From: an uncultured Opitutales bacterium
GTDB taxonomy: Bacteria; Verrucomicrobiota; Verrucomicrobiia; Opitutales; Intestinicryptomonadaceae
NCBI GenBank assembly: GCA_944389175.1
Contig: CALXLK010000007.1
Span: 1 to 64,000 of the forward strand
Direction of reading: 5' to 3'
DNA: 64,000 nucleotides
Of the stretch, positions 1 through 64,000 are shown piece after piece (the stretch's first letter is position 1; every line of letters starts with the position of its first letter). Under the pieces are notes generated by a model, which was given only the letters and a program-made list of their open reading frames with translations, made no database searches and was not told the DNA's origin. The position numbers and the translations under genes are program-made.

Positions 1-50
1 CGAAAAACATCTACTCTACATTCCTTAAACCGCTTGTCTAACTCCTTTAG

Positions 51-698
51 CTTTTATGCACTGGAGATTTTAATTCGTCCGCGAAGCTTGCAAACTATCA
101 GGGCAACAACAACCTTTCATTTTATGCGAATGTAGCCTACGGGGATAAGTTCTTCTGGTACGATAACGAGTTGTCCTACAAAGTGGGGCTCAACTTCGGC
201 TACGCAAACGGCGGCATGGTGAGAACCGAGGGCACAAATTATATAAATAGCGAGCTCTGGGGCATAAACCCCTACTTTACCGCAAAGTACAAGGGCTTTA
301 GCATTATGCTCGAATACTTCTTGCAGCACGTCTCGCAAGGCAGTTTTAACGGCCTTGAAAACGCGACGCCCCAGGGCTTTAACGCAACATTGGCCTACAA
401 GTTTGAAACCTCGAAGTTCGGCCAGATAGAGCCCGTTTTGAGAGTTTCAATGATAGCCACAAACGGCATGGGTTTTAACCCCGTAACCATGGGGTCATTC
501 TCATACGATCCCTCTAACGCATCGGCAGTGTATGACAACGCGCAGGCTATTTACATAGGCGCAAATTGGTATGTCATTCCCGCCGTCAAGGTTTCGGTCG
601 GCTATGAGTGGGGCGAATACACGGGCAAGGTCAACGTTCAAGCTGAGAACCGCACGCAGTCAAATACCGTTAGGGCGTCCTTGCAGGTTCTATTCTAG
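51..698 (+). CDS. C-terminal part of an outer-membrane porin (5' part not readable)
   Basis: The frame is open from about 51 to the stop at 696-698 and encodes aromatic, glycine-rich, alternating beta-strand sequence (NLSFYANVAYGDKFFWYDNE, then VKVSVGYEWGEYTG) ending in VRASLQVLF. A terminal aromatic residue is the usual outer-membrane beta-barrel (BAM) signal, so this is the barrel end of a porin, perhaps OprO/OprP- or OprB-like. The frame has stop codons at 39-41 and 48-50, so it does not run cleanly to the window edge. Either a frameshift lies near base 50 or the first bases are a poor contig end. The first in-frame start-like codon is TTG at 171, but homologous barrel sequence begins before it, so that is not the true start. 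Family call fairly safe; integrity unknown. Confidence 0.6.
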   Translation, partial: LLCTGDFNSSAKLANYQGNNNLSFYANVAYGDKFFWYDNELSYKVGLNFGYANGGMVRTEGTNYINSELWGINPYFTAKYKGFSIMLEYFLQHVSQGSFNGLENATPQGFNATLAYKFETSKFGQIEPVLRVSMIATNGMGFNPVTMGSFSYDPSNASAVYDNAQAIYIGANWYVIPAVKVSVGYEWGEYTGKVNVQAENRTQSNTVRASLQVLF

Positions 699-732
699 AG
701 GCTTGCATTTAGGCTTTTCATTTGCAGCTTGG

Positions 733-762
733 CGCGCTCGAGTTTTTCGGGCGCGTTTTTTT
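733..762 (+). terminator. Rho-independent terminator after the porin fragment
   Basis: A 9-bp stem with two G-U pairs (arms 733-741 and 747-755) has a short T-rich loop and is followed at once by a T run. It lies 35 bases after the porin stop. Confidence 0.75.
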
Positions 763-1305
763 CGGAAGATTTTTGGGGCGGACGTATCGCTTGCTTTATT
801 AGCCCTTATTTCCCTTTGTAACGTTGCTTTTTTGCCGGTGAAGCGCGGAATTTTGTAGTTTGCTTTTTTAGTTATTTTTTGCGCGGCTATGGAGAGAAAT
901 TATTTTCAACTGCGGGTTTTTTAGAGAGTGCGCAAAGGCTTATTGAGAGTTTAAATTTTGCGTTTGCTTTTACCGCGCTTGCGTTAGGCTTCCCTTGTCT
1001 TGCAAAGGCGTCTTTCTCCTTGTGCTTTTTATCTCCCGCAGAGTCGCGCTTTATTATCTAGAGAACCCCGCCACTCTACAATATTCGGGCGGAAAATTCG
1101 GAGTGCTTTATCGGCCCATAAAACTTAGTTTGGACTAACTTTTTTTGAAAAAATTTTCCCAACGTTTCTATTTAAACTTTCAACCTGATTGTATAACTAC
1201 TTTATTTAAAATAGGTGGAAAATTTTTAAAAGGCGGTTTGAATGTTAGAAGCATATAACATTTTTTCTTGACAAACCCAAAAAATGCGATTTTCTTGCTT
1301 CTAAA
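763..1305. other. Intergenic stretch upstream of the DtxR-type regulator
   Basis: No convincing coding sequence is seen; the short open frames here are T-rich shadow frames. The stretch holds one operator-like palindrome at 1121-1143, listed separately, and a TTGACA hexamer at 1269-1274 shortly before the regulator start without a clear -10 partner. Confidence 0.5.
1121..1143. promoter_or_regulatory. DtxR-type operator-like box 1
   Basis: Read on the - strand this site is AAAGTTAGTCCAAACTAA. It shares the pattern GTTAG-n-C-n-AA-n-CTAA with the two boxes at 1791-1814 and 1862-1880. It lies about 165 bases before the regulator start, which would suit autoregulation. Binding by the neighbouring DtxR-family protein is inferred from proximity and from the repeated motif. 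Confidence 0.45.
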
Positions 1306-1809
1306 ATGAAAAATGGAAACAAGAGTTTGGCCGAAGCCAGAGAGGATTATTTGGAAGCAATTCTAATTCTATCTTCAAAGGCTTCCCGGGTTCGTCCGAT
1401 AGACATTGCAAGGCTAAAGGATGTCTCAAAGGCTACGGTTTCCGTCGCTCTTTCCACCTTGGTTAAAATGGGCTATGTGCAAGCCGAAAATCCGCATTCG
1501 GTTGCTCTAACCCCAAAGGGGCTCGTGGTGGCGCAAAGCGTCTTGAGAAAACACGAACTCTTGCTTGGCTTTCTCACGGAACACCTGGGAGTTTCGGCTG
1601 CTGTTGCGCGCGAGGCCGCCTGCAAGATGGAGCATGCGATAGGTGCTCCTATTGCCGACAAACTCGCAAATTTCATTTCAAAACTAAAGGGCGCGGAGCT
1701 CGGAGACGGGACTTGCGCGCGGCTTTGCAATTTGGGCGGTGTGCGCTCGAATTGCTCAAAAAGAAAAAAGAGAAAAGTTTTTTTGCGCAACAAAGTTAGA
1801 CTAATCTAA
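1306..1809 (+). CDS. DtxR-family iron-dependent transcriptional repressor
   Basis: This 167-residue protein has the DtxR/MntR layout: an N-terminal winged helix (about 8-70) and a metal-binding dimerisation helix region (about 75-125). The motif C106-K-M-E109-H110 matches the Cys-x-x-Glu-His ancillary/primary site of iron-sensing DtxR; manganese-sensing MntR has Glu where the Cys is. His83 in RKHELLL fits the conserved histidine of the family. No SH3-like third domain is present, and the last 40 residues are basic and Cys-rich without a recognised fold. Related palindromes lie upstream, over the stop codon, and in front of the next gene. It probably represses the downstream porin, imelysin and siderophore genes when Fe(II) is plentiful. 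No clear Shine-Dalgarno sequence precedes the ATG. Confidence 0.85.
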   Translation: MKNGNKSLAEAREDYLEAILILSSKASRVRPIDIARLKDVSKATVSVALSTLVKMGYVQAENPHSVALTPKGLVVAQSVLRKHELLLGFLTEHLGVSAAVAREAACKMEHAIGAPIADKLANFISKLKGAELGDGTCARLCNLGGVRSNCSKRKKRKVFLRNKVRLI

Positions 1810-1814
1810 CTTTG
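1791..1814. promoter_or_regulatory. DtxR-type operator-like box 2 (over the regulator stop codon)
   Basis: A perfect palindrome with 10-bp arms around a CTAA centre (core GTTAGACTAATCTAAC). The stop codon and last codons of the regulator gene lie inside it. It is the most symmetric of three related sites and lies about 80 bases upstream of the porin start, a sensible place for an operator. Confidence 0.6.
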
Positions 1815-1861
1815 TTTCCGCCCGGAATTCCCGCAGTAATTTTTGAATAAATTTTTAGTAA

Positions 1862-1880
1862 AAAGTTAGACGAATCTAAT
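1862..1880. promoter_or_regulatory. DtxR-type operator-like box 3 (in front of the OprB-like porin)
   Basis: The site GTTAGACGAATCTAAT repeats the motif of box 2 and ends 10 bases before the porin ATG. A repressor bound here would cover the core promoter or block transcription start. It supports metal control of the porin-imelysin-transporter block. Confidence 0.6.
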
Positions 1881-1890
1881 AATTAAAACA

Positions 1891-3150
1891 ATGCAAAGAA
1901 AAATGAATATGGAAAAAGTTATCGCAGCCGCCCTTGGCGGAGTGACAATATTTGCCGCTTGCTCTTTTGCGCAGGAGGCTTCAACGCAGCCCGGGGCTGA
2001 AAAACCCGAGACGTGGATGGATAGGGATAGCCTATTTATCGCTTCCGCAAGCGAGGATATTACAAAAAAGACGGGTTTTACGCCATCTTTGAATTGGACG
2101 GGGGAAGTCTGGAGCAATGTTTCGGACGGCAGGAATATCAGCACAATTGCGGACTCGCTCTTTACTCTTGGTTTCGAGCAGGACTTGTCTGTATTGGCGG
2201 GCAAAGAGGGCTGGGGCAGAATAGGGCTTAGCGCCTTCTACTACACCCAGACAAACGGCGGCGAGCTTGGCGGTTTCAATTCCTCGCAGGGCTGTTTTAG
2301 CAACATAGTTGCGGGCGATATGGTTAGGGTTTTTGAAATTTACTACGCAAACGAATTTGAGACCAAATTCGGAAACATAGGCTTTAGAATAGGTCAGCTT
2401 GCGGCGGACGAGGACTTCATGGGCATGGATTACTCAGACGTATTTTTAAATTCGTCATTCGGAGCCATGCCAAACGTCGCGCCCGGTCAATTATTCTCGC
2501 AGTATAACGTTGCGACATTGGGGGTGGTAATCTACTATTCGCAAGGGAACTTCGACGCCACCTTCGGCGTTTATAACGGCAACATAGGGCAGGATATTTC
2601 ATCTAACAACGGCTTCGATTACAGCAATACTTTCGATACCGTCGCCCTGTGGTACCAGTTCGGCTACAACTACAAAATAGGCGGCCTTGCGGGGCGCGTG
2701 ATGTTCGGAGGAAATTATCACAGCGACCCGAGTAAAATTAACTTCGACGCAATAGACGCGGGCAGCTTCTACTCCTTCTACGTGGGCTTGCAGCAGGCCC
2801 TGATAAACGACAACGAGGGCAACGCCAAATTCGGAGTTTACACGCGCATAGGTTGGGTTCCGAGCGGCAGAGCCTCCGACAACAACTTCTACGCGGATTT
2901 CGGCTTCAACTGGTTCGCGCCCATACCGTGCAGGGGAAGCGACGTATTTGCGGTCGGCTTTTCCGTGATAGAAAACGAGCGTGCGGCTCGCGCGGAGTAC
3001 TCGCACTACGAGGGCGCGCTTGAAATTACATACCGCGTTCAAATCACTCCCGCCATCGCTTTTCAGCCCGACTTTCAGATATTCGTAAACCAAGGCGAAG
3101 ACTCCGAGACTGCCTATATTGCGGGCGCGAGGCTTGAGATAAATTTCTAA
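1891..3150 (+). CDS. Carbohydrate-selective porin OprB-like outer-membrane protein
   Basis: A 419-residue protein with an N-terminal signal peptide (hydrophobic stretch about 8-25, cleavage near SFAQE) followed by aromatic and glycine-rich beta-barrel sequence ending in ARLEINF, with the terminal Phe typical of outer-membrane barrels. Pattern and length fit the OprB family. The family name implies sugar uptake, but the position between an iron-type repressor and imelysin suggests a role in iron or siderophore passage; that is inference. The start is uncertain: ATGs at 1891, 1903 and 1909 are all possible and none has a strong ribosome binding site. An operator-like box ends 10 bases upstream of the first ATG. 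Confidence 0.8.
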   Translation: MQRKMNMEKVIAAALGGVTIFAACSFAQEASTQPGAEKPETWMDRDSLFIASASEDITKKTGFTPSLNWTGEVWSNVSDGRNISTIADSLFTLGFEQDLSVLAGKEGWGRIGLSAFYYTQTNGGELGGFNSSQGCFSNIVAGDMVRVFEIYYANEFETKFGNIGFRIGQLAADEDFMGMDYSDVFLNSSFGAMPNVAPGQLFSQYNVATLGVVIYYSQGNFDATFGVYNGNIGQDISSNNGFDYSNTFDTVALWYQFGYNYKIGGLAGRVMFGGNYHSDPSKINFDAIDAGSFYSFYVGLQQALINDNEGNAKFGVYTRIGWVPSGRASDNNFYADFGFNWFAPIPCRGSDVFAVGFSVIENERAARAEYSHYEGALEITYRVQITPAIAFQPDFQIFVNQGEDSETAYIAGARLEINF

Positions 3151-3192
3151 GTTTTCCCTAAAAATTATTTTAAAATTTGTTTTGGTAAAAAT

Positions 3193-4308
3193 ATGAAAAG
3201 GAAATCCGCATACAAAGAAATCTGCAAATTAACATTTGCGGCTGCCGCAATCGGCGCTTTTTCGGCGCCGGCGGTGGAAGCCGTGGAAATAAAGGACGTG
3301 TTGGATAGCTACGTCGAAGCCACGGTGCTTCCGACCTATTCGCAGATGTCCGATTCCGCCATAGAGTTTAACAAGGCTGTTGCCAAGCTCAAAGAGAGCG
3401 CAAGCGACGAAAATCTCGCGAAGGCCGCCGCGGCTTGGAGCAAGGTTCGCACTTCTTGGGAGCGCAGCGAAGCCTTTTTGTTCGGGCCTGCTGTCTTTGC
3501 GAGCTTGGATCCGAATCTCGACTCTTGGCCGCTGGACCAGTCGCAGTTGGACGGCCTCATAAAGGCTATAAACGAGGGCAGGGTCGCGATAGACGCGGGC
3601 TATGTCAGGGGAGGCTTGGGCGCCGCCTTCAGGGGCTTTCACGCGGCGGAGTATCTCCTTTTTAGGGAGGGCAAGGTTCGCAAGGCCGCCGAAATGTCAA
3701 AGGGCGAGCTTGAGTATCTTGCGGCACTTGCGCAAGTTCTGACGGAGGATTGCGTGGCGCTTGAGTCTTGGTGGAAGGGCGCCGACAAGCTTTCGGAGGG
3801 CAAGTCGAAAATTCTTGAAGAGGCGGAAATTGAGACCGGCGGCTCCTATGCAAGCGAGATGAAAAACGCGGGCAAAGTCGGCAGCCGCTACGGATCGCAG
3901 AAGGAGGCGCTAAGCGAGATTTTCGACGGCTGCATAGACATAGCCGACGAATTGGCGGAGTCGAAGTTGGGCACGCCCGCAAAGACTCAAAATCCCCTCG
4001 AGTGCGAATCTCGCCACAGCGGGACGAGCTTGATAGATGCCGTCGACAACCTAATAAGCATTCGCAATTCCTACGAAGGCGCAAATTCCGAGGGGGCGAG
4101 CCTCTCGGCCTTGGTTGCCGAAAAATCCAAGGAGGCAGACGGGCGGGTGAGAGCGTCGATAGACGGCGCGATAAAAAGCGTGGAGTCTCTAAAGGCGCCG
4201 ATGTTTAAAAATCTCAAGGAAAACGAAGAGGGCTTTAAAGTTGCCATAGCCGCCTGCGAAAAACTTTCGGAGGCTTTGGGCAAGGCAAAGGAACTTGTCT
4301 GCGAATAA
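3193..4308 (+). CDS. Imelysin-family (iron-regulated, IrpA/ICMP-like) secreted protein
   Basis: This 371-residue protein starts with a signal peptide (about 1-30) and then shows the imelysin pattern: helical sequence, the SWPLD signature at 111-115, and the family motif GFHAAEY at 148-154 (GxHxxE, His150 and Glu153). Imelysins are periplasmic or outer-membrane proteins typically induced by iron limitation and often encoded beside DUF1111 cytochrome-like proteins, as here (4410-6053). Their exact role in iron handling is not settled; the name comes from an insulin-cleaving activity whose peptidase nature has been questioned. It lies 42 bases after the porin and shares its likely DtxR control. 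Confidence 0.88.
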   Translation: MKRKSAYKEICKLTFAAAAIGAFSAPAVEAVEIKDVLDSYVEATVLPTYSQMSDSAIEFNKAVAKLKESASDENLAKAAAAWSKVRTSWERSEAFLFGPAVFASLDPNLDSWPLDQSQLDGLIKAINEGRVAIDAGYVRGGLGAAFRGFHAAEYLLFREGKVRKAAEMSKGELEYLAALAQVLTEDCVALESWWKGADKLSEGKSKILEEAEIETGGSYASEMKNAGKVGSRYGSQKEALSEIFDGCIDIADELAESKLGTPAKTQNPLECESRHSGTSLIDAVDNLISIRNSYEGANSEGASLSALVAEKSKEADGRVRASIDGAIKSVESLKAPMFKNLKENEEGFKVAIAACEKLSEALGKAKELVCE

Positions 4309-4333
4309 AAAACTTCTTCGATTTGCTTATTGT

Positions 4334-4388
4334 AGGGAGGTTCCCCGCCAGAGGGAGAGCGAATTTCTCTCGGCGGGGAGCACTCCCT
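4334..4388 (+). promoter_or_regulatory. Long three-segment hairpin between imelysin and the haem lipoprotein gene
   Basis: Three nested complementary pairs occur in order: 4334-4339 with 4383-4388, 4343-4349 with 4372-4378 (CCCCGCC/GGCGGGG), and 4355-4359 with 4367-4371. No T run follows, so it is not a standard terminator. It could be an mRNA stabiliser or a partial attenuator setting the ratio of imelysin to the downstream genes. Confidence 0.55.
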
Positions 4389-4409
4389 ATTTGAGCGGAG
4401 TTTGTTTCG

Positions 4410-6053
4410 ATGTTTACTTTATTTAGAAAGTCGATTTTAGCTCTATTTTTTTGCATGCTTTTCCTATGCCTTTCCTGCTGCGGGGGCGGAGACGGCGGGC
4501 TTGCCTCGGATGGGTTTGTGCCAAAGAAAGCTCGGGATTTGAAAATAGGCCACCCGAAAATTCCGCTTGCCGCCCTAAAGCCCGGAAGCAGCGGCGAGCT
4601 TGCGAAGTTTGGCGATATAAGGCCCGAGTTCGTGAGCTTCTCATGCGTAGCCTGCCATGTAAACGCGACCGTCGATATGCGCCTGCCCAAAACCAGAAAT
4701 TCCGACGCAAGCAAGGGGCCCGCATATTATTTGGGCGGAGAGGCGGGCACTACTTTTACCTCAAACAGCAAGGCCTTTGAGCAGCCCGCGCCCGCCGTTG
4801 TGGAGGCGGGTTTGGAATCCGATTTCAAGCAGGGCGAGGCGATTTTTGAGGGCAACTTTGTAAGCGACAAGGGCGTGCCTTTTGGGGGACTCGGTCCTAC
4901 CTACATGAAAACTTCGTGCATAGCCTGCCACCCGGGCTACGGGCGCGCCCGGCGAACCGACAACTTCGATTTGGAGTACGGAAACGGCTACATTGCCACC
5001 GTCCATAGGCCCGACGGAAGCGTCGTGGAGGGCTACACGGAGATGCTCCAGACAAAGTCCGTAAAACCATATTTGCCCTACGCAAAGGGCGTAAAAATAA
5101 CTTGGCATAAGTTTGTCGATAAATACGGCAATCGCTATCCCGACGGAAGTTTATACAATAGCGGCAGGGCCGGCGAGGGCGAACTTGTCTATCCGAGCGC
5201 AGAGATAATAGAGCCGCTTTTGCCGCTTCCCAAAGACTACAAAGTTTCGATAGAGTCAACCATAGGGATTTACGGCACGGGGCTTCTCGACGCCATACCC
5301 GACGAGGCTATTTTGGCCGAGTACCGCCGCCAGCACGCGCTTGCGGGGCCCGTCAAGGGCATTCACGGAAATTGGATTTACGACCACAAGAGCAAGCGCA
5401 AGCGGCTTGGCAAATTCACTTGGCACTGCTCGCGCGCCACTCTCGACGACGGCCCCGGCTCAAACGGAATTTACAACACCACAAACGTCGCGCGCGCCGA
5501 TAGAAGCGAGCTTTACGGAACAAGGCAGTGGCTTGAAAAACACGAGAGCTTGGGCATAGACGTAAGCGAGTTTAAGAGGGCGCAGGCGCCGGAATTTTCG
5601 ATGGAGGATTTTGAAAAATTCATGGTCTGGCACCGCGGCTTGGCTGTTCCCGCCGCCAGAAATTTGGATAGGCCCGAGGTTCTTGCGGGGCGCGAAACCT
5701 TCTATAAAATCGGCTGCGCAAGTTGCCACAAGCCGGAGTGGACGACGGGCGAATACGCGCCTTTTAAGCCCTATTCCGGGCAGATTATCCGCCCCTATAC
5801 GGATTTGCTAATGCACGACATGGGCGAGGAAAACAGGGGGAGATTCCGCACCTACCGCACGCCGCCGCTGTGGGGGCGCGGGCTTATGCGCAAGACCGCG
5901 GGGCACAGCGATATGTTCCACGACCTTCGCGCCCGCAACTTTGAGGAGGCCATACTATGGCACTTCGGCGAGGCCGAGTTTGCGCGCGAGCTTTTCAGAA
6001 ATCTCACGCAAAGGGAGCGCGGAGAGCTCATAGATTTTTTGAAGTCGCTTTAA
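4410..6053 (+). CDS. Multi-haem c-type cytochrome lipoprotein, DUF1111 (DHOR) family
   Basis: The 547-residue product has an N-terminal hydrophobic segment ending in a Cys-rich lipobox-like region (Cys20, 23, 24), then haem c attachment motifs CVACH (79-83), CIACH (170-174) and CASCH (436-440). The rest resembles the DUF1111 family of putative thiol oxidoreductases related to di-haem cytochrome c peroxidases. Three CxxCH motifs instead of the usual two is notable. Such proteins are regularly encoded with imelysins in iron-responsive operons, and here the gene follows imelysin after a hairpin. It is likely exported and anchored in the periplasm, doing redox chemistry linked to iron uptake; the substrate is unknown. 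Confidence 0.8.
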   Translation: MFTLFRKSILALFFCMLFLCLSCCGGGDGGLASDGFVPKKARDLKIGHPKIPLAALKPGSSGELAKFGDIRPEFVSFSCVACHVNATVDMRLPKTRNSDASKGPAYYLGGEAGTTFTSNSKAFEQPAPAVVEAGLESDFKQGEAIFEGNFVSDKGVPFGGLGPTYMKTSCIACHPGYGRARRTDNFDLEYGNGYIATVHRPDGSVVEGYTEMLQTKSVKPYLPYAKGVKITWHKFVDKYGNRYPDGSLYNSGRAGEGELVYPSAEIIEPLLPLPKDYKVSIESTIGIYGTGLLDAIPDEAILAEYRRQHALAGPVKGIHGNWIYDHKSKRKRLGKFTWHCSRATLDDGPGSNGIYNTTNVARADRSELYGTRQWLEKHESLGIDVSEFKRAQAPEFSMEDFEKFMVWHRGLAVPAARNLDRPEVLAGRETFYKIGCASCHKPEWTTGEYAPFKPYSGQIIRPYTDLLMHDMGEENRGRFRTYRTPPLWGRGLMRKTAGHSDMFHDLRARNFEEAILWHFGEAEFARELFRNLTQRERGELIDFLKSL

Positions 6054-6057
6054 AGGT

Positions 6058-7131
6058 ATGAACAAAACATTTGAAACTATGGAAATTTTTAACGCAAAAA
6101 AATTGCCTCTTTCGGGAGGAAGGCAAATCTATTTCTTTTCGGCATCGGCGGAGGGTTTGGAAGATGCAAAGGCGCATTTTGACGCCCTTAATTCAATTTC
6201 CAAAATGCGCCTTGTAGGGCCCGAGCTGTATGCGGCTTGCGAGTTGCCGCTCTTTCAAAAGAAGTCCTCGGGCGAATTTTTATTTTTGGGGACCGAAGTT
6301 GGAGGCGGCTATCGCGGCCTTCAATGTTGTTTGGTTTCGGAGGATATTTCAAAAGAGATTGTCTTTGAAGGGCGAAGAGTGGGGCTTTGCTTTGAGGACG
6401 ATTTTGCGCGCTACGCGTTACTTGGAGGAATTTTTCCCGAGGATATTCGGGCGTGCAAAGAGGCTCAAACTTCGAGCGTTTTTGAGAGTATAGAGGCGGC
6501 TTTGGGCGGGGTCGGAATGGACTTTTCAAACGTTGTGCGCACTTGGTTTTACAACGACAATATTTTGGATTGGTACGAAACTTTTAACAGGGCTAGAGAT
6601 TCCTTCTTTGAGTCGCGCAAGGTGTTTTCGGGATTGGTTCCCGCAAGCACCGGCATAGGTTCCCGCAACGCGCGCGGGGCGGCCTTGGCGGCGCGCGCCT
6701 TTGCCGTAAAGCCGAAGTCGGAGCTGGTGAAAATTTGCGAGGTTGAATCGCCCTTGCAGTGTTCGGCGCGCGATTACAAAAGTTCCTTCAGCAGAGCCGT
6801 GGAATTGGCGCACCCTAATTTCAGGCACTTAATTGTCTCGGGGACTGCGGGCATAGAGTACGGAGGAAGGACCGCTTTTGTCGGGGACTTAAACAGGCAG
6901 ATAAATTTGTCGCTCGACGTCGTCGAGGCGATTTTAAAATCGCGCGGCATGGATTGGGGCGACACCCTGCGGGCGGTCGCATATATCAAGGATTTTTCAT
7001 GCGCTGGCGAATTTAGAAAAATTCAAAAACTTCGCGGGCTTGAAGACTTGCCCTGCGTTTCAATTCAAGCCGACGTTTGCCGAGGCGACCTGCTCTTTGA
7101 AATGGAGCTCGACGCGGGGCTTGAGGTTTAG
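6058..7131 (+). CDS. RidA-like protein of the chorismatase (FkbO/Hyg5)-like type
   Basis: The 357-residue protein has a RidA/YjgF-like architecture duplicated within one chain: an N-terminal half (about 20-125) and a C-terminal half (about 140-357). The segments PASTGIGSRNARG (195-207) and DVCRGDLLFE (339-348, Glu348 at the end) resemble signatures of FkbO/Hyg5 chorismatases, which hydrolyse chorismate to dihydroxycyclohexadienoate or 3-hydroxybenzoate. It starts 4 bases after the haem lipoprotein stop and directly abuts the siderophore ABC transporter, so a role in making or processing an aromatic iron chelator is a reasonable guess. A plain Rid-type enamine deaminase role is the alternative. 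The RidA-like fold is fairly sure; the chorismatase reading is tentative. Confidence 0.5.
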   Translation: MNKTFETMEIFNAKKLPLSGGRQIYFFSASAEGLEDAKAHFDALNSISKMRLVGPELYAACELPLFQKKSSGEFLFLGTEVGGGYRGLQCCLVSEDISKEIVFEGRRVGLCFEDDFARYALLGGIFPEDIRACKEAQTSSVFESIEAALGGVGMDFSNVVRTWFYNDNILDWYETFNRARDSFFESRKVFSGLVPASTGIGSRNARGAALAARAFAVKPKSELVKICEVESPLQCSARDYKSSFSRAVELAHPNFRHLIVSGTAGIEYGGRTAFVGDLNRQINLSLDVVEAILKSRGMDWGDTLRAVAYIKDFSCAGEFRKIQKLRGLEDLPCVSIQADVCRGDLLFEMELDAGLEV

Positions 7132-8094
7132 GTGTTTGCAATGCTTGCGCCGTTTTTGCAAATTTTGATACTGGCAGCGTGTTCGTTTTGCTCGCTCTTT
7201 GTCGGGGTTGCCGACATATCGCCGCTTGATTTGTTTAGTTTAAGCGGCGAGCAAAGTGGAATCTTTTTTGTCGGCAGGCTGCCCCGCCTTTGCAGCATAC
7301 TTGTGGCGGGCTCAAGCCTGGCGGTGGCGGGGCTTATAATGCAAAGAATTATGCAAAATAAATTTGTGTCGCCGACGACGGCGGGCACGATGCAGTGGTG
7401 CAAATTGGGAGTTGTGATAGCCGTGGTTTGCCTGCCGGGCGCAAGCCCGATATTGCGGGTGGGCGCGGCATGCGCGGTGTCGCTATTGGGAACTTTTTTA
7501 TTCTTGGCGATAGTAAACAAAGTGCGCGGCCAAAGCGCGGTTTTGGTTCCGCTCATCGGAATAATGCTCGGCTCGGTAGTGGATGCGGGCGCGACGTTCT
7601 TTGCCTACAAGTTCGACATAATTCAGAATATGGCCTCATGGCTTCAGGGGAATTTCTCGCTTGTGATTGCGGGCAAGTACGAGCTTTTATACCTGAGCGT
7701 TCCCCTCATGTTTTTGGCGTACTTTTACGCGGATTACTTTACAATAGCGGGAATGGGCAAGGGCACGGCCTTGTCGCTGGGGCTAAACCACGCCGCGATT
7801 GTAAACGCGGGGCTTTTGATAGTTGCGCTTGTAAGTTCCGCGAGCGTTGTGGGCGTGGGCAACATACCTTTCGTGGGGCTTATAGTTCCGAACGTGCTGG
7901 CAATTTTTAAGGGAGACGGCGTAAAAAATATCTTGTGGGACTGCGCATGGCTGGGGGCGCTTCTTGTGTTAATTTGCGACATCGCCGGAAGGTTAATAAT
8001 ATTTCCCTACGAGATTCCCATAGGAGTGATACTGAGCGTGGCGGGGGCTGCGGTATTTTTAGTTCTAATAAGAAGCGGGAGGCGCTATGCGTAG
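7132..8094 (+). CDS. Siderophore ABC transporter permease, FecCD family (first subunit)
   Basis: A hydrophobic 320-residue protein with about nine membrane segments and FecCD/FatD-like sequence, including the GLIVPNVLAI segment that corresponds to the conserved coupling-helix region. It starts with GTG exactly at the base after the preceding stop and overlaps the second permease by 8 bases, which indicates translational coupling. With its partner it forms the inner-membrane channel for Fe-siderophore uptake. The pairing with a FatB/YclQ-like binding protein suggests a catecholate or mixed-type siderophore; that is inference. Confidence 0.88.
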   Translation: MFAMLAPFLQILILAACSFCSLFVGVADISPLDLFSLSGEQSGIFFVGRLPRLCSILVAGSSLAVAGLIMQRIMQNKFVSPTTAGTMQWCKLGVVIAVVCLPGASPILRVGAACAVSLLGTFLFLAIVNKVRGQSAVLVPLIGIMLGSVVDAGATFFAYKFDIIQNMASWLQGNFSLVIAGKYELLYLSVPLMFLAYFYADYFTIAGMGKGTALSLGLNHAAIVNAGLLIVALVSSASVVGVGNIPFVGLIVPNVLAIFKGDGVKNILWDCAWLGALLVLICDIAGRLIIFPYEIPIGVILSVAGAAVFLVLIRSGRRYA

Positions 8095-9049
8095 GAAGTC
8101 CTTTGCAAAAACTTTTGCGCTTCTTGGGTTCATTGCGCTAGGGCTTGCCGCCTTGTATCTCTTCGGCGGCCTGGGCGCGAGAGAGAACTGGGGCTACAAT
8201 ATTTCAAGGCGTGCCGACATACTCGTTGCTATAAGCATTGTGGCGGGCTCAGTCGGGGTCTCGTCCATAATATTTCAGACCATAACTTCAAACCGCATTC
8301 TCACTCCCGGAATAATGGGCTTGGACAACCTCTACCTTTTCACGCAAACTATCATAATCTATTTTTTTAGCTCTGGCGGTTCCGAGATGATAAGCGGCGG
8401 GCTAGACTTTTTTCTTACTCTTATTCTGATGCTTGCGCTTTCGCTTGGCATTTACCTTTACATATTCAAGGCAAATTCGGGCGACGTATTTTTTGTGGTT
8501 CTAACGGGGCTTGTGTTCGGCATAGCATTCGGGGGGCTGTCGAGCTTTATGCAAGTGATAATTGACCCGAGCGAATTTTCCATATTGGAGGGCAGAATGT
8601 TCGCAAGCTTCAACAAGATAAATTTGCCCATGATGGGCGTAAGCGGACTGATTGTGCTTCTTGCCTTTCTCTGGCTTTCCTCGGACTTCGACAAGTTTGA
8701 CGCGCTCACCCTCGGGCGAAACATGGCGATAAGTTTGGGCGTCGAGTACGACAAAGTTGTGTTAAAGAGCCTAGCCGCCGTCTCGCTGTTTACCTGCGCG
8801 TCGACCGTATTGGTGGGGCCCGTAACTTTTCTAGGCATAATAATCGCAAGTATTACAAGATTTATATTTCCGACATACAGGCATTCCGTGCTTCTTTCAG
8901 GCTCGATTTTAGTCGGGATAATCGCGCTTGTTTTCGGAATGCTTGCGACAGAGCGCGTATTGCAATTTTCGGTTCCGCTTAGCGTAATTATAAACTTTGT
9001 CGGCGGGATTTATTTCATCTATTTGGTTCTAAAAGTTAAACGCGTATGA
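8087..9049 (+). CDS. Siderophore ABC transporter permease, FecCD family (second subunit)
   Basis: A 320-residue polytopic membrane protein of the same family as its upstream neighbour, resembling FatC/YclO-type permeases (for example FLGIIIASITRFIFPTYRHS near residues 245-265). The ATG lies inside the end of the first permease gene, and the stop overlaps the start of the ATPase gene by 4 bases. The two permeases would form a heterodimeric channel. Confidence 0.88.
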   Translation: MRRKSFAKTFALLGFIALGLAALYLFGGLGARENWGYNISRRADILVAISIVAGSVGVSSIIFQTITSNRILTPGIMGLDNLYLFTQTIIIYFFSSGGSEMISGGLDFFLTLILMLALSLGIYLYIFKANSGDVFFVVLTGLVFGIAFGGLSSFMQVIIDPSEFSILEGRMFASFNKINLPMMGVSGLIVLLAFLWLSSDFDKFDALTLGRNMAISLGVEYDKVVLKSLAAVSLFTCASTVLVGPVTFLGIIIASITRFIFPTYRHSVLLSGSILVGIIALVFGMLATERVLQFSVPLSVIINFVGGIYFIYLVLKVKRV

Positions 9050-9804
9050 TTTCCACTGAAAGTCTCTCGAAAAAATACGGGGATAAATTCGTGCTGAGGG
9101 AAGTTTCCGCGAGTTTGCCCGAAAACAAGATTACAGCCTTCATCGGCTGCAACGGAGCGGGCAAGAGCACGATGCTAAACATAATAAGCCGCCTCATACC
9201 GGCAAGCGAGGGCTGCGCCTTTGTGGACGGCAAAAAAGTTTCCGAATGGGACAGCCGCAAGCTTGCGCAAAATTTGGCGATACTCGGGCAAAATTCGCAT
9301 AACAGCGCGCGCATAAGCGTCGAGGATCTTGTGGCCTTCGGAAGGTTTCCTCACTCTGGCGGAAGCTTGGCGGAGCGCGACTTTGAGATGGTTGAGCGCG
9401 CGCTTAAAATGACGGGCATAGAGGATTTGCGCGGCCGCTTTATCGACGAGCTTTCCGGAGGGCAGCGGCAGATGGCGCACATAGCTATGTCGATAGCGCA
9501 GGATACAAAGTACATACTCTTGGACGAGCCTCTCAACAATTTGGATATGTCGCGCTCGGTAAAAATAATGAAGCTTCTTCGGAAGCTTGCGCGCGAGGAG
9601 TCAAAGACGATTCTAATAGTAATACACGACATAAATTTTGTGTCGTTTTACGCCGACTACATCGTGGCTCTGAAAGACGGCAGGGTTAAGTACGAAGGCT
9701 CGAGCGAGGCCGTCATGAAGTCGGAAATTTTGAGCGACATTTACGGAATGCGAATCGAGATTGAGGAGTACAAGGGAAAGAAAATTTGCGTGTATTATCA
9801 ATAA
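9046..9804 (+). CDS. Siderophore ABC transporter ATP-binding protein
   Basis: The 252-residue ABC ATPase has Walker A GCNGAGKS at 34-41, the signature LSGGQRQMAHIAMS, Walker B YILLDEP, the D-loop NNLD and the switch histidine in VIHDINF. It is of the FepC/FecE/YclP type. It overlaps the second permease by 4 bases and powers import of the iron chelate delivered by the binding protein encoded next. Confidence 0.92.
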   Translation: MISTESLSKKYGDKFVLREVSASLPENKITAFIGCNGAGKSTMLNIISRLIPASEGCAFVDGKKVSEWDSRKLAQNLAILGQNSHNSARISVEDLVAFGRFPHSGGSLAERDFEMVERALKMTGIEDLRGRFIDELSGGQRQMAHIAMSIAQDTKYILLDEPLNNLDMSRSVKIMKLLRKLAREESKTILIVIHDINFVSFYADYIVALKDGRVKYEGSSEAVMKSEILSDIYGMRIEIEEYKGKKICVYYQ

Positions 9805-9820
9805 TAAGAAAGGGGATATC

Positions 9821-10747
9821 ATGAAATTGGAAAAGATAAAAATAGTAAAAATTACAATAGCGCTAGCACTTGGCATTGCGCTGGTTGCGATGTTTTTTAA
9901 GGGCGGCAAAAGTTCCGCAACCATAGGCATAGATGGCGGATTTAAACAAAGTCCCGCGCGCGTCGTCGTGCTTGACTACGGCACGCTCGATACTTTTGAT
10001 GCGCTTGGCGTTGAGGCAAAACTTGCCGTACCAAAGAGCTATATGCCCAACTACCTATCCAAGTATAAGGCTGGCGAATACGAAAATGTCGGCGGCGTAA
10101 AGGAGTTTAATTTGGAGACCATAAACTCCTTCAAGCCCGATTTAATCGTAATTTCGGCGCGCCAGCAAGACTACGAAAATAAACTTTCGGAGATTGCGCC
10201 CGTTTACTTTGTAAAGACCGCTATCGTCCAAGACCAATTTGCCGAGACAAAAAAGAACATAGAATTTTTCGGAAAGCTATTCGGGCGCGAGGAGGCCGCT
10301 AAAAAAGCGATTTCCGAGCTTGAGGCGGCCGCGCGGAAAGTGCGCGAAAAAGTTTCTAAAAATCCGCTGCGCACGCTTGTTTTGATTGCAAACGACGGGA
10401 AGCTGTCGGCTTTCGGGTCGGGGTCGCGCTTCGGTTTTGTTTACGACGCCTTGGGCTTGCCGCAGGCCGACGCTAATATAAAAGTTGGGCGCCACGGGCA
10501 GCTTGTGAATTTTGAATACATAGCAGAGGTAAATCCCGATTTAATACTGGTGGTTGATAGATCAGCCGCGATAGGTTCGGGCGCGGACAACACAAAAATA
10601 TTCGACAATCCTATTGTGGCGGGCACAAATGCCGCCAAGAGCGGCAGGATAGTGAGGCTCGATCCCGAGTGCTGGTACCTTTCGGGCGGCGGCATAGAAT
10701 CTATGGGAAAGATGATAGCCGAGGTGGAAAGGGCAATTTCAAAGTAA
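9821..10747 (+). CDS. Siderophore-binding protein of the FatB/YclQ type
   Basis: From the ATG at 9821 the product has 308 residues. AAGGGG lies 6 bases before this ATG, which is why it is preferred over an upstream in-frame start at 9761. An N-terminal hydrophobic helix is followed by a periplasmic-binding fold with family segments ARVVVLDYGTLDTFDALGVE, NLETINSFKPDLIV and VNPDLILVVDRS, as in FatB/CeuE/YclQ proteins. Unlike most relatives no lipobox cysteine follows the hydrophobic segment, so it is either cleaved and soluble or anchored by an uncleaved helix. It is the last gene of the iron block and a terminator follows. Confidence 0.85.
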   Translation: MKLEKIKIVKITIALALGIALVAMFFKGGKSSATIGIDGGFKQSPARVVVLDYGTLDTFDALGVEAKLAVPKSYMPNYLSKYKAGEYENVGGVKEFNLETINSFKPDLIVISARQQDYENKLSEIAPVYFVKTAIVQDQFAETKKNIEFFGKLFGREEAAKKAISELEAAARKVREKVSKNPLRTLVLIANDGKLSAFGSGSRFGFVYDALGLPQADANIKVGRHGQLVNFEYIAEVNPDLILVVDRSAAIGSGADNTKIFDNPIVAGTNAAKSGRIVRLDPECWYLSGGGIESMGKMIAEVERAISK

Positions 10748-10769
10748 GGTATTCGATTTGTCTGTCAAA

Positions 10770-10797
10770 CGGGGCCGTAAGGCCCCGCAATTTTTTT
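10770..10797 (+). terminator. Rho-independent terminator of the iron-uptake block
   Basis: The stem CGGGGCC/GGCCCCG (10770-10776 and 10781-10787) has a GTAA tetraloop and is followed by AA and seven T residues. It lies 23 bases after the stop of the binding-protein gene. Confidence 0.9.
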
Positions 10798-10910
10798 GAG
10801 AGTCATTTTTCAACTTCTAATCGGGAGTTTTACTGGGCAAACATTACTATAAAGTAATGTGTTATAGGGCAATGCATATTGTTAAGAAATTCGCAACTCT
10901 TTGATTGCGT

Positions 10911-10945
10911 AAAAGCCGCTTCGGAGTTTTTTCGGCGGCTTTTAT
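10911..10945. terminator. Second hairpin terminator, probably bidirectional
   Basis: The arms AAAAGCCGC (10911-10919) and GCGGCTTTT (10935-10943) form a 9-bp stem with A and T flanks, so it could act on both strands. It lies between the + strand iron block and the - strand restriction gene. Nothing coding is seen from here to 11195. Confidence 0.55.
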
Positions 10946-11195
10946 GTGTGTGCCTTTATGCGAAATAAATAGGCAGTGGAAAATCGAAATCCGACGAGCA
11001 AATTCTCTCGCCTAGAGGCCGTCTTGCGGCGCCTTGTTTCGGGGCGTTTGTATGCAAAGTTTGAAAAAAATATAACTTGGCGACGCCCGCTCCGGGCGCC
11101 AAGGCTCCGGCGCTTCTCAATCGCGACGCATTTTAGCGCAGGCGGCCGTTTACATATTGCGGCAAACTATCGGGAAGGCCTCGGATTTTTTGCGT

Positions 11196-12089
11196 TTAAG
11201 AATCGAAATAATCGGAATCGACGCGCTTTAATTTTAGCGTTTTGTAGGTGGAAATACCGACATCGTATTCTATCATTAGCTTCGCTAGCAAATCTCCATC
11301 TATCAAGATTACCTTGTGCGGAACCGATTTTGCGCATTCTATTGCTTTCGGACAAAATTTGGAAGTCGTAATAAAAACTCCCTTATTTGCGTTTTTTTCG
11401 GTTAATGTTCCTACAAAGTTCCGAATTTCTACGCCGCCGACATTATTTTGCCAACGCTTAGCTTGAATATATATGACGTCGAAACCCAACTTGTCTTGAT
11501 TTATAACGCCGTCAATTCCACCATCGTTTGATTTCTGCGTGACCCTGCTGCCACCGTCAATTCCGCCGTAACCCATTGCTTCAAGTAAATCGAGAACCAA
11601 ATGTTCAAATCTGTAAGGCGACATATTTGCTATATTTTCCCTCAACTCCGATGCAAGGCTTGCATTTATCTGTTCGTACGCGCTATTTATAGCCTCTTCC
11701 GCCGTTGCGTCGCAGTATAGCTGTTCTCGAAATTCACCTTGGTTTTGTGCGCATTTGCTTCTCAAAGCGGGATATTTTTCCAACATGTACGCGCGGTTCA
11801 GAAGCTCGGTATTTTTGGATTCCGCAAGCCCCGCTTCCGTAATCTTATAGACGCTTCTTGATTCCCGCGATATCAATCCGCACCAAAATAAATATTGTTT
11901 TGCCCAAGAGACTCTGTTTTCAAAAAGGCTCTGACGGCCGCTTGGCAAGATCTCCCTGCGTTGTTCTTTCGTAATATGAAAGTGCTTCGCCATAGCATCA
12001 AATATTTGAGGCATGGAGCGAGCTTGTTTGTCTTTCGCTAGAAAATCTAAAATGGGGCGGCAAAATTCAAAATATTTCGGAATATCCAT
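11196..12089 (-). CDS. Mrr-family restriction endonuclease
   Basis: The 297-residue protein matches Mrr: an N-terminal Mrr_N winged-helix half (about 1-100) and a C-terminal PD-(D/E)xK-like nuclease (about 150-285). Visible catalytic elements are E162 in RFEHLVLDLL, D193 in NDGGIDG and the Q209-A210-K211 motif. Mrr enzymes are type IV restriction enzymes that cut methylated foreign DNA and need no partner methylase. The gene is monocistronic and its start lies 58 bases from the tRNA-Arg half that marks the island edge, so it is either just outside the island or a leftover of an older insertion at the same site. An active Mrr beside an island carrying a methyltransferase implies either compatible modification or separate histories. 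Confidence 0.9.
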   Translation of the reverse strand: MDIPKYFEFCRPILDFLAKDKQARSMPQIFDAMAKHFHITKEQRREILPSGRQSLFENRVSWAKQYLFWCGLISRESRSVYKITEAGLAESKNTELLNRAYMLEKYPALRSKCAQNQGEFREQLYCDATAEEAINSAYEQINASLASELRENIANMSPYRFEHLVLDLLEAMGYGGIDGGSRVTQKSNDGGIDGVINQDKLGFDVIYIQAKRWQNNVGGVEIRNFVGTLTEKNANKGVFITTSKFCPKAIECAKSVPHKVILIDGDLLAKLMIEYDVGISTYKTLKLKRVDSDYFDS

Positions 12090-12146
12090 ATTGCGAACAG
12101 ACTCGGTTGCTACTTAATATATATCGCACGGTGCAAAACTTAACCA

Positions 12147-12187
12147 CGCCCCCACGAGGAATCGAACCTCGATTTGGCGTTTAGGAA
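12147..12187 (-). repeat. 3' half of a tRNA-Arg(CCU) gene: att-like left island boundary
   Basis: The 41 bases, read on the - strand, are identical to bases 17489-17529 of the complete tRNA-Arg: anticodon loop, 3' anticodon stem, variable loop, T arm, acceptor strand and discriminator base. The sequence diverges from the tRNA upstream of the anticodon loop. A tyrosine integrase gene begins about 100 bases away. This is the expected form of one recombination junction of an element that enters tRNA genes at the anticodon loop. Confidence 0.85.
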
Positions 12188-12287
12188 CAAATAGAACATT
12201 GTTATATTGCAAACAACTTGCGAAAATTTTTCGCAGTGGTAAGTCAATCCCTTACCAAAGCGCAATTTTGACAGGAAAGGATTTTGT

Positions 12288-13558
12288 ATGAAGAACAGAT
12301 CTCCTTCCTTTCCAAAAAAAGTTGCCGAGAAAAACCGCGAGCGCTGGGTCGTTTACTATTTCGACACAGACAAGCAAAAACGCTGGGCGCGCAGATTTTC
12401 CACCGAGGCCGAAGCGCTCGAATTTTTCCGAGAAAAAAATGTTTACGATGAGAAATTGGGCGTTGAGGCAAACCGCATTTCGCCGACAGACAGGCGCGAG
12501 CTTGTCGAGGCTAAAATGCTCTTAGCTCCCCTTCGCACAAGTTTGACAAACGCGGTATTAACCTACGTTAAACTCACCAAAGACTTGGAGACGCACGGCA
12601 TAAGTTTGAATAGGGCAATAGAAGAATACAAGGCGCTTTCCAAGCTGAAAGAACGCTCCGTAAGGCTCGATTTTGCAATAGACAGATATTGCCTATCCCT
12701 GCAAAAGAAAGAGCTTTCCGGAGAGTATTTAACGGGCGTAGAAAGAATTTTATTTAGGTTTATGGAAAGCTTTGAGCGCGACAGGATTGTCTCGCTAATT
12801 GGCGGCAAAGAAATTTTCCACTGGCTTATAAATCTCAAGAAGCGCGAATATGCCGATAGCGACAAACTTCATGTGGACGGCCGCCCGATGAGGGTTTTAA
12901 GGAAACAAGCCAAGACTTGGGCGCCTATTCAAGAAACGAGTATCGCCGAACGCTCTACTCATTTTTTAAGTTTTGCAAAATGCAGGACTGGCTCGACAAC
13001 AATCCCGTGGAGAAAGTCGAGGCTTGGAGAATCAGGGGCAAGACGCCAAAAATCTTCACGCCCGAAGAAGTGCGCAAAATTTTAGATTCCACTCCGCCTA
13101 AGAGCGAGATTCGCGCATACGTTGCAATTTCCGCCTTCACCGGCATAAGAAACGCCGAAATGCAAAGGCTTACTTGGGATAAAATCAAGCTAGAGGACAG
13201 GGAAATTATTCTCGATAGCGAAATCACAAAGACCGCTTCCAGGCGAATTGTAAAAATTCCTGAAAATCTCGCCAAGTGGCTCGAGCCGTACGTCTGGAAA
13301 CTCGGAACTAAAAAGAAGATTCTAAACAAGGGCAAGACCACCCTTATAAATAAGCTTCACGAGAGCCTCGGCAAAGGCAACTGGATAAAAAACGGCCTGC
13401 GCCATTCAGCCGCGACCTACTACCTCGCTCTGACAAAGAACGCATATCTTACCGCCGAGCAAATGGGGCACGCAGTTGACGTTCTCAAACAGAACTACAA
13501 CGGCCTTGCCCGCGAGCGCGACGCCATAAAATACTTCGAGATTCTTCCTGAAGAATAA
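12288..13558 (+). pseudogene. Tyrosine-recombinase integrase, broken by a frameshift
   Basis: Two overlapping frames give one integrase. The first (12288 to about 12890) holds the arm-type and core-binding N-terminal regions; the second (about 12900-13558) holds the catalytic domain with the first Arg in TGIRNAEMQRLTW, the Lys in RRIVKIPE, the second Arg in NGLRHSAATY (Asn in place of the usual first His), GHAVDV and the Tyr in QNYNG. The second frame has a stop at 12857-12859, so the shift must lie after it; the TTTT run at 12895-12898 is a likely slip site. It may be a sequencing error, a real mutation or programmed slippage. It lies next to the tRNA-Arg half-site and is the obvious enzyme for the island's insertion. 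Confidence 0.85.
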
Positions 13559-13645
13559 TGACGGGCATTCCAAAATCCGCACGCTTTTAATCTATGTGTA
13601 AATTGAGAATATGTCGATTTGTGAAACGTGGATAATCGCGCCATA

Positions 13646-13677
13646 ACATACAAGCAACATACAAGTAGCGTACAAGC
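13646..13677. repeat. Three 11-bp direct repeats (iteron-like)
   Basis: The units ACATACAAGC, ACATACAAGT and GCGTACAAGC begin at 13646, 13657 and 13668, exactly one helical turn apart. They lie between the integrase and the convergent AbiEi-like gene. Such phased repeats commonly bind excisionase or integrase arm domains or a small regulator. Confidence 0.55.
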
Positions 13678-14393
13678 TATGACAACTTGCGAAATATTCT
13701 GGCAAGGGTTCGGTTTTCTTGCACTTTATTAAAGGCGTTGTTGATGTTTTCAGCATTCGCATCTCCTGATTCCGACTTGCCGTTATCCCTCGATTTAAGC
13801 TCTTTTAAAAACACATTCTGGATTCTTAGCGGCGCATAGGTTATTTTTCTGATGACTGTTCTTAAATCCTCTGTGGAAGTCTTTGCAAATATGCGCTTCA
13901 TTTCTTCGGAATCTTCGCCCAAGGCTACAAGGGCTTGAACGTACATAAAGGCTTTCTTGTCGGCAATTCGGGACAATTTAAGCGGGATATGCCTAAATTC
14001 TACCGGTCTTGGATATTCAAACAGATCAAACTCAAATTTTTTGTTTGGACCAGTGCTTGGAAATACAAAATCGCCGCTTTTGTCTAAGCCAAAATACGCA
14101 AAGGTATCTGCTAGCGTCGGAAAAATCTTCCAAGAGAATCTTCGCGCTATGGCATTGGCAATGGATTGATGTTTTGGCCTATATCCATAGGGAAATTCTT
14201 TTGTGCAGATTCGCTTATAATATAGAGAATGCCCCAAAGCGTCGATTTTCTTTGCCAGAGTAAGACGCCTTAACGCCGTCCTGATTGTGTTTTGGTTTGC
14301 GATGTCCGCAAAATCTGTTGACGAAAACACCCTGCCGCTTTCCAAAAAACTGATTGATCTAAGTATTTGCTCCTCTACCGTACGTTTTATCAT
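13677..14393 (-). CDS. AbiEi-like (DUF6088-type) solo antitoxin / winged-helix protein
   Basis: From the ATG at 14393 the product has 238 residues; a TTG 30 bases upstream is in frame but less likely. The N-terminus (TVEEQILRSISFLESGRVFSSTDFA region, about 1-65) resembles the winged-helix domain of DUF6088/AbiEi proteins, the antitoxin and autorepressor of type IV toxin-antitoxin systems. The middle (FDLFEYPRPVEFRHIPLKLS) fits the AbiEi C-terminal region. No AbiEii nucleotidyltransferase toxin is encoded beside it, so it is an orphan in this island. It may regulate the island or work with a distant toxin. Family call is from pattern only. Confidence 0.6.
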   Translation of the reverse strand: MIKRTVEEQILRSISFLESGRVFSSTDFADIANQNTIRTALRRLTLAKKIDALGHSLYYKRICTKEFPYGYRPKHQSIANAIARRFSWKIFPTLADTFAYFGLDKSGDFVFPSTGPNKKFEFDLFEYPRPVEFRHIPLKLSRIADKKAFMYVQALVALGEDSEEMKRIFAKTSTEDLRTVIRKITYAPLRIQNVFLKELKSRDNGKSESGDANAENINNAFNKVQENRTLARIFRKLS

Positions 14394-14803
14394 GAAACGA
14401 AAAATGTATAAAAAGCGTTTCAAGTCAAGCCGAATAATCCATTTATTTTTAATCCCATTACCATTTGATAATAGCCCATTTAAGAAATTTTATTTGGCTG
14501 TTTTTTAATAAGACAAATAAAGGCTCTGAAAAACGGAGCGCGCGGCAAATTTTGCGGAAAATGGAAGTTTATATCTTGGAATTCCCATTTGTATTACCAG
14601 TGAAACATTTCCCCCGACCAAGCAATTTTTGCCAAATTTTTTTGCGCCATATAATCCAAAATCGACACACTTTTATTTTGTGTCGTTTTTCCGTCTTCTT
14701 GGGAAACCACTTTCCCAACTATTTTTTACAGCCTTCCAATTTGATTTTTTGCGCAATTTTGCGGCTATTTATTTTTGAAAAATTTGACACGCGGACATTC
14801 TGC
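14394..14803. other. Intergenic region before the replication-type cassette
   Basis: No gene is seen. An in-frame extension upstream of the HTH gene reads AT-rich non-protein-like sequence and is rejected as its start. The stretch contains a hairpin with a T run at 14663-14690, listed separately. Confidence 0.5.
14663..14690 (+). terminator. Hairpin with T run upstream of the HTH gene
   Basis: The arms CGACACA (14663-14669) and TGTGTCG (14679-14685) flank a T-rich loop and are followed by TTTTT. No + strand gene ends just before it, so it may insulate the cassette, end a small RNA or act as a leader attenuator. Confidence 0.5.
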
Positions 14804-15061
14804 ATGGAAAAGAAAAAATCCGCAATAACTCAAACATTAACGCAGCCTGACGCAAGCGACAGGCTTTTTACACGCGCAGAGGTGGCGGAGTATCTCAATA
14901 TTGGCACAACCTTTATTGAGCAGCTCCGCAGACAGGGCAAACTGCCGAGCTACCGTCTTTCGGGCAAGTGCATTCGCTACAAGAAAAGCGATTGCGACGT
15001 CCTGCTCGACCACTGCTTTATAGTCCGCCCCGCCAAAAGCGCGAAGAAAGGAGAAATCTAA
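14804..15061 (+). CDS. Helix-turn-helix DNA-binding protein (AlpA/excisionase-like)
   Basis: An 85-residue protein whose centre (LFTRAEVAEYLNIGTTFIEQLRRQGKLPSYRLSGKCIRY region, about 22-62) is the MerR/AlpA-type HTH_17 fold of small excisionase-like proteins. The ATG at 14804 follows GCATTCTGC without a strong ribosome binding site. Its stop TAA overlaps the ATG of the next gene by one base, so the three genes 14804-17299 are one translationally coupled operon. It probably regulates the operon or aids excision. Confidence 0.75.
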   Translation: MEKKKSAITQTLTQPDASDRLFTRAEVAEYLNIGTTFIEQLRRQGKLPSYRLSGKCIRYKKSDCDVLLDHCFIVRPAKSAKKGEI

Positions 15062-15846
15062 TGAGAATTCGCACGATAAGCCAAATTTTAGCCGAAGAAA
15101 ACGAGTCGATGTTTTCATTTGACGACGTTGTTATCGATAAAAACTTTCTGCGCAAGGGTCAAACGTGGGTGATTTCGGGCGCGACAGGAATCGGCAAAAG
15201 CGTTCTTGCCATGCAGCTTTCCCTCGGGCTCGCTTTTGGAGAAAAAACGCTGGGCCTTGAAATTTTTAAGCCCGCCAAAACGCTTTTGCTCCACAATGAA
15301 AACCCGATTATCGACGAGAAGATTTATTTTCGAGGGATTGTCTCGCAGTTTGCGCTCGATGAAAAGCCGAACGCTGACAGGCTAAACGAAAACCTGCGCA
15401 TCTCCTGCAAAACAGGCCGCTACTATTCGGTGGACGAATTCATATCGAAACTGGACGCCTCTTTAAGCGCGGGCAAATACGATGTGGTAATTGTGGATTC
15501 GCTGTCGTCGTTTGTGCATTGCAACTTTTCAGACCATGCGGCGGTTGCCGACCTCTTTTGCAAAATAAATGGGCTAAAATCGAAGCACAACTTCGCAATG
15601 GTCTTGATCCACCACTTCGACAAGCCGATGTTTTGGAGTAAAAGGATTCACCCCGCAAAATGGTGCATGGGCGGAAAGGCAATCGGGGTTTACGCAAACA
15701 TAATGTCGGCGCTCGTGGGGACGAAAGAGGAGTCGGTTTTCTCGTTCAGGCATTACAAGCCGTTTGAGGATTCCGAAATTTCGCAGACGCTCATCGCGCA
15801 ATGCCAAAACGGCAACACAGCTTGGGGAGAGGTGGAAAATGTCTAG
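15061..15846 (+). CDS. RepA-like RecA-fold ATPase
   Basis: The 261-residue protein has Walker A SGATGIGKS (39-47) and Walker B VVIVDSLSS (142-150), in the layout of RepA/RSF1010-type hexameric helicases and their AAA_25 relatives. Such proteins unwind DNA at replication origins of plasmids and integrated elements. Translation is coupled to the HTH gene by a one-base overlap and to the DUF3987 gene by an 8-base overlap. An origin-like repeat region lies 0.3-1.2 kb downstream. A replication role for the island's circular form is inference. Confidence 0.75.
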   Translation: MRIRTISQILAEENESMFSFDDVVIDKNFLRKGQTWVISGATGIGKSVLAMQLSLGLAFGEKTLGLEIFKPAKTLLLHNENPIIDEKIYFRGIVSQFALDEKPNADRLNENLRISCKTGRYYSVDEFISKLDASLSAGKYDVVIVDSLSSFVHCNFSDHAAVADLFCKINGLKSKHNFAMVLIHHFDKPMFWSKRIHPAKWCMGGKAIGVYANIMSALVGTKEESVFSFRHYKPFEDSEISQTLIAQCQNGNTAWGEVENV

Positions 15847-17299
15847 GTTTGTGGCACAAAAAACCCCGCAATTTTTTGCGACCATGGAGACGCTTTCGGA
15901 AGCCTACAAAGAGTTTTACGAAAGCGAATGCCCCATTGACGCATTTCCGAAAGCTATCCGCGACGTCGCAAGGACGTATTCCGTTGGCAGAAATCTGCCA
16001 ATGGAGCTTCTTTGCTTCTGCGCCTGCGGAATTTTAAGCGGGGCTATGGGCAGAGTGTTCAAGGCGAAAAACGCAGTAAGCGGCGGATACACGCAAACAG
16101 GGAATATCTTTGTCCTCGGTGTCGGCGAAAGCTCCACCGGCAAAAGCGCGAGCATTCGCGCCCTTTTCTCCAATTTGGAAAGAAGGGTTCTGGACGAAAT
16201 CTTCGAATACAAAAAGGAGCTTGAGAAATTCAAGAAAGCGAAGGCAAAGCTCATGCAGGACAAGCTTAACGGCGAGGACAAATTGGGCTTTGACGACGAA
16301 ATTGCGGACACGCCCAAGCTCCCGAGAAACCCAGACTTCATCGTGAAAAATTCGACGTCGGAAGCCATGATAAAGGCGATGGAAGCAAGCGGCGGAGAAA
16401 TTTTTTCGGTATGCGAGGAAGCCCGCGACAGCATCTATATTGTGGCGGGCAACTATCGCAAGCAAGGCGACGACACCGAAACGCTAAACAGCGGCTGGTG
16501 CGGCGAGCCAATAAAGCACAACCGAATTGTAAACGGAATTTCAAGCGTTCCCAACCCCTGCATTTCCCTGCTTTGGATGGTGCAAAACGACGTCATCGAC
16601 ACCATCGTCTCAAAGAACAAAGGCAGTTTTATAGGCAGCGGGTTTCTTGGAAGATTCCTCTACTGCAAAGGCGCGCCAAAGACCATTCCCGACTCGAAAG
16701 AAATTATCCCGCTTGACGAAGCCGCAATTCTCAAATGGGAAACGCTTCTTGCGGAGACTTACCAAATCCGCAAGAAAGGCCTGCCAGTATGGTTTGACAC
16801 CGACCAAGACGCCTTCGAGTATTTTTGGGACTTCGACGCATTCAACACGGAACTTATGAACGGCAAACTACGCACGCAGGCTTCTTTGCTTGGCAAGGCA
16901 AGGGAAAACGCAATCAGGCTTGCGGTCATTTTCGCGCAGGCTGAAGGCGCGGACCGCATCACCGCCGACATCGCAAAACGCGCATGCAGGGTTGTGTCGT
17001 ATTCAATCTGCGTTTCGGTTGTTTTGTTCTCAAGCGGAATGCTTCCAGATATAGAAAACGACAGAGCCAAAATGGACGCCATGATTCGCCAAAACGACGG
17101 CTTCTACAAAAAGATTAGCTTTTTCGATCAGTATTCAAGTTTGCGCAGCGAGCGAGTGGAATTTATCGTCCATACGTTCCCCGACCTTTACGAAATCGTC
17201 AAAAAAGGCAAAGGAAGATACGTCGTTTTGAAAGATAGACTGAACGACGCAAAACAGGTGCTTGGCATCGAAACCGACGATGACGACGATCTGTTTTAG
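15839..17299 (+). CDS. DUF3987-family ATPase (primase/helicase-associated)
   Basis: From the ATG at 15839 the protein has 486 residues and resembles DUF3987 proteins of mobile elements and phages. Walker A GESSTGKS (96-103) is clear. The following charged segment (about 115-150) is probably a coiled coil, and the end is strongly acidic (ETDDDDDLF). DUF3987 proteins usually sit with primases or RepA-like ATPases and are thought to work in element replication. It overlaps the preceding ATPase by 8 bases. The true start is chosen for that coupling; an in-frame start at 15764 exists. Confidence 0.75.
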   Translation: MSRFVAQKTPQFFATMETLSEAYKEFYESECPIDAFPKAIRDVARTYSVGRNLPMELLCFCACGILSGAMGRVFKAKNAVSGGYTQTGNIFVLGVGESSTGKSASIRALFSNLERRVLDEIFEYKKELEKFKKAKAKLMQDKLNGEDKLGFDDEIADTPKLPRNPDFIVKNSTSEAMIKAMEASGGEIFSVCEEARDSIYIVAGNYRKQGDDTETLNSGWCGEPIKHNRIVNGISSVPNPCISLLWMVQNDVIDTIVSKNKGSFIGSGFLGRFLYCKGAPKTIPDSKEIIPLDEAAILKWETLLAETYQIRKKGLPVWFDTDQDAFEYFWDFDAFNTELMNGKLRTQASLLGKARENAIRLAVIFAQAEGADRITADIAKRACRVVSYSICVSVVLFSSGMLPDIENDRAKMDAMIRQNDGFYKKISFFDQYSSLRSERVEFIVHTFPDLYEIVKKGKGRYVVLKDRLNDAKQVLGIETDDDDDLF

Positions 17300-17389
17300 C
17301 AAATAGGGAAAATAGGCAAATAGATAAATAGGCAAGATATTATGCATCAAAGCAAAAGCGTAAATGGGCAAATAGATAAAAAAGCCGCA
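17300..17389. repeat. Iteron-like repeats of the type GGCAAATAGATAAA
   Basis: After the DUF3987 stop the sequence is built of variations of AATAGGCAAATAGATAAA, with clear copies near 17317-17331 and 17368-17381. Reverse-complement copies occur at 17705-17757 on the other side of the tRNA-Arg gene. Such repeats are typical of initiator binding sites. Confidence 0.55.
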
Positions 17390-17457
17390 ATGAGTGTTAA
17401 TACTTGAAATATAGTTGACTTTCAAGCGGCCATCTGGTCTTATGACTACTTTATCCC

Positions 17458-17529
17458 GCCCCTGTAGTTCAACGGATAGAACGAGCGTTTCCTAAACGCC
17501 AAATCGAGGTTCGATTCCTCGTGGGGGCG
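17458..17529 (+). tRNA. tRNA-Arg (anticodon CCU), complete copy inside the island
   Basis: A full cloverleaf can be drawn: acceptor 17458-17464 with 17522-17528, D stem GTTC/GAAC, anticodon stem with loop TTCCTAA giving anticodon CCT at 17491-17493, T stem CGAGG/CCTCG with loop TTCGATT, and discriminator G at 17529. CCA is not encoded. The 27-43 pair is A-C, a mismatch. The 3' 41 bases are identical to the fragment at 12147-12187, and bases 17459-17494 match the fragment at 33441-33476 with one difference (position 27). It may replace the chromosomal tRNA that the insertion split, reading AGG codons. Confidence 0.9.
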
Positions 17530-17704
17530 CGGGTATGTTTTTGTTAAGCAGCATATTGCCATTTTTGCACTTGCTGCTTTTTTTGTGGGCATAATGCCGT
17601 AAGTCCCTAGTAATTGACCTAAAATCTGTCAGAAATCCAGTCTAAGCCCTTACCATTTTGGCTTAACGATATGCCCCAAATGGAAGATTAAATTTCCACA
17701 ATGG

Positions 17705-17757
17705 AAAAAATATCTATTTACCTATTTGTCTATTTTACCTATTTCCCCTATTTTGCC
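17705..17757. repeat. Reverse-complement copies of the GGCAAATAGATAAA-type repeats
   Basis: The stretch reads TATCTATTTACCTATTTGTC followed by further CTATTT-containing units, i.e. the units at 17300-17389 in inverted orientation. The two arrays flank the complete tRNA-Arg almost symmetrically. This could be an initiator-binding site or a trace of an inversion. Confidence 0.5.
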
Positions 17758-18068
17758 GGCAGTGGAGTTGCAGCCCGAACGCCCCGAAGGGAACAGGCGG
17801 AGGGCGAAACTTCACTTAGGCAAAATCTATTTCTAAAAAATTCTCTTTTATTCCACCTGTTCTATCCCTAGCAGGTTGTCCAACCATTTGGACAAGTTAT
17901 CGGGTTCTATGAAATAGTCCAAGACGTTAAATTCACAAGGTTGGCGATATGCTTCTAGCCCTATGGTAAAGCGTTCGTTGGATTAAACCAAGCTCAGTTA
18001 GCGGACAAGTTTTATACCCCATGAATCCACTGATTGCAAGGCCTTCGGGAGATGTTAGCTATGGCGTG

Positions 18069-18262
18069 GTGAAGTTGTGAATTTAACCCAATTTCTATTT
18101 AACTTCACCAGTGAAATTAGGACTGTGAAGTTGGGGGTATTTTCTTTTTCACCCATCGCGCCCGTCTGTGGAGCTGTGAAATTAGGGGGAGATATATACC
18201 GTAGGTATATCCCCCAAGTTCACAACTTCACAAGGCGCGAAGGGCGCGGTTGGGAGGCTTCT
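18069..18262. repeat. Origin-like hairpin module 1
   Basis: The inverted repeat GTGAAGTTGTGAA (18069-18081) and TTCACAACTTCAC (18219-18231) encloses further GTGAA units and a hairpin of GGGGG (18185-18189) and ATATACC (18194-18200) pairing with GGTATAT CCCCC (18204-18215). A GGCGCGAAGGGCGCGGTTGG segment follows. Module 2 repeats this order. Confidence 0.55.
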
Positions 18263-18339
18263 TTCTTCTCTCCACAACTCACCGCTTCACAGACAGGTTC
18301 GCTATGATGCGGAGAAACGGGGAATATTATTTTCCCTAT

Positions 18340-18450
18340 CGCACCGTTAGTGGGGAAACGGGGAAACAGGGAGAGTATATATACCCTAGGTATATACTCC
18401 CGTTTCACCGATTCTCCACAGGTGCGAAAGGTGCGGTAGGCTCATCGAGC
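18340..18450. repeat. Origin-like hairpin module 2
   Basis: Same design as module 1: a hairpin with GGGAG (18369-18373) and TATATACC-type arm pairing with GGTATATACTCCC (18389-18401), again with a 4-base bulge on the left arm. It is followed by TTCACC and GGTGCGAAAGGTGCGGTAGG, the counterpart of the GC-rich tail of module 1. The two modules look like diverged duplicates. Confidence 0.55.
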
Positions 18451-18923
18451 TGACGAGATTCTCCATGCACCAAAGCAAAGCCGTTTAATGGCTCTATACG
18501 AACTCGGGGCGACTTATGAATGTCAAGACTCATATTCGGCAATAGAACACCTTTAACGGGCAAAAGACAGCGTTTATTGGCGGATTAAATTCGGCGTCAT
18601 ATACAGAGGGGGGTATGCAAGGAATCTATTAAACGCCGAGAAACGGCGGGGACGTTCGGCAGACCCGTTTCTCCTTGCGAATGGATTTTTTGAAATGTCC
18701 CATTTTTTTTCGTTTAGGCAGCCCACAATCTCAGTAAAATAGCGCATTCGCAGGCGTTTTTTACAGTGGAAAAACTATGGGAAATGTTCCGTCTTTATGC
18801 GGCGCAATCTCCTATTAGCTTAACAACAAGCAACTTGGGAAACGAAAGATTTCCACCCTGCAATTCGCAAACAAAACCAATACGAAATCTTAGGCAAAAT
18901 TAGGAATATATATTGATAAAATA

Positions 18924-19880
18924 TCACTTCAAAAAGTATCCGCCATTTTTGGGCGCACCCCTAAATTCGATAAACTCGCTTAACGATTTCAAGTATCGGC
19001 TAAGCGTTCTGACGGGAATATTCAAGGCCTTTGCAATATCGTTTGTGTTTGCGCCTTGGTTGTTTCGGATAAACTCAAGCACGTCATTTACTCTGCCATT
19101 TAGTCTGCCGTTTACTCTGCCACTTTGGCTTGTTTGGTGCAGTTTTAGAGTCTTTAAAATCTCGCCAAGCATAAAATCCACGAATATTCCCGAATCGTTT
19201 TTTGCGGAGCTATCGTTAATTGCCTCATAATAATTTTGCTGATTATTATAAACCATTGTTTCCACCGGCAAATATTGAAATAATGGATTGAACTTGGATA
19301 AAATTAAAGACTGCCAAAGCCTTCCCATTCTGCCGTTCCCGTCCGCAAACGGGTGTATAAACTCAAATTCATAATGGAACACGCAGCTTTTTATAAGCGG
19401 GTGGTCTTCCGAATTTTTCAGCCAATCAAATAAATTTTCTATCAATTCCGAAACCATTTCGGCTGGCGGAGCTATGTGGACGGCTTTATCGTCGTCAAAG
19501 ACCCCGACGCCGCCCGACCTAAATTTGCCCGCTTCCGAGACGAGAGATTTCATCATTTCGGAATGCGCTTTCAACAAGTCTGATATGGAAAAAGGATCAT
19601 ATTTTTGAAAACTATCGTAAGCTTTAATCGCGTTTTTTACTTCCAAAATTTCCCTAAGAGGCGCGACAACTTTTTTCCCGTTTAAAATATCGCTAACTTG
19701 CTTTTCGGAAAGATTGTTTCCCTCTATCGCAAGCGAGGAATGAATTGTTTTTATCTTGTTGGATTTTCGCAGTCTTAGGGAGTCCTTTTCCATTAAAATC
19801 GAATGCCGTTCTAAGAGCGCGGAAATTTCGGCAATCATAGATATTGCTTTTGCGGACACTGTAAACGGCGGTTTCTTCAT
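18924..19880 (-). CDS. Fic-domain protein with class II-type inhibitory motif and C-terminal winged helix
   Basis: The 318-residue protein has the full active-site motif HPFADGNGRMGR at 176-187 and an upstream inhibitory-type motif SLAIEG (49-54, Glu53), so it should be an AMP-transferring Fic enzyme held inactive by its own N-terminal helix. The region GVFDDDKAVHIAPPAEM fits the flap that positions target peptides. A GRVNGRLNGRVN linker (254-265) formed by three 12-base repeats leads into a winged helix (about 266-318). This Fic-wHTH layout is common in mobile islands. Targets are unknown. It is monocistronic. Confidence 0.88.
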   Translation of the reverse strand: MKKPPFTVSAKAISMIAEISALLERHSILMEKDSLRLRKSNKIKTIHSSLAIEGNNLSEKQVSDILNGKKVVAPLREILEVKNAIKAYDSFQKYDPFSISDLLKAHSEMMKSLVSEAGKFRSGGVGVFDDDKAVHIAPPAEMVSELIENLFDWLKNSEDHPLIKSCVFHYEFEFIHPFADGNGRMGRLWQSLILSKFNPLFQYLPVETMVYNNQQNYYEAINDSSAKNDSGIFVDFMLGEILKTLKLHQTSQSGRVNGRLNGRVNDVLEFIRNNQGANTNDIAKALNIPVRTLSRYLKSLSEFIEFRGAPKNGGYFLK

Positions 19881-19992
19881 ACGATTTTAACAAGCAAACA
19901 TAGTAAGAATTTTCGTTCCCTTTTCAAGACTTTTAACGCCCAAAGTGCCATTTTGGCACTTTAGAAAATCTCTACATGGCACTTTGGAACTT

Positions 19993-20286
19993 TTAGTAAT
20001 CTTCTGGAAAAAGTATAGTAGTAACGCTTCTGTCCCACTCGGTGATTATCCAGATTTTTTCGCTGTCTGGAAGCGTGTATGCGGACAGCAATCTTTCGCC
20101 TGTTTTAAGGGCTTGGTCGTTTGCTTTCTTGTCCTCTTGGCAAACATCTCCCCAATCACCTTGGGCGTGGCGGACAAGATATGGAAGCAATGCAAAGTTG
20201 TTCTTTTCACAATGCTCGAATAAATGTGTTGTTGATACGATTTCACCTAGGCGGAACTTTGATTCTATGAATACTCTTTCTTCCAT
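19993..20286 (-). CDS. Small conserved plasmid/island-type protein of unknown function
   Basis: A 97-residue soluble protein with LLPYLVRHAQGDWGDVCQED and KIWIITEWDRSVTTILFPED. Proteins with this conserved pattern occur on plasmids and integrated elements and have no assigned biochemical role as far as I know. It follows the 20289-20558 gene by two bases and is the last of a three-gene operon. Confidence 0.6.
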   Translation of the reverse strand: MEERVFIESKFRLGEIVSTTHLFEHCEKNNFALLPYLVRHAQGDWGDVCQEDKKANDQALKTGERLLSAYTLPDSEKIWIITEWDRSVTTILFPEDY

Positions 20287-20288
20287 GA

Positions 20289-20558
20289 TTACGCTATGTT
20301 GAAGGTCGTTTTGATGTATTCCTTGCCTTTTTCGGTGAGCATTAGGACGGCATTCCTATTTCCAGACCTTGAAATGATGTAGCCTTTCTTGTTTAGCGAG
20401 GACAGCACTCCAGATCGTGTTCTTGCGTTAAGCCCTCGGGCTTTGAGATTGTCCGAAAAGGCGTCAGCCCAAAGTGTGGACTCCACCCCGCTATCGCAGA
20501 ATTCGTCCTCGATATAGGCTTGCAGGACTATCTTTTCTTTCTCGGTTATCTTATCCAT
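20289..20558 (-). CDS. Small winged-helix-like protein
   Basis: An 89-residue protein. The second half (ARTRSGVLSSLNKKGYIISRSGNRNAVLMLTEKGKEYI) reads like a winged helix with a beta hairpin, and the N-terminus is acidic. I do not recognise a named family. Its start overlaps the end of the upstream gene by 8 bases, so the three small genes 20754-19993 are translated together. A role in regulating the island is plausible but not shown. Confidence 0.55.
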   Translation of the reverse strand: MDKITEKEKIVLQAYIEDEFCDSGVESTLWADAFSDNLKARGLNARTRSGVLSSLNKKGYIISRSGNRNAVLMLTEKGKEYIKTTFNIA

Positions 20559-20754
20559 GGGATACCTCCTGCAGGTCGTCTATTTCAAAGGTTCTGCTCT
20601 CATCGATTTCGCTGCTCGCATCGTAGAGGTCGTATTCCCTTTGATTGTCGCTTACCTCTTGGCGGGCTTCGTCGGCATTTTCAGCTTCGATTTCAATCTC
20701 GCCAGTTTTGATTGTCGTTACGATGTATGTGTATGTGATTTTGTATGTATTCAT
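20551..20754 (-). CDS. DpnD/PcfM-like small acidic protein
   Basis: A 67-residue acidic protein, MNTYKITYTYIVTTIKTGEI at the start, followed by an EIEAENADEARQEV segment. The beta-beta-alpha pattern with repeated Glu resembles DpnD/PcfM proteins of conjugative and restriction islands, whose function is unknown. First gene of a three-gene - strand operon. Confidence 0.5.
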   Translation of the reverse strand: MNTYKITYTYIVTTIKTGEIEIEAENADEARQEVSDNQREYDLYDASSEIDESRTFEIDDLQEVSHG

Positions 20755-21166
20755 TTTCGCCCTTTGTTGCTTATTGGTTGACTTGCCTGATTGGCGGTTT
20801 GTCTATGTTGCTGTTATACCATAATTTAAATAAATTTGCAACATTTTTATTTGTATTTTTTATTGCGTATCAGATACTTGCATATATTGTATGTGTAAAT
20901 TTCTCTGCACGGATATAGCCGAAAATATTGCAAACAGGATATTGAATAAAGGCATTTTAAATTATTAAAAAAATAATTTTTACTTATAATCTAATGCCAA
21001 TATAGGTAGCAGACGAAATCTTTCGTTCTTAGTAAAAACAATAATATAAAGACAAAAAGATGCGTCGCCTGTTTTTATTTCTTGCCTTTTAATCGTAGTA
21101 ATATACCATTATGGATATTATTAATGTAATTATTCCGCATTATTTAATATTGAAAGAAACTAATAT
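20755..21166. other. AT-rich divergent intergenic region upstream of the defence operon
   Basis: No gene is seen in these 412 bases. They should hold the divergent promoters of the small-gene operon and the helicase operon. Composition becomes clearly AT-rich from here on, which fits a separate horizontal origin of the four-gene operon. Confidence 0.45.
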
Positions 21167-23926
21167 ATGCTTAACGCCTTTCAATCAAAATACATCGCGC
21201 ACAAATTGACTATTTTAGATAAAAAAAGTCAGTTATCTGTAATATCGCAAGGACTTATGGATGCGCAAGTGGATTTAAACCCGCATCAAGTAGAAGCGGC
21301 ATCATTTGTATTAAAAAATCCATTATCAAATGGCGTTCTTCTCGCCGATGAGGTGGGGTTAGGGAAAACTATAGAGGCTTCAATCTTGCTATGCCAAATG
21401 TGGGCAGAAAGGAAGCGTCATCTTTTGATAATCTGCCCAGCGGCAATCAGAGAACAATGGCGGGCAGAGTTAGAAGATAAATTTAATCTTCCTGCTGTAA
21501 TTTTAGAAAGAAAGAATTATTTGCCGAGTTTGCTTTCGTTAGATGATAGCATCATGATAATGTCATATAATTTTGCGGCAAGGATTTCAAATGACTTAGC
21601 GCACACCCCTTGGAATCTTGTTGTAATAGATGAAGCTCATAAATTGCGCAATGCATATCGCGAATCTAACAAAATTGGTCGAGCTATAAAATTGGCGCTC
21701 GATGGGCGTAAAAAAATACTACTTACAGCAACTCCTTTCCAAAATTCGTTAATGGAATTGTACGGATTAACTACAATTATAGACGAAAATATTTTTGGAG
21801 ATGAAAAATCGTTTCGGGCGCAATATTCGTCAACTGACAAACAATATACATCTTTGAGAGAAAGATTGTCTGCATATTGTAAACGAACGCTAAGAACACA
21901 GGTCGCGGAATATGTGAATTATACGAAACGGAAAGCTATAACATTCCCGTTTTATCCATCAAAGGAAGAGTTGAATTTGTTTAATTCGGTTGCGCGCTTC
22001 TTACAGGATGAAAGTGTTTATGCGATTCCTCCAAAACAACGCCATTTAATCTCCTTGGTATTGTATAAATTATTGGCTTCCTCCTCAAATGCTGTAAACT
22101 CGGCGTTTGAAACTATTCTCAAACGATTAGAAAAAATAAAAACAGATTATGCAACCGCCAAAGGCATAGATATAAATGAGCTTATTGATGACGACGAGTT
22201 AGAAGATTTTTACTGCGATGAAATTGATGATTCGGAAGAGAACCGCCCTACTTCGGAAGAAATAGATATAAAAACGCTTTGTTCTGAAATTGAGCAAATT
22301 AAAAAATTTATAGAGCTTTCAAAATCTATTAAAACCGATAAAAAGTCAGAGCAATTACTTGTCGCGCTAAAAAGCGGTTTTGAAGAACTTTCTAAAATGG
22401 GGGCGAATCAGAAAGCGTTAATCTTTACTGAAAGTCGCAAGACCCAAATGTATTTAAATGAATTTTTATCGCAAAATGGTTATGCCGGAAAGATTGTTCT
22501 TTTTCATGGCGCAAACAAGTCAATGCGAAATGAGATTCTTGAAGAATTTAAAAATAACGCCCAAATATTAATAGCGACAGAGGCTGGAGCTGAAGGCTTA
22601 AATATGCAATTCTGTTCGCTCGTTGTTAACTATGATTTACCATGGAATCCGCAAAGAATCGAACAGCGCATTGGGCGTTGCCACCGTTACGGACAGAAAT
22701 TCGATGTTGTTGTTGTAAACTTTGTCAATCAGGCAAATCCCGCCGACAAAAGGGTTTTTGACTTGTTGAGCTTGAAATTTAATCTGTTTGAAGGAGTTTT
22801 TGGTGTTTCTGATGAAATCTTAGGCGCGATAGAAGATGGCGTTGATTTTGAGCGTAAAATTTTGGCGATATATCAAACCTGCCGAACGGCTGAGGAAATA
22901 GAAGAAGCCTTTAATAAGCTCCAAGCCGAGATGGAAATTGCTATTGACGCTAAAATGAACCAGACAAAGAAAATGCTTTTGGCAGATTTTGACGCGGATG
23001 TTCACCAACGATTGCGGGTAAATTTTGATGAAACAAAAGTGATGTTGAACTCTCTCCAAAAAGCGTTTTGGGAGCTGGCGAAATCCATTCTAAATAATGA
23101 CGGCATCTTTTCTGAAAAAGACTACTCATTTGAATTAACAAATTCTAAATTAGGGAAAATCCAAAAATATTATTTCTTAACACAAGATTTAAAACAGGAG
23201 AATATTCCAGCCGTACAAGTGATACGTCTTTCCCACCCGATTGGCGAATTTATAGTAAAGGCAGCCAAACAGGCAGAAACTCCATATAAAGAGTTAACGT
23301 TTGATTTATCTAATGCCTCGCAGAAATTTTCTTATCTTGATTCCGTAAAAGAGACTTCGCCGTATGGCATTTGCAAGATTTCATTATTGCGCATTGAAAG
23401 TTTTGAAACAGAAGAATATCTTATAATTTCCGGCATAACGAATACCAATAAAGAAATTCCTTCCGAAAATATGGAACAACTCTTTATGTTGGATGTTGTT
23501 TCCGAACAAAGCGTAGACTACTATAAGAGCTTTGCTTTAGACGAGGTTGTTAATAAAAATTTAAAAGATACAAAACAGCGTTCGGAGAATCGGAATCTTG
23601 AATTTTTCAAGGAAGAAAAAGATAAGATAGAACAATTTTTGGCGGACAAACTTTATTCAGTAGAACGCGAGCTAGCCTTGGTGAAAGATCGCATTAAATC
23701 TCTTGAACGAGAAGCGAACAAAAGTGAAGATCTGTCTAGGCATGCCGTATATCAGGAAGAAATAGCTACGCTTTCAAAGCAAAAAAGAAGATTGCGCGCC
23801 AAGGTTTTCGAAGTTGAAGATGAAATCGATTTGGAACGAGCCCGCTTGATAGAAAACCTTAAAAGACGCTTGTCAAAGACGGTCGATGTTGTAGACTTAA
23901 TGGAATTTCAGTGGAAACTCGTATAA
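21167..23926 (+). CDS. SNF2/RapA-type DNA helicase/translocase of the defence operon
   Basis: A 919-residue SF2 enzyme with Walker A DEVGLGKT (Lys67), DEAH at 155-158, LLTATPFQN, and in the second lobe ATEAGAEGLNMQF and QRIEQRIGRCHRYGQ, all in SNF2/RapA style. An acidic insert (about residues 340-380) separates the lobes. The C-terminus (about 800-900) is a long coiled coil. SNF2 translocases move on double-stranded DNA without separating strands and occur in restriction-linked systems such as DISARM (DrmD). It is the first gene of a four-gene operon, 12 bases before the methyltransferase, so it probably works with Mod and Res to find or reshape invading DNA. Confidence 0.88.
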   Translation: MLNAFQSKYIAHKLTILDKKSQLSVISQGLMDAQVDLNPHQVEAASFVLKNPLSNGVLLADEVGLGKTIEASILLCQMWAERKRHLLIICPAAIREQWRAELEDKFNLPAVILERKNYLPSLLSLDDSIMIMSYNFAARISNDLAHTPWNLVVIDEAHKLRNAYRESNKIGRAIKLALDGRKKILLTATPFQNSLMELYGLTTIIDENIFGDEKSFRAQYSSTDKQYTSLRERLSAYCKRTLRTQVAEYVNYTKRKAITFPFYPSKEELNLFNSVARFLQDESVYAIPPKQRHLISLVLYKLLASSSNAVNSAFETILKRLEKIKTDYATAKGIDINELIDDDELEDFYCDEIDDSEENRPTSEEIDIKTLCSEIEQIKKFIELSKSIKTDKKSEQLLVALKSGFEELSKMGANQKALIFTESRKTQMYLNEFLSQNGYAGKIVLFHGANKSMRNEILEEFKNNAQILIATEAGAEGLNMQFCSLVVNYDLPWNPQRIEQRIGRCHRYGQKFDVVVVNFVNQANPADKRVFDLLSLKFNLFEGVFGVSDEILGAIEDGVDFERKILAIYQTCRTAEEIEEAFNKLQAEMEIAIDAKMNQTKKMLLADFDADVHQRLRVNFDETKVMLNSLQKAFWELAKSILNNDGIFSEKDYSFELTNSKLGKIQKYYFLTQDLKQENIPAVQVIRLSHPIGEFIVKAAKQAETPYKELTFDLSNASQKFSYLDSVKETSPYGICKISLLRIESFETEEYLIISGITNTNKEIPSENMEQLFMLDVVSEQSVDYYKSFALDEVVNKNLKDTKQRSENRNLEFFKEEKDKIEQFLADKLYSVERELALVKDRIKSLEREANKSEDLSRHAVYQEEIATLSKQKRRLRAKVFEVEDEIDLERARLIENLKRRLSKTVDVVDLMEFQWKLV

Positions 23927-23938
23927 GGATTTAATTCT

Positions 23939-26900
23939 ATGTCGGCTTTTGAAAATTTAAAAGACAAACTAAGGGAAATATTTCAGCTTGATAGAAACGA
24001 TTTAGATTTTGGCCTGTACCGCATAATGAATCTAAAATCGGAAGAAGTCTCAAAGTTTATTGAAGAAGATTTATTGCCGCAGGTAAAAAACGGATTAGCT
24101 TCTTATGCTGCCGAAGATTCCGTAGCCATAAAGGAAGAGTTAGATAAAACCGTCGCATCTTTGCGTGCTGCAGGGCTTCCGGAAGAGCAAATCAACGTAA
24201 CGCCCAAGGTTGTAGAATTAAACGAAAAACTGAAAGATGCCTTTTCGCCTGAAAAAGTAGAGAACGAAATTTATTCCGATTTATATAACTTCTTTAAGCG
24301 TTACTATAGCGATGGCGATTTTATGTCGTTGCGACGTTACAAAGAGGGTGTTTATGCCCTTCCGTATGAAGGCGAGGAAGTCAAATTGCATTGGGCAAAT
24401 GCTGACCAATATTATATAAAGTCTTCCGAGACGTTTTCAAATTATACTTTTAAAATTAGAGGTAAGAGAATTCGTTTTGAGGTTGTTGACGCTACAACAG
24501 AGCAAAATAACAATAAGGACGATAAAAATAGAAGATTCCGTTTATATAAGGGAACAGAGGAAGAACCTAAAAATCCTGTATCGGAAAGGAATGGTGAATT
24601 TGTTGTAGCTTTTACATATTTGGCAACTGAAGGAAATGCACCTACTCAAAAGAATATAAATGAGGAAATTTTTGCGGAGCTTTGGGCTAACCCTTTGCTG
24701 GTAGATATTGCTGAGTCACTAAAGACTACAACTTCAGATAAATCACGCCTCCCAATTTTACAAAAGTACATTAACAATTTTACGGCAAAGAATACTTTTG
24801 ATTATTTTATACATAAAGATTTGCGCGGTTTCTTAAATAGGGAGCTGGACTTCTTTATTAAGAACGAGATAATGCATCTTGACGATATTGAAAATGAACC
24901 TGCTGCAAAGGTGGAACAATATCTCGGTAAGATTAAGGTTTTACGCACGGTTGCCCATAAGATAATAGATTTTTTGGCAAGTATAGAAAACTTCCAAAAA
25001 AAGTTATGGCTAAAAAAGAAATTTGTACTGGAGACAAACTACTGCATAACCTTAGATAGAGTTCCGGAAGAATTGTATCCTGAGATTGTTGCAAATAATG
25101 CGCAGCACGATGAATGGATAAAACTTTTTGCTATAGATGAGATTAAGGGCGAAGAATTAGGAAGTGTGGCTTATTCAAATCCGCTCACTATTGAATTCTT
25201 AAAGGCAAATCCATTCCTTGTTTTAGACACACAATTCTTTTCTGCCGAATTCAAATACAAACTTCTTGCTTCTATTGACAATCTCGATAAAAACACAAAT
25301 GGTTTGTTGATTCATTCTGAGAATTTTCAGGGATTAAACCTAATGTCTGAAAAATATAAAAATCGAATACGTACTATATATATAGATCCACCTTATAATG
25401 CTCCGAAATCCACTGTCCCGTACAAAAACAACTTTAAACATTCTGCATGGTTATCATTAATGGAAAACAGGCTAATAAAGTCTATTCCATTACAAACATA
25501 CGACGCATCAATAGTTATCGCAATAGACAAGTGGGAAGAAAATTTATTACAGCGATTATTGAAAGAAAATTTTTCGGACCATGATATTGTTTCTGTAGCC
25601 ATTGAACATAATAAAAAAGGCGTACAGGGAGATCATTTTTCTTTCTCTAATGAATATGCTGTATTTTGCATTTCAAATAATCTAAAAAAATTAAAAGAAA
25701 AAAATAGAAAAGAATCGGAATGGGAATATTCGAATCTGCGAAATTGGGGAGGAGAGTCTTTAAGATCCGATGCGGCAAATTGTTTCTATCCTATATATGT
25801 TGATAATAATTTAAATATTGTAGGATTTGGAGATGTTTGTGAAGATACTTTCCATCCATCATCTGCGAATGAATACATTGAAAATAATTCTATTTTGGAA
25901 TTGGATCATGTAAATATAAATCAATTTCCGATCATAAGTATTTATCCTGTCTCAAGTGATGGAATCGAACGGAAGTGGAGATATGCCAGACAAACGATAG
26001 ATCAAATAAGAAGTAGATTAAAGGTAAAAAAAGCTCAATCTGGTGAAATCTCTATAGAAATAGCAAAAATTTCAGATCCATTCAAAACATTATGGTCTGA
26101 TCCGATTTATAATGCAGGAGATAATGGAACTACAATTATTACAGGGATGGGATTGAATTTTGATAATCCCAAATCTTATTACACAGTGGATGATTGTATA
26201 TATGCTATATCTTCACAAGAAGATATAATACTTGATTTTTTTGCGGGATCTGGAACAACTGCACATTGTGTAATAGAAAGAAACAAATTGGGTTCTAACA
26301 TGAAATATATCCTTTGTGAAATGGGGACATATTTTGACTCTGTTACAAAACCTAGAGTTGAAAAGGTTATTTATTCTAATGGTTCTATAAAAGACTATGA
26401 GAACGGTAAACCCAAATCCCGCAAAGGTTCATCGCATATGTTCAAATATGTGCGTCTTGAATCATATGAAGATTGTTTAGACAACTTAAAATATGACCGT
26501 TCAAAAGGTCAAGATGACTGGTTGGAAAAAAATCCATCCATTCGCGAAGATTACATGATTAAATATATGATGGATCTTGAAACAAAAGATTCTATCTTGG
26601 ACATCAAAAAGTTTGAAACACCATTTGATTATCAAATAAACATAACTCGCGATGGCGAAATTAAGCAAGTGAACGTAGACTTGGTAGAAACTTTCAATTT
26701 CTTAATCGGCTTAAACGTAGACCATATTCAGACATTTAAAGATATATTGGTAGTTGAAGGCGTAACTAGGGAAGGAGAAAAAACATTGGTAATTTGGCGC
26801 AATACATCAAAAACAGATAGCGATGCATTGGATTCTTGGTTCAAAAAATGTAAATATTCAACCCTAGATGCGGAGTTTGATGTCATATACGTCAATGGCG

Positions 26901-27004
26901 ATAACAATCTTGAGAATTTGCGCAGAGATGATCAAACATGGAAAGTACGCTTAATTGAAGCAGAATTTAATAAGCGCATGTTTGACGTCCAAGATGTAAA
27001 ATAG
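23939..27004 (+). CDS. Type III-like (Mod) site-specific DNA methyltransferase, large form
   Basis: The 1021-residue protein has catalytic motif DPPYN at 483-487 and the AdoMet-binding motif DFFAGSGTT at 766-774, i.e. motif IV before motif I, the beta-class order of type III Mod subunits that methylate adenine N6. About 170-250 residues between them would be the target recognition part. The roughly 450-residue N-terminal extension with charged helical sequence is far longer than in EcoP-type Mod (about 645 residues) and is probably an interaction platform. AAGGAT lies 8 bases upstream of the ATG. It should protect host DNA and guide the Res subunit encoded 10 bases downstream. Confidence 0.85.
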   Translation: MSAFENLKDKLREIFQLDRNDLDFGLYRIMNLKSEEVSKFIEEDLLPQVKNGLASYAAEDSVAIKEELDKTVASLRAAGLPEEQINVTPKVVELNEKLKDAFSPEKVENEIYSDLYNFFKRYYSDGDFMSLRRYKEGVYALPYEGEEVKLHWANADQYYIKSSETFSNYTFKIRGKRIRFEVVDATTEQNNNKDDKNRRFRLYKGTEEEPKNPVSERNGEFVVAFTYLATEGNAPTQKNINEEIFAELWANPLLVDIAESLKTTTSDKSRLPILQKYINNFTAKNTFDYFIHKDLRGFLNRELDFFIKNEIMHLDDIENEPAAKVEQYLGKIKVLRTVAHKIIDFLASIENFQKKLWLKKKFVLETNYCITLDRVPEELYPEIVANNAQHDEWIKLFAIDEIKGEELGSVAYSNPLTIEFLKANPFLVLDTQFFSAEFKYKLLASIDNLDKNTNGLLIHSENFQGLNLMSEKYKNRIRTIYIDPPYNAPKSTVPYKNNFKHSAWLSLMENRLIKSIPLQTYDASIVIAIDKWEENLLQRLLKENFSDHDIVSVAIEHNKKGVQGDHFSFSNEYAVFCISNNLKKLKEKNRKESEWEYSNLRNWGGESLRSDAANCFYPIYVDNNLNIVGFGDVCEDTFHPSSANEYIENNSILELDHVNINQFPIISIYPVSSDGIERKWRYARQTIDQIRSRLKVKKAQSGEISIEIAKISDPFKTLWSDPIYNAGDNGTTIITGMGLNFDNPKSYYTVDDCIYAISSQEDIILDFFAGSGTTAHCVIERNKLGSNMKYILCEMGTYFDSVTKPRVEKVIYSNGSIKDYENGKPKSRKGSSHMFKYVRLESYEDCLDNLKYDRSKGQDDWLEKNPSIREDYMIKYMMDLETKDSILDIKKFETPFDYQINITRDGEIKQVNVDLVETFNFLIGLNVDHIQTFKDILVVEGVTREGEKTLVIWRNTSKTDSDALDSWFKKCKYSTLDAEFDVIYVNGDNNLENLRRDDQTWKVRLIEAEFNKRMFDVQDVK

Positions 27005-27014
27005 GAGAGCTTTT

Positions 27015-30000
27015 ATGCCAAGAGCAAGAACAACTGCTACTTCAAGAAAAAGACGCTCCAAACGTCAGCAATTCCGCTTTGACCAACAATTAGTCTTAAA
27101 TCAATTCTTCTTGGAATATTTAGGCTTTTCAACTTTTGAAGAAGTAAAAACAACTTTAGCAGGAATAGAAGCAGGCGTAAACGAATCAGGTATTAGTAAT
27201 TTTTACTACGCCATAACATCATCGAGTTCGTTTCTCAATAACGCAAAAATAGATGCCGATACGTTGATACAGTATGACGAAAATATTGTTCGCCAAACAA
27301 GTCAAATGCAAGGCACTCGCTCAACGCCTATTTCGTGGTTATATTTCCAATACATATGCCTACTCTTTGTTGAAATTTATTTAGATAAATTCTTTAGCGA
27401 CAAAGAATCGTTCGTAACAGAATTAAACAATTTCCGAGCAAGTAAAATTAGTTATGTAGATATTCCAGATTATACAGAAAACGACTTGCGAAAGGTCGCG
27501 CTCTGGAATGCAACAGGCTCAGGTAAAACTCTCTTGATGCACATGAACCTTCTACAATTCCGTTATTACGCGGAGAAGTACAAGGTGGCAAATTCAATAA
27601 ATCAAACCATTCTTGTTACACCAAACGAAGGGCTTTCTCGCCAACATATTGCGGAATTTCAAAAATCTAAAATAGACGCTGATATCTTCGATAAAGATAT
27701 GTCGTCAGGTATCTTCAAAGGTAAGCGAGTTGAAGTTATAGAAGTCACAAAATTAAAAGAAGACGGCAAAGAAAAAACTGTTTCCGTAGAATCTTTTGAA
27801 GACAACAACCTAGTTTTTATTGATGAAGTCCATAAGGGTACTGGTGGCGATGAGTTTAAAAAGAATAGAGATTCTCTTTCCAAGAAAGGTTTTGCGTTCG
27901 AGTATTCCGCCACAATCGGACAAGCTGTAAAGGCGGCAAATAACGATACTATTACGAATGAATACGCAAAATCCACAATTTTTGACTACTCTTATAAGTA
28001 CTTTTATAATGACGGCTATGGCAAGGATTACCGTATCTTAAACATTTCAGATGCATCATACACCACTCATTTAGAATTGTATTTAACAGGTTGTTTGTTG
28101 GCGTATTATCAACAAATTCGCCTCTATAAAGAGTACAAAGATTTGGCAAAAAAATTTCACGTTGAAAAGCCACTTTGGATTTTTGTTGGCAGAACAGTTA
28201 CGGGGTCAAGTAAGTTAGATACGAACGATACGAGCGATATCCTAAGAATACTAAAATTCATAAAAGCGTTCTTGGAAGATGAGAATACATTTTGCGAGCA
28301 TATTAATACATTGATAAATGGGAAATCTGGCTTAATTGATAATAATGGGAAAAGTGTTTTCTCAAATGTATTTACCCATTTGCCGCCTGATATGCTAGTA
28401 AAAGAAAATGTTTATGACGACATCTTAAAAAGCGTTTTCAATGCTCCAAGTAAAGGTGCCTTGCATATTGAAGATTTGAAAGGGACTTCTGGTGAAATCG
28501 CTTTGAGAATAGGCGACAATGAACCATTCGGTGTCGTAAACGTGGGAGATTCTGCAACCCTTATAAAACTTTGCAAAGAACAATATGCTGACGATTTTGT
28601 AATTTCAGACAAAAACTTTAGCGGTTCGCTTTTTGATAATATATCGGATAATGAATCTAGTCTTAATTTGCTTGTAGGTGCTAAAAAATTTACCGAAGGG
28701 TGGAACTGCTACCGAGTAAGCACAATGGGGCTTATGAATTTAGGTAGAACAGAAGGTTCTGAAATCATTCAGCTATTTGGTAGAGGGGTACGTTTGCATG
28801 GATATAATGGCACAATGAAGCGTTTTTCTGGATTACCTGAAGGAGTAAAAAGACCATTTGAGAAAAATCAAAGATCTGTTCTCAACGCATTAGAAACTTT
28901 AAATATATTCGGAATCCGAGCCGATTATATGAAAAAGTTTAAAGAATATTTGGAGGAAGAAGGCTTGCCAACAGGTGATGATAGACGCGAATTTACAATT
29001 CCAATTATCAGAAAACTTCCCACTACAACGAAGTTAAAAATAATCCGCCTAAAAGAAGGAATGGATTTCAAAAAATCTAAGAAAATAAGCTTAGAATATG
29101 TAGACGTATTTTCTCGTTTCCCAACAATATTAGATTGGTATCCTAAAATTCAGTCTCTATTAGCCAAAGGAGTGCAAGGTGGAAATTCCACACTAATAAA
29201 AAATGAGAATAAATTAAGTAAGTCTTTATTAGCTTTCGTGGATTGGGAAGACATATACCTAAAGTTGCAAGAGTACAAAGCGGAAAAAGCGATGTATAAC
29301 TTGAATCTTAGTATTGCTGCCATCAAGAACATCTTTAAACATGACGATTGGTACACTCTGCTTATTGCTAATGAGGAATTGAATATTGCAAAATTTTCAT
29401 CACTGAAATTGATAAGCGACATCGTTCTTGCATTAGGCAAAAAATATTGCGAACGCTTCTTCCATTATCAAAAGAGCGATTGGGAAAAGGATAAACTCGA
29501 GTACGTCGAAATTACTGAGAAAGATCCTAATTTCTATGATAATTATGAAATTTCTGTAAAAGAAACAGAAACCGATTTTATCAAGAAATTAGAAGAGCTG
29601 AGCTCAATTGTAGCTTCTAAACAGCTAAGAGATTTGGATCTTGGAAGCGGTTATGCTTTCTATTTTGATAAGCATTTGTATAATCCGATTTTGTCTATAA
29701 AAAACAACGAATACATTGAAGTAAAACCAGTCTCATTAAACGAAGGCGAAAGTAAATTCATAAAAGATTTACGTGCATATTTTGAAGCGCATAAAGATAA
29801 ATTCCAAAATGCGGAATTCTATATTATGCGAAATCGTTCAAAAGCAGGAATTGGCTTCTTTGAAGAAGGCGGATTCTATCCTGATTTTATTCTCTGGTAT
29901 GTAAAAGACGAAAAACAGTATATAGCATTTGTTGATCCAAAGGGAATATATCATTTGAATCCCAAGCACCCTAAACTCAATTTCTACCGCAGAATAAAGG

Positions 30001-30632
30001 AAATTGGGAAAAATATGCGGAATCTCAATATCAAGCTAAATTCATTTATAATTTCAGTAACACCTTTTGATAAAATTAACTGGAAAGGCAATAAAGAACA
30101 GTCTTATTTCGAGAGCAAAAATATTATATTCCAAGAAGATTCTTGTTATATAGAAAAACTAATGAGAAAGGTTGTCACAAAAGATTTTAAGGAAATCTCG
30201 GAAGATAATAAGCAGCTAACGTATGACATTTTAACCTATAATCTTGGCAGAAAAACACCTTTCACTCTAGATGATATGTTTACAAATGGAGCTACTCTGC
30301 TTCTTCTATCTTCAAATAAAGAATTATTTGAAAAGGCGTTTAACACCATAATCCTAGATCAATTGCCAAAATATAACGATACGAGTAAATATTCGATCAG
30401 AGACATATATGACTATTTGGACAATAGTGGGTATATTTCCGTAAATGGCGATATGATTTCAATAAATGATTCTGCCTTTGATATTATGAAAGGATTCAGA
30501 AAGCTTCCAGAAAATGTCTATGTGCTTATGGACAAAACAAAAGCTTTAATGAAATCCATCCATGACGAGACAAAAGAATTAACAGTTGATGAAAGAATTC
30601 TAATATCCGAGCTCAACTTATGCAGAGTATAA
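27015..30632 (+). CDS. Type III-like (Res) restriction helicase-endonuclease
   Basis: A 1205-residue SF2 protein with Walker A ATGSGKT (166-172), DEVH in FIDEVHKGTGG, SATIGQA, and IIQLFGRGVRLHG as motif VI. The C-terminal part holds a PD-(D/E)xK nuclease: Pro-Asp at 955-956 in GFYPDFILW and Asp974-Pro-Lys976 in AFVDPKG. All catalytic residues are present, so it should cut. The length exceeds EcoP-type Res (about 970). AGGAGAG precedes the ATG. It overlaps the coiled-coil ATPase gene by 13 bases, tying that fourth protein to the restriction complex. Confidence 0.87.
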   Translation: MPRARTTATSRKRRSKRQQFRFDQQLVLNQFFLEYLGFSTFEEVKTTLAGIEAGVNESGISNFYYAITSSSSFLNNAKIDADTLIQYDENIVRQTSQMQGTRSTPISWLYFQYICLLFVEIYLDKFFSDKESFVTELNNFRASKISYVDIPDYTENDLRKVALWNATGSGKTLLMHMNLLQFRYYAEKYKVANSINQTILVTPNEGLSRQHIAEFQKSKIDADIFDKDMSSGIFKGKRVEVIEVTKLKEDGKEKTVSVESFEDNNLVFIDEVHKGTGGDEFKKNRDSLSKKGFAFEYSATIGQAVKAANNDTITNEYAKSTIFDYSYKYFYNDGYGKDYRILNISDASYTTHLELYLTGCLLAYYQQIRLYKEYKDLAKKFHVEKPLWIFVGRTVTGSSKLDTNDTSDILRILKFIKAFLEDENTFCEHINTLINGKSGLIDNNGKSVFSNVFTHLPPDMLVKENVYDDILKSVFNAPSKGALHIEDLKGTSGEIALRIGDNEPFGVVNVGDSATLIKLCKEQYADDFVISDKNFSGSLFDNISDNESSLNLLVGAKKFTEGWNCYRVSTMGLMNLGRTEGSEIIQLFGRGVRLHGYNGTMKRFSGLPEGVKRPFEKNQRSVLNALETLNIFGIRADYMKKFKEYLEEEGLPTGDDRREFTIPIIRKLPTTTKLKIIRLKEGMDFKKSKKISLEYVDVFSRFPTILDWYPKIQSLLAKGVQGGNSTLIKNENKLSKSLLAFVDWEDIYLKLQEYKAEKAMYNLNLSIAAIKNIFKHDDWYTLLIANEELNIAKFSSLKLISDIVLALGKKYCERFFHYQKSDWEKDKLEYVEITEKDPNFYDNYEISVKETETDFIKKLEELSSIVASKQLRDLDLGSGYAFYFDKHLYNPILSIKNNEYIEVKPVSLNEGESKFIKDLRAYFEAHKDKFQNAEFYIMRNRSKAGIGFFEEGGFYPDFILWYVKDEKQYIAFVDPKGIYHLNPKHPKLNFYRRIKEIGKNMRNLNIKLNSFIISVTPFDKINWKGNKEQSYFESKNIIFQEDSCYIEKLMRKVVTKDFKEISEDNKQLTYDILTYNLGRKTPFTLDDMFTNGATLLLLSSNKELFEKAFNTIILDQLPKYNDTSKYSIRDIYDYLDNSGYISVNGDMISINDSAFDIMKGFRKLPENVYVLMDKTKALMKSIHDETKELTVDERILISELNLCRV

Positions 30633-32659
30633 ATAAATTTGGAGATATCAAAGCACTTGCCATAAAAAAACAACCGGTTGTTTTTATAAGTAAATTGGTG
30701 ATTTATAAAAGTATTTCGCCAGTCGAAATAGTTCGTGAAATAAAATTTTCATTGGGCGTTAATATAATTTCTACACTCCATTATGACTCGAAAAACAACA
30801 ATGTTGACATAATTGGACATAGCGTAGGAAAAACCACATTATGCCGGTTCATTAGGCATATTTTAGGAGAACCAACGTATTCTAATGAAGTATCTTCTCG
30901 TTTGATTTCTAAAAAGTTTCCCAATGGCTGGATTGGAGCCGAAATTACTGTTCATAATATTTCATATGCGGTGCTTAGACATATAGGCACGGGCAACTTT
31001 CAATCTAGAATTGTTCAGAGTATTTCATTGGAATCCCTAATATCAGAGTCAAATAAGGGGCCTTCAAAATTCAATGTCTCTCAAGAATCATATATTTCAA
31101 AGTTAGGATTAAATATTCCATATTCGTTTGAGAATCCAAGATGTTTGGAAAGCACAAATTGGTTGCAAGTATTAGCTTGGTGTTCCAGAGACCAAGAATC
31201 CCGTTATAAAAGTTTATACAGTTGGCGGGATCCTGAAAGCTTCTCTAAAACACCAATTTTTTCTTCAGCAAAAGAAGGTCCTTTGTATGTAATTCGTTAT
31301 TTGCTAGGGTTTATAAACGAAGAAGAAACAAGATTAGAACGAGAAAATTTAAATATACAGAGAAGTATAGAATTTAAACGTGTTAGATTAAAAAACCTAG
31401 AAACAATTCCCAAAATACAAGCATCTCTTTTGACGAATGAATTAAAAAAGCTTATAACCAAAATTGTTCCCGATGTTAACTTTTCCGCAAAAAAAATATT
31501 AAATTCTCCAGAAGAATTACCTAACATTGAGGACTCAATTGAGAACGATATTAAAGAAGGAGGGCTATTAAATGAGGAATATAAAAAGAAATTGAATAAT
31601 ATTGGAGAAAGAAAATATAGAATAAAAGAAAGTTTAGATGTATTAGCGGAAGAATATCGTCAATTAAAAAACAAAAAAGATAAATATACGCTTTCCCTTT
31701 CAGTCAACAAGACCAAGAGAGAACAATCAAAAAGCTCCGATGATAAGTTTCTGGAAGAATATGAAGCAAAGAAAACATGCGAATGTACTCTAGGTGGATG
31801 CATTATCGAAAATTGCACTTACGTTATTGATAAAAAAGATGAAATAGACTCAAGAACTCTAAATAATAAATCTTTTAACAAATACCGCTCAGATTTAAAC
31901 GAAACCGATAAGAATATATTAAATACAATAAAAGATCTAGATTCACATATTGAACGCATTAAAGAAGAGAAGAAATCTCTGGAAGCAGAAGATCATGAAA
32001 TTACGGAGAAAAAAGTTCAAATAAGTTTGTTATGGACCCGCATTATCGAAATAATATATGAATTAAAGAAATATTCAAAAGAAATAGCTAATCCTTCTGA
32101 AAATATAGAATTTATTCAATTACAAGAAGAAATAAAAAATCTTAATATAAGCCTAGAGCGCCATAAAAATCGCTTAAAAAATCTTATTTTAATACATGAA
32201 GAGAACAAGGAAACATTAGCAAGTATATTTAATTTCTCAACAAGAAACATATTAATAGGTTCATCTTGCAATGGAACGGTTTCGTTCAAGGAAAGAAATA
32301 TAAATTTTGCAATAAAACGAAATAATTTTCTCTTTGGACAGGCAATAGAAGTCCTTTCTGTTCTTTTGGCTGATATATCTTCAATCGTGTACTCCATAAT
32401 AAATGAAAATTCGAAACATCCACTTTTCCTCATTCACGATAGCCCTAAAGAGGCCGATTTGGACGACAGGATTTATAGAAGTTTTATATCATTTATGGTG
32501 GAATTATCAAAAACTTTTGAAATACCACCTTTCCAATATATAATAACTACAACAACGCCACCTCCTTCAGATATAGATCCCAAGCTTGTTTTATCAACGG
32601 ATGAAACACTTTTAAAGGTAAACATATTTGAGGATGAAATACAATCAACGTTTTTGTAA
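30620..32659 (+). CDS. SMC/Rad50-like coiled-coil ATPase with apical cysteine cluster
   Basis: The 679-residue protein has an N-terminal P-loop GHSVGKTTL (69-77; the first Gly of the usual GxxxxGKT is shifted), a C-terminal Walker B-like LFLIHDSP (Asp607), and between them two charged coiled coils (about 235-365 and 420-545). The apex has CECTLGGCIIENC with Cys387, 389, 394 and 399, a possible zinc hook. The layout resembles DUF2326/ABC-three-component ATPases more than true SMC proteins. It overlaps the Res gene by 13 bases, so it belongs to the same system, perhaps as sensor or clamp on foreign DNA. No partner typical of Wadjet or Lamassu is present. Confidence 0.75.
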   Translation: MQSINKFGDIKALAIKKQPVVFISKLVIYKSISPVEIVREIKFSLGVNIISTLHYDSKNNNVDIIGHSVGKTTLCRFIRHILGEPTYSNEVSSRLISKKFPNGWIGAEITVHNISYAVLRHIGTGNFQSRIVQSISLESLISESNKGPSKFNVSQESYISKLGLNIPYSFENPRCLESTNWLQVLAWCSRDQESRYKSLYSWRDPESFSKTPIFSSAKEGPLYVIRYLLGFINEEETRLERENLNIQRSIEFKRVRLKNLETIPKIQASLLTNELKKLITKIVPDVNFSAKKILNSPEELPNIEDSIENDIKEGGLLNEEYKKKLNNIGERKYRIKESLDVLAEEYRQLKNKKDKYTLSLSVNKTKREQSKSSDDKFLEEYEAKKTCECTLGGCIIENCTYVIDKKDEIDSRTLNNKSFNKYRSDLNETDKNILNTIKDLDSHIERIKEEKKSLEAEDHEITEKKVQISLLWTRIIEIIYELKKYSKEIANPSENIEFIQLQEEIKNLNISLERHKNRLKNLILIHEENKETLASIFNFSTRNILIGSSCNGTVSFKERNINFAIKRNNFLFGQAIEVLSVLLADISSIVYSIINENSKHPLFLIHDSPKEADLDDRIYRSFISFMVELSKTFEIPPFQYIITTTTPPPSDIDPKLVLSTDETLLKVNIFEDEIQSTFL

Positions 32660-32729
32660 ATCACCAACTATCTTTATACCTAAAAAATAATAAATAAAAA
32701 CGTTGCGTATTTTGTCGTGATATGGTAGT

Positions 32730-33236
32730 ATGGATACCATAACGGGACAAGGTATGATGATAAGCAAAACGAAGATTTCAACTGAGGGGTTTGAGAAGGT
32801 TGAGATTACTGCGGAGATGGCGGAGATATTCGGGCTTCCGAAGAAGGCCATTGGGAAATGGGCGGTTGTTGCTGAAGATGATGTTGAACATCGCTTAATG
32901 AAAGTTCGTTTAGACGGCTATTTTGCGGACGACAAGTACAACAATCATCAGCGCATTCCCAACAGAATTTGGGGGCAGATGTTTGGCAGGGTGCGCTGTG
33001 CGAAGTTTGAATTTTCCAAGCTATGCACGCGCAAGAAGAACTGGATATTGGCGCTTATTGACGAATTTGAAAAAATCCCCGAACTTGCCGTATCTCTGAG
33101 GAAGTTTAGCTTGGACGACATCGTTTTGCAAATTATAGACGACACGAATTCGAAGCGTCCGCAGGGCAAGGCGTACAGTTCGATTGCGAGCGCGATAACC
33201 TATTGGAAGTACAAATATGGAGACAATGGAAGATGA
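32730..33236 (+). CDS. Unrecognised island protein downstream of the defence operon
   Basis: A 168-residue soluble protein I cannot place. The N-terminus (STEGFEKVEITAEMAEIFGL) looks like a small beta/HTH-like region, the middle is basic, and the end (SSIASAITYWKYKYG) is helical. Base composition is closer to the flanking chromosome than to the AT-rich operon before it. Starts at 32730, 32754 or 32757 are possible; the last is best spaced from AAGG. It lies 70 bases after the ATPase gene and about 200 bases before the tRNA half-site, i.e. at the right edge of the island. Confidence 0.55.
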   Translation: MDTITGQGMMISKTKISTEGFEKVEITAEMAEIFGLPKKAIGKWAVVAEDDVEHRLMKVRLDGYFADDKYNNHQRIPNRIWGQMFGRVRCAKFEFSKLCTRKKNWILALIDEFEKIPELAVSLRKFSLDDIVLQIIDDTNSKRPQGKAYSSIASAITYWKYKYGDNGR

Positions 33237-33440
33237 AAATCCGTCAAAATGATTGGTCAGAATTTGGTAAGGATTTTATCGTAAAAATGCGCAAAAATAC
33301 AGGGTTTTTACCTTGTAATTATGCTTACCACATACGTAAATATGCGCAAAAGTTTTTAAAATCCGACATTTGCAACATCGCAAACATCAACAATATACAA
33401 AACCAAGAAAGCCCGAAAATGAATATAAACAGAAGGAGAT

Positions 33441-33476
33441 TAGGAAACGCCCGTTCTATCCGTTGAACTACAGGGG
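33441..33476 (-). repeat. 5' half of a tRNA-Arg(CCU) gene: att-like right island boundary
   Basis: Read on the - strand these 36 bases equal positions 2-37 of tRNA-Arg(CCU), from acceptor strand to the TTCCTA of the anticodon loop, with G instead of A at position 27 compared with the complete copy at 17458. After TTCCTA the match stops abruptly. The missing 3' half, on the same strand, lies 21.3 kb away at 12147-12187. Joined at TTCCTA the two halves form one tRNA with a perfect anticodon stem. Confidence 0.85.
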
Positions 33477-34070
33477 AGGGAAAATTAATACTCGCGATAA
33501 TGGAATTTTATGCGCATTAGTCAAACCTCATTTTATGTTGCCTATTTTTGTCGTCTCATGAAATTTTCTATATCGTTTTTCCGTTCCGTTTTTGTTTCCC
33601 CGATTGTCTTTTTCTCCGCTTCCGCACTACATACGCTGCCTCAAAAAAAAATGGCGAGATTTGTTATCAAGGTACGGAGCGCATTTAGTTCTCTTGCCAT
33701 AGCGACTTTTTTAGCGCATATGAAAGTGCTTTAAATAGGAGGGTGCAGGGCATTTGTAGGCCTTTGGCACTCTTTCGTTGTATCATAATATACGCCATTT
33801 CCCCTTACTTTGTGGTGCGCGCCATTTTTTCTATAGCACTATAAAATTTATTTCTAAGGCGCTTCTTCCCGACGCGGTGGACATGGGTGGTAATAAGGCG
33901 CTGTGCAAGGCCCTAGCGCAATCTTTAACCCGCAGATGGCTACGCGCTTTCCGATATCATAGCCTGCTTGTTAAGTAGAATAAATCTTCGAATCTATTTG
34001 GCTATGTCTGTTTCTATTCGCACTGCTTTTTTATTAGCGATATTAGTCGGCATAATTCGTTTTAAGCGCA
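33477..34070. other. Intergenic region right of the island
   Basis: About 600 bases with only short, unlikely reading frames. No RNA gene, repeat or promoter pair that I can support. Confidence 0.4.
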
Positions 34071-34099
34071 AAAAAAAACGGCGGGCAAAACGCCGCCGT
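34071..34099 (-). terminator. Rho-independent terminator of the pot operon
   Basis: On the - strand ACGGCGG (34099-34093) pairs with CCGCCGT (34084-34078) around a short loop and is followed by a run of T. It lies 17 bases after the potD stop. Confidence 0.85.
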
Positions 34100-34116
34100 C
34101 TTTGGTCGCCGTTAGT

Positions 34117-35157
34117 CTATTTTTGGTCGAGCTTGATTTCGTCCCAGGTGTCTATGAAGAGCTTGTTCTTTTCGCCCATGTCCTGGATCAACTGCCCGGT
34201 AGTGTACAGCGATTTCGGGAATAACATGTCAACGTCGAAGCCCTTTGCGTATTTCTTCGCCTCGGGAATGGGCGAGAAGTAGCATGTAAAGGCCATGTTG
34301 CGCGCCGCATTCTTGGGGTCGCAAACAAAGTTGATGAATTTGTATGCCAAATCCTTGTGCTGTGCCGTTACGGGTATTACGAGGTCGTCGCAGCTGATTG
34401 AAACGCCTTCGCGCGGTATCATCATATCAAGGTCTTTCGCCTCGGATATCGCCTGAAGGATGTCGCCGCTGTATCCCTGTACTACGAGGAACTCGCCGGA
34501 GGTTATTCCAATCTTGTAAACTTCGTTGTCGAATTTAGCCAGGTTCTTCTTCCATTTGAGTATCTGTTCCTTGGCCTTTTGCAACGCGGCGGGATCGACG
34601 CAGTTTATTTTGTTCCCGGTAAAGAAGAGCCCCGCGCCGATTGTTTCGCGCATGTCGTCAAGCAGAGTCATTCTGCCTTTGAGATCCTCTCTTGAAAATA
34701 CGTTCCACGAATTGTCTATCTTGCCAAGCTTACCCTTGTTGTAGGCTATGCACGTGTACCCGAGCATGTAGGGAACGCTGTATTTCATCGTCTTGTCAAA
34801 GGCGAGGTTCTTTAGGTAGAGCTTGTCGATTTTCTGCGCGTTGGGAATCTTTGACAGATCGAGAGGTTCGATTAGCTTCTGTTCAAACATCAGCTTTGCC
34901 ATGTAGCTTGTGGGCACTATTACATCGTAGCCCTTCGCCCCGGCCTTTAGTTTGGAATACATAAACTCGTTCGAATCAAACGTGTCTATGATGACCTTGC
35001 AGTTGTTTTGCTTTTCGAAGTCGGAGACGAGCCCTTCGTCAATGTAGTCCGACCACGAGTATACGTTGAGGACGGGCTGCGAAGGTCCGCACCCCGTAAT
35101 TAGCATCGCAAGCGCCGCAATCGCGCCGGCCAGTGTTTTTTGTAGTGTGTTTTTCAT
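34117..35157 (-). CDS. potD: Spermidine/putrescine-binding lipoprotein
   Basis: From the ATG at 35157 the product has 346 residues with lipoprotein signal MLITGCGP and the PotD/PotF fold: LNVYSWSDYIDEGLVSDFEK, YDVIVPTSYMAKLM, VPYMLGYTCIAYN. An upstream in-frame start at 35241 would overlap potC and lacks a signal peptide, so it is rejected. It delivers polyamines to the PotBC channel. It is the last gene of the potABCD operon, 31 bases after potC, and a terminator follows. Confidence 0.92.
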   Translation of the reverse strand: MKNTLQKTLAGAIAALAMLITGCGPSQPVLNVYSWSDYIDEGLVSDFEKQNNCKVIIDTFDSNEFMYSKLKAGAKGYDVIVPTSYMAKLMFEQKLIEPLDLSKIPNAQKIDKLYLKNLAFDKTMKYSVPYMLGYTCIAYNKGKLGKIDNSWNVFSREDLKGRMTLLDDMRETIGAGLFFTGNKINCVDPAALQKAKEQILKWKKNLAKFDNEVYKIGITSGEFLVVQGYSGDILQAISEAKDLDMMIPREGVSISCDDLVIPVTAQHKDLAYKFINFVCDPKNAARNMAFTCYFSPIPEAKKYAKGFDVDMLFPKSLYTTGQLIQDMGEKNKLFIDTWDEIKLDQK

Positions 35158-35188
35158 CTTTGTTTCGGAATGAAATTTAGTTTTGAAA

Positions 35189-35998
35189 TCAGTGCTGCGC
35201 CACGGCTCTTGAGGGCGAACTCTTTTTGCGCAGAAGAACATTGCCTATTATCGCAACGGTAAATGTCACTGCCATGAATACGACGGACAGCGCATTGATT
35301 ATAGCCGGAGGCCCGTGTTTCATCATGCTGTAGACCTTGACGGGCAGGGTAGTACTTCCGGGCCCGCCTACAAAGAATGTCACGACAAAGTCGTCCATCG
35401 ATAGGGTAAAGGCCATCATAGCGCCTGCTATTATCCCGGGCAAGAGCAACGGCAATATTATCTTTATGAAAATTCTAAACGAGCCCGCGCCCAGGTCCTG
35501 AGCGGCCTGTATCAGCGCAAAGTCAAAGTCCTGAAGGCGCGCGAGCACGGTAAAGGCCACGTAGCTGACGCAGAAGGTAATGTGCGCCAGAATGACAGTC
35601 GTCAGCCCCAGATCCACCTTGAGGCTCACAAACATAAGCAGCAGGCTTATCCCCATCAGAACGTCGGGAACTACGAGCGGTGCGTATATGAGACCGTAGT
35701 GGAGCCTTTGGACATTGCTGTTTTTGTAGGCGTTTAGAACCCACGCGGCAAGCGTTCCTATTATGGTGGAAAATATCGTAGCCATCAGCGCCACAAACAG
35801 GGTGTTCATCGTGGCGTTTATCACGGAATGGTCTCTAAACAGCGTCTCGTACCACTTCAGCGAAAATCCCGTCCATTTCCCGCCGTAGCGCGACGCATTA
35901 AAAGACATCGTCACCAGCATGACAATGGGCAGATACATGAATATTATGACGAATATCGTCACAAAAAGGGATGTAAAACGCGAGTTTACCTTTGTCAT
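35189..35998 (-). CDS. potC: Spermidine/putrescine ABC transporter permease
   Basis: A 269-residue permease with about six membrane segments and the EAA-type loop LIQAAQDLGAGSFRIFIKIILP, plus the PotC end region SMDDFVVTFFVGGPG. Its ATG overlaps the potB stop by 4 bases. With PotB it forms the inner-membrane polyamine channel. Confidence 0.92.
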   Translation of the reverse strand: MTKVNSRFTSLFVTIFVIIFMYLPIVMLVTMSFNASRYGGKWTGFSLKWYETLFRDHSVINATMNTLFVALMATIFSTIIGTLAAWVLNAYKNSNVQRLHYGLIYAPLVVPDVLMGISLLLMFVSLKVDLGLTTVILAHITFCVSYVAFTVLARLQDFDFALIQAAQDLGAGSFRIFIKIILPLLLPGIIAGAMMAFTLSMDDFVVTFFVGGPGSTTLPVKVYSMMKHGPPAIINALSVVFMAVTFTVAIIGNVLLRKKSSPSRAVAQH

Positions 35999-36921
35999 TT
36001 TACAAGCCCTCCTTCCACATGGCTCTTCAGCGCCGAGCCGGTCGTTTTTGCCACCCGCCTTTGCCTAAGCCACAGTACTATTATTGGAATTGTTATTATT
36101 ATCGAAAGCATTGCAGCCAGCGCCGCCGCTTCCGGCAGATTTCTGTATGCCGAGGCTCTTATTGCTATCTTGTTGCCAAGCATTTCGCCGTTTACCCCGC
36201 CGACAAGGTCGGGAATTGCGTACGAGCCCATCGACGGAATCAGCACGACTAAAATAGCCGTTATTATTCCCCTTCGTATCCCCGGCAGAAAAATCGAATA
36301 AAAGGCCTTAAAGCGCGACGCGCCCAAGTCTTGCGCGGCCTCCAAGAGCGAATAGTTAAACTTTTCGGCCGCGGCGTATATGGGCAAAATTGCAAACGGC
36401 AGGCATGTATAAACCGTCACTATTATCACCGCTCCTATATTGTTTAGCAAAAAAACGTCCGAGGGTATGATACCCATTGCAATCAACGCGCGCCTTAAAA
36501 ATCCTTCGGGATTTAGCAGTATTCGCCACGCAAAAATCCTTATCAGAAAATTTGTCCACAAGGGCATTATAAATATAAGCAGATACCAATACCTGTACTT
36601 GGGGTTCTGCCTCGATATCCAATAGCCTACGGGGATTGAAAGCAGCAGGCATATTACCGTCACGGCAACGCTTACCCACACTGTGCGCCAAAGCACCCAT
36701 ACATACTCGGGACGAAGCACATTCTTTATAGTCTCAAGCGTCCAGCCGTCGTCTATGCCCCCCGACGGGTCGGCGGTCCTGAAGGCTATCGCAAATACGA
36801 GCAGCGACGGTATCAGAAAGAAGAGCAACAGCCACACAACTGAAGGCGCGCTCAATGCCCATTCGGGCACTCCGTGTTTTATTTTTGAGAAGAAACGACC
36901 TATAACTGAGCGGCTGTCCAT
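35995..36921 (-). CDS. potB: Spermidine/putrescine ABC transporter permease
   Basis: The start at 36921 (MDSRSVIGRFF) gives 308 residues and lies 11 bases after the potA stop; a longer frame from 36999 would run into potA. The protein has six membrane segments and the EAA loop LLEAAQDLGASRFKAFYSIFLP, typical of PotB/PotH. It pairs with PotC. Confidence 0.9.
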   Translation of the reverse strand: MDSRSVIGRFFSKIKHGVPEWALSAPSVVWLLLFFLIPSLLVFAIAFRTADPSGGIDDGWTLETIKNVLRPEYVWVLWRTVWVSVAVTVICLLLSIPVGYWISRQNPKYRYWYLLIFIMPLWTNFLIRIFAWRILLNPEGFLRRALIAMGIIPSDVFLLNNIGAVIIVTVYTCLPFAILPIYAAAEKFNYSLLEAAQDLGASRFKAFYSIFLPGIRRGIITAILVVLIPSMGSYAIPDLVGGVNGEMLGNKIAIRASAYRNLPEAAALAAMLSIIITIPIIVLWLRQRRVAKTTGSALKSHVEGGLVK

Positions 36922-36932
36922 TTCACGAAAAG

Positions 36933-38024
36933 CTAATGCGGTGATTCCAACAGTGTGACGTCGTCCCGATGCCAAGCCACCCAGACTTTGTCGCCCCACG
37001 TGGGCTGTTTAAAGTCGAGCGAACAGCGGTTATGCTGCATGACGACGTTTATCCGGTAATCTTTGACCCGCACCCAATAGCGGGTTTGCGCCCCCTGGTA
37101 GACTATGTCTTCCACGACGCCCTCGCAATTATTCAGGTTGTCGCCGGGCTCTTTCATAAATATTGAGAACTTTTCCGGTCGAATGCTCACCGTTACGCGG
37201 TCGCCCTTTTCAAACTTTTTGTCGTTGTAGGCGGGGTATTCTCCAAGCCCGACCATGTCTATCTTTGTGTATTCCCTGTCTATGTTCTCGGTGACTGTGC
37301 CCTCAAAAAAATTCGTATCGCCTATAAACGAGGCCACAAAGCGCGTCTTCGGGTTTTCATATATTTCAGCCGGAGTGCCAATCTGCTCTATCTTCCCGTT
37401 GTTCATGACCGCTATGCGGTCGCTGAGGCTCATGGCTTCCCCCTGGTCGTGCGTTACGTATATGAACGTAGTTCCAACCTCGTCGTGGATTCGGTCGAGC
37501 TCCAGAAGCATGTATTGGCGCAGTTTCAAGTCCAGCGCTGCAAGCGGTTCGTCGAGCAATAATAGCTTCGGCTTGTTTATAAGCGCGCGCGCTATTGCTA
37601 TTCTCTGCTTTTGACCGCCGCTTATGTTTGCAGGCATCCTGTCTCCCAGGTCCTTTAGGCGGATTATCTCGAGCATTTCGTCGACCATCTTTTCAACTTC
37701 CGCCTCTTTTATACCGGAGGTTCTCGGCCCGAATGCTATATTGTCGCGCACCGACATATGCGGAAAAAGCGCGTAATTTTGAAAAACGGTATTAATTTTT
37801 CTTTTGTTGGGGGGGAGGTTCGTTATCTCCTCGTTGTCCAGGAATATCTTCCCGCCGTCCGGTTCTTCGAAGCCGCCAATCATTCGCAAAATCGTCGTCT
37901 TCCCGCAACCGCTGGGCCCAAGCAGGGAGAAAACCTCGCCGCGCTTGACGCAAAAACTTGCGTCGTCTACAACGTGGTTTTCTCCAAAATATTTCTGTAG
38001 ATTCCCTAACTCAAAAAAATCCAT
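36933..38024 (-). CDS. potA: Spermidine/putrescine ABC transporter ATPase
   Basis: A 363-residue ABC ATPase with Walker A GPSGCGKT (36-43), signature NISGGQKQRIAIARAL, Walker B LLLLDEPLAALD and a C-terminal TOBE-type domain (about 240-360). Sequence and order fit PotA. First gene of the potABCD operon, which imports polyamines at the inner membrane. No regulatory site is evident upstream. Confidence 0.92.
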   Translation of the reverse strand: MDFFELGNLQKYFGENHVVDDASFCVKRGEVFSLLGPSGCGKTTILRMIGGFEEPDGGKIFLDNEEITNLPPNKRKINTVFQNYALFPHMSVRDNIAFGPRTSGIKEAEVEKMVDEMLEIIRLKDLGDRMPANISGGQKQRIAIARALINKPKLLLLDEPLAALDLKLRQYMLLELDRIHDEVGTTFIYVTHDQGEAMSLSDRIAVMNNGKIEQIGTPAEIYENPKTRFVASFIGDTNFFEGTVTENIDREYTKIDMVGLGEYPAYNDKKFEKGDRVTVSIRPEKFSIFMKEPGDNLNNCEGVVEDIVYQGAQTRYWVRVKDYRINVVMQHNRCSLDFKQPTWGDKVWVAWHRDDVTLLESPH

Positions 38025-38751
38025 TTCTATTTTTGTAAAATCACCTCTGAAAAAAAACCATATCGATCTTTTTTAAAAGCTTTTTTTTTACTTTTTCGCC
38101 AAATAGCGCCGTTGCTTTCGAGGGTAAGGGCGTTTGGAGCGCGCGGCGTTTCTTTTAATCGCGTTTTTGGAAAATATCCCGTTGGCAGGCGCTTCGTATT
38201 TGACGGCGTTTTTTTCGGTATTGCCTAACTGAGGTTTCTCTTCCCTTTAGATTTCCGTTTGCTTTGGGCCGATGCGTAAAATACTGTCGGCACATGGCAG
38301 AGAACATTGGGCGCGCAAAATAGATCTAAAAGTCGTTTTCCTTTTTTCCCATATTCCTCTCTCTCCCTTTCCAACACCACACGAACACCGCACGAAATAA
38401 ATTTTGTTTTGTTGCAGCTTAGATATACTCCCATTTTGCGCAACGGCCGATTATTCTGTTTAATGCGGCTACAAAAGCAGCTGTTTTTTCCCCTCCCCCC
38501 AATGTCTATTAAAAATATTCCTCTTAATTTTGCTTAGGGCAGGGGGCTCCCGGCATATATTTTTTTTGAAGTAAAAAGAGGGCGCTACTTGTCTTATTTT
38601 TTTGTTTTTTTTGCCCCGCTTAGGGATTCATTCTCCTTTTTTGTTCTTATTTATAGAGATTTCCCGGCAGTATTTTGCCGTTCGGCCTTTTGGTATGCGA
38701 TAAGGAAGAATACATAACTGCAATTCTATGCGCGGCGTATCCATTTTTCGC
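38025..38751. other. Intergenic region upstream of potA
   Basis: About 730 bases, T-rich, with only unlikely short frames. It must contain the potA promoter on the - strand, but I cannot point to convincing hexamers. Confidence 0.4.
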
Positions 38752-38777
38752 AAAAAAAAACGCGCCTTGCGGCGCGT
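38752..38777 (-). terminator. Rho-independent terminator of the pseudopilin-like operon
   Basis: On the - strand ACGCGCC-gcaa-GGCGCGT forms a 7-bp GC-rich stem with a tetraloop, followed by a long T run (the A run at 38752-38760 on the + strand). It lies 10 bases after the stop of the 38787-39482 gene. Confidence 0.88.
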
Positions 38778-38786
38778 GTACAAAAT

Positions 38787-39482
38787 TTAAAACTGAACAA
38801 TGCTTACGTTTAAGCTGGGTATTTCTTTGTTTGAAGAGTCGTATATTAACATGAGAGAACGCCTGTCACGCTGGTATGTCATTCTGCTCCTATACGATAT
38901 TTCCCACTTCCCCTGGACTTTTGCCGCTATTACAATCGGTTCGGACTGCACATTTCTTTTCCTCTGTGTAAATACGGCATTCGCGTAGGATCTCAGAAAC
39001 TTTTTGTCTTCTCCAAACATTATCGCCAAGCCCCGTTTTGTCATGTTCATTATGGCGATTTTGCCCTTGGGGATTTTGTCCGGAGAGACGTTGATGGGAT
39101 AGAAGCTGGCGGAATTGCCGGACTCAATCATCAACATGAATATCTCCCCTGCATTCGGCAGATCGACCCTCGATACCGCGCGGTAATCTTTGTCGTCGTT
39201 GCCTTTGCCGACCTTGCGGTAGAGCGTCAATGTTTTCGGGCCCTGGTAGCTTATGCGTATATCGTCACTTCCCGTGCTTCCAAAACTTGCCCATGCCGAG
39301 CCGTTTTTGTACCAGAATGACTGGTCAACGTCTTTCTTTGCCACTTGCCCGTGGGGGGAAAACGAGCTTTGCAGAGAAAACCTGTATATGTGAATCGTCG
39401 CGTTTATCTGCGCATGCGCAACAGCGCAGAAAACGCACGAAACTATACATAGTGTGAGCTTTTTTAGAAATGTAATTTTCAT
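38787..39482 (-). CDS. Secreted protein of unknown function beside the giant pseudopilin-like protein
   Basis: A 231-residue protein with a clean signal peptide (about 1-24, cleavage after AHA). The mature part is mostly beta-type sequence (ATIHIYRFSLQSSF, KTLTLYRKVGKG) and mentions no recognised family. It begins 3 bases after the stop of the 1979-residue protein and shares its terminator, so the two are co-expressed and may act together at the cell surface. Confidence 0.7.
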   Translation of the reverse strand: MKITFLKKLTLCIVSCVFCAVAHAQINATIHIYRFSLQSSFSPHGQVAKKDVDQSFWYKNGSAWASFGSTGSDDIRISYQGPKTLTLYRKVGKGNDDKDYRAVSRVDLPNAGEIFMLMIESGNSASFYPINVSPDKIPKGKIAIMNMTKRGLAIMFGEDKKFLRSYANAVFTQRKRNVQSEPIVIAAKVQGKWEISYRSRMTYQRDRRSLMLIYDSSNKEIPSLNVSIVQF

Positions 39483-39485
39483 CTG

Positions 39486-42400
39486 CTATATTTCGTTTTC
39501 GTTCAACCATCTAAACGATACAATCTTGAAGCGGCGGCCGAGAGCCTGGTTTATCTTGGTCAAACCTCCATTCGTATCGTTCATTACCGTGTTGTATTCC
39601 TCTAACCCATACTGGTAGCCGAGTTCCTTTTCACGGCCATAGACGTCTTCGGGCGCGTTGCCGAACTCGGAATTATCCATGTATTCGGGCGTGCGCTGAA
39701 CGACCATTTCGCACCATGCTTTCGCCTCGACAACTCCGGAAACGGGGTTGCGTATTTCTCCGTAGGCCCTAATCTTAAACGTGTCGGAGCGAACAGTAAG
39801 GAACGAACCTAAGCGCGCGAGTATGTCTTGCTGCATCAAGTATGCCGGCGCTCCCGTGGCTATCGGACCGACAGCGGCCCTCCAGTTTTCCCAGACATCC
39901 TTTGAGTCTTCAAAATACCTGTATATGTTGTCTCCCTGCCAGCTGCTGTTGAGGTCGCTGACATCTTTGCCGATTACGTAGCGGTTGTTGAAGTTGCTGT
40001 TTATCGACGTGGCGTCAATAGCCGCCTGCAGAACGCCCTTTTGGGCATGGCCTACGCGGTACGTCTCGCCGCCGGTTCTCATGAAAGAGCGCAAGTCAGA
40101 CTCGGTAATCCTTCGCTGCTGGTTGTCCAGCGAAAGCAGATTTTCCTCCCTGGCTTTCTTGTATGCGTACTTTTCCTCGGCTGAATAATTTGCCGCAAGG
40201 CGGTTGACAAAGTCGCTCATCGAATAGAACGGCCCCCTGTCTTTTATGTGCGCGACTATCGACGAGGCCAATTCTTCAATCTCTTCATCGGACAACGCGC
40301 GATAGCCCGTAAACAGAGCCTCTTCCTGCGAGATGTTCGTAGAATTTGTGACTTTGTTGTTGGCCCTGAGCGGAGCCTGCCACCTATGGAAAGGCGCCGA
40401 ATTTGTGTTGTCGCTCGTGCCTCTTTCGTAGCCTTCTATCGTCTGGCCGTAGTATGTCGAGAGGACCGCCTTCCAAGCGTCGACACTTACCGAATTTACG
40501 TTAAACGGACCGTTTATCCACAGTTTCGATGCATTTTGGTCGAACTGCTTGTCCGACTCCTCCTCGGAATACTTCATTTGGTTGACCGTCAGAACCCTGT
40601 CTTCCCTGTCGGTCGAAATGTATTGTATCCTCGGATTCAAAGGCGTGGCGTATCCGCGGCCCATAGAGAAGTTGGAGCCCAGATCGTTGTTCCTGTATGG
40701 AAGAGTCGAGAAGAAATATTCATCCCAAAGAGCGTCATTTAGATGCCACGACAAGTCGTAGACTACATTCTTTTCCTCGTATTCTTCGCGCGTGCCGTAA
40801 GTTTGCCCGTATCCTTTGCAAAATCTGTTCGGGTAGTTGTTGGCTGTTGAAGAGCCGTCGAGCCAAAGCACTTGGTACGTGTACTCGGGACATACCCTCA
40901 ACGGGCAGAGCGAATTGCCTATTGCCATGCCCGCCATCAGAGCCTCGGGGCTGAAGAGGCCGTAAGAGTAGGGCCACGGACGGTTTGCGTCCTTTTGGCT
41001 CGCAAACGGGGCGTCGCCGCCGTTCCAGTTGGATGTGGCGTCCCACTTGCCCGTTCCAAAGTTGAGGTTCGCCGCAGAGAGGTTTGCTATGTTGTGCACG
41101 ACTTCTTCCTCGCGCAATATGTGGTGCAGCGGATTTGTATCGGTGCCGCTTGTCTGGGTCAGGCCGACATACGCCGTCGAATCGCTGGGGCCGGGAATTT
41201 TATATCCCATCTGGCTAAGTCCGCCGCCGGGGGCCCTGTTGCCGCCGTCGTACGACTTGTTGTAATAGACAATGCTCGTTGCAATGGCGCTTTTTACCGT
41301 CATACCCCAGGCCCTGTTTCTCATGTCCTGCTTCGTATCGGATACTTCCTGCGCGTTGTAGTCTATGTTGTAGTATGTGGCAAGGAGCGTGCCATTGACA
41401 AAGAGCCTGCGGTTGTGAATCGGCTTTGCGCCCGGCTGCGACTCGTTGTCGTCGTCGGCATAAGGCAATCCAAACATATATCCATAGGGGATAAACCTGC
41501 ACTGCTGGTCGGAAATTACGTTGGCTAAAACCGACGTGTAGTCGTCATTCGAGACTTGCCCAGAATTCAACAGCAAGTTGGGTGCCAGAGCCCTCGATCC
41601 GGGAAGGAAGTCTCCGGCCAGGCCCCTCGTTATGCCCGATGTGTTTGCCGCCGGGTTGTAAGGCCAGAAGTTTGCCGAGTGGCGGCGCGGATTTATCGGT
41701 AGCCAGTTGAGGAAGAATCTTCCGTTGAAGGCGTCTCTTGCGTCTTGCGATAGCGCATTCCATTTCTCAAGGCTGCTTTCCTTTATGGCCTCGAGCATAT
41801 CCTCGCGTACGTTCTGGTTGTTTGCAAGCCACTGGTCGAGCCGCTCGTACATAAGGTACTGCTGGTCATTGCTGTAGCAGGCCAGCGGTGTGAGCGCTAT
41901 CATGTTCCTCGGGCTTGAGCCGCCCCCGTTTGAGGGACGGATAAATCCGGCAAAATGCCAGTTGTTGTAGCGGTCTTCCTCCCAGTTGCTACCATGCCAC
42001 CGGTACGTCATGGCGGGGTTCGGGAAACTCGGGTATTTCGAGCCCAAGAAGTTTCTCCTGCCCTTGAAGAATGCAAGCAGGGGAACATAGTCGGGGAAAC
42101 CGTAGTTTAGGCGCCTATGCCAGTCTCCGGTCGGGTAGTCGCTTATGTTGCTAAACGTCATGCCCTCTTTCTTGTATATCCAGATTGAAAGCATGATTTC
42201 CGGATATGTATCTACGGCATTGCTCTCGTTGGTGTCGTAAGATGTGTGCGAACGCGACAGGCAGTAGGCCATGGGAGTGTCAAACACCCTCATATAATAC
42301 GGAGTAATACGGCTGCCGTTGTTTTCGCAGTTGGGGAATACCGCAGTGTCCTCCATGTCTATAAGAATATTTGATATGCTTAAGCTTGAGGACGTCCTGC

Positions 42401-45400
42401 CATTGGGGTCGGTGTGCGGGTATCTCCTGATTTCATTCAAATCAAACAGAATGTATGGATTTGGCAACTGCGAATCGAGCTGGTTTTGCCCGATTACACC
42501 CGTGGTTACAATAGGCCTGTTGTTGTTGTACTTGGCGTTGTGCTCGAGCTCCGGATGGGGCACATCTATATAGAAACAGCCGCCCAGATTGCCGCCCTCG
42601 CCAATCGGCAACATCATGGCATTCAGCGTTTCATACGGCGATACGCTCTTGGAATCGTCCTCCAATATTCCGCTCGGACCATTGCGCGTTCCGTCGGGAT
42701 TTGTTGTTCCGTTATTTGTGGGATTGCCCAAATAATTTATGGGCTTTCTCATGGCAAATACCTTTGATGCACCTGGATTTATGCCGCTTGTGTCCCTTGC
42801 CAGGAATATGAGGTCGGGCGTCTGGTGGTAGTCGAATGTCATGAGGTTGTCAAGCGACCTCGAGTCGACTAGCGTAGCCGCTATGCCTCGTTGCGCGTAG
42901 AAGAATATGTCGTGGCTGCTCTGCAGTCTCGACGCATAGCTTCCGTGGCAGAGGTTTACATAAAGATTGTTCAAGAAAAGCGGGATTTTTGCTATCCTTG
43001 CGTATCTGCCCAGCTCACCGATGTTGTACCCCCTTGAATAACTCGGCGTATTCTTCCTGAAGCTCCAAGACGACATCGTGCTGTCGGAGGCCGAAGGCAC
43101 CATGTTGTCTTCGGACACTATCGAGCGCCAGTTCTGCGGCTGGTCGTCCTTGACGGTTGTCGGCCAGAACGTGCTCGTGTACTCGTACGAGGCCGAAAAT
43201 CCGGGGAATCTGGTCTTGTCCAGCGACGAATTTAGCGCCATTCTGCTGTTTGCAACTTCGCCGTAACCAAGCGGCAGCCACGGGCGCGACCTCGTCGACA
43301 GCGAGTAAAACGGTATCGTCGACGACATTTTGTTTGCGTAGGCCTTGTTGCCGCGGCCTATGTTGCCGGCGTCTCCGCTCAACGGATCGTACTGGTGGTA
43401 GTACGCGCCACCGTCCCAGCTGCCACCGTAGCTGCCAGTGTTCGACCACATGCCCATGTGATAGGCATGGAAACCGTTTTTCTTCATGAAGTTGACGTTG
43501 CCGTCTATATTGTTTTCACCGTTTGCCCTGGGGCGGAACTGCACCTTTTCGGTGTACAGGTCTCTCAAGCACTGGAAATAGCTGCCAGTCTGGTAGCCGA
43601 TTGCAAACCTGAACGAGCCTATCGGGTTGTGGTATTCTTGGAAGTCTCTTGCCGATACGCGGATTGCATAGTAGGCGTCCTCGCCTATCTTGGTGTCGTA
43701 CGGATTCCACAAGACCAACGTGGGTATTATGTGGAGCCTCAAGCCGTATCTTTCCTGCCCGTAGTCGACGAGCGCGGGCACGTAGTGTACCTGGAAACGC
43801 TTGACGACGGGCTTTGCGCCGAAACGGTCGTCTGTCTGCACCCTCGCGCTGATCTCGGAGTTATTCGATTCGTTGGGAGCCCTCAAGTTGTAGTACGAGC
43901 GCAACTGGTCCCATAGGGCTCCGCCCGGGTCTTTCCACAACATCGTGTCGCAGAAAATCTCGTTCCAGTCGTTGACTGTGCCGTCGCGGCCGAACGACTG
44001 CTTGGGATGCTGCTGGTCTGCCGAGCCTTCAACTGCTATGTCTTCGCGCTCGAACATTTGCGGGCCAAATATGTGGCCGGAAAAATCGCGGTTGCCGATG
44101 AACTGCTTGTCAGTCAAGTACGGCTTCTTTTCGCGGCGCATTCTCCAGTCGGAGTCGCCGGTGACAAACTTAATTGGGTAGGCCGTCGTCTTTGTGAAGA
44201 AGCCAGACACGCCGTAGGGCCTCGGGAAGTATTCGGGTATGGTGCGGATCTCAGCCTCGGTTGTGCGAGCGTGCTCGTCGTCCAGCCCGTTCGTTTGGAT
44301 AAGACCCAAAGAGAGGTCCTTCTTCAGACCGCCGTCCCTGACGTTTACAAGCAGGCCCTTTGTGTCGCAAGTGGCCGCATGGAAGAGGTATTTCGACGGG
44401 GGAGTGTCCGGCGATACGTTCTGCGATGCTGCAACATCAAGCATATCAAGAAAATACGCGCCGCGGGCTATCATCATACCCGAGGTGTCTGCACCGTCGT
44501 CATCGAGCGTGATGTCGTACATCTTGCCGCCGTTTTCCCCTACTGTCAGACCCTGGACACCGGAATAGAACGGCAGGCTCTGTACCCTGAACTTTACCGT
44601 GTCAGCTTCGCGCTTGAATTCGTAGGGGGCTATCGCATTCAAAGACGCCTTTTGTCCCTCGTCGGCAACCCACCAGGCTATTCTCGTTTGTATGCCTGTG
44701 TCGCGCTCAATCCCCTCCGAGTCGTTGGCGTCGGCCTCGAGCGTTACAAGCGGCGCCATGACGTCGTCGAAGGCGTCGTTGACTCCGTCTGAGCGCCTGT
44801 ATGAATTCTGCGTGACGAGCTTTACCGAATTCGTGTCGGTTAGGCGCGAGTCCGGCCTGTATTCGACTTCCGAGCGCGTGCTTCCGCTTAAGACCTTGTC
44901 TTCGCAGGCAACTTCGTTTCCGGATACAAGCCACGTCATCGCCTTGTCGAGCACGGCGTCGACGTATCCAGAACGCGACTGTGCCCGCGTCTGCTTGTCG
45001 GGCTGGTAGCCGCGCTTTGAATGCCATACGCCCACCCAGTGGCGGTTGGCGTCGGTCGTCCCGGACGTGTCTTCGGCGTCGGTGCGGCGAATGCCCATGG
45101 GCGAAGACCACCAGTCAAAATCGGAATCGGTATCAAGGGCAGTTATCCCGGAAAATACGGACGAGGTGAACATGCCGGCGCTGGCCGTTATTCGCTGGTC
45201 GGGCCCCAGCGCCGTTTGAACCTGGGCCATCGCCTTATATGCCGAGAATTTTGCGGCCTGGCGCGCCTTAAAAGCGTTTACGTTTTGGCGACTGAGCCTC
45301 ATCTGCATGCTGACCATCGTAGCCAGCGACACCGTCAGCAACACCATAAAGCCCATTAGCGCCAGTGCCAGCACGAGCGCAAAAGCCTTCCTTTGTTTCT

Positions 45401-45425
45401 TGCCAGTAATCATAGTAGATTTCAT
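39486..45425 (-). CDS. Giant pseudopilin-like protein resembling Verru_Chthon cassette protein A
   Basis: The 1979-residue protein starts with a basic segment and a type IV pilin-like hydrophobic helix (KKQRKAFALVLALALMGFMV and on, about 9-38), followed by a PilX-like region. The huge remainder is rich in Asn, Tyr, Trp, Gly and Asp and looks extracellular. The ending contains helical GspK/PilX-like sequence with YRALSDEEIEELASSIVAHI (about 1715-1735). It resembles the Verru_Chthon cassette protein A family, found in Verrucomicrobiota, though other cassette members are not visible here. The likely role is a minor pseudopilin or surface component; no experimental role is known to me. Confidence 0.65.
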   Translation of the reverse strand: MKSTMITGKKQRKAFALVLALALMGFMVLLTVSLATMVSMQMRLSRQNVNAFKARQAAKFSAYKAMAQVQTALGPDQRITASAGMFTSSVFSGITALDTDSDFDWWSSPMGIRRTDAEDTSGTTDANRHWVGVWHSKRGYQPDKQTRAQSRSGYVDAVLDKAMTWLVSGNEVACEDKVLSGSTRSEVEYRPDSRLTDTNSVKLVTQNSYRRSDGVNDAFDDVMAPLVTLEADANDSEGIERDTGIQTRIAWWVADEGQKASLNAIAPYEFKREADTVKFRVQSLPFYSGVQGLTVGENGGKMYDITLDDDGADTSGMMIARGAYFLDMLDVAASQNVSPDTPPSKYLFHAATCDTKGLLVNVRDGGLKKDLSLGLIQTNGLDDEHARTTEAEIRTIPEYFPRPYGVSGFFTKTTAYPIKFVTGDSDWRMRREKKPYLTDKQFIGNRDFSGHIFGPQMFEREDIAVEGSADQQHPKQSFGRDGTVNDWNEIFCDTMLWKDPGGALWDQLRSYYNLRAPNESNNSEISARVQTDDRFGAKPVVKRFQVHYVPALVDYGQERYGLRLHIIPTLVLWNPYDTKIGEDAYYAIRVSARDFQEYHNPIGSFRFAIGYQTGSYFQCLRDLYTEKVQFRPRANGENNIDGNVNFMKKNGFHAYHMGMWSNTGSYGGSWDGGAYYHQYDPLSGDAGNIGRGNKAYANKMSSTIPFYSLSTRSRPWLPLGYGEVANSRMALNSSLDKTRFPGFSASYEYTSTFWPTTVKDDQPQNWRSIVSEDNMVPSASDSTMSSWSFRKNTPSYSRGYNIGELGRYARIAKIPLFLNNLYVNLCHGSYASRLQSSHDIFFYAQRGIAATLVDSRSLDNLMTFDYHQTPDLIFLARDTSGINPGASKVFAMRKPINYLGNPTNNGTTNPDGTRNGPSGILEDDSKSVSPYETLNAMMLPIGEGGNLGGCFYIDVPHPELEHNAKYNNNRPIVTTGVIGQNQLDSQLPNPYILFDLNEIRRYPHTDPNGRTSSSLSISNILIDMEDTAVFPNCENNGSRITPYYMRVFDTPMAYCLSRSHTSYDTNESNAVDTYPEIMLSIWIYKKEGMTFSNISDYPTGDWHRRLNYGFPDYVPLLAFFKGRRNFLGSKYPSFPNPAMTYRWHGSNWEEDRYNNWHFAGFIRPSNGGGSSPRNMIALTPLACYSNDQQYLMYERLDQWLANNQNVREDMLEAIKESSLEKWNALSQDARDAFNGRFFLNWLPINPRRHSANFWPYNPAANTSGITRGLAGDFLPGSRALAPNLLLNSGQVSNDDYTSVLANVISDQQCRFIPYGYMFGLPYADDDNESQPGAKPIHNRRLFVNGTLLATYYNIDYNAQEVSDTKQDMRNRAWGMTVKSAIATSIVYYNKSYDGGNRAPGGGLSQMGYKIPGPSDSTAYVGLTQTSGTDTNPLHHILREEEVVHNIANLSAANLNFGTGKWDATSNWNGGDAPFASQKDANRPWPYSYGLFSPEALMAGMAIGNSLCPLRVCPEYTYQVLWLDGSSTANNYPNRFCKGYGQTYGTREEYEEKNVVYDLSWHLNDALWDEYFFSTLPYRNNDLGSNFSMGRGYATPLNPRIQYISTDREDRVLTVNQMKYSEEESDKQFDQNASKLWINGPFNVNSVSVDAWKAVLSTYYGQTIEGYERGTSDNTNSAPFHRWQAPLRANNKVTNSTNISQEEALFTGYRALSDEEIEELASSIVAHIKDRGPFYSMSDFVNRLAANYSAEEKYAYKKAREENLLSLDNQQRRITESDLRSFMRTGGETYRVGHAQKGVLQAAIDATSINSNFNNRYVIGKDVSDLNSSWQGDNIYRYFEDSKDVWENWRAAVGPIATGAPAYLMQQDILARLGSFLTVRSDTFKIRAYGEIRNPVSGVVEAKAWCEMVVQRTPEYMDNSEFGNAPEDVYGREKELGYQYGLEEYNTVMNDTNGGLTKINQALGRRFKIVSFRWLNENEI

Positions 45426-45756
45426 AGGGGTAAATCTTTCTTATATAAAAACCAGGGATAATTTGTAGCCAGAAGATAATCCTTCGCGCCTAAAAGAAAA
45501 GCAAAAAAAATGCAAAAATTCTTCCGAAAGATTTTAGCGTTTCTTCCGAAAACCCCATATTTTGGTTTCCCCTTCCAATGAGGCGCTTTGCCACCCCGCC
45601 GCGCCCGCAGGCATGCAGACCGTGGAATACCACGGACAGCTCTTTCCGGAAACTTGTTCCGCATTTTTACGAAAACACCCGTCGAAATTTGCTATTTTAA
45701 ACTCAGAGCCGTCGTGAGATGCTTTTCTAAAGGCAAAAAAACACCCGCGGAACTTG
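45426..45756. other. Intergenic region between the pseudopilin-like gene and the anti-sigma-type gene
   Basis: About 330 bases with no credible gene. The promoter of the pseudopilin-like gene should lie here on the - strand. Confidence 0.4.
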
Positions 45757-46200
45757 CTACTTTACACCGATTGTATTTATAACCTCGTGTTCGGCAATCA
45801 GGTTTGCTATCGAGTCTATCTGGGAGGAAAGATTCGATACCTGGACAAAATCCTCCTCCGATACGGCGGGCTTATCCACCTGGGGGACAGGCATGAAAGC
45901 AACTACGAGGCAAGCCGCTGCCGCTGCAAACGACGAAAACGCAGCTATTATGCTTTTAAAAAGGGCGGGCTTTTCCCCGTCGACTGCGAACCTTAGAGCC
46001 TTGGCGCAAAAGTCGGAACTGGCGCGCACGGAATAGCGCCTCAGATTGCCGTTTATTATGGAGTCGACAGATTCGCTATAGTCGACAGATTCGCCGGCCG
46101 CCTCGCTTCCCTTAATGCGGGCAAGAGCGCGCGCGGAGAAATCGGCCGAAGCCTCGACCGTGCGTCTCTTTAATAAATTGTCTATCATCTGGTCTTGCAT
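45757..46200 (-). CDS. Probable membrane-bound anti-sigma factor
   Basis: A 147-residue protein with a helical N-terminal half that carries two similar segments (TVEASADFSARALARI and SVRASSDFCAKALRF), one membrane helix (about 82-103) and a short periplasmic tail. It follows the ECF sigma gene by 7 bases. Size, topology and position fit an anti-sigma factor, but no ZAS zinc motif (HxxxCxxC) is visible, so the assignment rests on context. Confidence 0.6.
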   Translation of the reverse strand: MQDQMIDNLLKRRTVEASADFSARALARIKGSEAAGESVDYSESVDSIINGNLRRYSVRASSDFCAKALRFAVDGEKPALFKSIIAAFSSFAAAAACLVVAFMPVPQVDKPAVSEEDFVQVSNLSSQIDSIANLIAEHEVINTIGVK

Positions 46201-46207
46201 GTCTGTA

Positions 46208-46804
46208 CTATCGCGTTTGAAATTCTTTTAGAGCGGCCCTGAGATATTCGCGGGCGCGGTTGATAAGAGTCTTAACAGACGGCACGCTCTCCTGCATCAC
46301 CTCGGATATTTCAGCGTATGAAAGCTCCTCGCGAACCAGCAGGGAAATCGCCGTGCGCTGCCTTTCCGGAAGCGCCGCCAGCGCCCGCGAAAAAGCCTCC
46401 TCTATGTCTTTGCATTCCGCCACAGCGTCCTTGGGCGCCGGAACGTAAACGTCCTCGATGTCCGATGTTTCCATCGGGCGGGTCTTGCTCTTGCGAAATT
46501 GGTTTATGATTTCGTTTCGGGCAATTTTGAAAAGATACGTCGAAAATTTAGCCTGCGCCCTGTACGACCCGCGCGCGTTGTAAACGCGCGAGAACACCGT
46601 CATGGCTATGTCTTCCGAAAGTTGGAAATCGCCGGTCGAGGTATATATGAAATTTATTAGCGGATTTTTCCACTTTTCAATCAGCAAGGCCAGCGCCCTT
46701 TCTGAGCCGTCTGCAATCTCCCGCATAAGTCGGGCGTCCTCGTCTGGCGCGGCGTTGCCTTGTGCGCTCATCGTGTCTTGGGGTGCAATCTGCTTTTCAA
46801 GCAT
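46208..46804 (-). CDS. ECF-type RNA polymerase sigma factor
   Basis: The 198-residue protein has sigma region 2 (LLIEKWKNPLINFIYTSTGD and on, with AQAKFSTYLFKIARNEIINQ) and region 4 (LPERQRTAISLLVREELSYA, then PSVKTLINRAREYL), separated by a short linker; regions 1 and 3 are absent, as in ECF sigmas. It is co-transcribed with the probable anti-sigma gene. The regulon is unknown; the neighbouring pseudopilin-like operon is a candidate only by position. Confidence 0.9.
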   Translation of the reverse strand: MLEKQIAPQDTMSAQGNAAPDEDARLMREIADGSERALALLIEKWKNPLINFIYTSTGDFQLSEDIAMTVFSRVYNARGSYRAQAKFSTYLFKIARNEIINQFRKSKTRPMETSDIEDVYVPAPKDAVAECKDIEEAFSRALAALPERQRTAISLLVREELSYAEISEVMQESVPSVKTLINRAREYLRAALKEFQTR

Positions 46805-46968
46805 ATCTTTTCACCTGTGAAATTAACGTGTTTCTCTGTTTAAAGTTTCAATTTTTAAAAAAATATAAAAAAAAGCTGGAAAGCCAGCAAAAAGATGCTA
46901 CATTTCGATATTTAATTTTCTAAAAATTTATAAATAATACAAAAGATAACTGAACAGAAAGTATATAT

Positions 46969-47145
46969 ATGAGCGGACTCGTACAATGGTCGTCGTGCGC
47001 CAAACGCAAGCCTTCTAAGAAAGCTGGCTCAAAGCCAAATCCCCAGAGACAGAGAATGCTTGCCGCACGCAAACGCAAGCTTCGTTTGAGCGCCTATAAA
47101 GCCTTCAGAAGAATCGCTGAGGCGCGCCAGAAGGTTGAAGAATAA
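46969..47145 (+). CDS. Small very basic protein upstream of rpmB
   Basis: An unlisted short frame encoding 58 residues, about one third Lys/Arg (SCAKRKPSKKAGSKPNP, then RMLAARKRKLRLSAYKAFRR). It begins 164 bases from the divergent sigma gene and ends 95 bases before rpmB on the same strand. Charge and place suggest a ribosome- or RNA-associated protein, but it does not match a ribosomal protein I know. The codon pattern is even and the composition protein-like, so I think it is real. Confidence 0.55.
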   Translation: MSGLVQWSSCAKRKPSKKAGSKPNPQRQRMLAARKRKLRLSAYKAFRRIAEARQKVEE

Positions 47146-47240
47146 CCCACAGTTTTTTTGAGGTAAAAAAAACTTGAAAACTTGCCCGGTATCCGTATGG
47201 TATCCGGCTTTGAATTTATAAATCACGAAGGTATTTTATT

Positions 47241-47471
47241 ATGGCAAGAGTATGTTCAGTAACGGGAAAGCGCCCCGTAAGCGGTCGCAGGATTATACAC
47301 AAAGGTCAGAGCAAGAAAAGCGGCGGCATCGGCTTGCAGCTCGTCAAGCAGACAAAGCGCACGTTTAAGCCCAATGTCCAGCGCATAAGGGTCCGCACGG
47401 CCAGCGGCGCAGTCAAGCGCCAGTGGGTAAGCGTTAAAGCTATTAAAGCGGGTCTGGTGGAAAAAGCTTAA
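47241..47471 (+). CDS. rpmB: 50S ribosomal protein L28
   Basis: The 76-residue protein is a full-length bL28: MARVCSVTGKRPVSGRRIIH at the start, then QTKRTFKPNVQ and VRTASGAVKRQWVSVKAIKAG-type segments. The first Cys is not part of a CxxC zinc pair. GAAGG lies 8 bases before the ATG. A terminator follows 17 bases after the stop. Confidence 0.95.
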   Translation: MARVCSVTGKRPVSGRRIIHKGQSKKSGGIGLQLVKQTKRTFKPNVQRIRVRTASGAVKRQWVSVKAIKAGLVEKA

Positions 47472-47488
47472 GCATTGGCCCGAATAAG

Positions 47489-47514
47489 CGCCCCTGAATG
47501 TGGGGCGTTTTTTT
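47489..47514 (+). terminator. Rho-independent terminator after rpmB
   Basis: The stem CGCCCC (47489-47494) and GGGGCG (47502-47507) is followed directly by seven T residues. Confidence 0.9.
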
Positions 47515-48222
47515 GTCTCGGCGGACTTTCGTCTTGCTTGCATTTTTTTACTTTCACAACAAAATCGGGAAAAAAGCGGCGACTGTCGCGCCTGATGCGG
47601 ATATCAGATATGTTGCTCTTTTCAAGCAGTCGGAGCCGTTCTTCTTTTTGCCTTTTCTCGTGCTTTGCTTTTTTATTCGGCCGTTTGCATACTGCAGCGC
47701 CCGCTATTTTTGCAGCATATTTTCAAAGGTAGGAGACCATATTTTTAATTATTAGCATTCCCTTATGCTACATTTTAAATGTGTGCGCAAGAATTGTTGC
47801 CATAAGAGGCTAAGAAGTGCATAGTGGGTCTAAATTGTGTTCGTTGCCCTTTCCTAGGGACAAAAAACGCAATGTCGTTTTTTTTAGAGCGTATTTGCAC
47901 CATATTTGCCGATCGTTGGAGCCTTAGCGGTTTTTAATTTTATCGGCTGTCGTTTCCACTCTATTTTTCTGGCCTTTGTTCTGTGAAGATAATAGAAAAA
48001 TTAAAGAGATTTTTTTACCTTTTGCCCGTTTTTAAGCCTCGTGCAGTGTTTCCGCGGGAATATGCTTAGATGTTTGGCGTCTCCGCGGTTTATTTACATG
48101 CAGTTTTGAATCCAACTCCGCAAATTGTCCGGTTTTTTTTGATCCCGCTTTTTTATCGAAAAGCTTTTTTTACGATAATTTTCTCGCAAAAGAATCAAAT
48201 CTGGTTCTAATAGCCGACGACA
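47515..48222. other. Intergenic T-rich region upstream of the RRM gene
   Basis: About 700 bases without a believable gene or RNA. Two T-rich frames on the + strand are read-through shadows downstream of rpmB. The RRM promoter should be near the right end. Confidence 0.4.
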
Positions 48223-48738
48223 ATGGAAATATTTGTAGGAAACCTCCCTTTCTCTTTAACGCAGGATCAGCTCGCCGATTGTTTCGGCAAAATAGGCCCC
48301 ATACAGAAGATTAGAATGATGTACGATTCCCAGCGTCGGTTTCGGGGAATGGCCTACATAGATTTTGAAGATCCCTCCAACGCGCGCGCCGCGGTGGAAC
48401 AATTAAACGGGGCGGACCTTGGCGGCAGACCCATGCGCGTGGATTTTTCGCGCCCGATTAGGCCGCGTTTTACGGGCTTTGGCGCGGGTTTTGGCAATCA
48501 GAAAAAAAAGTTTTCCAAAGAGCCTGGCGATTCCAGGCCGCAGGGGCTAAATTGCCGCTTCCACAGAGGCGGCTCGGATATGGAGGAAAATGATAGGCCC
48601 GGCCGCCCGTTTTGCCAGCGCGTTAAGAATTCGGCCTTTAAATCAAAATCTGAAAATGGGGATTCTTTTGCGCGCAAAGCCCAAAAACACCCCTACGTAA
48701 GGGATAGATTTCGCGGCGATTTTGATTTCCAGGATTAA
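48223..48738 (+). CDS. RRM-domain RNA-binding protein
   Basis: The 171-residue protein has a complete RRM at about 1-78 with RNP2 IFVGNL (3-8) and RNP1-like RFRGMAYIDF (38-47; a typical RNP1 has Gly-Phe/Tyr at these places). A basic, Gly/Arg/Phe-rich disordered tail follows (about 80-171). Such small RRM proteins occur in Verrucomicrobiota and cyanobacteria, where they bind mRNA and are often cold-induced. It stands alone. Confidence 0.9.
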   Translation: MEIFVGNLPFSLTQDQLADCFGKIGPIQKIRMMYDSQRRFRGMAYIDFEDPSNARAAVEQLNGADLGGRPMRVDFSRPIRPRFTGFGAGFGNQKKKFSKEPGDSRPQGLNCRFHRGGSDMEENDRPGRPFCQRVKNSAFKSKSENGDSFARKAQKHPYVRDRFRGDFDFQD

Positions 48739-48976
48739 ACCTCTACAGCATTCCTTTCGCGCTTTAGTCCGCGCGTGAATTTTTATCACGTCATATATTG
48801 CGCCTCTTATGCCGCTTTGTTATTGTCCCCGCTCCAGTTTTTTCTTTAGCGCGGGGGAAGCAGGCCGAGCTGAATGCGCGCGGAAATTTCTATTTTGCGC
48901 TATTTTTTACCACTACCAAAAAAAAGAAAAAGCGCAAAGCGTTACGCATTTGCGCCGCCTGAAAACGGATTTCTCG

Positions 48977-49003
48977 CGCCTTGGGAAAGGCGTTTTTTAT
49001 TTT
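48977..49003 (+). terminator. Rho-independent terminator, + strand
   Basis: CGCCTT (48977-48982) and AAGGCG (48987-48992) form a stem with a 4-base loop followed by TTTTTT. It lies 240 bases after the RRM gene and overlaps the end of the convergent coiled-coil gene. Confidence 0.75.
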
Positions 49004-50490
49004 ACGAATTGCACTGCGCTTGCGGGCGAATAATTTTGCCCTATTTCCAGATATGGGCCTATTTGCGCGTTTTCCGTGAGGAATAAGTCGGACGATGAGG
49101 TCATTACGCCGAGGGCTTGCCCGGTGCGCGTGAGCGCGACGTCGTTTGCCGAGGGCGAAAACTTCTTGAATACGGATTCAATTAGGCCGACATCGAGCTT
49201 TGCGTACTCCCTGCGCGTAAAATTCGCCATGAACGGCGTCTGGCCGTAGTATTTCGTCGAGGGGTTTATTACGATGCAATCGGTATACTTGTAGCGGTCT
49301 TTTGCGCTGACTGTTCTCACTGCTTTCGACTGGGGCACAAAGCCATCGGGCAGCTCTATCGAGAGAATTTTGTTCGATCCGGAGACTCTGTTTATGCGGT
49401 TTACGTTCCAAATCTTTCCGTACGCCGAGACGGTGGCCTCGAGCTTTTCGGGCGGGCGTTCGTTTCTGCTGAAATCAAGCGGGGTAGAGTCTATGTCGAA
49501 GAACAGCTCCACTTTCGAGCCGCGCAGGAACGGGAGGGCGTATAGCTTTTGCCGGGTGTTGTTTTTGCCCAGCAGCCCGCCCTCCGAGTATTTGAAATTG
49601 ATTTCCACGAAAAGTCCGCTGATGTTTGCAAAGGCCTCCGAGGCCGTCAGCGGCCGAAGCTGGTCGATTGATTTTGAGAGGGTCTGCTGGTTTGTGGCGA
49701 GCTTTGAAACGTTTGTGGAGAGGCTCTCGGCGTGCTCTATTATTTTTTCTTTTTCGGCCTTTTCAATGTTTATCATGGCCTGGGCTTTCTTGAGGTTTTC
49801 GGCGTATATCTGAGTTTTTGTCGAGGCGACTTCAAGTTTTGTGGCCAGCGCCAATTTTTCGGCCTCTATTGCCCTGTTTTCAAGTTTCAGCTGTTCGCTT
49901 TCCCGCTGCAGGCGCGAAAGATTTTCCTTGTTTTGGCGCAGCTCCTCCTGCGCCTGGCGCAGTTTGTTTCTCGCGGTGGCGTCGCTTTCCCTAATGTGCC
50001 CGAGTTCCTGTTCAAGGCGTATGCGCTCGTCGGCCGATTTTTCCAGCTTCGACACCGCCGCGACGATTTCCTTCTGGAGGCTTTCGTTGCGCTTGTCGGC
50101 CGAATCGACTTTAGCTTCCAGCTGTTTGCTCTTTTGCAGGATTTCCATGCGCTCCTTTTCAAGATCGGCTTTTGCCTGGCGGATTTGCGCAAGTTGGCGC
50201 TCCCGCTCCTGGATGGTTTTTTGGTGCGTTTGGGCCTGGGCGCGCTGCTCTTGGGCCGTCTGCGAGAGTTTCTCGACGTCGCGCGACAAGTCGACGTGCC
50301 GCCGCTGCTCGGCTTCCAGGGCAGTTTTAAGCGTTTCGAGCATTTGGGTTTGCACGAACGTCTCCGACTTCAGCGCAATTTCCGATTCTTTTTTTTGGGC
50401 GTTTGTCTGTTTGGGCTTGTCGAAATTGGCTATGCTTAGCAGGCTAAGCAGCAGGAAGTCGCATATGACTATTAAGAGTGATTTGCTCAT
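48997..50490 (-). CDS. Membrane-anchored coiled-coil protein of unknown function
   Basis: The 497-residue protein has one N-terminal membrane helix (MSKSLLIVICDFLLLSLLSI), then a very long coiled coil (about 35-270) rich in Gln, Glu, Lys and Arg, and a folded beta-type C-terminal domain (about 280-497, for example VEINFKYSEGGLLGKNN and IELPDGFVPQSKAV). The layout resembles a periplasmic sensor or cell-envelope scaffold. I do not recognise the family. It is monocistronic, divergent from rnhC. Confidence 0.7.
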   Translation of the reverse strand: MSKSLLIVICDFLLLSLLSIANFDKPKQTNAQKKESEIALKSETFVQTQMLETLKTALEAEQRRHVDLSRDVEKLSQTAQEQRAQAQTHQKTIQERERQLAQIRQAKADLEKERMEILQKSKQLEAKVDSADKRNESLQKEIVAAVSKLEKSADERIRLEQELGHIRESDATARNKLRQAQEELRQNKENLSRLQRESEQLKLENRAIEAEKLALATKLEVASTKTQIYAENLKKAQAMINIEKAEKEKIIEHAESLSTNVSKLATNQQTLSKSIDQLRPLTASEAFANISGLFVEINFKYSEGGLLGKNNTRQKLYALPFLRGSKVELFFDIDSTPLDFSRNERPPEKLEATVSAYGKIWNVNRINRVSGSNKILSIELPDGFVPQSKAVRTVSAKDRYKYTDCIVINPSTKYYGQTPFMANFTRREYAKLDVGLIESVFKKFSPSANDVALTRTGQALGVMTSSSDLFLTENAQIGPYLEIGQNYSPASAVQFVK

Positions 50491-50661
50491 TTTTGTTTTT
50501 TATTTGCCTGGCGGCCTTTGCTTTTAAACAGGGGGTAGAGTTTTTCAGACTAACAAGGCAAATTCAAGATTTTTATTATTTGTTTAAAAAAGTGTTGAGT
50601 ATGCGCGCGGCCTGCTTAATAGTGAAAAAAACGCCAAATTAAAAAGGTAGTCTAAGCATTC

Positions 50662-51600
50662 ATGAAATCGAAAAACAGCGGCGCCCCCGCCGCGAAGACT
50701 CTTTACACAAAGCTGCTTACCAGCGACCAGGCCCAAAAGCTCGACAGCTGGCTCGACAGGAATTTATGGATTCCCTACGACGTTCAATACGCGAAATTCG
50801 CCTACAAGGACAAGTTTACGAATGTCGTGTGCTACAATTCAGGCAAGCTCGTGGTGCAGGGGAAGGGCACTGAAGACTTTGTGCAGTTTGTCCTCGAGCC
50901 GAAAATCACCGGGGTGGCCGAAATGGGCTACGAGGCCGTCTCCCACCCGGAATGGTTCGAGCCGCATGCTGGCATAGACGAAAGCGGAAAGGGCGACCTT
51001 TTCGGCCCGTTGGTTTCGGCCTGCGTAATTGCCGACGGCGATGCCGTGAAACTCTGGCTGGACAAGGGACTGAAAGAGTCGAAGCGCATTTCAAGCGACT
51101 CTGCGGCAATGGCTGCGGCAAAGATGATAAAAAATACCAAGGGAGTGGCAATCGGCGTTTCCTATGCCTCGATGGAAAAATACAACGCCTTGTACGTAAA
51201 GTTTGGTCGCAACCTCAACAGGCTTTTGGCCTGGTTTCACGCCAACGCAATTCGTTCGGCGCTTCAAAAGCGCAGCGTGCCCTGGGGCATGCTCGACCAG
51301 TTTACGAAACAGCCGCTGGTTCAGAACCAGATAAAGGACATCGACGGTTTCGAGCTTAGAATGAGAACCAAGGCCGAGGAGGACCCTGTCGTGGCGGCGG
51401 CCTCTATTATAGCCAGGGCCACATATATTTTCGCGCTTCAAAAGCTCAACGCCGAGGCGGGGTTCGACCTGAAAAAAGGCGCCAGCGCCGCAGTCCGCCA
51501 GCAGGCAAAAGACATCGTGGCAAAGTTTGGCGCATCGGGGCTTAAGCGTTTTGCAAAACTGCACTTCAAAACAGCCGCAGAGGCGGTATCCGGAGATTAG
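50662..51600 (+). CDS. rnhC: Ribonuclease HIII
   Basis: A 312-residue protein with an N-terminal TBP-like substrate-binding domain (about 1-95) and the RNase H fold with GIDESGKGDLFGPLV (Asp106, Glu107). The later segments KGLKESKRI, NRLLAWFHANAI and VAAASIIARA fit RNase HIII. It cleaves the RNA strand of RNA-DNA hybrids. It stands 8 bases upstream of rnhB; carrying both HII and HIII side by side is uncommon. Confidence 0.9.
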   Translation: MKSKNSGAPAAKTLYTKLLTSDQAQKLDSWLDRNLWIPYDVQYAKFAYKDKFTNVVCYNSGKLVVQGKGTEDFVQFVLEPKITGVAEMGYEAVSHPEWFEPHAGIDESGKGDLFGPLVSACVIADGDAVKLWLDKGLKESKRISSDSAAMAAAKMIKNTKGVAIGVSYASMEKYNALYVKFGRNLNRLLAWFHANAIRSALQKRSVPWGMLDQFTKQPLVQNQIKDIDGFELRMRTKAEEDPVVAAASIIARATYIFALQKLNAEAGFDLKKGASAAVRQQAKDIVAKFGASGLKRFAKLHFKTAAEAVSGD

Positions 51601-51608
51601 AAGGGCAA

Positions 51609-52376
51609 ATGAAGGCCGGCAGAGATTCTCTAAAGCGCCTTGAAGGCTTTCGCGGCTTTGACGGCCAATTCCTCAACGGCCGCTCGTGGATTGTGGGAAT
51701 CGACGAAGCGGGCAGGGGATGCCTCGCCGGGCCGGTGTGCGCGGGGGCTGTGGCAATTTCGGCGCGGCTTTATTCCGACGAAAAAAATTTGTCGCTGCTT
51801 AGGGGGGTCAACGATTCGAAGAAGCTTTCGCAGCCCGCGCGCGAGGATATATTTGAGCACCTGCAGCAGCTCAAACTCATGGGGCTTATCGATTTTGAGG
51901 CCGCATACGCCAGCGTGGAGGAGATCGAAAAATTCAACATACTCTCCGCAACGCAGGTCGCCATGGAGCGGGCGTGCTCGGCTTTGAATTTGCGCAACAA
52001 CATGCAGTTGCGCAGAAAGGGCGATGTGGCCACTCTCTTTGGGGAGTCGGCGCTCGACTGTTCCCTCGCCGAGATCCTAATAGACGGAATTGCCATGAAG
52101 AAATTCCCCTACGTGCACCGCGCGGTAGTCAAGGGCGACGCGTCAAGCCTTGCCATTGCCGCGGCCTCGATTGTGGCGAAAGTCTCCCGTGATAAATATA
52201 TGGCCGCGCTGCCGTCAAAATACGCCCACTACATGTTCTCCGTAAATAAGGGCTATGCCACGGCCGCACACTTGCAGGCTCTAATGCTTTACGGCGCAAG
52301 CGATATTCACCGCCCGAGCTTTCTCAAGAAACTTAGGGCGGCTCCAATAGAGCAAAAACAGCGCGAACTTTTTTAG
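51609..52376 (+). CDS. rnhB: Ribonuclease HII
   Basis: The 255-residue protein has GIDEAGRGCLAGPVCAGAVAI (Asp32, Glu33), VNDSKKLS, LIDG and VKGDASSLAIAAASIVAKV with the expected acidic residues, all of RNase HII. AGAAGGG lies just before the ATG. RNase HII removes single ribonucleotides from DNA. It forms an operon with rnhC. An internal insertion (about residues 112-128) slightly lengthens it compared with the common 200-220 residues. Confidence 0.93.
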   Translation: MKAGRDSLKRLEGFRGFDGQFLNGRSWIVGIDEAGRGCLAGPVCAGAVAISARLYSDEKNLSLLRGVNDSKKLSQPAREDIFEHLQQLKLMGLIDFEAAYASVEEIEKFNILSATQVAMERACSALNLRNNMQLRRKGDVATLFGESALDCSLAEILIDGIAMKKFPYVHRAVVKGDASSLAIAAASIVAKVSRDKYMAALPSKYAHYMFSVNKGYATAAHLQALMLYGASDIHRPSFLKKLRAAPIEQKQRELF

Positions 52377-53362
52377 CCTTGCCTTCAAAAATGTGTTTCG
52401 GCTCGGCTTTAAATAGCGGAGCGTCTTGGCCGTTTAAAACATAATCTCAAACACAGAGGAGCATCGCTCAATAGGCGCGGCAAATTTTTTTCTTTTTTTT
52501 TCTTACTTCTACCCCCCCCCACACACACCACACCATCACCATACACGCTTGCCTGATAGATTCTTGCGTTTTCTTTTCCGGGCGCCTCTCTCCATTTATT
52601 TCTATTTTCCAATTTTTTATCTTTTATTTTTTATTTTTCTGGAGCCTTTTCCCGCAACACACGGCATAGAGCCGCAAAAAAAACGCGACCGCGCCACTAC
52701 AAAATAACCCACCACCTAAAAAAGGGAAAAGTATTCGAGCATTGCATGCAAAAAACGGCGCATTGCATTTCTTTATTTTTTTGCGTGTTTTCCAAGAAAA
52801 CAAGATGGGGAGCCTTGCAGTCTCAGTTGCGCGTATTACATACGCTAATGGAACTATTGGTGTATTCGAAGGGTGCACGAATAAAAATGCGCGATGATTG
52901 CAGGCGGGATATGCAACAAGAGATTGTGGTTTTGCTCTGCAGGGTCTGGTTTTTACGGGCGGAGGCCCGATTGAAGATGATGTTTTTTTTACGACAAATC
53001 AAACACTGTCGGTGTTTATTTAATGCGCATGTGCGATGTCTTTGTCGGCAGATTTTCACAATACAAAAGGGCTGTCATATATGGCACGTCACGAGGGGTC
53101 GCAATTAATTGCGTTTTGATGTGCTCCCACCTCACCCACTATCTCGCCAGTTGAATTGATGGCGTTTTATGTGCAAGGAAAACATTGTAAGGCCAAATTT
53201 TTGGAAGCGGCGATACATGCATCGGGTGTGCGCGCGGGCAAAAAAGAGAGCGGGGCGTTTCAAAATTTGATCGAGTTCAAAACTCGGCCGGATTTGCCGC
53301 GCTAAAAAACAAGCCTTGCCACGCCAAAGGATAACACGCCGTTGTCCGTTTTGTTTTAGGCG
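52377..53362. other. Long intergenic region between rnhB and the AlgH gene
   Basis: About 985 bases with no gene I can support. A C-rich then CA-rich low-complexity tract lies at about 52509-52545. An open frame at 52746-53108 is Cys- and Arg-rich with no protein-like pattern and is not accepted. Confidence 0.45.
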
Positions 53363-53911
53363 CTAATTTGCCTTCACGTTGCTGTCGGGCGGCTCTATTT
53401 TTGCTATTGCCGGGTATTCGCGAATGAGCAGCTCCCGCCAAAGATCTTCCGGGGGGACGTCAAATATTATATTCATGTCTACGTTCGACAAGAACCAGTA
53501 GCCTGCGTTGATCTCGTCGCGCAACTGCTGGCGGCTCCAGCCCGTATAGCCCAAAAAGGCCATTGGCTTGCATTCAAAACGTCCCCTTATAATTTGCAGA
53601 AGCCTTTGCGGCGATACTCCGAAATGGAACTTGCCAACTTCGGCCTCTCCCATGCAAAAGGCGCCCAGTTTCAGCTCTGTGATGCCGACGGGGCCGCCTT
53701 CATAGACTTCCACCGCGCCGAGATCGGGATCTGTGACGGCGTCGGAGAATTCGGATATGCACTTGTCAAGCGGCCTATTTATTATGACGCCGTACGACGT
53801 TTCGGGCCCGTCCTCTACCAGAAAAACCACCGTGCTTTTAAATTCGTAGGCGGTGGATGCGGGAGAGGAGACCAGAAAGTTCCACGAAAGATCGCTGTGA
53901 AAAGTTCTCAT
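53363..53911 (-). CDS. YqgE/AlgH-family protein (DUF179)
   Basis: The 182-residue protein has the DUF179 pattern: WNFLVSSPA, VVFLVEDGPETSYGVIINRP, YEGGPVG and FLGYTGWSRQQLRDEINAGYW. The biochemical role of AlgH proteins is not settled. Its start overlaps the end of the dCMP deaminase gene by 4 bases, so the two are coupled. Confidence 0.93.
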   Translation of the reverse strand: MRTFHSDLSWNFLVSSPASTAYEFKSTVVFLVEDGPETSYGVIINRPLDKCISEFSDAVTDPDLGAVEVYEGGPVGITELKLGAFCMGEAEVGKFHFGVSPQRLLQIIRGRFECKPMAFLGYTGWSRQQLRDEINAGYWFLSNVDMNIIFDVPPEDLWRELLIREYPAIAKIEPPDSNVKAN

Positions 53912-54378
53912 GCCTTAAGCTGGACTATTTCCACCCCGGCTTCGGCGGCGAGGCTTGCAACAAGCTCGTCATTGTTGTAGTCGTGCAGAAATTTTATGGT
54001 TCTAATGCCCGAGGATATGAGCAGCTTTGCGCAGTTTATGCAGGGGTAGTGCGTGATGTAGGCAATGCCCCCGTTTAGAGACACGCCGCGCCGCGCCGCG
54101 TCGGCGATTGCGTTTTGCTCGGCGTGCACTGTCGCCATTTCATGGCCGTCCCGCACCTGGGAGCAATGGGGCGCGCCGGGCAGATAGCCGTTGTACCCTG
54201 CGGCAATTATGCGGTTTTTGTGTTCGCCCCCGCTTACAATGACGCAGCCTACGTTTAGGCGCGAGCAAGTTGAGCGCGAGGCTATCAATATCGCCGCGCT
54301 GATAAAATACTGGTCCCAAGTCGGCCTTTGTCCCTTCCACGAGCCGACGAGGGCGTCTATATCGCCTATTATATTCAT
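53908..54378 (-). CDS. Deoxycytidylate (dCMP) deaminase, ComEB-like
   Basis: The 156-residue protein has the zinc motifs HAEQNAI (His and the catalytic Glu) and PCINCAKLL (two Cys), with NVGCVIV and AAGYNGYLPG of the dCMP deaminase family. It converts dCMP to dUMP, the substrate for thymidylate synthesis. It follows the haemolysin III gene by 4 bases and overlaps AlgH. Confidence 0.93.
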   Translation of the reverse strand: MNIIGDIDALVGSWKGQRPTWDQYFISAAILIASRSTCSRLNVGCVIVSGGEHKNRIIAAGYNGYLPGAPHCSQVRDGHEMATVHAEQNAIADAARRGVSLNGGIAYITHYPCINCAKLLISSGIRTIKFLHDYNNDELVASLAAEAGVEIVQLKA

Positions 54379-54382
54379 AAGC

Positions 54383-55042
54383 CTATACGTTTACCACGCA
54401 AGAAAAGAGCACCGCAAAGAAATGCATTACCGTGCCCATTAGCACGAACAGATGCCAAATAGCATGCGAGTATGCCCAGTTTTTCTTCATGTAGAATATT
54501 ACGCCGAAAGAGTAGAATGCGCCTCCCAGGGCCAAGAAGACAATCGCGGTTGTGGAAATTACCGAAAAGAGCGTTCCAGATATGAAAATAATCAGCCAGC
54601 CCATCGCCAGATACAAGCCGATGGACCACAGCTTCGTTCCCGAGGGATTCGCAAAAATCTTCAGTGCCGTGCCGACGAGCGCAAGCCCCCAAATTATTCC
54701 AAACACCCACCACGCCAGGCTCGAGCGCATTGGCACCAGCAAAAAGGGCGTGTAACTGCCTGCTATCAGGTAATAGATTGCTATGTGGTCGAGCTTTTTC
54801 AGAAAGGCCTTCCAGCGCTGAGACGAGCGCGGGACTGCGTGGTAGACCGACGAGGCTGTGTAAACGCCGAGCATCGACGCCCCGAATATGGCGCACGAGA
54901 CTATCGACCACGCGTCGGCCTCGAACGATGCTATGGTTACAAGCACGCTTATGGCGCACACGCTAAAAAGCATGCCCATGACATGCGTGAGCGTGTTGCA
55001 TATCTCCTCGCCCCGCGTATATGCCCTGTATGTTTTTACCAT
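54383..55042 (-). CDS. Haemolysin III / PAQR-family membrane protein (YqfA-like)
   Basis: From ATG 55042 the product has 219 residues and about seven membrane helices. GGAGG precedes that ATG but very closely; an upstream TTG at 55078 is possible. Family features are SSVYHAVP, LDHIAIYYLIAGSYTPF and the final HAIWHLFVLMG, giving the conserved Ser/His/Asp metal site of the PAQR fold. The physiological function in bacteria is unclear. First gene of the cluster with dCMP deaminase and AlgH. Confidence 0.9.
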   Translation of the reverse strand: MVKTYRAYTRGEEICNTLTHVMGMLFSVCAISVLVTIASFEADAWSIVSCAIFGASMLGVYTASSVYHAVPRSSQRWKAFLKKLDHIAIYYLIAGSYTPFLLVPMRSSLAWWVFGIIWGLALVGTALKIFANPSGTKLWSIGLYLAMGWLIIFISGTLFSVISTTAIVFLALGGAFYSFGVIFYMKKNWAYSHAIWHLFVLMGTVMHFFAVLFSCVVNV

Positions 55043-55085
55043 GCCTCCAGAGTAAATGCCGGGAAAAGGCGATGGCAACCTTTTT

Positions 55086-55481
55086 TTATTTTCCCAGGGG
55101 AAATTCTTTTTTGAGCTTTTTTAGAAGCTTTGCCAGTTCGGCCCTGCCCGAGCACGCCTTTATGAGCGCCTCTACATGCTCCCTTATGTCGCCCTCGATT
55201 GCAAAGGCTTTCGCCGGCCTTTCATTTACAAATATTACGCGGTCCGCCGGATTTTTATCCCCGCCTATGAGCTCGTCCCTCGAGACGTTAAAAAGACGCG
55301 CAAGCTTCGAGATGGAAGCGCCTTCCCTCGGCAGCCGTCCGCGTTTCCACGTGCTAAGCGTGCTCACGGGCACCTCTGTGGCCTCCGATATTTCCTTTAG
55401 CGTCAATCGATTTATAAACATTAGGCGGCGAAAGTTTTCTGCAAATCGCCTATTCGAGTATAGTTTCATGTCTTTTTTCAT
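55086..55481 (-). CDS. XRE-family HTH transcriptional regulator
   Basis: A 131-residue protein with an XRE-type HTH (about 14-72: NRLTLKEISEATEVPVSTLS and SKLARLFNVSRDELI). The C-terminal half (KAFAIEGDIREHVEALIKAC) is helical and may form dimers. It is a single gene, divergent from the small HTH-like gene at 55624. Target unknown. Confidence 0.85.
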   Translation of the reverse strand: MKKDMKLYSNRRFAENFRRLMFINRLTLKEISEATEVPVSTLSTWKRGRLPREGASISKLARLFNVSRDELIGGDKNPADRVIFVNERPAKAFAIEGDIREHVEALIKACSGRAELAKLLKKLKKEFPLGK

Positions 55482-55623
55482 GGGCGGTGGATATGTAGAA
55501 TAATTCTACTTTATAGTTGACAAATTAAAAATAATATTATTTAACCTTGCGGTAGTTTATTGTAAGAATAAACGCTAAAACATCAATGCAAATATAAATA
55601 AAACTTAAAATAAATTTTATAAA

Positions 55624-56031
55624 ATGAAAAAGAGCGACAAATATTTTGAAGCGGACGACAAAGAATTGGGATATTTCTCAAATCTTTTACCCAAAGACCA
55701 GCAATGGTTTAGCCCGAAGGAGATTGGCGCAATTATCGGCCGGTCAGACCAGTACGTGCGCAATACTTTTTACAGCGGCAAGATATTCGGGCACCTGTCC
55801 AACGGCGGAGTCCGCAAAGGCGACGAGAAGAAGACGTATTTGCGCGTCCACCGCAATGCGATAGCCCTGTATCTTGCCCAGTCGGCAAATTATTCGACAG
55901 ACGACATAGTCGAAACCGTCGTGCAGATAATCGGCCGCCTTTCCGATTATAACATAATGAGGGTATCAAATGCCATAAAAGACATTCTAAACGGCGTTCA
56001 GCCCAAAATTTGGCACCGCCAGCAGCGTTAG
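55624..56031 (+). CDS. Small DNA-binding-like protein
   Basis: A 135-residue protein. The middle section WFSPKEIGAIIGRSDQYVRN reads as a helix-turn-helix (about 28-50), and the later HRNAIALYLAQSANYSTDDI is helical. No named family recognised. It is divergent from the XRE regulator and could be controlled by it. The 250 bases between it and fabG hold nothing obvious. Confidence 0.6.
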   Translation: MKKSDKYFEADDKELGYFSNLLPKDQQWFSPKEIGAIIGRSDQYVRNTFYSGKIFGHLSNGGVRKGDEKKTYLRVHRNAIALYLAQSANYSTDDIVETVVQIIGRLSDYNIMRVSNAIKDILNGVQPKIWHRQQR

Positions 56032-56278
56032 GCCGTTGTCGGCGGCGCCCAAATCGGAAATTCGAGCGTGAGCCAACGTTAGAGACTGTGTAAGGCGAGG
56101 CTTGGCGAAAGAGGGCCAGAATCCCCGGAAAATCGCAGCAGACCAGCTCGTAAAAGGCGGCGCTGACGTTCTCCACACAATTGGCGGCGGCGAGGCCAAT
56201 ACGGCCGTGGCAGATCCGGCATTGCCGGGTAAAATAAGGCTTTAATTATTTTTTTTATCTGTCATAAAGGGTGGCACT

Positions 56279-57025
56279 ATGGAACTTACATACACAAACA
56301 AGACGGCTCTGGTCAGCGGAGCGGGCAGGGGTATCGGCAGGGAGATTGCCATGGGGTTGGCCAAGGCCGGCTGCACGGTGATATGCTCGAGCCGAAATCC
56401 GTCCTCCTGCGGGGCGGTGGCCGACGAGATAAACGCTTCGGGCGGCAAGGCTCTTTCAATTCCTTTCGACGTTTCAAAGCCCGAGGAAATCAGGGCCGCG
56501 TGCGTTGAAATGCTCAAGCAATTCGACTCGATAGACATTCTCGTCAACAACGCCGGCATTACCCGCGACAACCTCATGATGCGCATGTCCGACGATGATT
56601 GGCAGAGCGTTATAGCCACAAATCTCTCTTCGGCCTTTTATCTTACCCGCGGATTGCTGCGCCCGATGATGGGCAAGCGTTGGGGCAGAATTATAAACAT
56701 ATCTTCCCTCACCGGCCAGGCGGGAAACGCGGGGCAGGTCAATTACGCGGCGGCGAAGGCGGGCATGATAGGCCTTACAAAGTCGCTGGCAAAAGAAGTT
56801 GCATCTCGCAATATTACCGTCAATGCCGTGGCTCCGGGGTTTATTGAAACAGACATGACATCGGTTTTGCCCAAGACTGTCGTCGATGCGGTTGTGCCAC
56901 TTATTCCCATGAAAAAGATGGGAAAGACCCAAGACATAGCCGCCGCATGCCTGTTCTTGGCAAGCGACCAGGCCTGCTACATCACGGGGCAGGTTATAGG
57001 AGTTAACGGCGGCCTATACATGTAG
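56279..57025 (+). CDS. fabG: 3-oxoacyl-[acyl-carrier-protein] reductase
   Basis: The 248-residue SDR protein has SGAGRGIGREIA for NADPH binding, NNAGITRDNLMMRM, SSLTGQAGNAGQVNYAAAK with the catalytic Ser, Tyr and Lys, and the FabG end SDQACYITGQVIGVNGGLYM. AAAGGGTGG lies 6-8 bases before the ATG. It catalyses the first reduction in fatty-acid elongation. It is not beside other fab genes; the MECR-like reductase at 59345 may work with it. Confidence 0.93.
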   Translation: MELTYTNKTALVSGAGRGIGREIAMGLAKAGCTVICSSRNPSSCGAVADEINASGGKALSIPFDVSKPEEIRAACVEMLKQFDSIDILVNNAGITRDNLMMRMSDDDWQSVIATNLSSAFYLTRGLLRPMMGKRWGRIINISSLTGQAGNAGQVNYAAAKAGMIGLTKSLAKEVASRNITVNAVAPGFIETDMTSVLPKTVVDAVVPLIPMKKMGKTQDIAAACLFLASDQACYITGQVIGVNGGLYM

Positions 57026-57060
57026 GCTTAACGGCCGCAGGCAAAACTTTTAGTTGCAGT

Positions 57061-57092
57061 CCCGCGTTCGCGCGGGATTTTCTGTTTTTTTT
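57061..57092 (+). terminator. Rho-independent terminator after fabG
   Basis: CCCGCG-ttcg-CGCGGG (57061-57076) is a stable stem with a TTCG tetraloop, followed by T-rich sequence ending in eight T residues. Confidence 0.9.
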
Positions 57093-57575
57093 GCTTTATA
57101 ATTGCGCCCGCTGGCGCCTTATTTTGGCGCTGCATGCCGGGAAAATTAGCCGTTTGAAACAATGTAGCCAATTCCCGCGCAAACATTGGGGGAAGCGGCC
57201 CGTGCCGTTGGGCTTGCGGGGTGCGTTTGCGCTGAATTTCTTTATGCGCTAAACTGCCGAATTGAAGCCAAAGCTTCTTTTTGCGGGGCGCGCGAAAGTG
57301 AAGCTATAAAAATTCTTGAGAAATCGGGTGCCTTGGCAACGCCTATACCCATTGCATTGAATACTGCGCAAATGAAGCTGCGCAGTATTCACGCGCAGCG
57401 CATGGTTGTTCGCTTTGGGAATAGGCGTAATTGCGTTCTCTAAAAAAAAGTTTACTGTGCCCAGTTACCTTGGGGTTGCCAATCGCATGAAAATACTTCA
57501 CTGTGTGCCTTCGCCTTGACAATCTGACATTTTCGACAACGCCAAGAAAGAACGGTAATTGCCTATTCGGCTAAG
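57093..57575. other. Intergenic region between fabG and the HtrA gene
   Basis: About 480 bases. An 85-codon frame at 57186-57443 on the + strand has no recognisable pattern and no ribosome binding site and is not accepted. Nothing else seen. Confidence 0.4.
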
Positions 57576-58928
57576 TTACTGTCCCAAATTTAGTATGTGG
57601 TAGTTTATCGTGCGGTAGAGCAGGGTCTTGACAAGCACTTTCTGCTTGGTTCCCTTCAATTTTTTATATTCGTCTTCAACGTCGGCGCAGGTGTTTATTT
57701 TGCGCTTTCCTATCGCCAAGATTATTTCGCCGCCGGATATTCCCGCGAGGGCAAACGGATAGCCTGCCCTCACGTCCGACACAATGGCCGAGGAGTCGCA
57801 CGAGAGCTTTTTTTCGCGCCTTAGGGCTTTCGTTATCTGGGTAATTTCGGCGCCCCAATCGGCCAATGCGTACTTGCGGCCTATACGGCTTTCCAGAAGT
57901 TCCGTCTTTACCGATTTTCGGAAAATATTTCCGCCTCTGAGAATCTCGAACTCGACCGGCGCCCCTATTGGCTTCTGCGATATTTTATGCATTATTGCAG
58001 GCAGCTGTTCCGGGTAGCGGCCGTCGACACTCTCCCCATCGATTTTGACAATTAAGTCTCCGGAGGCTATGCCTGCAAGATCCGCCGGAGAACCCCTGTC
58101 AACGCTCTTTATCAGCGCCCCGCGGGCCGAAGTTACGGAGGCCGACTCTTTTATGTCCTGTGCCGGCGTAAGCGATATTCCGGTGTAGGCGCGCTCTATC
58201 TTTGCGTCGCTTTTTAGCCTTTGGACCACGTCTTTTACCACGTTCGACGGAACCGCAAATCCGAGGTTGTTAGACATGATTGCCGCGCGCGTATTTATGC
58301 CTATTACTCTGCCGTCTGGCAGCGCCAGCGGGCCGCCGCTGTTGCCCGGATTTATTGCGGCGTCGGTTTGCAGCCACGTGTTAAAAAGCCCAGTTTCGTA
58401 GCCGTTGTCGTCTATCTCGCCGTCGAAATAGCGCTTGTTGTTTGAAATTATGCCGCGGGTGACAGTGCGCGCGCAACCAAAGGGAGTCCCGACGGCATAG
58501 ACTTCGTCGGGGCTCTTTACGGCGTCGCTGTCGCCAAAATGCGCCCACTGCAGGGATATTCCGCGGTTTTTTAGCTCTTCGACATCCACCTTGATAAGGG
58601 CGATGTCGGTCCAATGGTCCCAGCCTATTAGTTTGGCCTCGGCGCGCTCGAGGCACGGCAGGGTGACGATTATCTTTTCAGCGTAGATATTTACCACGTG
58701 CGCGTTGGTTACTATGTAGCCGTCGGGCGAGATTATTACCCCGGAGCCCACCGTGTTGCCGCCCGAGGCCTCCGACGCCCCGCGCGGCGCCTCCCAGACG
58801 TCGATTTTGACGACGCTTTGCATCAGGTTGTCAAACCCGGTCTTGTAGTTCGTCCCGGTGCAGGCCCACAGCGTTAAAACGGCCGCCGCAATGCATGCAA
58901 ATGTGCGCAACAGGGGCATGTTAAACAT
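57576..58928 (-). CDS. HtrA/DegP-type serine protease lipoprotein
   Basis: The 450-residue protein has a lipobox-like LTLWAC (Cys23), a trypsin-type domain with His77 in TNAHVVN, Asp108 in TDIALIKV and Ser197 in GNSGGPL, and then a PDZ domain (about 260-345) plus a second PDZ-like stretch (about 365-435). It should act in the periplasm on misfolded proteins, tethered to a membrane. The start ATG at 58928 overlaps queF by 8 bases; a second ATG is at 58919. Last gene of a four-gene operon. Confidence 0.9.
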
Positions 58929-59343
58929 GTTCGGGCCTGGTGCCCTTTTGTGCCGTCACCTTTATTCCTATTCCGCCGCGCACGTTGAAGTCGCCCTCGA
59001 CTTTGCACCAGACGGGATCGAGCGCCTTGACAAGGTCGTCTAAAATCACGTTTGTGACGTGCTCGTGAAAGCAACCCTGGTTCCTAAACGACCACAAGTA
59101 CAATTTCAACGACTTGCTCTCCACTATCTTTTTGTCGGGCACGTACGAAATTTTTATCCGCGCAAAGTCGGGCTGTCCCGTCACGGGGCACAGACACGTA
59201 AATTCATCAGTGTAGAGCTCGACTAGATAGGCGTTGTCCGTCTTGTTCGGAAACACCTCCAGTTGTTTTGAAGGCTTGGCCTTGCCTTTGCGGCCTCCGC
59301 CAAGCAGCGTCAGTTCTTTTGTGTCTTTTGGCTGTGTGTTCAT
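58921..59343 (-). CDS. queF: NADPH-dependent 7-cyano-7-deazaguanine reductase (preQ1 synthase)
   Basis: The 140-residue protein is the short, unimodular QueF form. [14 protein letters not shown] contains the nucleophile Cys52 and Asp59; [20 protein letters not shown] is the second signature. It reduces preQ0 to preQ1 for queuosine in tRNA. It lies one base after the MECR-like gene and overlaps the protease gene. Confidence 0.95.
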
Positions 59344-59344
59344 G

Positions 59345-60325
59345 CTAGAATTCCAAAACTACTTTGCCGTTGCGCGAGTTTTGGCATGCGCGCTCGAGCG
59401 CCTTTGATATGTCCTGAAGCTTGAAGCGCGAATCGACAGGCGCCTTGAGCGTTCCGTCGGCAATCATGCCAAAGACCTTTGCGTAAACGGCGTCCGATTC
59501 CTCTTTCGTGTGCGTTCTGCGCCAATCGTCCCACCAGAACCCCCTCAGGCGCAGGTCGTTAAAAATAAGAAAGCGCGTCGGGAAGCGCACCGGCGTTGAA
59601 ACCATCGCCCCGACTGTCACGATTGTCGCCGATTTCCCCATCGCTTTTATCATGTTTGAGACGCTCTCGCCGCCGATTTGATTGAGCCCCATTTTCAGCT
59701 TGCCGCCCGTTAGCTCTTTGACTTTTTTTGCGTCAAACTGCGCCTCGTCGACAACTTCGTCGGCTCCGTATTTCTCGAGCATGGACCTCTTTGCCTCGGC
59801 GTTTCTGACCATGTTTAGAGTCTTTATTCCCCTGGCGTGGCACATCTGAATTAGAAAGAGGCCAAGAGCGCTGTTTGAGCCGTTTTGTATAAACCAGTCG
59901 CCCGGATTGAGCTTCTCAAACAGATCGAGCACGCAAAGGGCTGTTGGCGGATTTACGAAGGCCATGGCCGCCATGTCGAGGTCTATTCCGCGCGGGACGA
60001 CTGTCAGCTTGCTAGCCTCGGCCACTTGATATTGCTGCCATGCGCCCGCCTCCGCCGACAGCCTCACGCAATCGCCAACTTTTAGGCACGAGCCTTTCCC
60101 CGCAGCGACGACCTCACCCACGCCCTCTCGGCCGGCAACAGCCGGCAATGTTTTAAGCGTTCCGTACGAGCCGCCAATCATTCCCAAGTCGGACGGGTTT
60201 ATCACCGCTCGCAGAAACTTTATCAAGACCTGCCCATCGCCCGGATCGGGGACGTCCAAGGTTTGAGCCCTGACTACTTCCGTAGGTTTTCCGTATTGAT
60301 TGTATACTGCAGCTATCGACTTCAT
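59345..60325 (-). CDS. Medium-chain reductase, MECR/Etr1-like 2-enoyl-thioester reductase
   Basis: A 326-residue MDR-family protein. The segments [33 protein letters not shown] and [20 protein letters not shown] match mitochondrial enoyl-ACP reductases (MECR/Etr1) better than generic quinone oxidoreductases. No structural zinc cysteines are seen. It may perform the last step of fatty-acid elongation in place of FabI, fitting the nearby fabG, but other substrates are possible. It follows the lipoprotein gene by 3 bases. Confidence 0.75.
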
Positions 60326-60328
60326 ATA

Positions 60329-61159
60329 CTATTTCTCCAGAGACTTTTTCGACCTCTCTTCGATAGCCTTGTCGAAGGCCTTGTTTATGTCTGAAATTGT
60401 TTCGAGCTTTTGTTCTTGGGCTATCTGCTGCTTTGTGGGCTCCACGGGCACAGCACCCTCTGGGCGACCGGCATTGGCCTTTTGGCGCGCCCTCTCCACG
60501 GCGTTTTTATAGGCCTGTTGGCGCTTCTTTTCAAGCTCGGCTTTCAATTCCTGCTGCTGCTGGTTCTTTTGCTTGATTTCTTCGTCGGTCACTTTCGAAG
60601 AGCTAAACAGCGACGATATCGGATGCGGGTTTAGTTCCGGCGGAAAGTATTCGAGCGCCCACGTAACCTGGTTCTTCAACATCGCGGTGGTGATGTTGTT
60701 TGCCTTTGTCTGAATGGGCGAGAATCCGCGCCAGCCCCATCTATCGTCGCCCTTTAAGAAGGCCTGTATTTCAAGCGTCGCGCAGTACTGGTCTATGCCA
60801 AACGGCGTCGGGTTGTAGCCGCCGTTTTGCATAATGGCAAAATTGGTCATCTCCGCGACTTCGTCAGTCGATTCTATTGAAACACTCCAGACGGGCACAA
60901 ATATCATTTGCGCCTGGCTCTTATCCGAGACTCTCTTGTAGCCCTTGTTTTCGAGATTCGACGATATCTCTGCGACTATAACATCGTCGCACTCCTTGGC
61001 GTTTGGAACTCTGTCAAAGAGTTGGCCGCCGTTTTTGGGGGCTTCCACGTAGAAAGTCTTCAGCCCTTCGAAGCTTACGTCGTCGCGCTGTATTTGCGGT
61101 ATGTTGCACGCAGCAAGCATCGCCGCTGCGGCGGCTACTAAAAACAATACTTTTTTCAT
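60329..61159 (-). CDS. DUF4136-like lipoprotein
   Basis: The 276-residue protein has a lipobox signal (MLAACNIPQ). The region to about 185 resembles DUF4136 lipoproteins (SFEGLKTFYVEAP, VAEISSNLENKGYKRVSDKS). The C-terminal third is a charged Gln/Lys/Ala-rich helix (about 195-276), unusual for the family. First gene of the operon with MECR-like, queF and htrA. Function unknown. Confidence 0.7.
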   Translation of the reverse strand: MKKVLFLVAAAAAMLAACNIPQIQRDDVSFEGLKTFYVEAPKNGGQLFDRVPNAKECDDVIVAEISSNLENKGYKRVSDKSQAQMIFVPVWSVSIESTDEVAEMTNFAIMQNGGYNPTPFGIDQYCATLEIQAFLKGDDRWGWRGFSPIQTKANNITTAMLKNQVTWALEYFPPELNPHPISSLFSSSKVTDEEIKQKNQQQQELKAELEKKRQQAYKNAVERARQKANAGRPEGAVPVEPTKQQIAQEQKLETISDINKAFDKAIEERSKKSLEK

Positions 61160-61790
61160 ACTATCCTGCTTATATTTATCGGCGGTATTTTCAACACAAA
61201 AACCAATAAAGAATTCGGAATTTTTTCCCGCATATGTTGCGGCTTTTTTTGTTCGCCCGACAGATTGCGTTAGAAATTCCGAAATTTATTTCATAATTCT
61301 ATCCTTTTCTGTTTGGATAGCGCCTATTATGAACGGGAATCGGCATTTATGCCCCGATTTTTTCTTTTTTTCTCTCTCTACCAAAAAGGCACACAAAGAA
61401 AAGAAAGCCCGCATGCGTTCTTCCTACGCCTTCTTCTCTATCTTTCTCTTTCTTCTGCACGCTCTTTCGCACGCGCGCGAATATGTATAGAATATATTCT
61501 ATGCTTATTCTCTGATGTCTTTTCCCCTTTTTCCCCCTCCCTACACACAGCAAAAAAGCAAATAAACAAACACACATAATGAGTTCATGCCCCAACAACA
61601 GAGATTTCCCCTTGCAGAAACGATATATCCCATGTGATTTGAGATTCTCTTGGTGGCCTTTTCTCTTATCTTTCCCGCTCTAGACGCAGATTGGTTTCGG
61701 CGCGCTTGGAATATGCCGAAGGTTGCTTCGGCGCGTTTTGCGGGAGTTTTTTGTGTTGAAATATTTTTGCCGCATAGCATTATCTGGGGC
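61160..61790. other. Divergent intergenic region before cysE
   Basis: About 630 bases with T-rich low-complexity stretches and no gene. A perfect 16-base palindrome ATAGAATATATTCTAT at 61487-61502 is the only structure seen and might be an operator. Confidence 0.45.
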
Positions 61791-62576
61791 ATGTTAAAAA
61801 TTAACGTCGAAGATATATGGGCGGGGGCGCTGAAAGAAGCAGAATCGGCCGCCAGAAATGAGCCGGTAATGTCGGCTATAATGGAGGAGGTTTTTCTCTC
61901 AAGAGACAATATCTTCGATGCAATTTGTTTTAGAATCGCGGCAAAATTGGAATCGCGCTCGCGCCAGAACCTGCATCTCTACAAGGCATTTTGCGACGCG
62001 TTCGAGTCGGATGAAAGCATTAGGGAAAATGTGCTAAAGGATATCATGGCAGTCCGCGAACGCGATCCTGCATGCGTTTATTGCATTGCCCCAATACTCT
62101 ACTTCAAGGGGTTCCACGCAATAACCACACACAGGGTTTCCCACTGGCTTTGGGGCAGGGGCAAAATACACTCGGCTCTCTATCTGCAGAGCTTGGCAAG
62201 CGATGTTTTTGCTGTCGATATACATCCGGCGGCGCGCTTTGGCGGCGGAATACTTCTTGACCATGCCACGTCGTTTGTCGCCGGCGAGACGAGCGTCGTC
62301 GAGGACAACGTTTCGATTCTCCACGAGGTTACCCTCGGGGGCACCGGCAACGAGGTCGGCGACCGCCATCCGAAGGTCCGTTCGGGCGTGCTAATCGGCG
62401 CAGGCGCAAAACTCATCGGCAATATAATAATCGGCGAGAATGCAAAAATCGGCGCAGGCAGCGTAGTCTTAGACAATGTTCCCGCGCACACGACTGTCGC
62501 GGGCGTCCCCGCGCGCGTCGTCTCGTGCGCATGCGACGAAGAGCCTGCGCTTTGCATGAATCAAAAACTCAACTAA
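61791..62576 (+). CDS. cysE: Serine O-acetyltransferase
   Basis: From the ATG at 61791 the product has 261 residues; an in-frame extension to 61650 lacks protein-like sequence. The N-terminal helical SATase domain (about 1-135, with DPACVYCIAPILYFKGFHAI) is followed by the left-handed beta helix with hexapeptide repeats (GGGILLDHATSFVAGETSVV, then VSILHEVTLGGTGNEVGDRH). His residues of the active site are present. It makes O-acetylserine for cysteine synthesis. GGGG precedes the ATG. No cysK neighbour. Confidence 0.93.
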   Translation: MLKINVEDIWAGALKEAESAARNEPVMSAIMEEVFLSRDNIFDAICFRIAAKLESRSRQNLHLYKAFCDAFESDESIRENVLKDIMAVRERDPACVYCIAPILYFKGFHAITTHRVSHWLWGRGKIHSALYLQSLASDVFAVDIHPAARFGGGILLDHATSFVAGETSVVEDNVSILHEVTLGGTGNEVGDRHPKVRSGVLIGAGAKLIGNIIIGENAKIGAGSVVLDNVPAHTTVAGVPARVVSCACDEEPALCMNQKLN

Positions 62577-63224
62577 AGCCCCGTGTTGCCGTCTTTCCCT
62601 TTTTGGGGGAGGGCGGCGTCCCGTATTCTTTTTATGTGTTTTGGGATAAAAAGTGCGTTCCTTGCCGTTTTTTATCTTATGAGCCGAACGTCTGCTGTAT
62701 TGCTTGGACTGAAATGATTTTTACTCCGCGTGGCGGAGCTGCTATGGAACACGCAGAGATACCGCACTGTTGAGGTGCGCTTCCCTTTGGCATATAGCGC
62801 GTCGAAACAAATCATTGTCTTGTTCTGACTGTCCTGCGCCTGCGCGATATTTCCACTTCGTGGACGGAAAATTTCCTTCTGGAAACTTTTTTCACCTTTT
62901 CACCTATCTTTTTTTCCCCCACGCATTCTCTACAAAAGATAATTTTTGGCAATGGCAACGATTGGTAAAAAACGTTTCCCTGCCGTCTCTTTGGTTCCGT
63001 GCGCGTCTGAATCTATTTTCATGCGTGAGCTTCTTCTATTTGCTGGAGCGGAATGGGGTTAAGTTTTTGAAAAACATCCGCTTATTTTAGCTTGTTTCTG
63101 TCTCGTTTTCGATGACAAGCTGCAACACATTTCAGCAACAGCTCCCGTCCGCCTGACTCCGGAGTATCCGTTCAACAAAAAAAGCGCAACTCTTTCAATT
63201 TTTGAGCGCGCCCGCCGGTCATTC
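62577..63224. other. Intergenic region between cysE and the last gene
   Basis: About 650 bases, no gene seen. It contains a probable - strand terminator at 63174-63210. Confidence 0.4.
63174..63210 (-). terminator. Probable terminator of the alpha-solenoid-like gene
   Basis: On the - strand GCGC and CTC pair with GAG and GCGC (63206-63209 with 63184-63187) around an A/T-rich loop, followed by a T run (A run at 63176-63183 on the + strand). It lies 15 bases after the stop at 63225. Confidence 0.5.
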
Positions 63225-64000
63225 TTAAAATCCCAGATTGAAATGCTCGTATTTGCGCTTTTTCTCCCTGGCTTTCTCTATTTGTTCAGCCAATTTTTTG
63301 CGCTTGTCTCCGGGGATAAAAATAAACTTGTCCGAGTATGGATTTGATATTCCTTCAGCGGTCAAGACGTACACCGGCACATGAACGTCGGACTCGACGA
63401 TTGCCTCGACCAAATGGGCGGAATCGCCCAAGCTCCAAAGTATTTCTATCAGACGTGTTTTTGCGCGCTGGCTGTCGTCCTTGCCGCTTTGAATAGCCGA
63501 CATGAGCACTTCAACCCCGTAGCGCCCGCGGCCTATGTCTTCGATCAAATCTACAAAGCTTATAATTCTTTCCTTGTCCGCGCGCTCGACAAATTCGCGC
63601 ACTTGGTGCGATTTTTCGGTTCTTGCGGATATGTCGGAGGCGAAGCGCAAGTCGCGTACGATGGAATCCTGTTTCGGCGTCTTGCTTCGCGAGGCCAACT
63701 CTTCGATTATCTTAGAGGCTGCGTCGTTGTCCCCCAGTGAAAGCATCGCTTCGGCGGCTGCGGCCTGCATGGTGAACTTTAGGCTTTCGCTCATTGTTTC
63801 GAATTTTTCCATGCACATTTTCAGCGCCAAGCGGTCCTTGTATTTGCCGGCGCAGCGAATCGCTTTGAGTAACTTTACAGGCTTTGAATCCGCTATTAAA
63901 GTTTGGAGGATATCGTATTGTTTGGTTGATACGGCATTGTCAACTTGGGCCTCTTCGTCGAGATTTGAAAGAATTGATAGGCGCAGGGCATATTTTTTTG
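63225..64000 (-). CDS. Alpha-solenoid-like protein, 5' end outside the window
   Basis: The frame is open from 63225 to the right edge (at least 258 residues), so the start is not in the window. The sequence is made of helix pairs (VKLLKAIRCAGKYKDRLALK, AAAAEAMLSLGDNDAASKII, SRAKTRLIEILWSLGD-like) similar to HEAT or TPR solenoids. A TTG at 63828 is an internal codon, not a start. Function unknown; probably protein-protein binding. Confidence 0.6.
   Translation of the reverse strand, partial: KKYALRLSILSNLDEEAQVDNAVSTKQYDILQTLIADSKPVKLLKAIRCAGKYKDRLALKMCMEKFETMSESLKFTMQAAAAEAMLSLGDNDAASKIIEELASRSKTPKQDSIVRDLRFASDISARTEKSHQVREFVERADKERIISFVDLIEDIGRGRYGVEVLMSAIQSGKDDSQRAKTRLIEILWSLGDSAHLVEAIVESDVHVPVYVLTAEGISNPYSDKFIFIPGDKRKKLAEQIEKAREKKRKYEHFNLGF

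Follow-up and report, generated by a model that had tools for sequence, protein, structure and literature searches.

In the window, by which I mean the whole 64-kb stretch of DNA that was analysed, four genes lie closely packed on the plus strand between positions 21167 and 32659. The first (HEL, 21167..23926, 919 amino acids) encodes a SNF2/RapA-like, DrmD-b-like helicase and is separated by 12 bases from the second (MOD, 23939..27004, 1021 amino acids), which encodes a type III-like adenine methyltransferase. After a further 10 bases follows RES (27015-30632, 1205 amino acids), a type III-like translocase-nuclease composed of a core with an SF2 translocase and a PD-(D/E)xK-type nuclease (residues 1-1050, 27015..30164) and a C-terminal extension (residues 1051-1205, 30165..30629), which is the equivalent, by position, of a domain that I call the dock. 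The fourth gene (30620..32659, 679 amino acids) overlaps RES by 13 bases and encodes an SMC/Rad50-like coiled-coil ATPase. Catalytic motifs are present in all four proteins: GLGKT and DEAH in HEL, DPPYN and FAGSGTT in MOD, GSGKT and PDFILW...FVDPKG (a PD...DPK nuclease) in RES, and GHSVGKTT and LIHDSPKEAD in the ATPase. The G+C content across the operon is 31-37%, versus 45-55% in most of the window. Reading frames, spacing, motifs and base composition all agree with a preliminary description of this DNA, which had read an AT-rich block of four intact genes as an SNF2 helicase, a type III-like Mod-Res pair and a coiled-coil ATPase with their catalytic motifs preserved.

Profile searches gave the same identities. 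MOD matches the PADLOC model MTase_III at 689 bits (best stretch residues 222-1015) and RES the model REase_III at 656 bits, while the Pfam domains N6_N4_Mtase (71 bits) in MOD and ResIII in RES both exceed their cut-offs. The window hence holds the gene pair of a type III restriction-modification (R-M) system, that is, a Mod with N6 adenine methyltransferase next to a Res with SF2 translocase and nuclease. Both proteins had been described as oversized, with extra interaction surfaces. For MOD this did not hold, as its main match reaches the end of the 1057-residue MTase_III model; for RES it did, solely through the C-terminal extension of about 155 amino acids, so that one additional domain at the end of RES remains of a supposed general enlargement. 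In HEL, Pfam SNF2-rel_dom (120 bits) and Helicase_C (88 bits) are found. Its closest named relative is DrmD-b, and the helicase is DrmD/RapA-like; however, HEL fails the DrmD equivalog test (602 and 277 bits versus cut-offs of 950 and 610, the former being NCBIfam DrmD_b), and weak matches labelled DrmA stem from its helicase domain. Hma was set aside as an identity for HEL, because the HmaA model matches at 1.3e-54 versus 9.6e-179 for DrmD and because Hma employs an m5C methylase.

The operon had also been placed in a tRNA-bounded island. A minus-strand tRNA-Arg is apparently split at its anticodon loop into halves about 21 kb apart, and these are the likely island ends: the 3' half on the left (12135-12187, minus strand, 94% complementary to 17489-17541) and the 5' half on the right (33435-33484, minus strand, 90% complementary to 17451-17500). 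The sole intact tRNA-Arg(CCT), at 17458-17530 and in the orientation opposite to the split halves, lies within the presumed island and not at its edge, so that the tRNA boundary stands only in the form of the split gene. When congeneric relatives were searched for an unoccupied insertion site, the left flank was not found beside the right one. Next to the left end, a tyrosine integrase (12288-13558) is read in two overlapping frames (12288-13085 and 12917-13558); its relative in locus L131 is a single open reading frame of 420 amino acids, which points to a frameshift or a sequence error in the window. L131, a short contig from genome G788 of the same family, carries this integrase, a 3' remnant of the ATPase gene (84% identical) and a homologue (60% identical) of the open reading frame at 32730-33236, and lacks RES and the remaining operon; it is apparently a decayed version of this island in a sister genus. 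The 32730-33236 frame (168 amino acids, no family match) follows the ATPase gene in the window as its homologue follows the remnant in L131. The island further holds a Fic-family gene (18924-19880, minus strand) with a C-terminal winged helix, SoFic-like.

Within a sample of 289 genomes of the window's phylum, relatives of RES occur in 14 and relatives of the ATPase in 12. At least four further genomes (L026, L031, L032 and L108) carry the four-gene set, with the order sometimes interrupted by extra genes between the core genes, such as PDC-M25A/B-like genes between HEL and MOD in L026. The recurrence that had been predicted is thus observed, and helicase and ATPase both co-occur with mod-res elsewhere. 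The supposed composite system is, however, a three-gene core with an optional ATPase and not one fixed set. HEL-MOD-RES operons devoid of the ATPase gene are found at L050, L052, L054 and L055 and on IncF plasmids of Enterobacteriaceae (e.g. L060), and at least MOD-RES, again without the ATPase, is found in Hymenobacter and haloarchaea. HEL-MOD-RES is a stable and widespread core, mostly without the ATPase, which is an optional add-on. The window RES is no closer to its ATPase-bearing relatives (36-38% identity) than to those lacking the ATPase (32-39%). Varied accessory genes are nested between the core genes at L026, L031, L108, L054, L050 and L032, among them pairs of AAA_21 ATPases, GmrSD, Schlafen-like and DUF4276 genes.

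The AlphaFold model of the ATPase (pLDDT 79, 12 sequences) comprises two ABC half-heads and a long coiled coil. Its top Foldseek matches in the PDB are YydD-YydB (9a6c, E 9e-17) and the Lamassu complex LmuACB (9hqu, E 4e-15; 4e-15 to 9e-11 over its chains), with Rad50 and SMC ranking after both. As modelled, then, the protein is SMC/Rad50-like, although it falls short of family cut-offs: it matches PADLOC LmuB weakly over its full length (48 bits) and Pfam DUF2326 at 15.3 bits, below the cut-off of 28.7. Sequence searches found no credible relative of the ATPase or of the dock profile among solved structures, and profile searches (PADLOC, Pfam, NCBIfam) no recognisable effector domain in the ATPase. 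Walker A is intact in nearly all family members; almost all of them have Ser or Gly in place of Glu directly behind the Walker B Asp. This suggests that ATP hydrolysis is slow or absent, and it recalls LmuB, for which a Glu-to-Gln change is reported (PMC10586767).

The idea that the ATPase is an add-on specific to one system did not survive, as the same family adjoins at least five other kinds of system: ARMADA type I, DISARM class 1, type I, type ISP and canonical type III. Most of its relatives follow a DruE/YprA-like helicase, a DpdE/DrmD-like SNF2 helicase and a DrmMI/IIG-type methylase, a layout named ARMADA type I by Bell et al. 2025 (PMC12458937). The accessible portions of that paper mention no SMC-like gene, and its main text does not contain the word SMC. 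The four-gene layout of ARMADA plus ATPase is present in plasmid records of Agrobacterium, Mesorhizobium, Paraburkholderia and Caballeronia. Elsewhere the ATPase gene follows HsdR-HsdM-HsdS of type I (L029), a type ISP enzyme (L114), DrmD-DrmMI with a DrmA-like gene next in DISARM class 1 (L112 and L113; L110 and L177 are similar), and, in an IMG/VR contig (L128), a canonical type III set of SNF2 helicase, DUF4391, Mod and Res. Phage records gave no match; viral contigs gave none with the single protein P0004 and three loci, one of them informative, with the ATPase alignment. A different SMC-like family is also associated with R-M genes: in L122 a cassette with a DUF2326 ATPase (PDC-M68B-like) lies between the HsdMS genes and an HsdR-like gene of a type I system.

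In every case measured, the restriction protein directly upstream of the ATPase carries an extra C-terminal domain, the dock. Tails of ATPase-linked partners are 155-241 amino acids long, versus at most 42 in 17 out of 17 homologues lacking the ATPase. Past a fixed anchor in the core, RES tails measure 155-173 amino acids at all five loci with the ATPase and 4-7 at all nine without; ARMADA methylase tails measure 169-220 (15/15) and 5-42 (8/8), respectively, and further ATPase-bearing loci have tails of up to 241. Overall, Fisher's test gives p = 1.5e-13, a descriptive value given that the loci are not phylogenetically independent. In held-out tests, in which the best decoy reached about 10 bits, a profile built from RES tails only matched an ARMADA tail at 2e-22, and one built from ARMADA tails only matched RES at 6e-16, DISARM at 1.5e-23 and HsdS at 1.4e-5; these profiles failed to recover part of the ARMADA tails and the window tail. 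The held-out matches, with E-values put at 4e-7 to about 1e-20 overall, indicate that one homologous domain is present in the RES, ARMADA, DISARM and HsdS tails. The type ISP tail is weakly similar (E 0.002-0.003), and a subtype b links the Res of the canonical type III set in L128 with several tails from ARMADA (E 1e-25). Over 269 genomes the dock profile gave 11 matches, ten of which lie directly upstream of an ATPase gene. The eleventh is a stand-alone protein of 134 amino acids (L159, 8028-8432, minus strand, E 1.5e-5) beside Mu GemA, apparently within a Mu-like prophage, and might serve as a decoy competing for the ATPase.

That the ATPase is an unrelated defence gene, brought next to restriction systems by chance within defence islands, is very improbable in light of these data. 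Two loci do have the ATPase gene with no restriction gene upstream, L178 and L063, the latter on a conjugative plasmid with an HNH nuclease next downstream. However, in six kinds of system the gene stands directly after its partner, overlapping it or nearly so, and its complete linkage to a domain fused to that partner contradicts a chance association.

The tail of the window RES (155 amino acids, directly before the ATPase) has the position of a dock, but is too diverged in sequence for homology to be demonstrated. It is detected by none of the dock profiles, has no Pfam or PADLOC match, and in profile, hhalign and shuffle tests scores like shuffled decoys. The tails of L023 and L024, whose ATPases are the nearest relatives of the window ATPase, likewise escape the dock profiles and score no better than shuffled decoys, and a search for bridging sequences yielded just one further close relative of L024. 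MAFFT aligns the window tail plausibly against docks, and its model, built from an alignment that includes canonical docks, has moderate confidence (pLDDT 71) and shows helices and a beta hairpin in a winged-helix-like arrangement. Matches of this model to winged-helix proteins (MarR-type, MukE) have Foldseek E-values above 0.1 and were not used as evidence. Since no profile detects the tail and the model is moderate, it is identified as a dock by where it lies, how long it is and its linkage to the ATPase; the window joins the dock-ATPase module by these and by the ATPase tree, not by tail sequence.

In that tree, the window ATPase groups with two ARMADA ATPases (support 100/100), and the other four RES-linked ATPases group with the ARMADA ATPase of L034 (98/100). 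A single origin of the RES-linked ATPases is rejected (AU test, p = 7.7e-94), which indicates that HEL-MOD-RES gained the ATPase at least twice; the window ATPase is a long branch, and its exact sister is less sure than this rejection. The tail of L034 is also the ARMADA tail most like the RES tails (2e-22), so that ATPase and dock appear to have moved together at this locus.

In the profile libraries searched, the four-gene set matches no named system, and the match to an already named type that would have counted against the preliminary reading did not appear there. A paper on BREX-related systems, in its accessible part, does not describe the set. The openly readable literature covered yielded no account in which an SMC-like ATPase is coupled to a restriction enzyme through a C-terminal domain of the enzyme, although an earlier mention of such a pairing may exist. 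Type III R-M systems share with the window the models and domains matched by MOD and RES; the window differs in the dedicated DrmD/RapA-like SNF2 helicase that precedes mod and in the extension of RES followed by the SMC-like ATPase. The main classification of ABC ATPases reportedly defined ABC-3C. Lamassu and ABC-3C resemble the window in fold and size of the ATPase, in the non-Glu residue at Walker B and in a C-terminal domain of the effector partner for docking, which is predicted on the window side. They differ by the low DUF2326 and LmuB scores given above, and the RES tail has no CTD or middle-component match. Among the PADLOC matches listed for the operon's proteins there is no LmuA or LmuC, and where those systems have a toxic effector that stands alone, the ATPase of the window is partnered by an R-M enzyme. 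Wadjet is not indicated either, with no Jet family (JetABCD) among the matches listed for the four proteins. ARMADA is recognised by a set of YprA/DruE-like helicase, BrxHII-like helicase and PglX-like methylase. ARMADA type I has the same ATPase and dock family, and shares with the window a RapA-like helicase and the presence of a methylase, but its YprA/DruE-like helicase and PglX/IIG-type methylase are absent from the window locus, where MOD matches type III models and not DrmMI or PglX. DISARM class 1 offers in DrmD the closest named helicase to HEL, and some of its loci carry the same ATPase between DrmMI and DrmA; yet HEL fails the DrmD cut-off, no DrmMI, DrmA, DrmB or DrmC is found in the four genes or the scanned flanks, and MOD is type III-like.

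In type III R-M systems, host DNA is protected by methylation and unmodified DNA is cleaved. I consider it reasonably probable that the operon is a helicase-assisted type III-like R-M system with a portable Lamassu-like sensor tethered to its restriction complex. Counting against this reading are the window tail, which escapes every dock profile and has a model of moderate confidence, the ATPase genes of L063 and L178, which follow no restriction gene, and the weak match of the type ISP tail. MOD would mark the host DNA, and RES, assisted by the SNF2 helicase, would attack unmodified DNA. The ATPase would bind the dock on RES and thereby be built into the restriction complex. If Lamassu is a guide, it may detect DNA ends or DNA of aberrant structure, and its state on DNA could, through the dock, license or prolong the action of the nuclease. 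The effectors of Lamassu carry C-terminal domains that are thought to dock onto other components and to place the effectors under control of the SMC-like sensor (PMC10586767), and the solved structures include a state of nuclease sequestration (title of PDB 9hqu); the restriction protein would here take the place of the effector. Of an SMC-like sensor extending type III restriction, as first proposed, the ATPase and its association with the core are borne out, whereas the sensing role is drawn by analogy; likewise I infer that ATPase and dock touch physically, and in which direction control would run. In type III-like systems it is the nuclease that bears the dock, whereas in ARMADA, DISARM and type I the methylase or specificity protein bears it. 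With the subunit varying in this way, it is more likely that the complex as a whole is controlled than the nuclease active site.

The same distribution bears on another role for the ATPase, as a Rad50/SbcC-like clamp that is recruited by the dock after cleavage and holds cut phage DNA for degradation. The Rad50-like fold of the model would suit such end processing, as would the dock's place directly behind the RES nuclease domain; but in ARMADA, DISARM and type I the dock is on a methylase or specificity protein and not on a separate nuclease subunit, and Ser or Gly in place of Glu after the Walker B Asp makes strong ATP turnover doubtful, so that I regard this role as quite unlikely. Slightly less unlikely, though still improbable, is an abortive-infection backup mounted on the restriction complex, normally silent and firing when phage anti-restriction proteins block the complex. 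Proposals of this kind exist for other accessory genes inside R-M operons, Lamassu itself is believed to work by abortive infection, and HEL-MOD-RES operons do carry varied accessory genes (PDC-M25A/B in L026, GmrSD, DUF4276, Schlafen-like). However, the ATPase has no recognisable effector domain and, unlike the nested genes, is coupled to a domain that forms part of the restriction protein itself. A tested ARMADA type II system protected without abortive infection (PMC12458937); this type is not described as carrying the ATPase.

Returning to the tethered sensor, a broader proposal can be made more tentatively, with slightly less than even confidence: dock and cognate SMC/Rad50-like ATPase may form a general and hitherto undescribed plug-in module, passed between six or more kinds of restriction or restriction-like system, which would add a second, sequence-independent check of DNA ends or structure to the methylation-based discrimination of self and non-self. 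If true, this would join two large defence families that have been treated apart, methylation-based restriction and the SMC-based sensing of Lamassu and Wadjet, and the shared coupling domain could be used to find further restriction/SMC hybrids. A 2026 review (PMC12904381) lists the restriction mechanism of DISARM- and ARMADA-type systems as unknown, and the dock or the ATPase would offer a concrete handle on how these systems are controlled.
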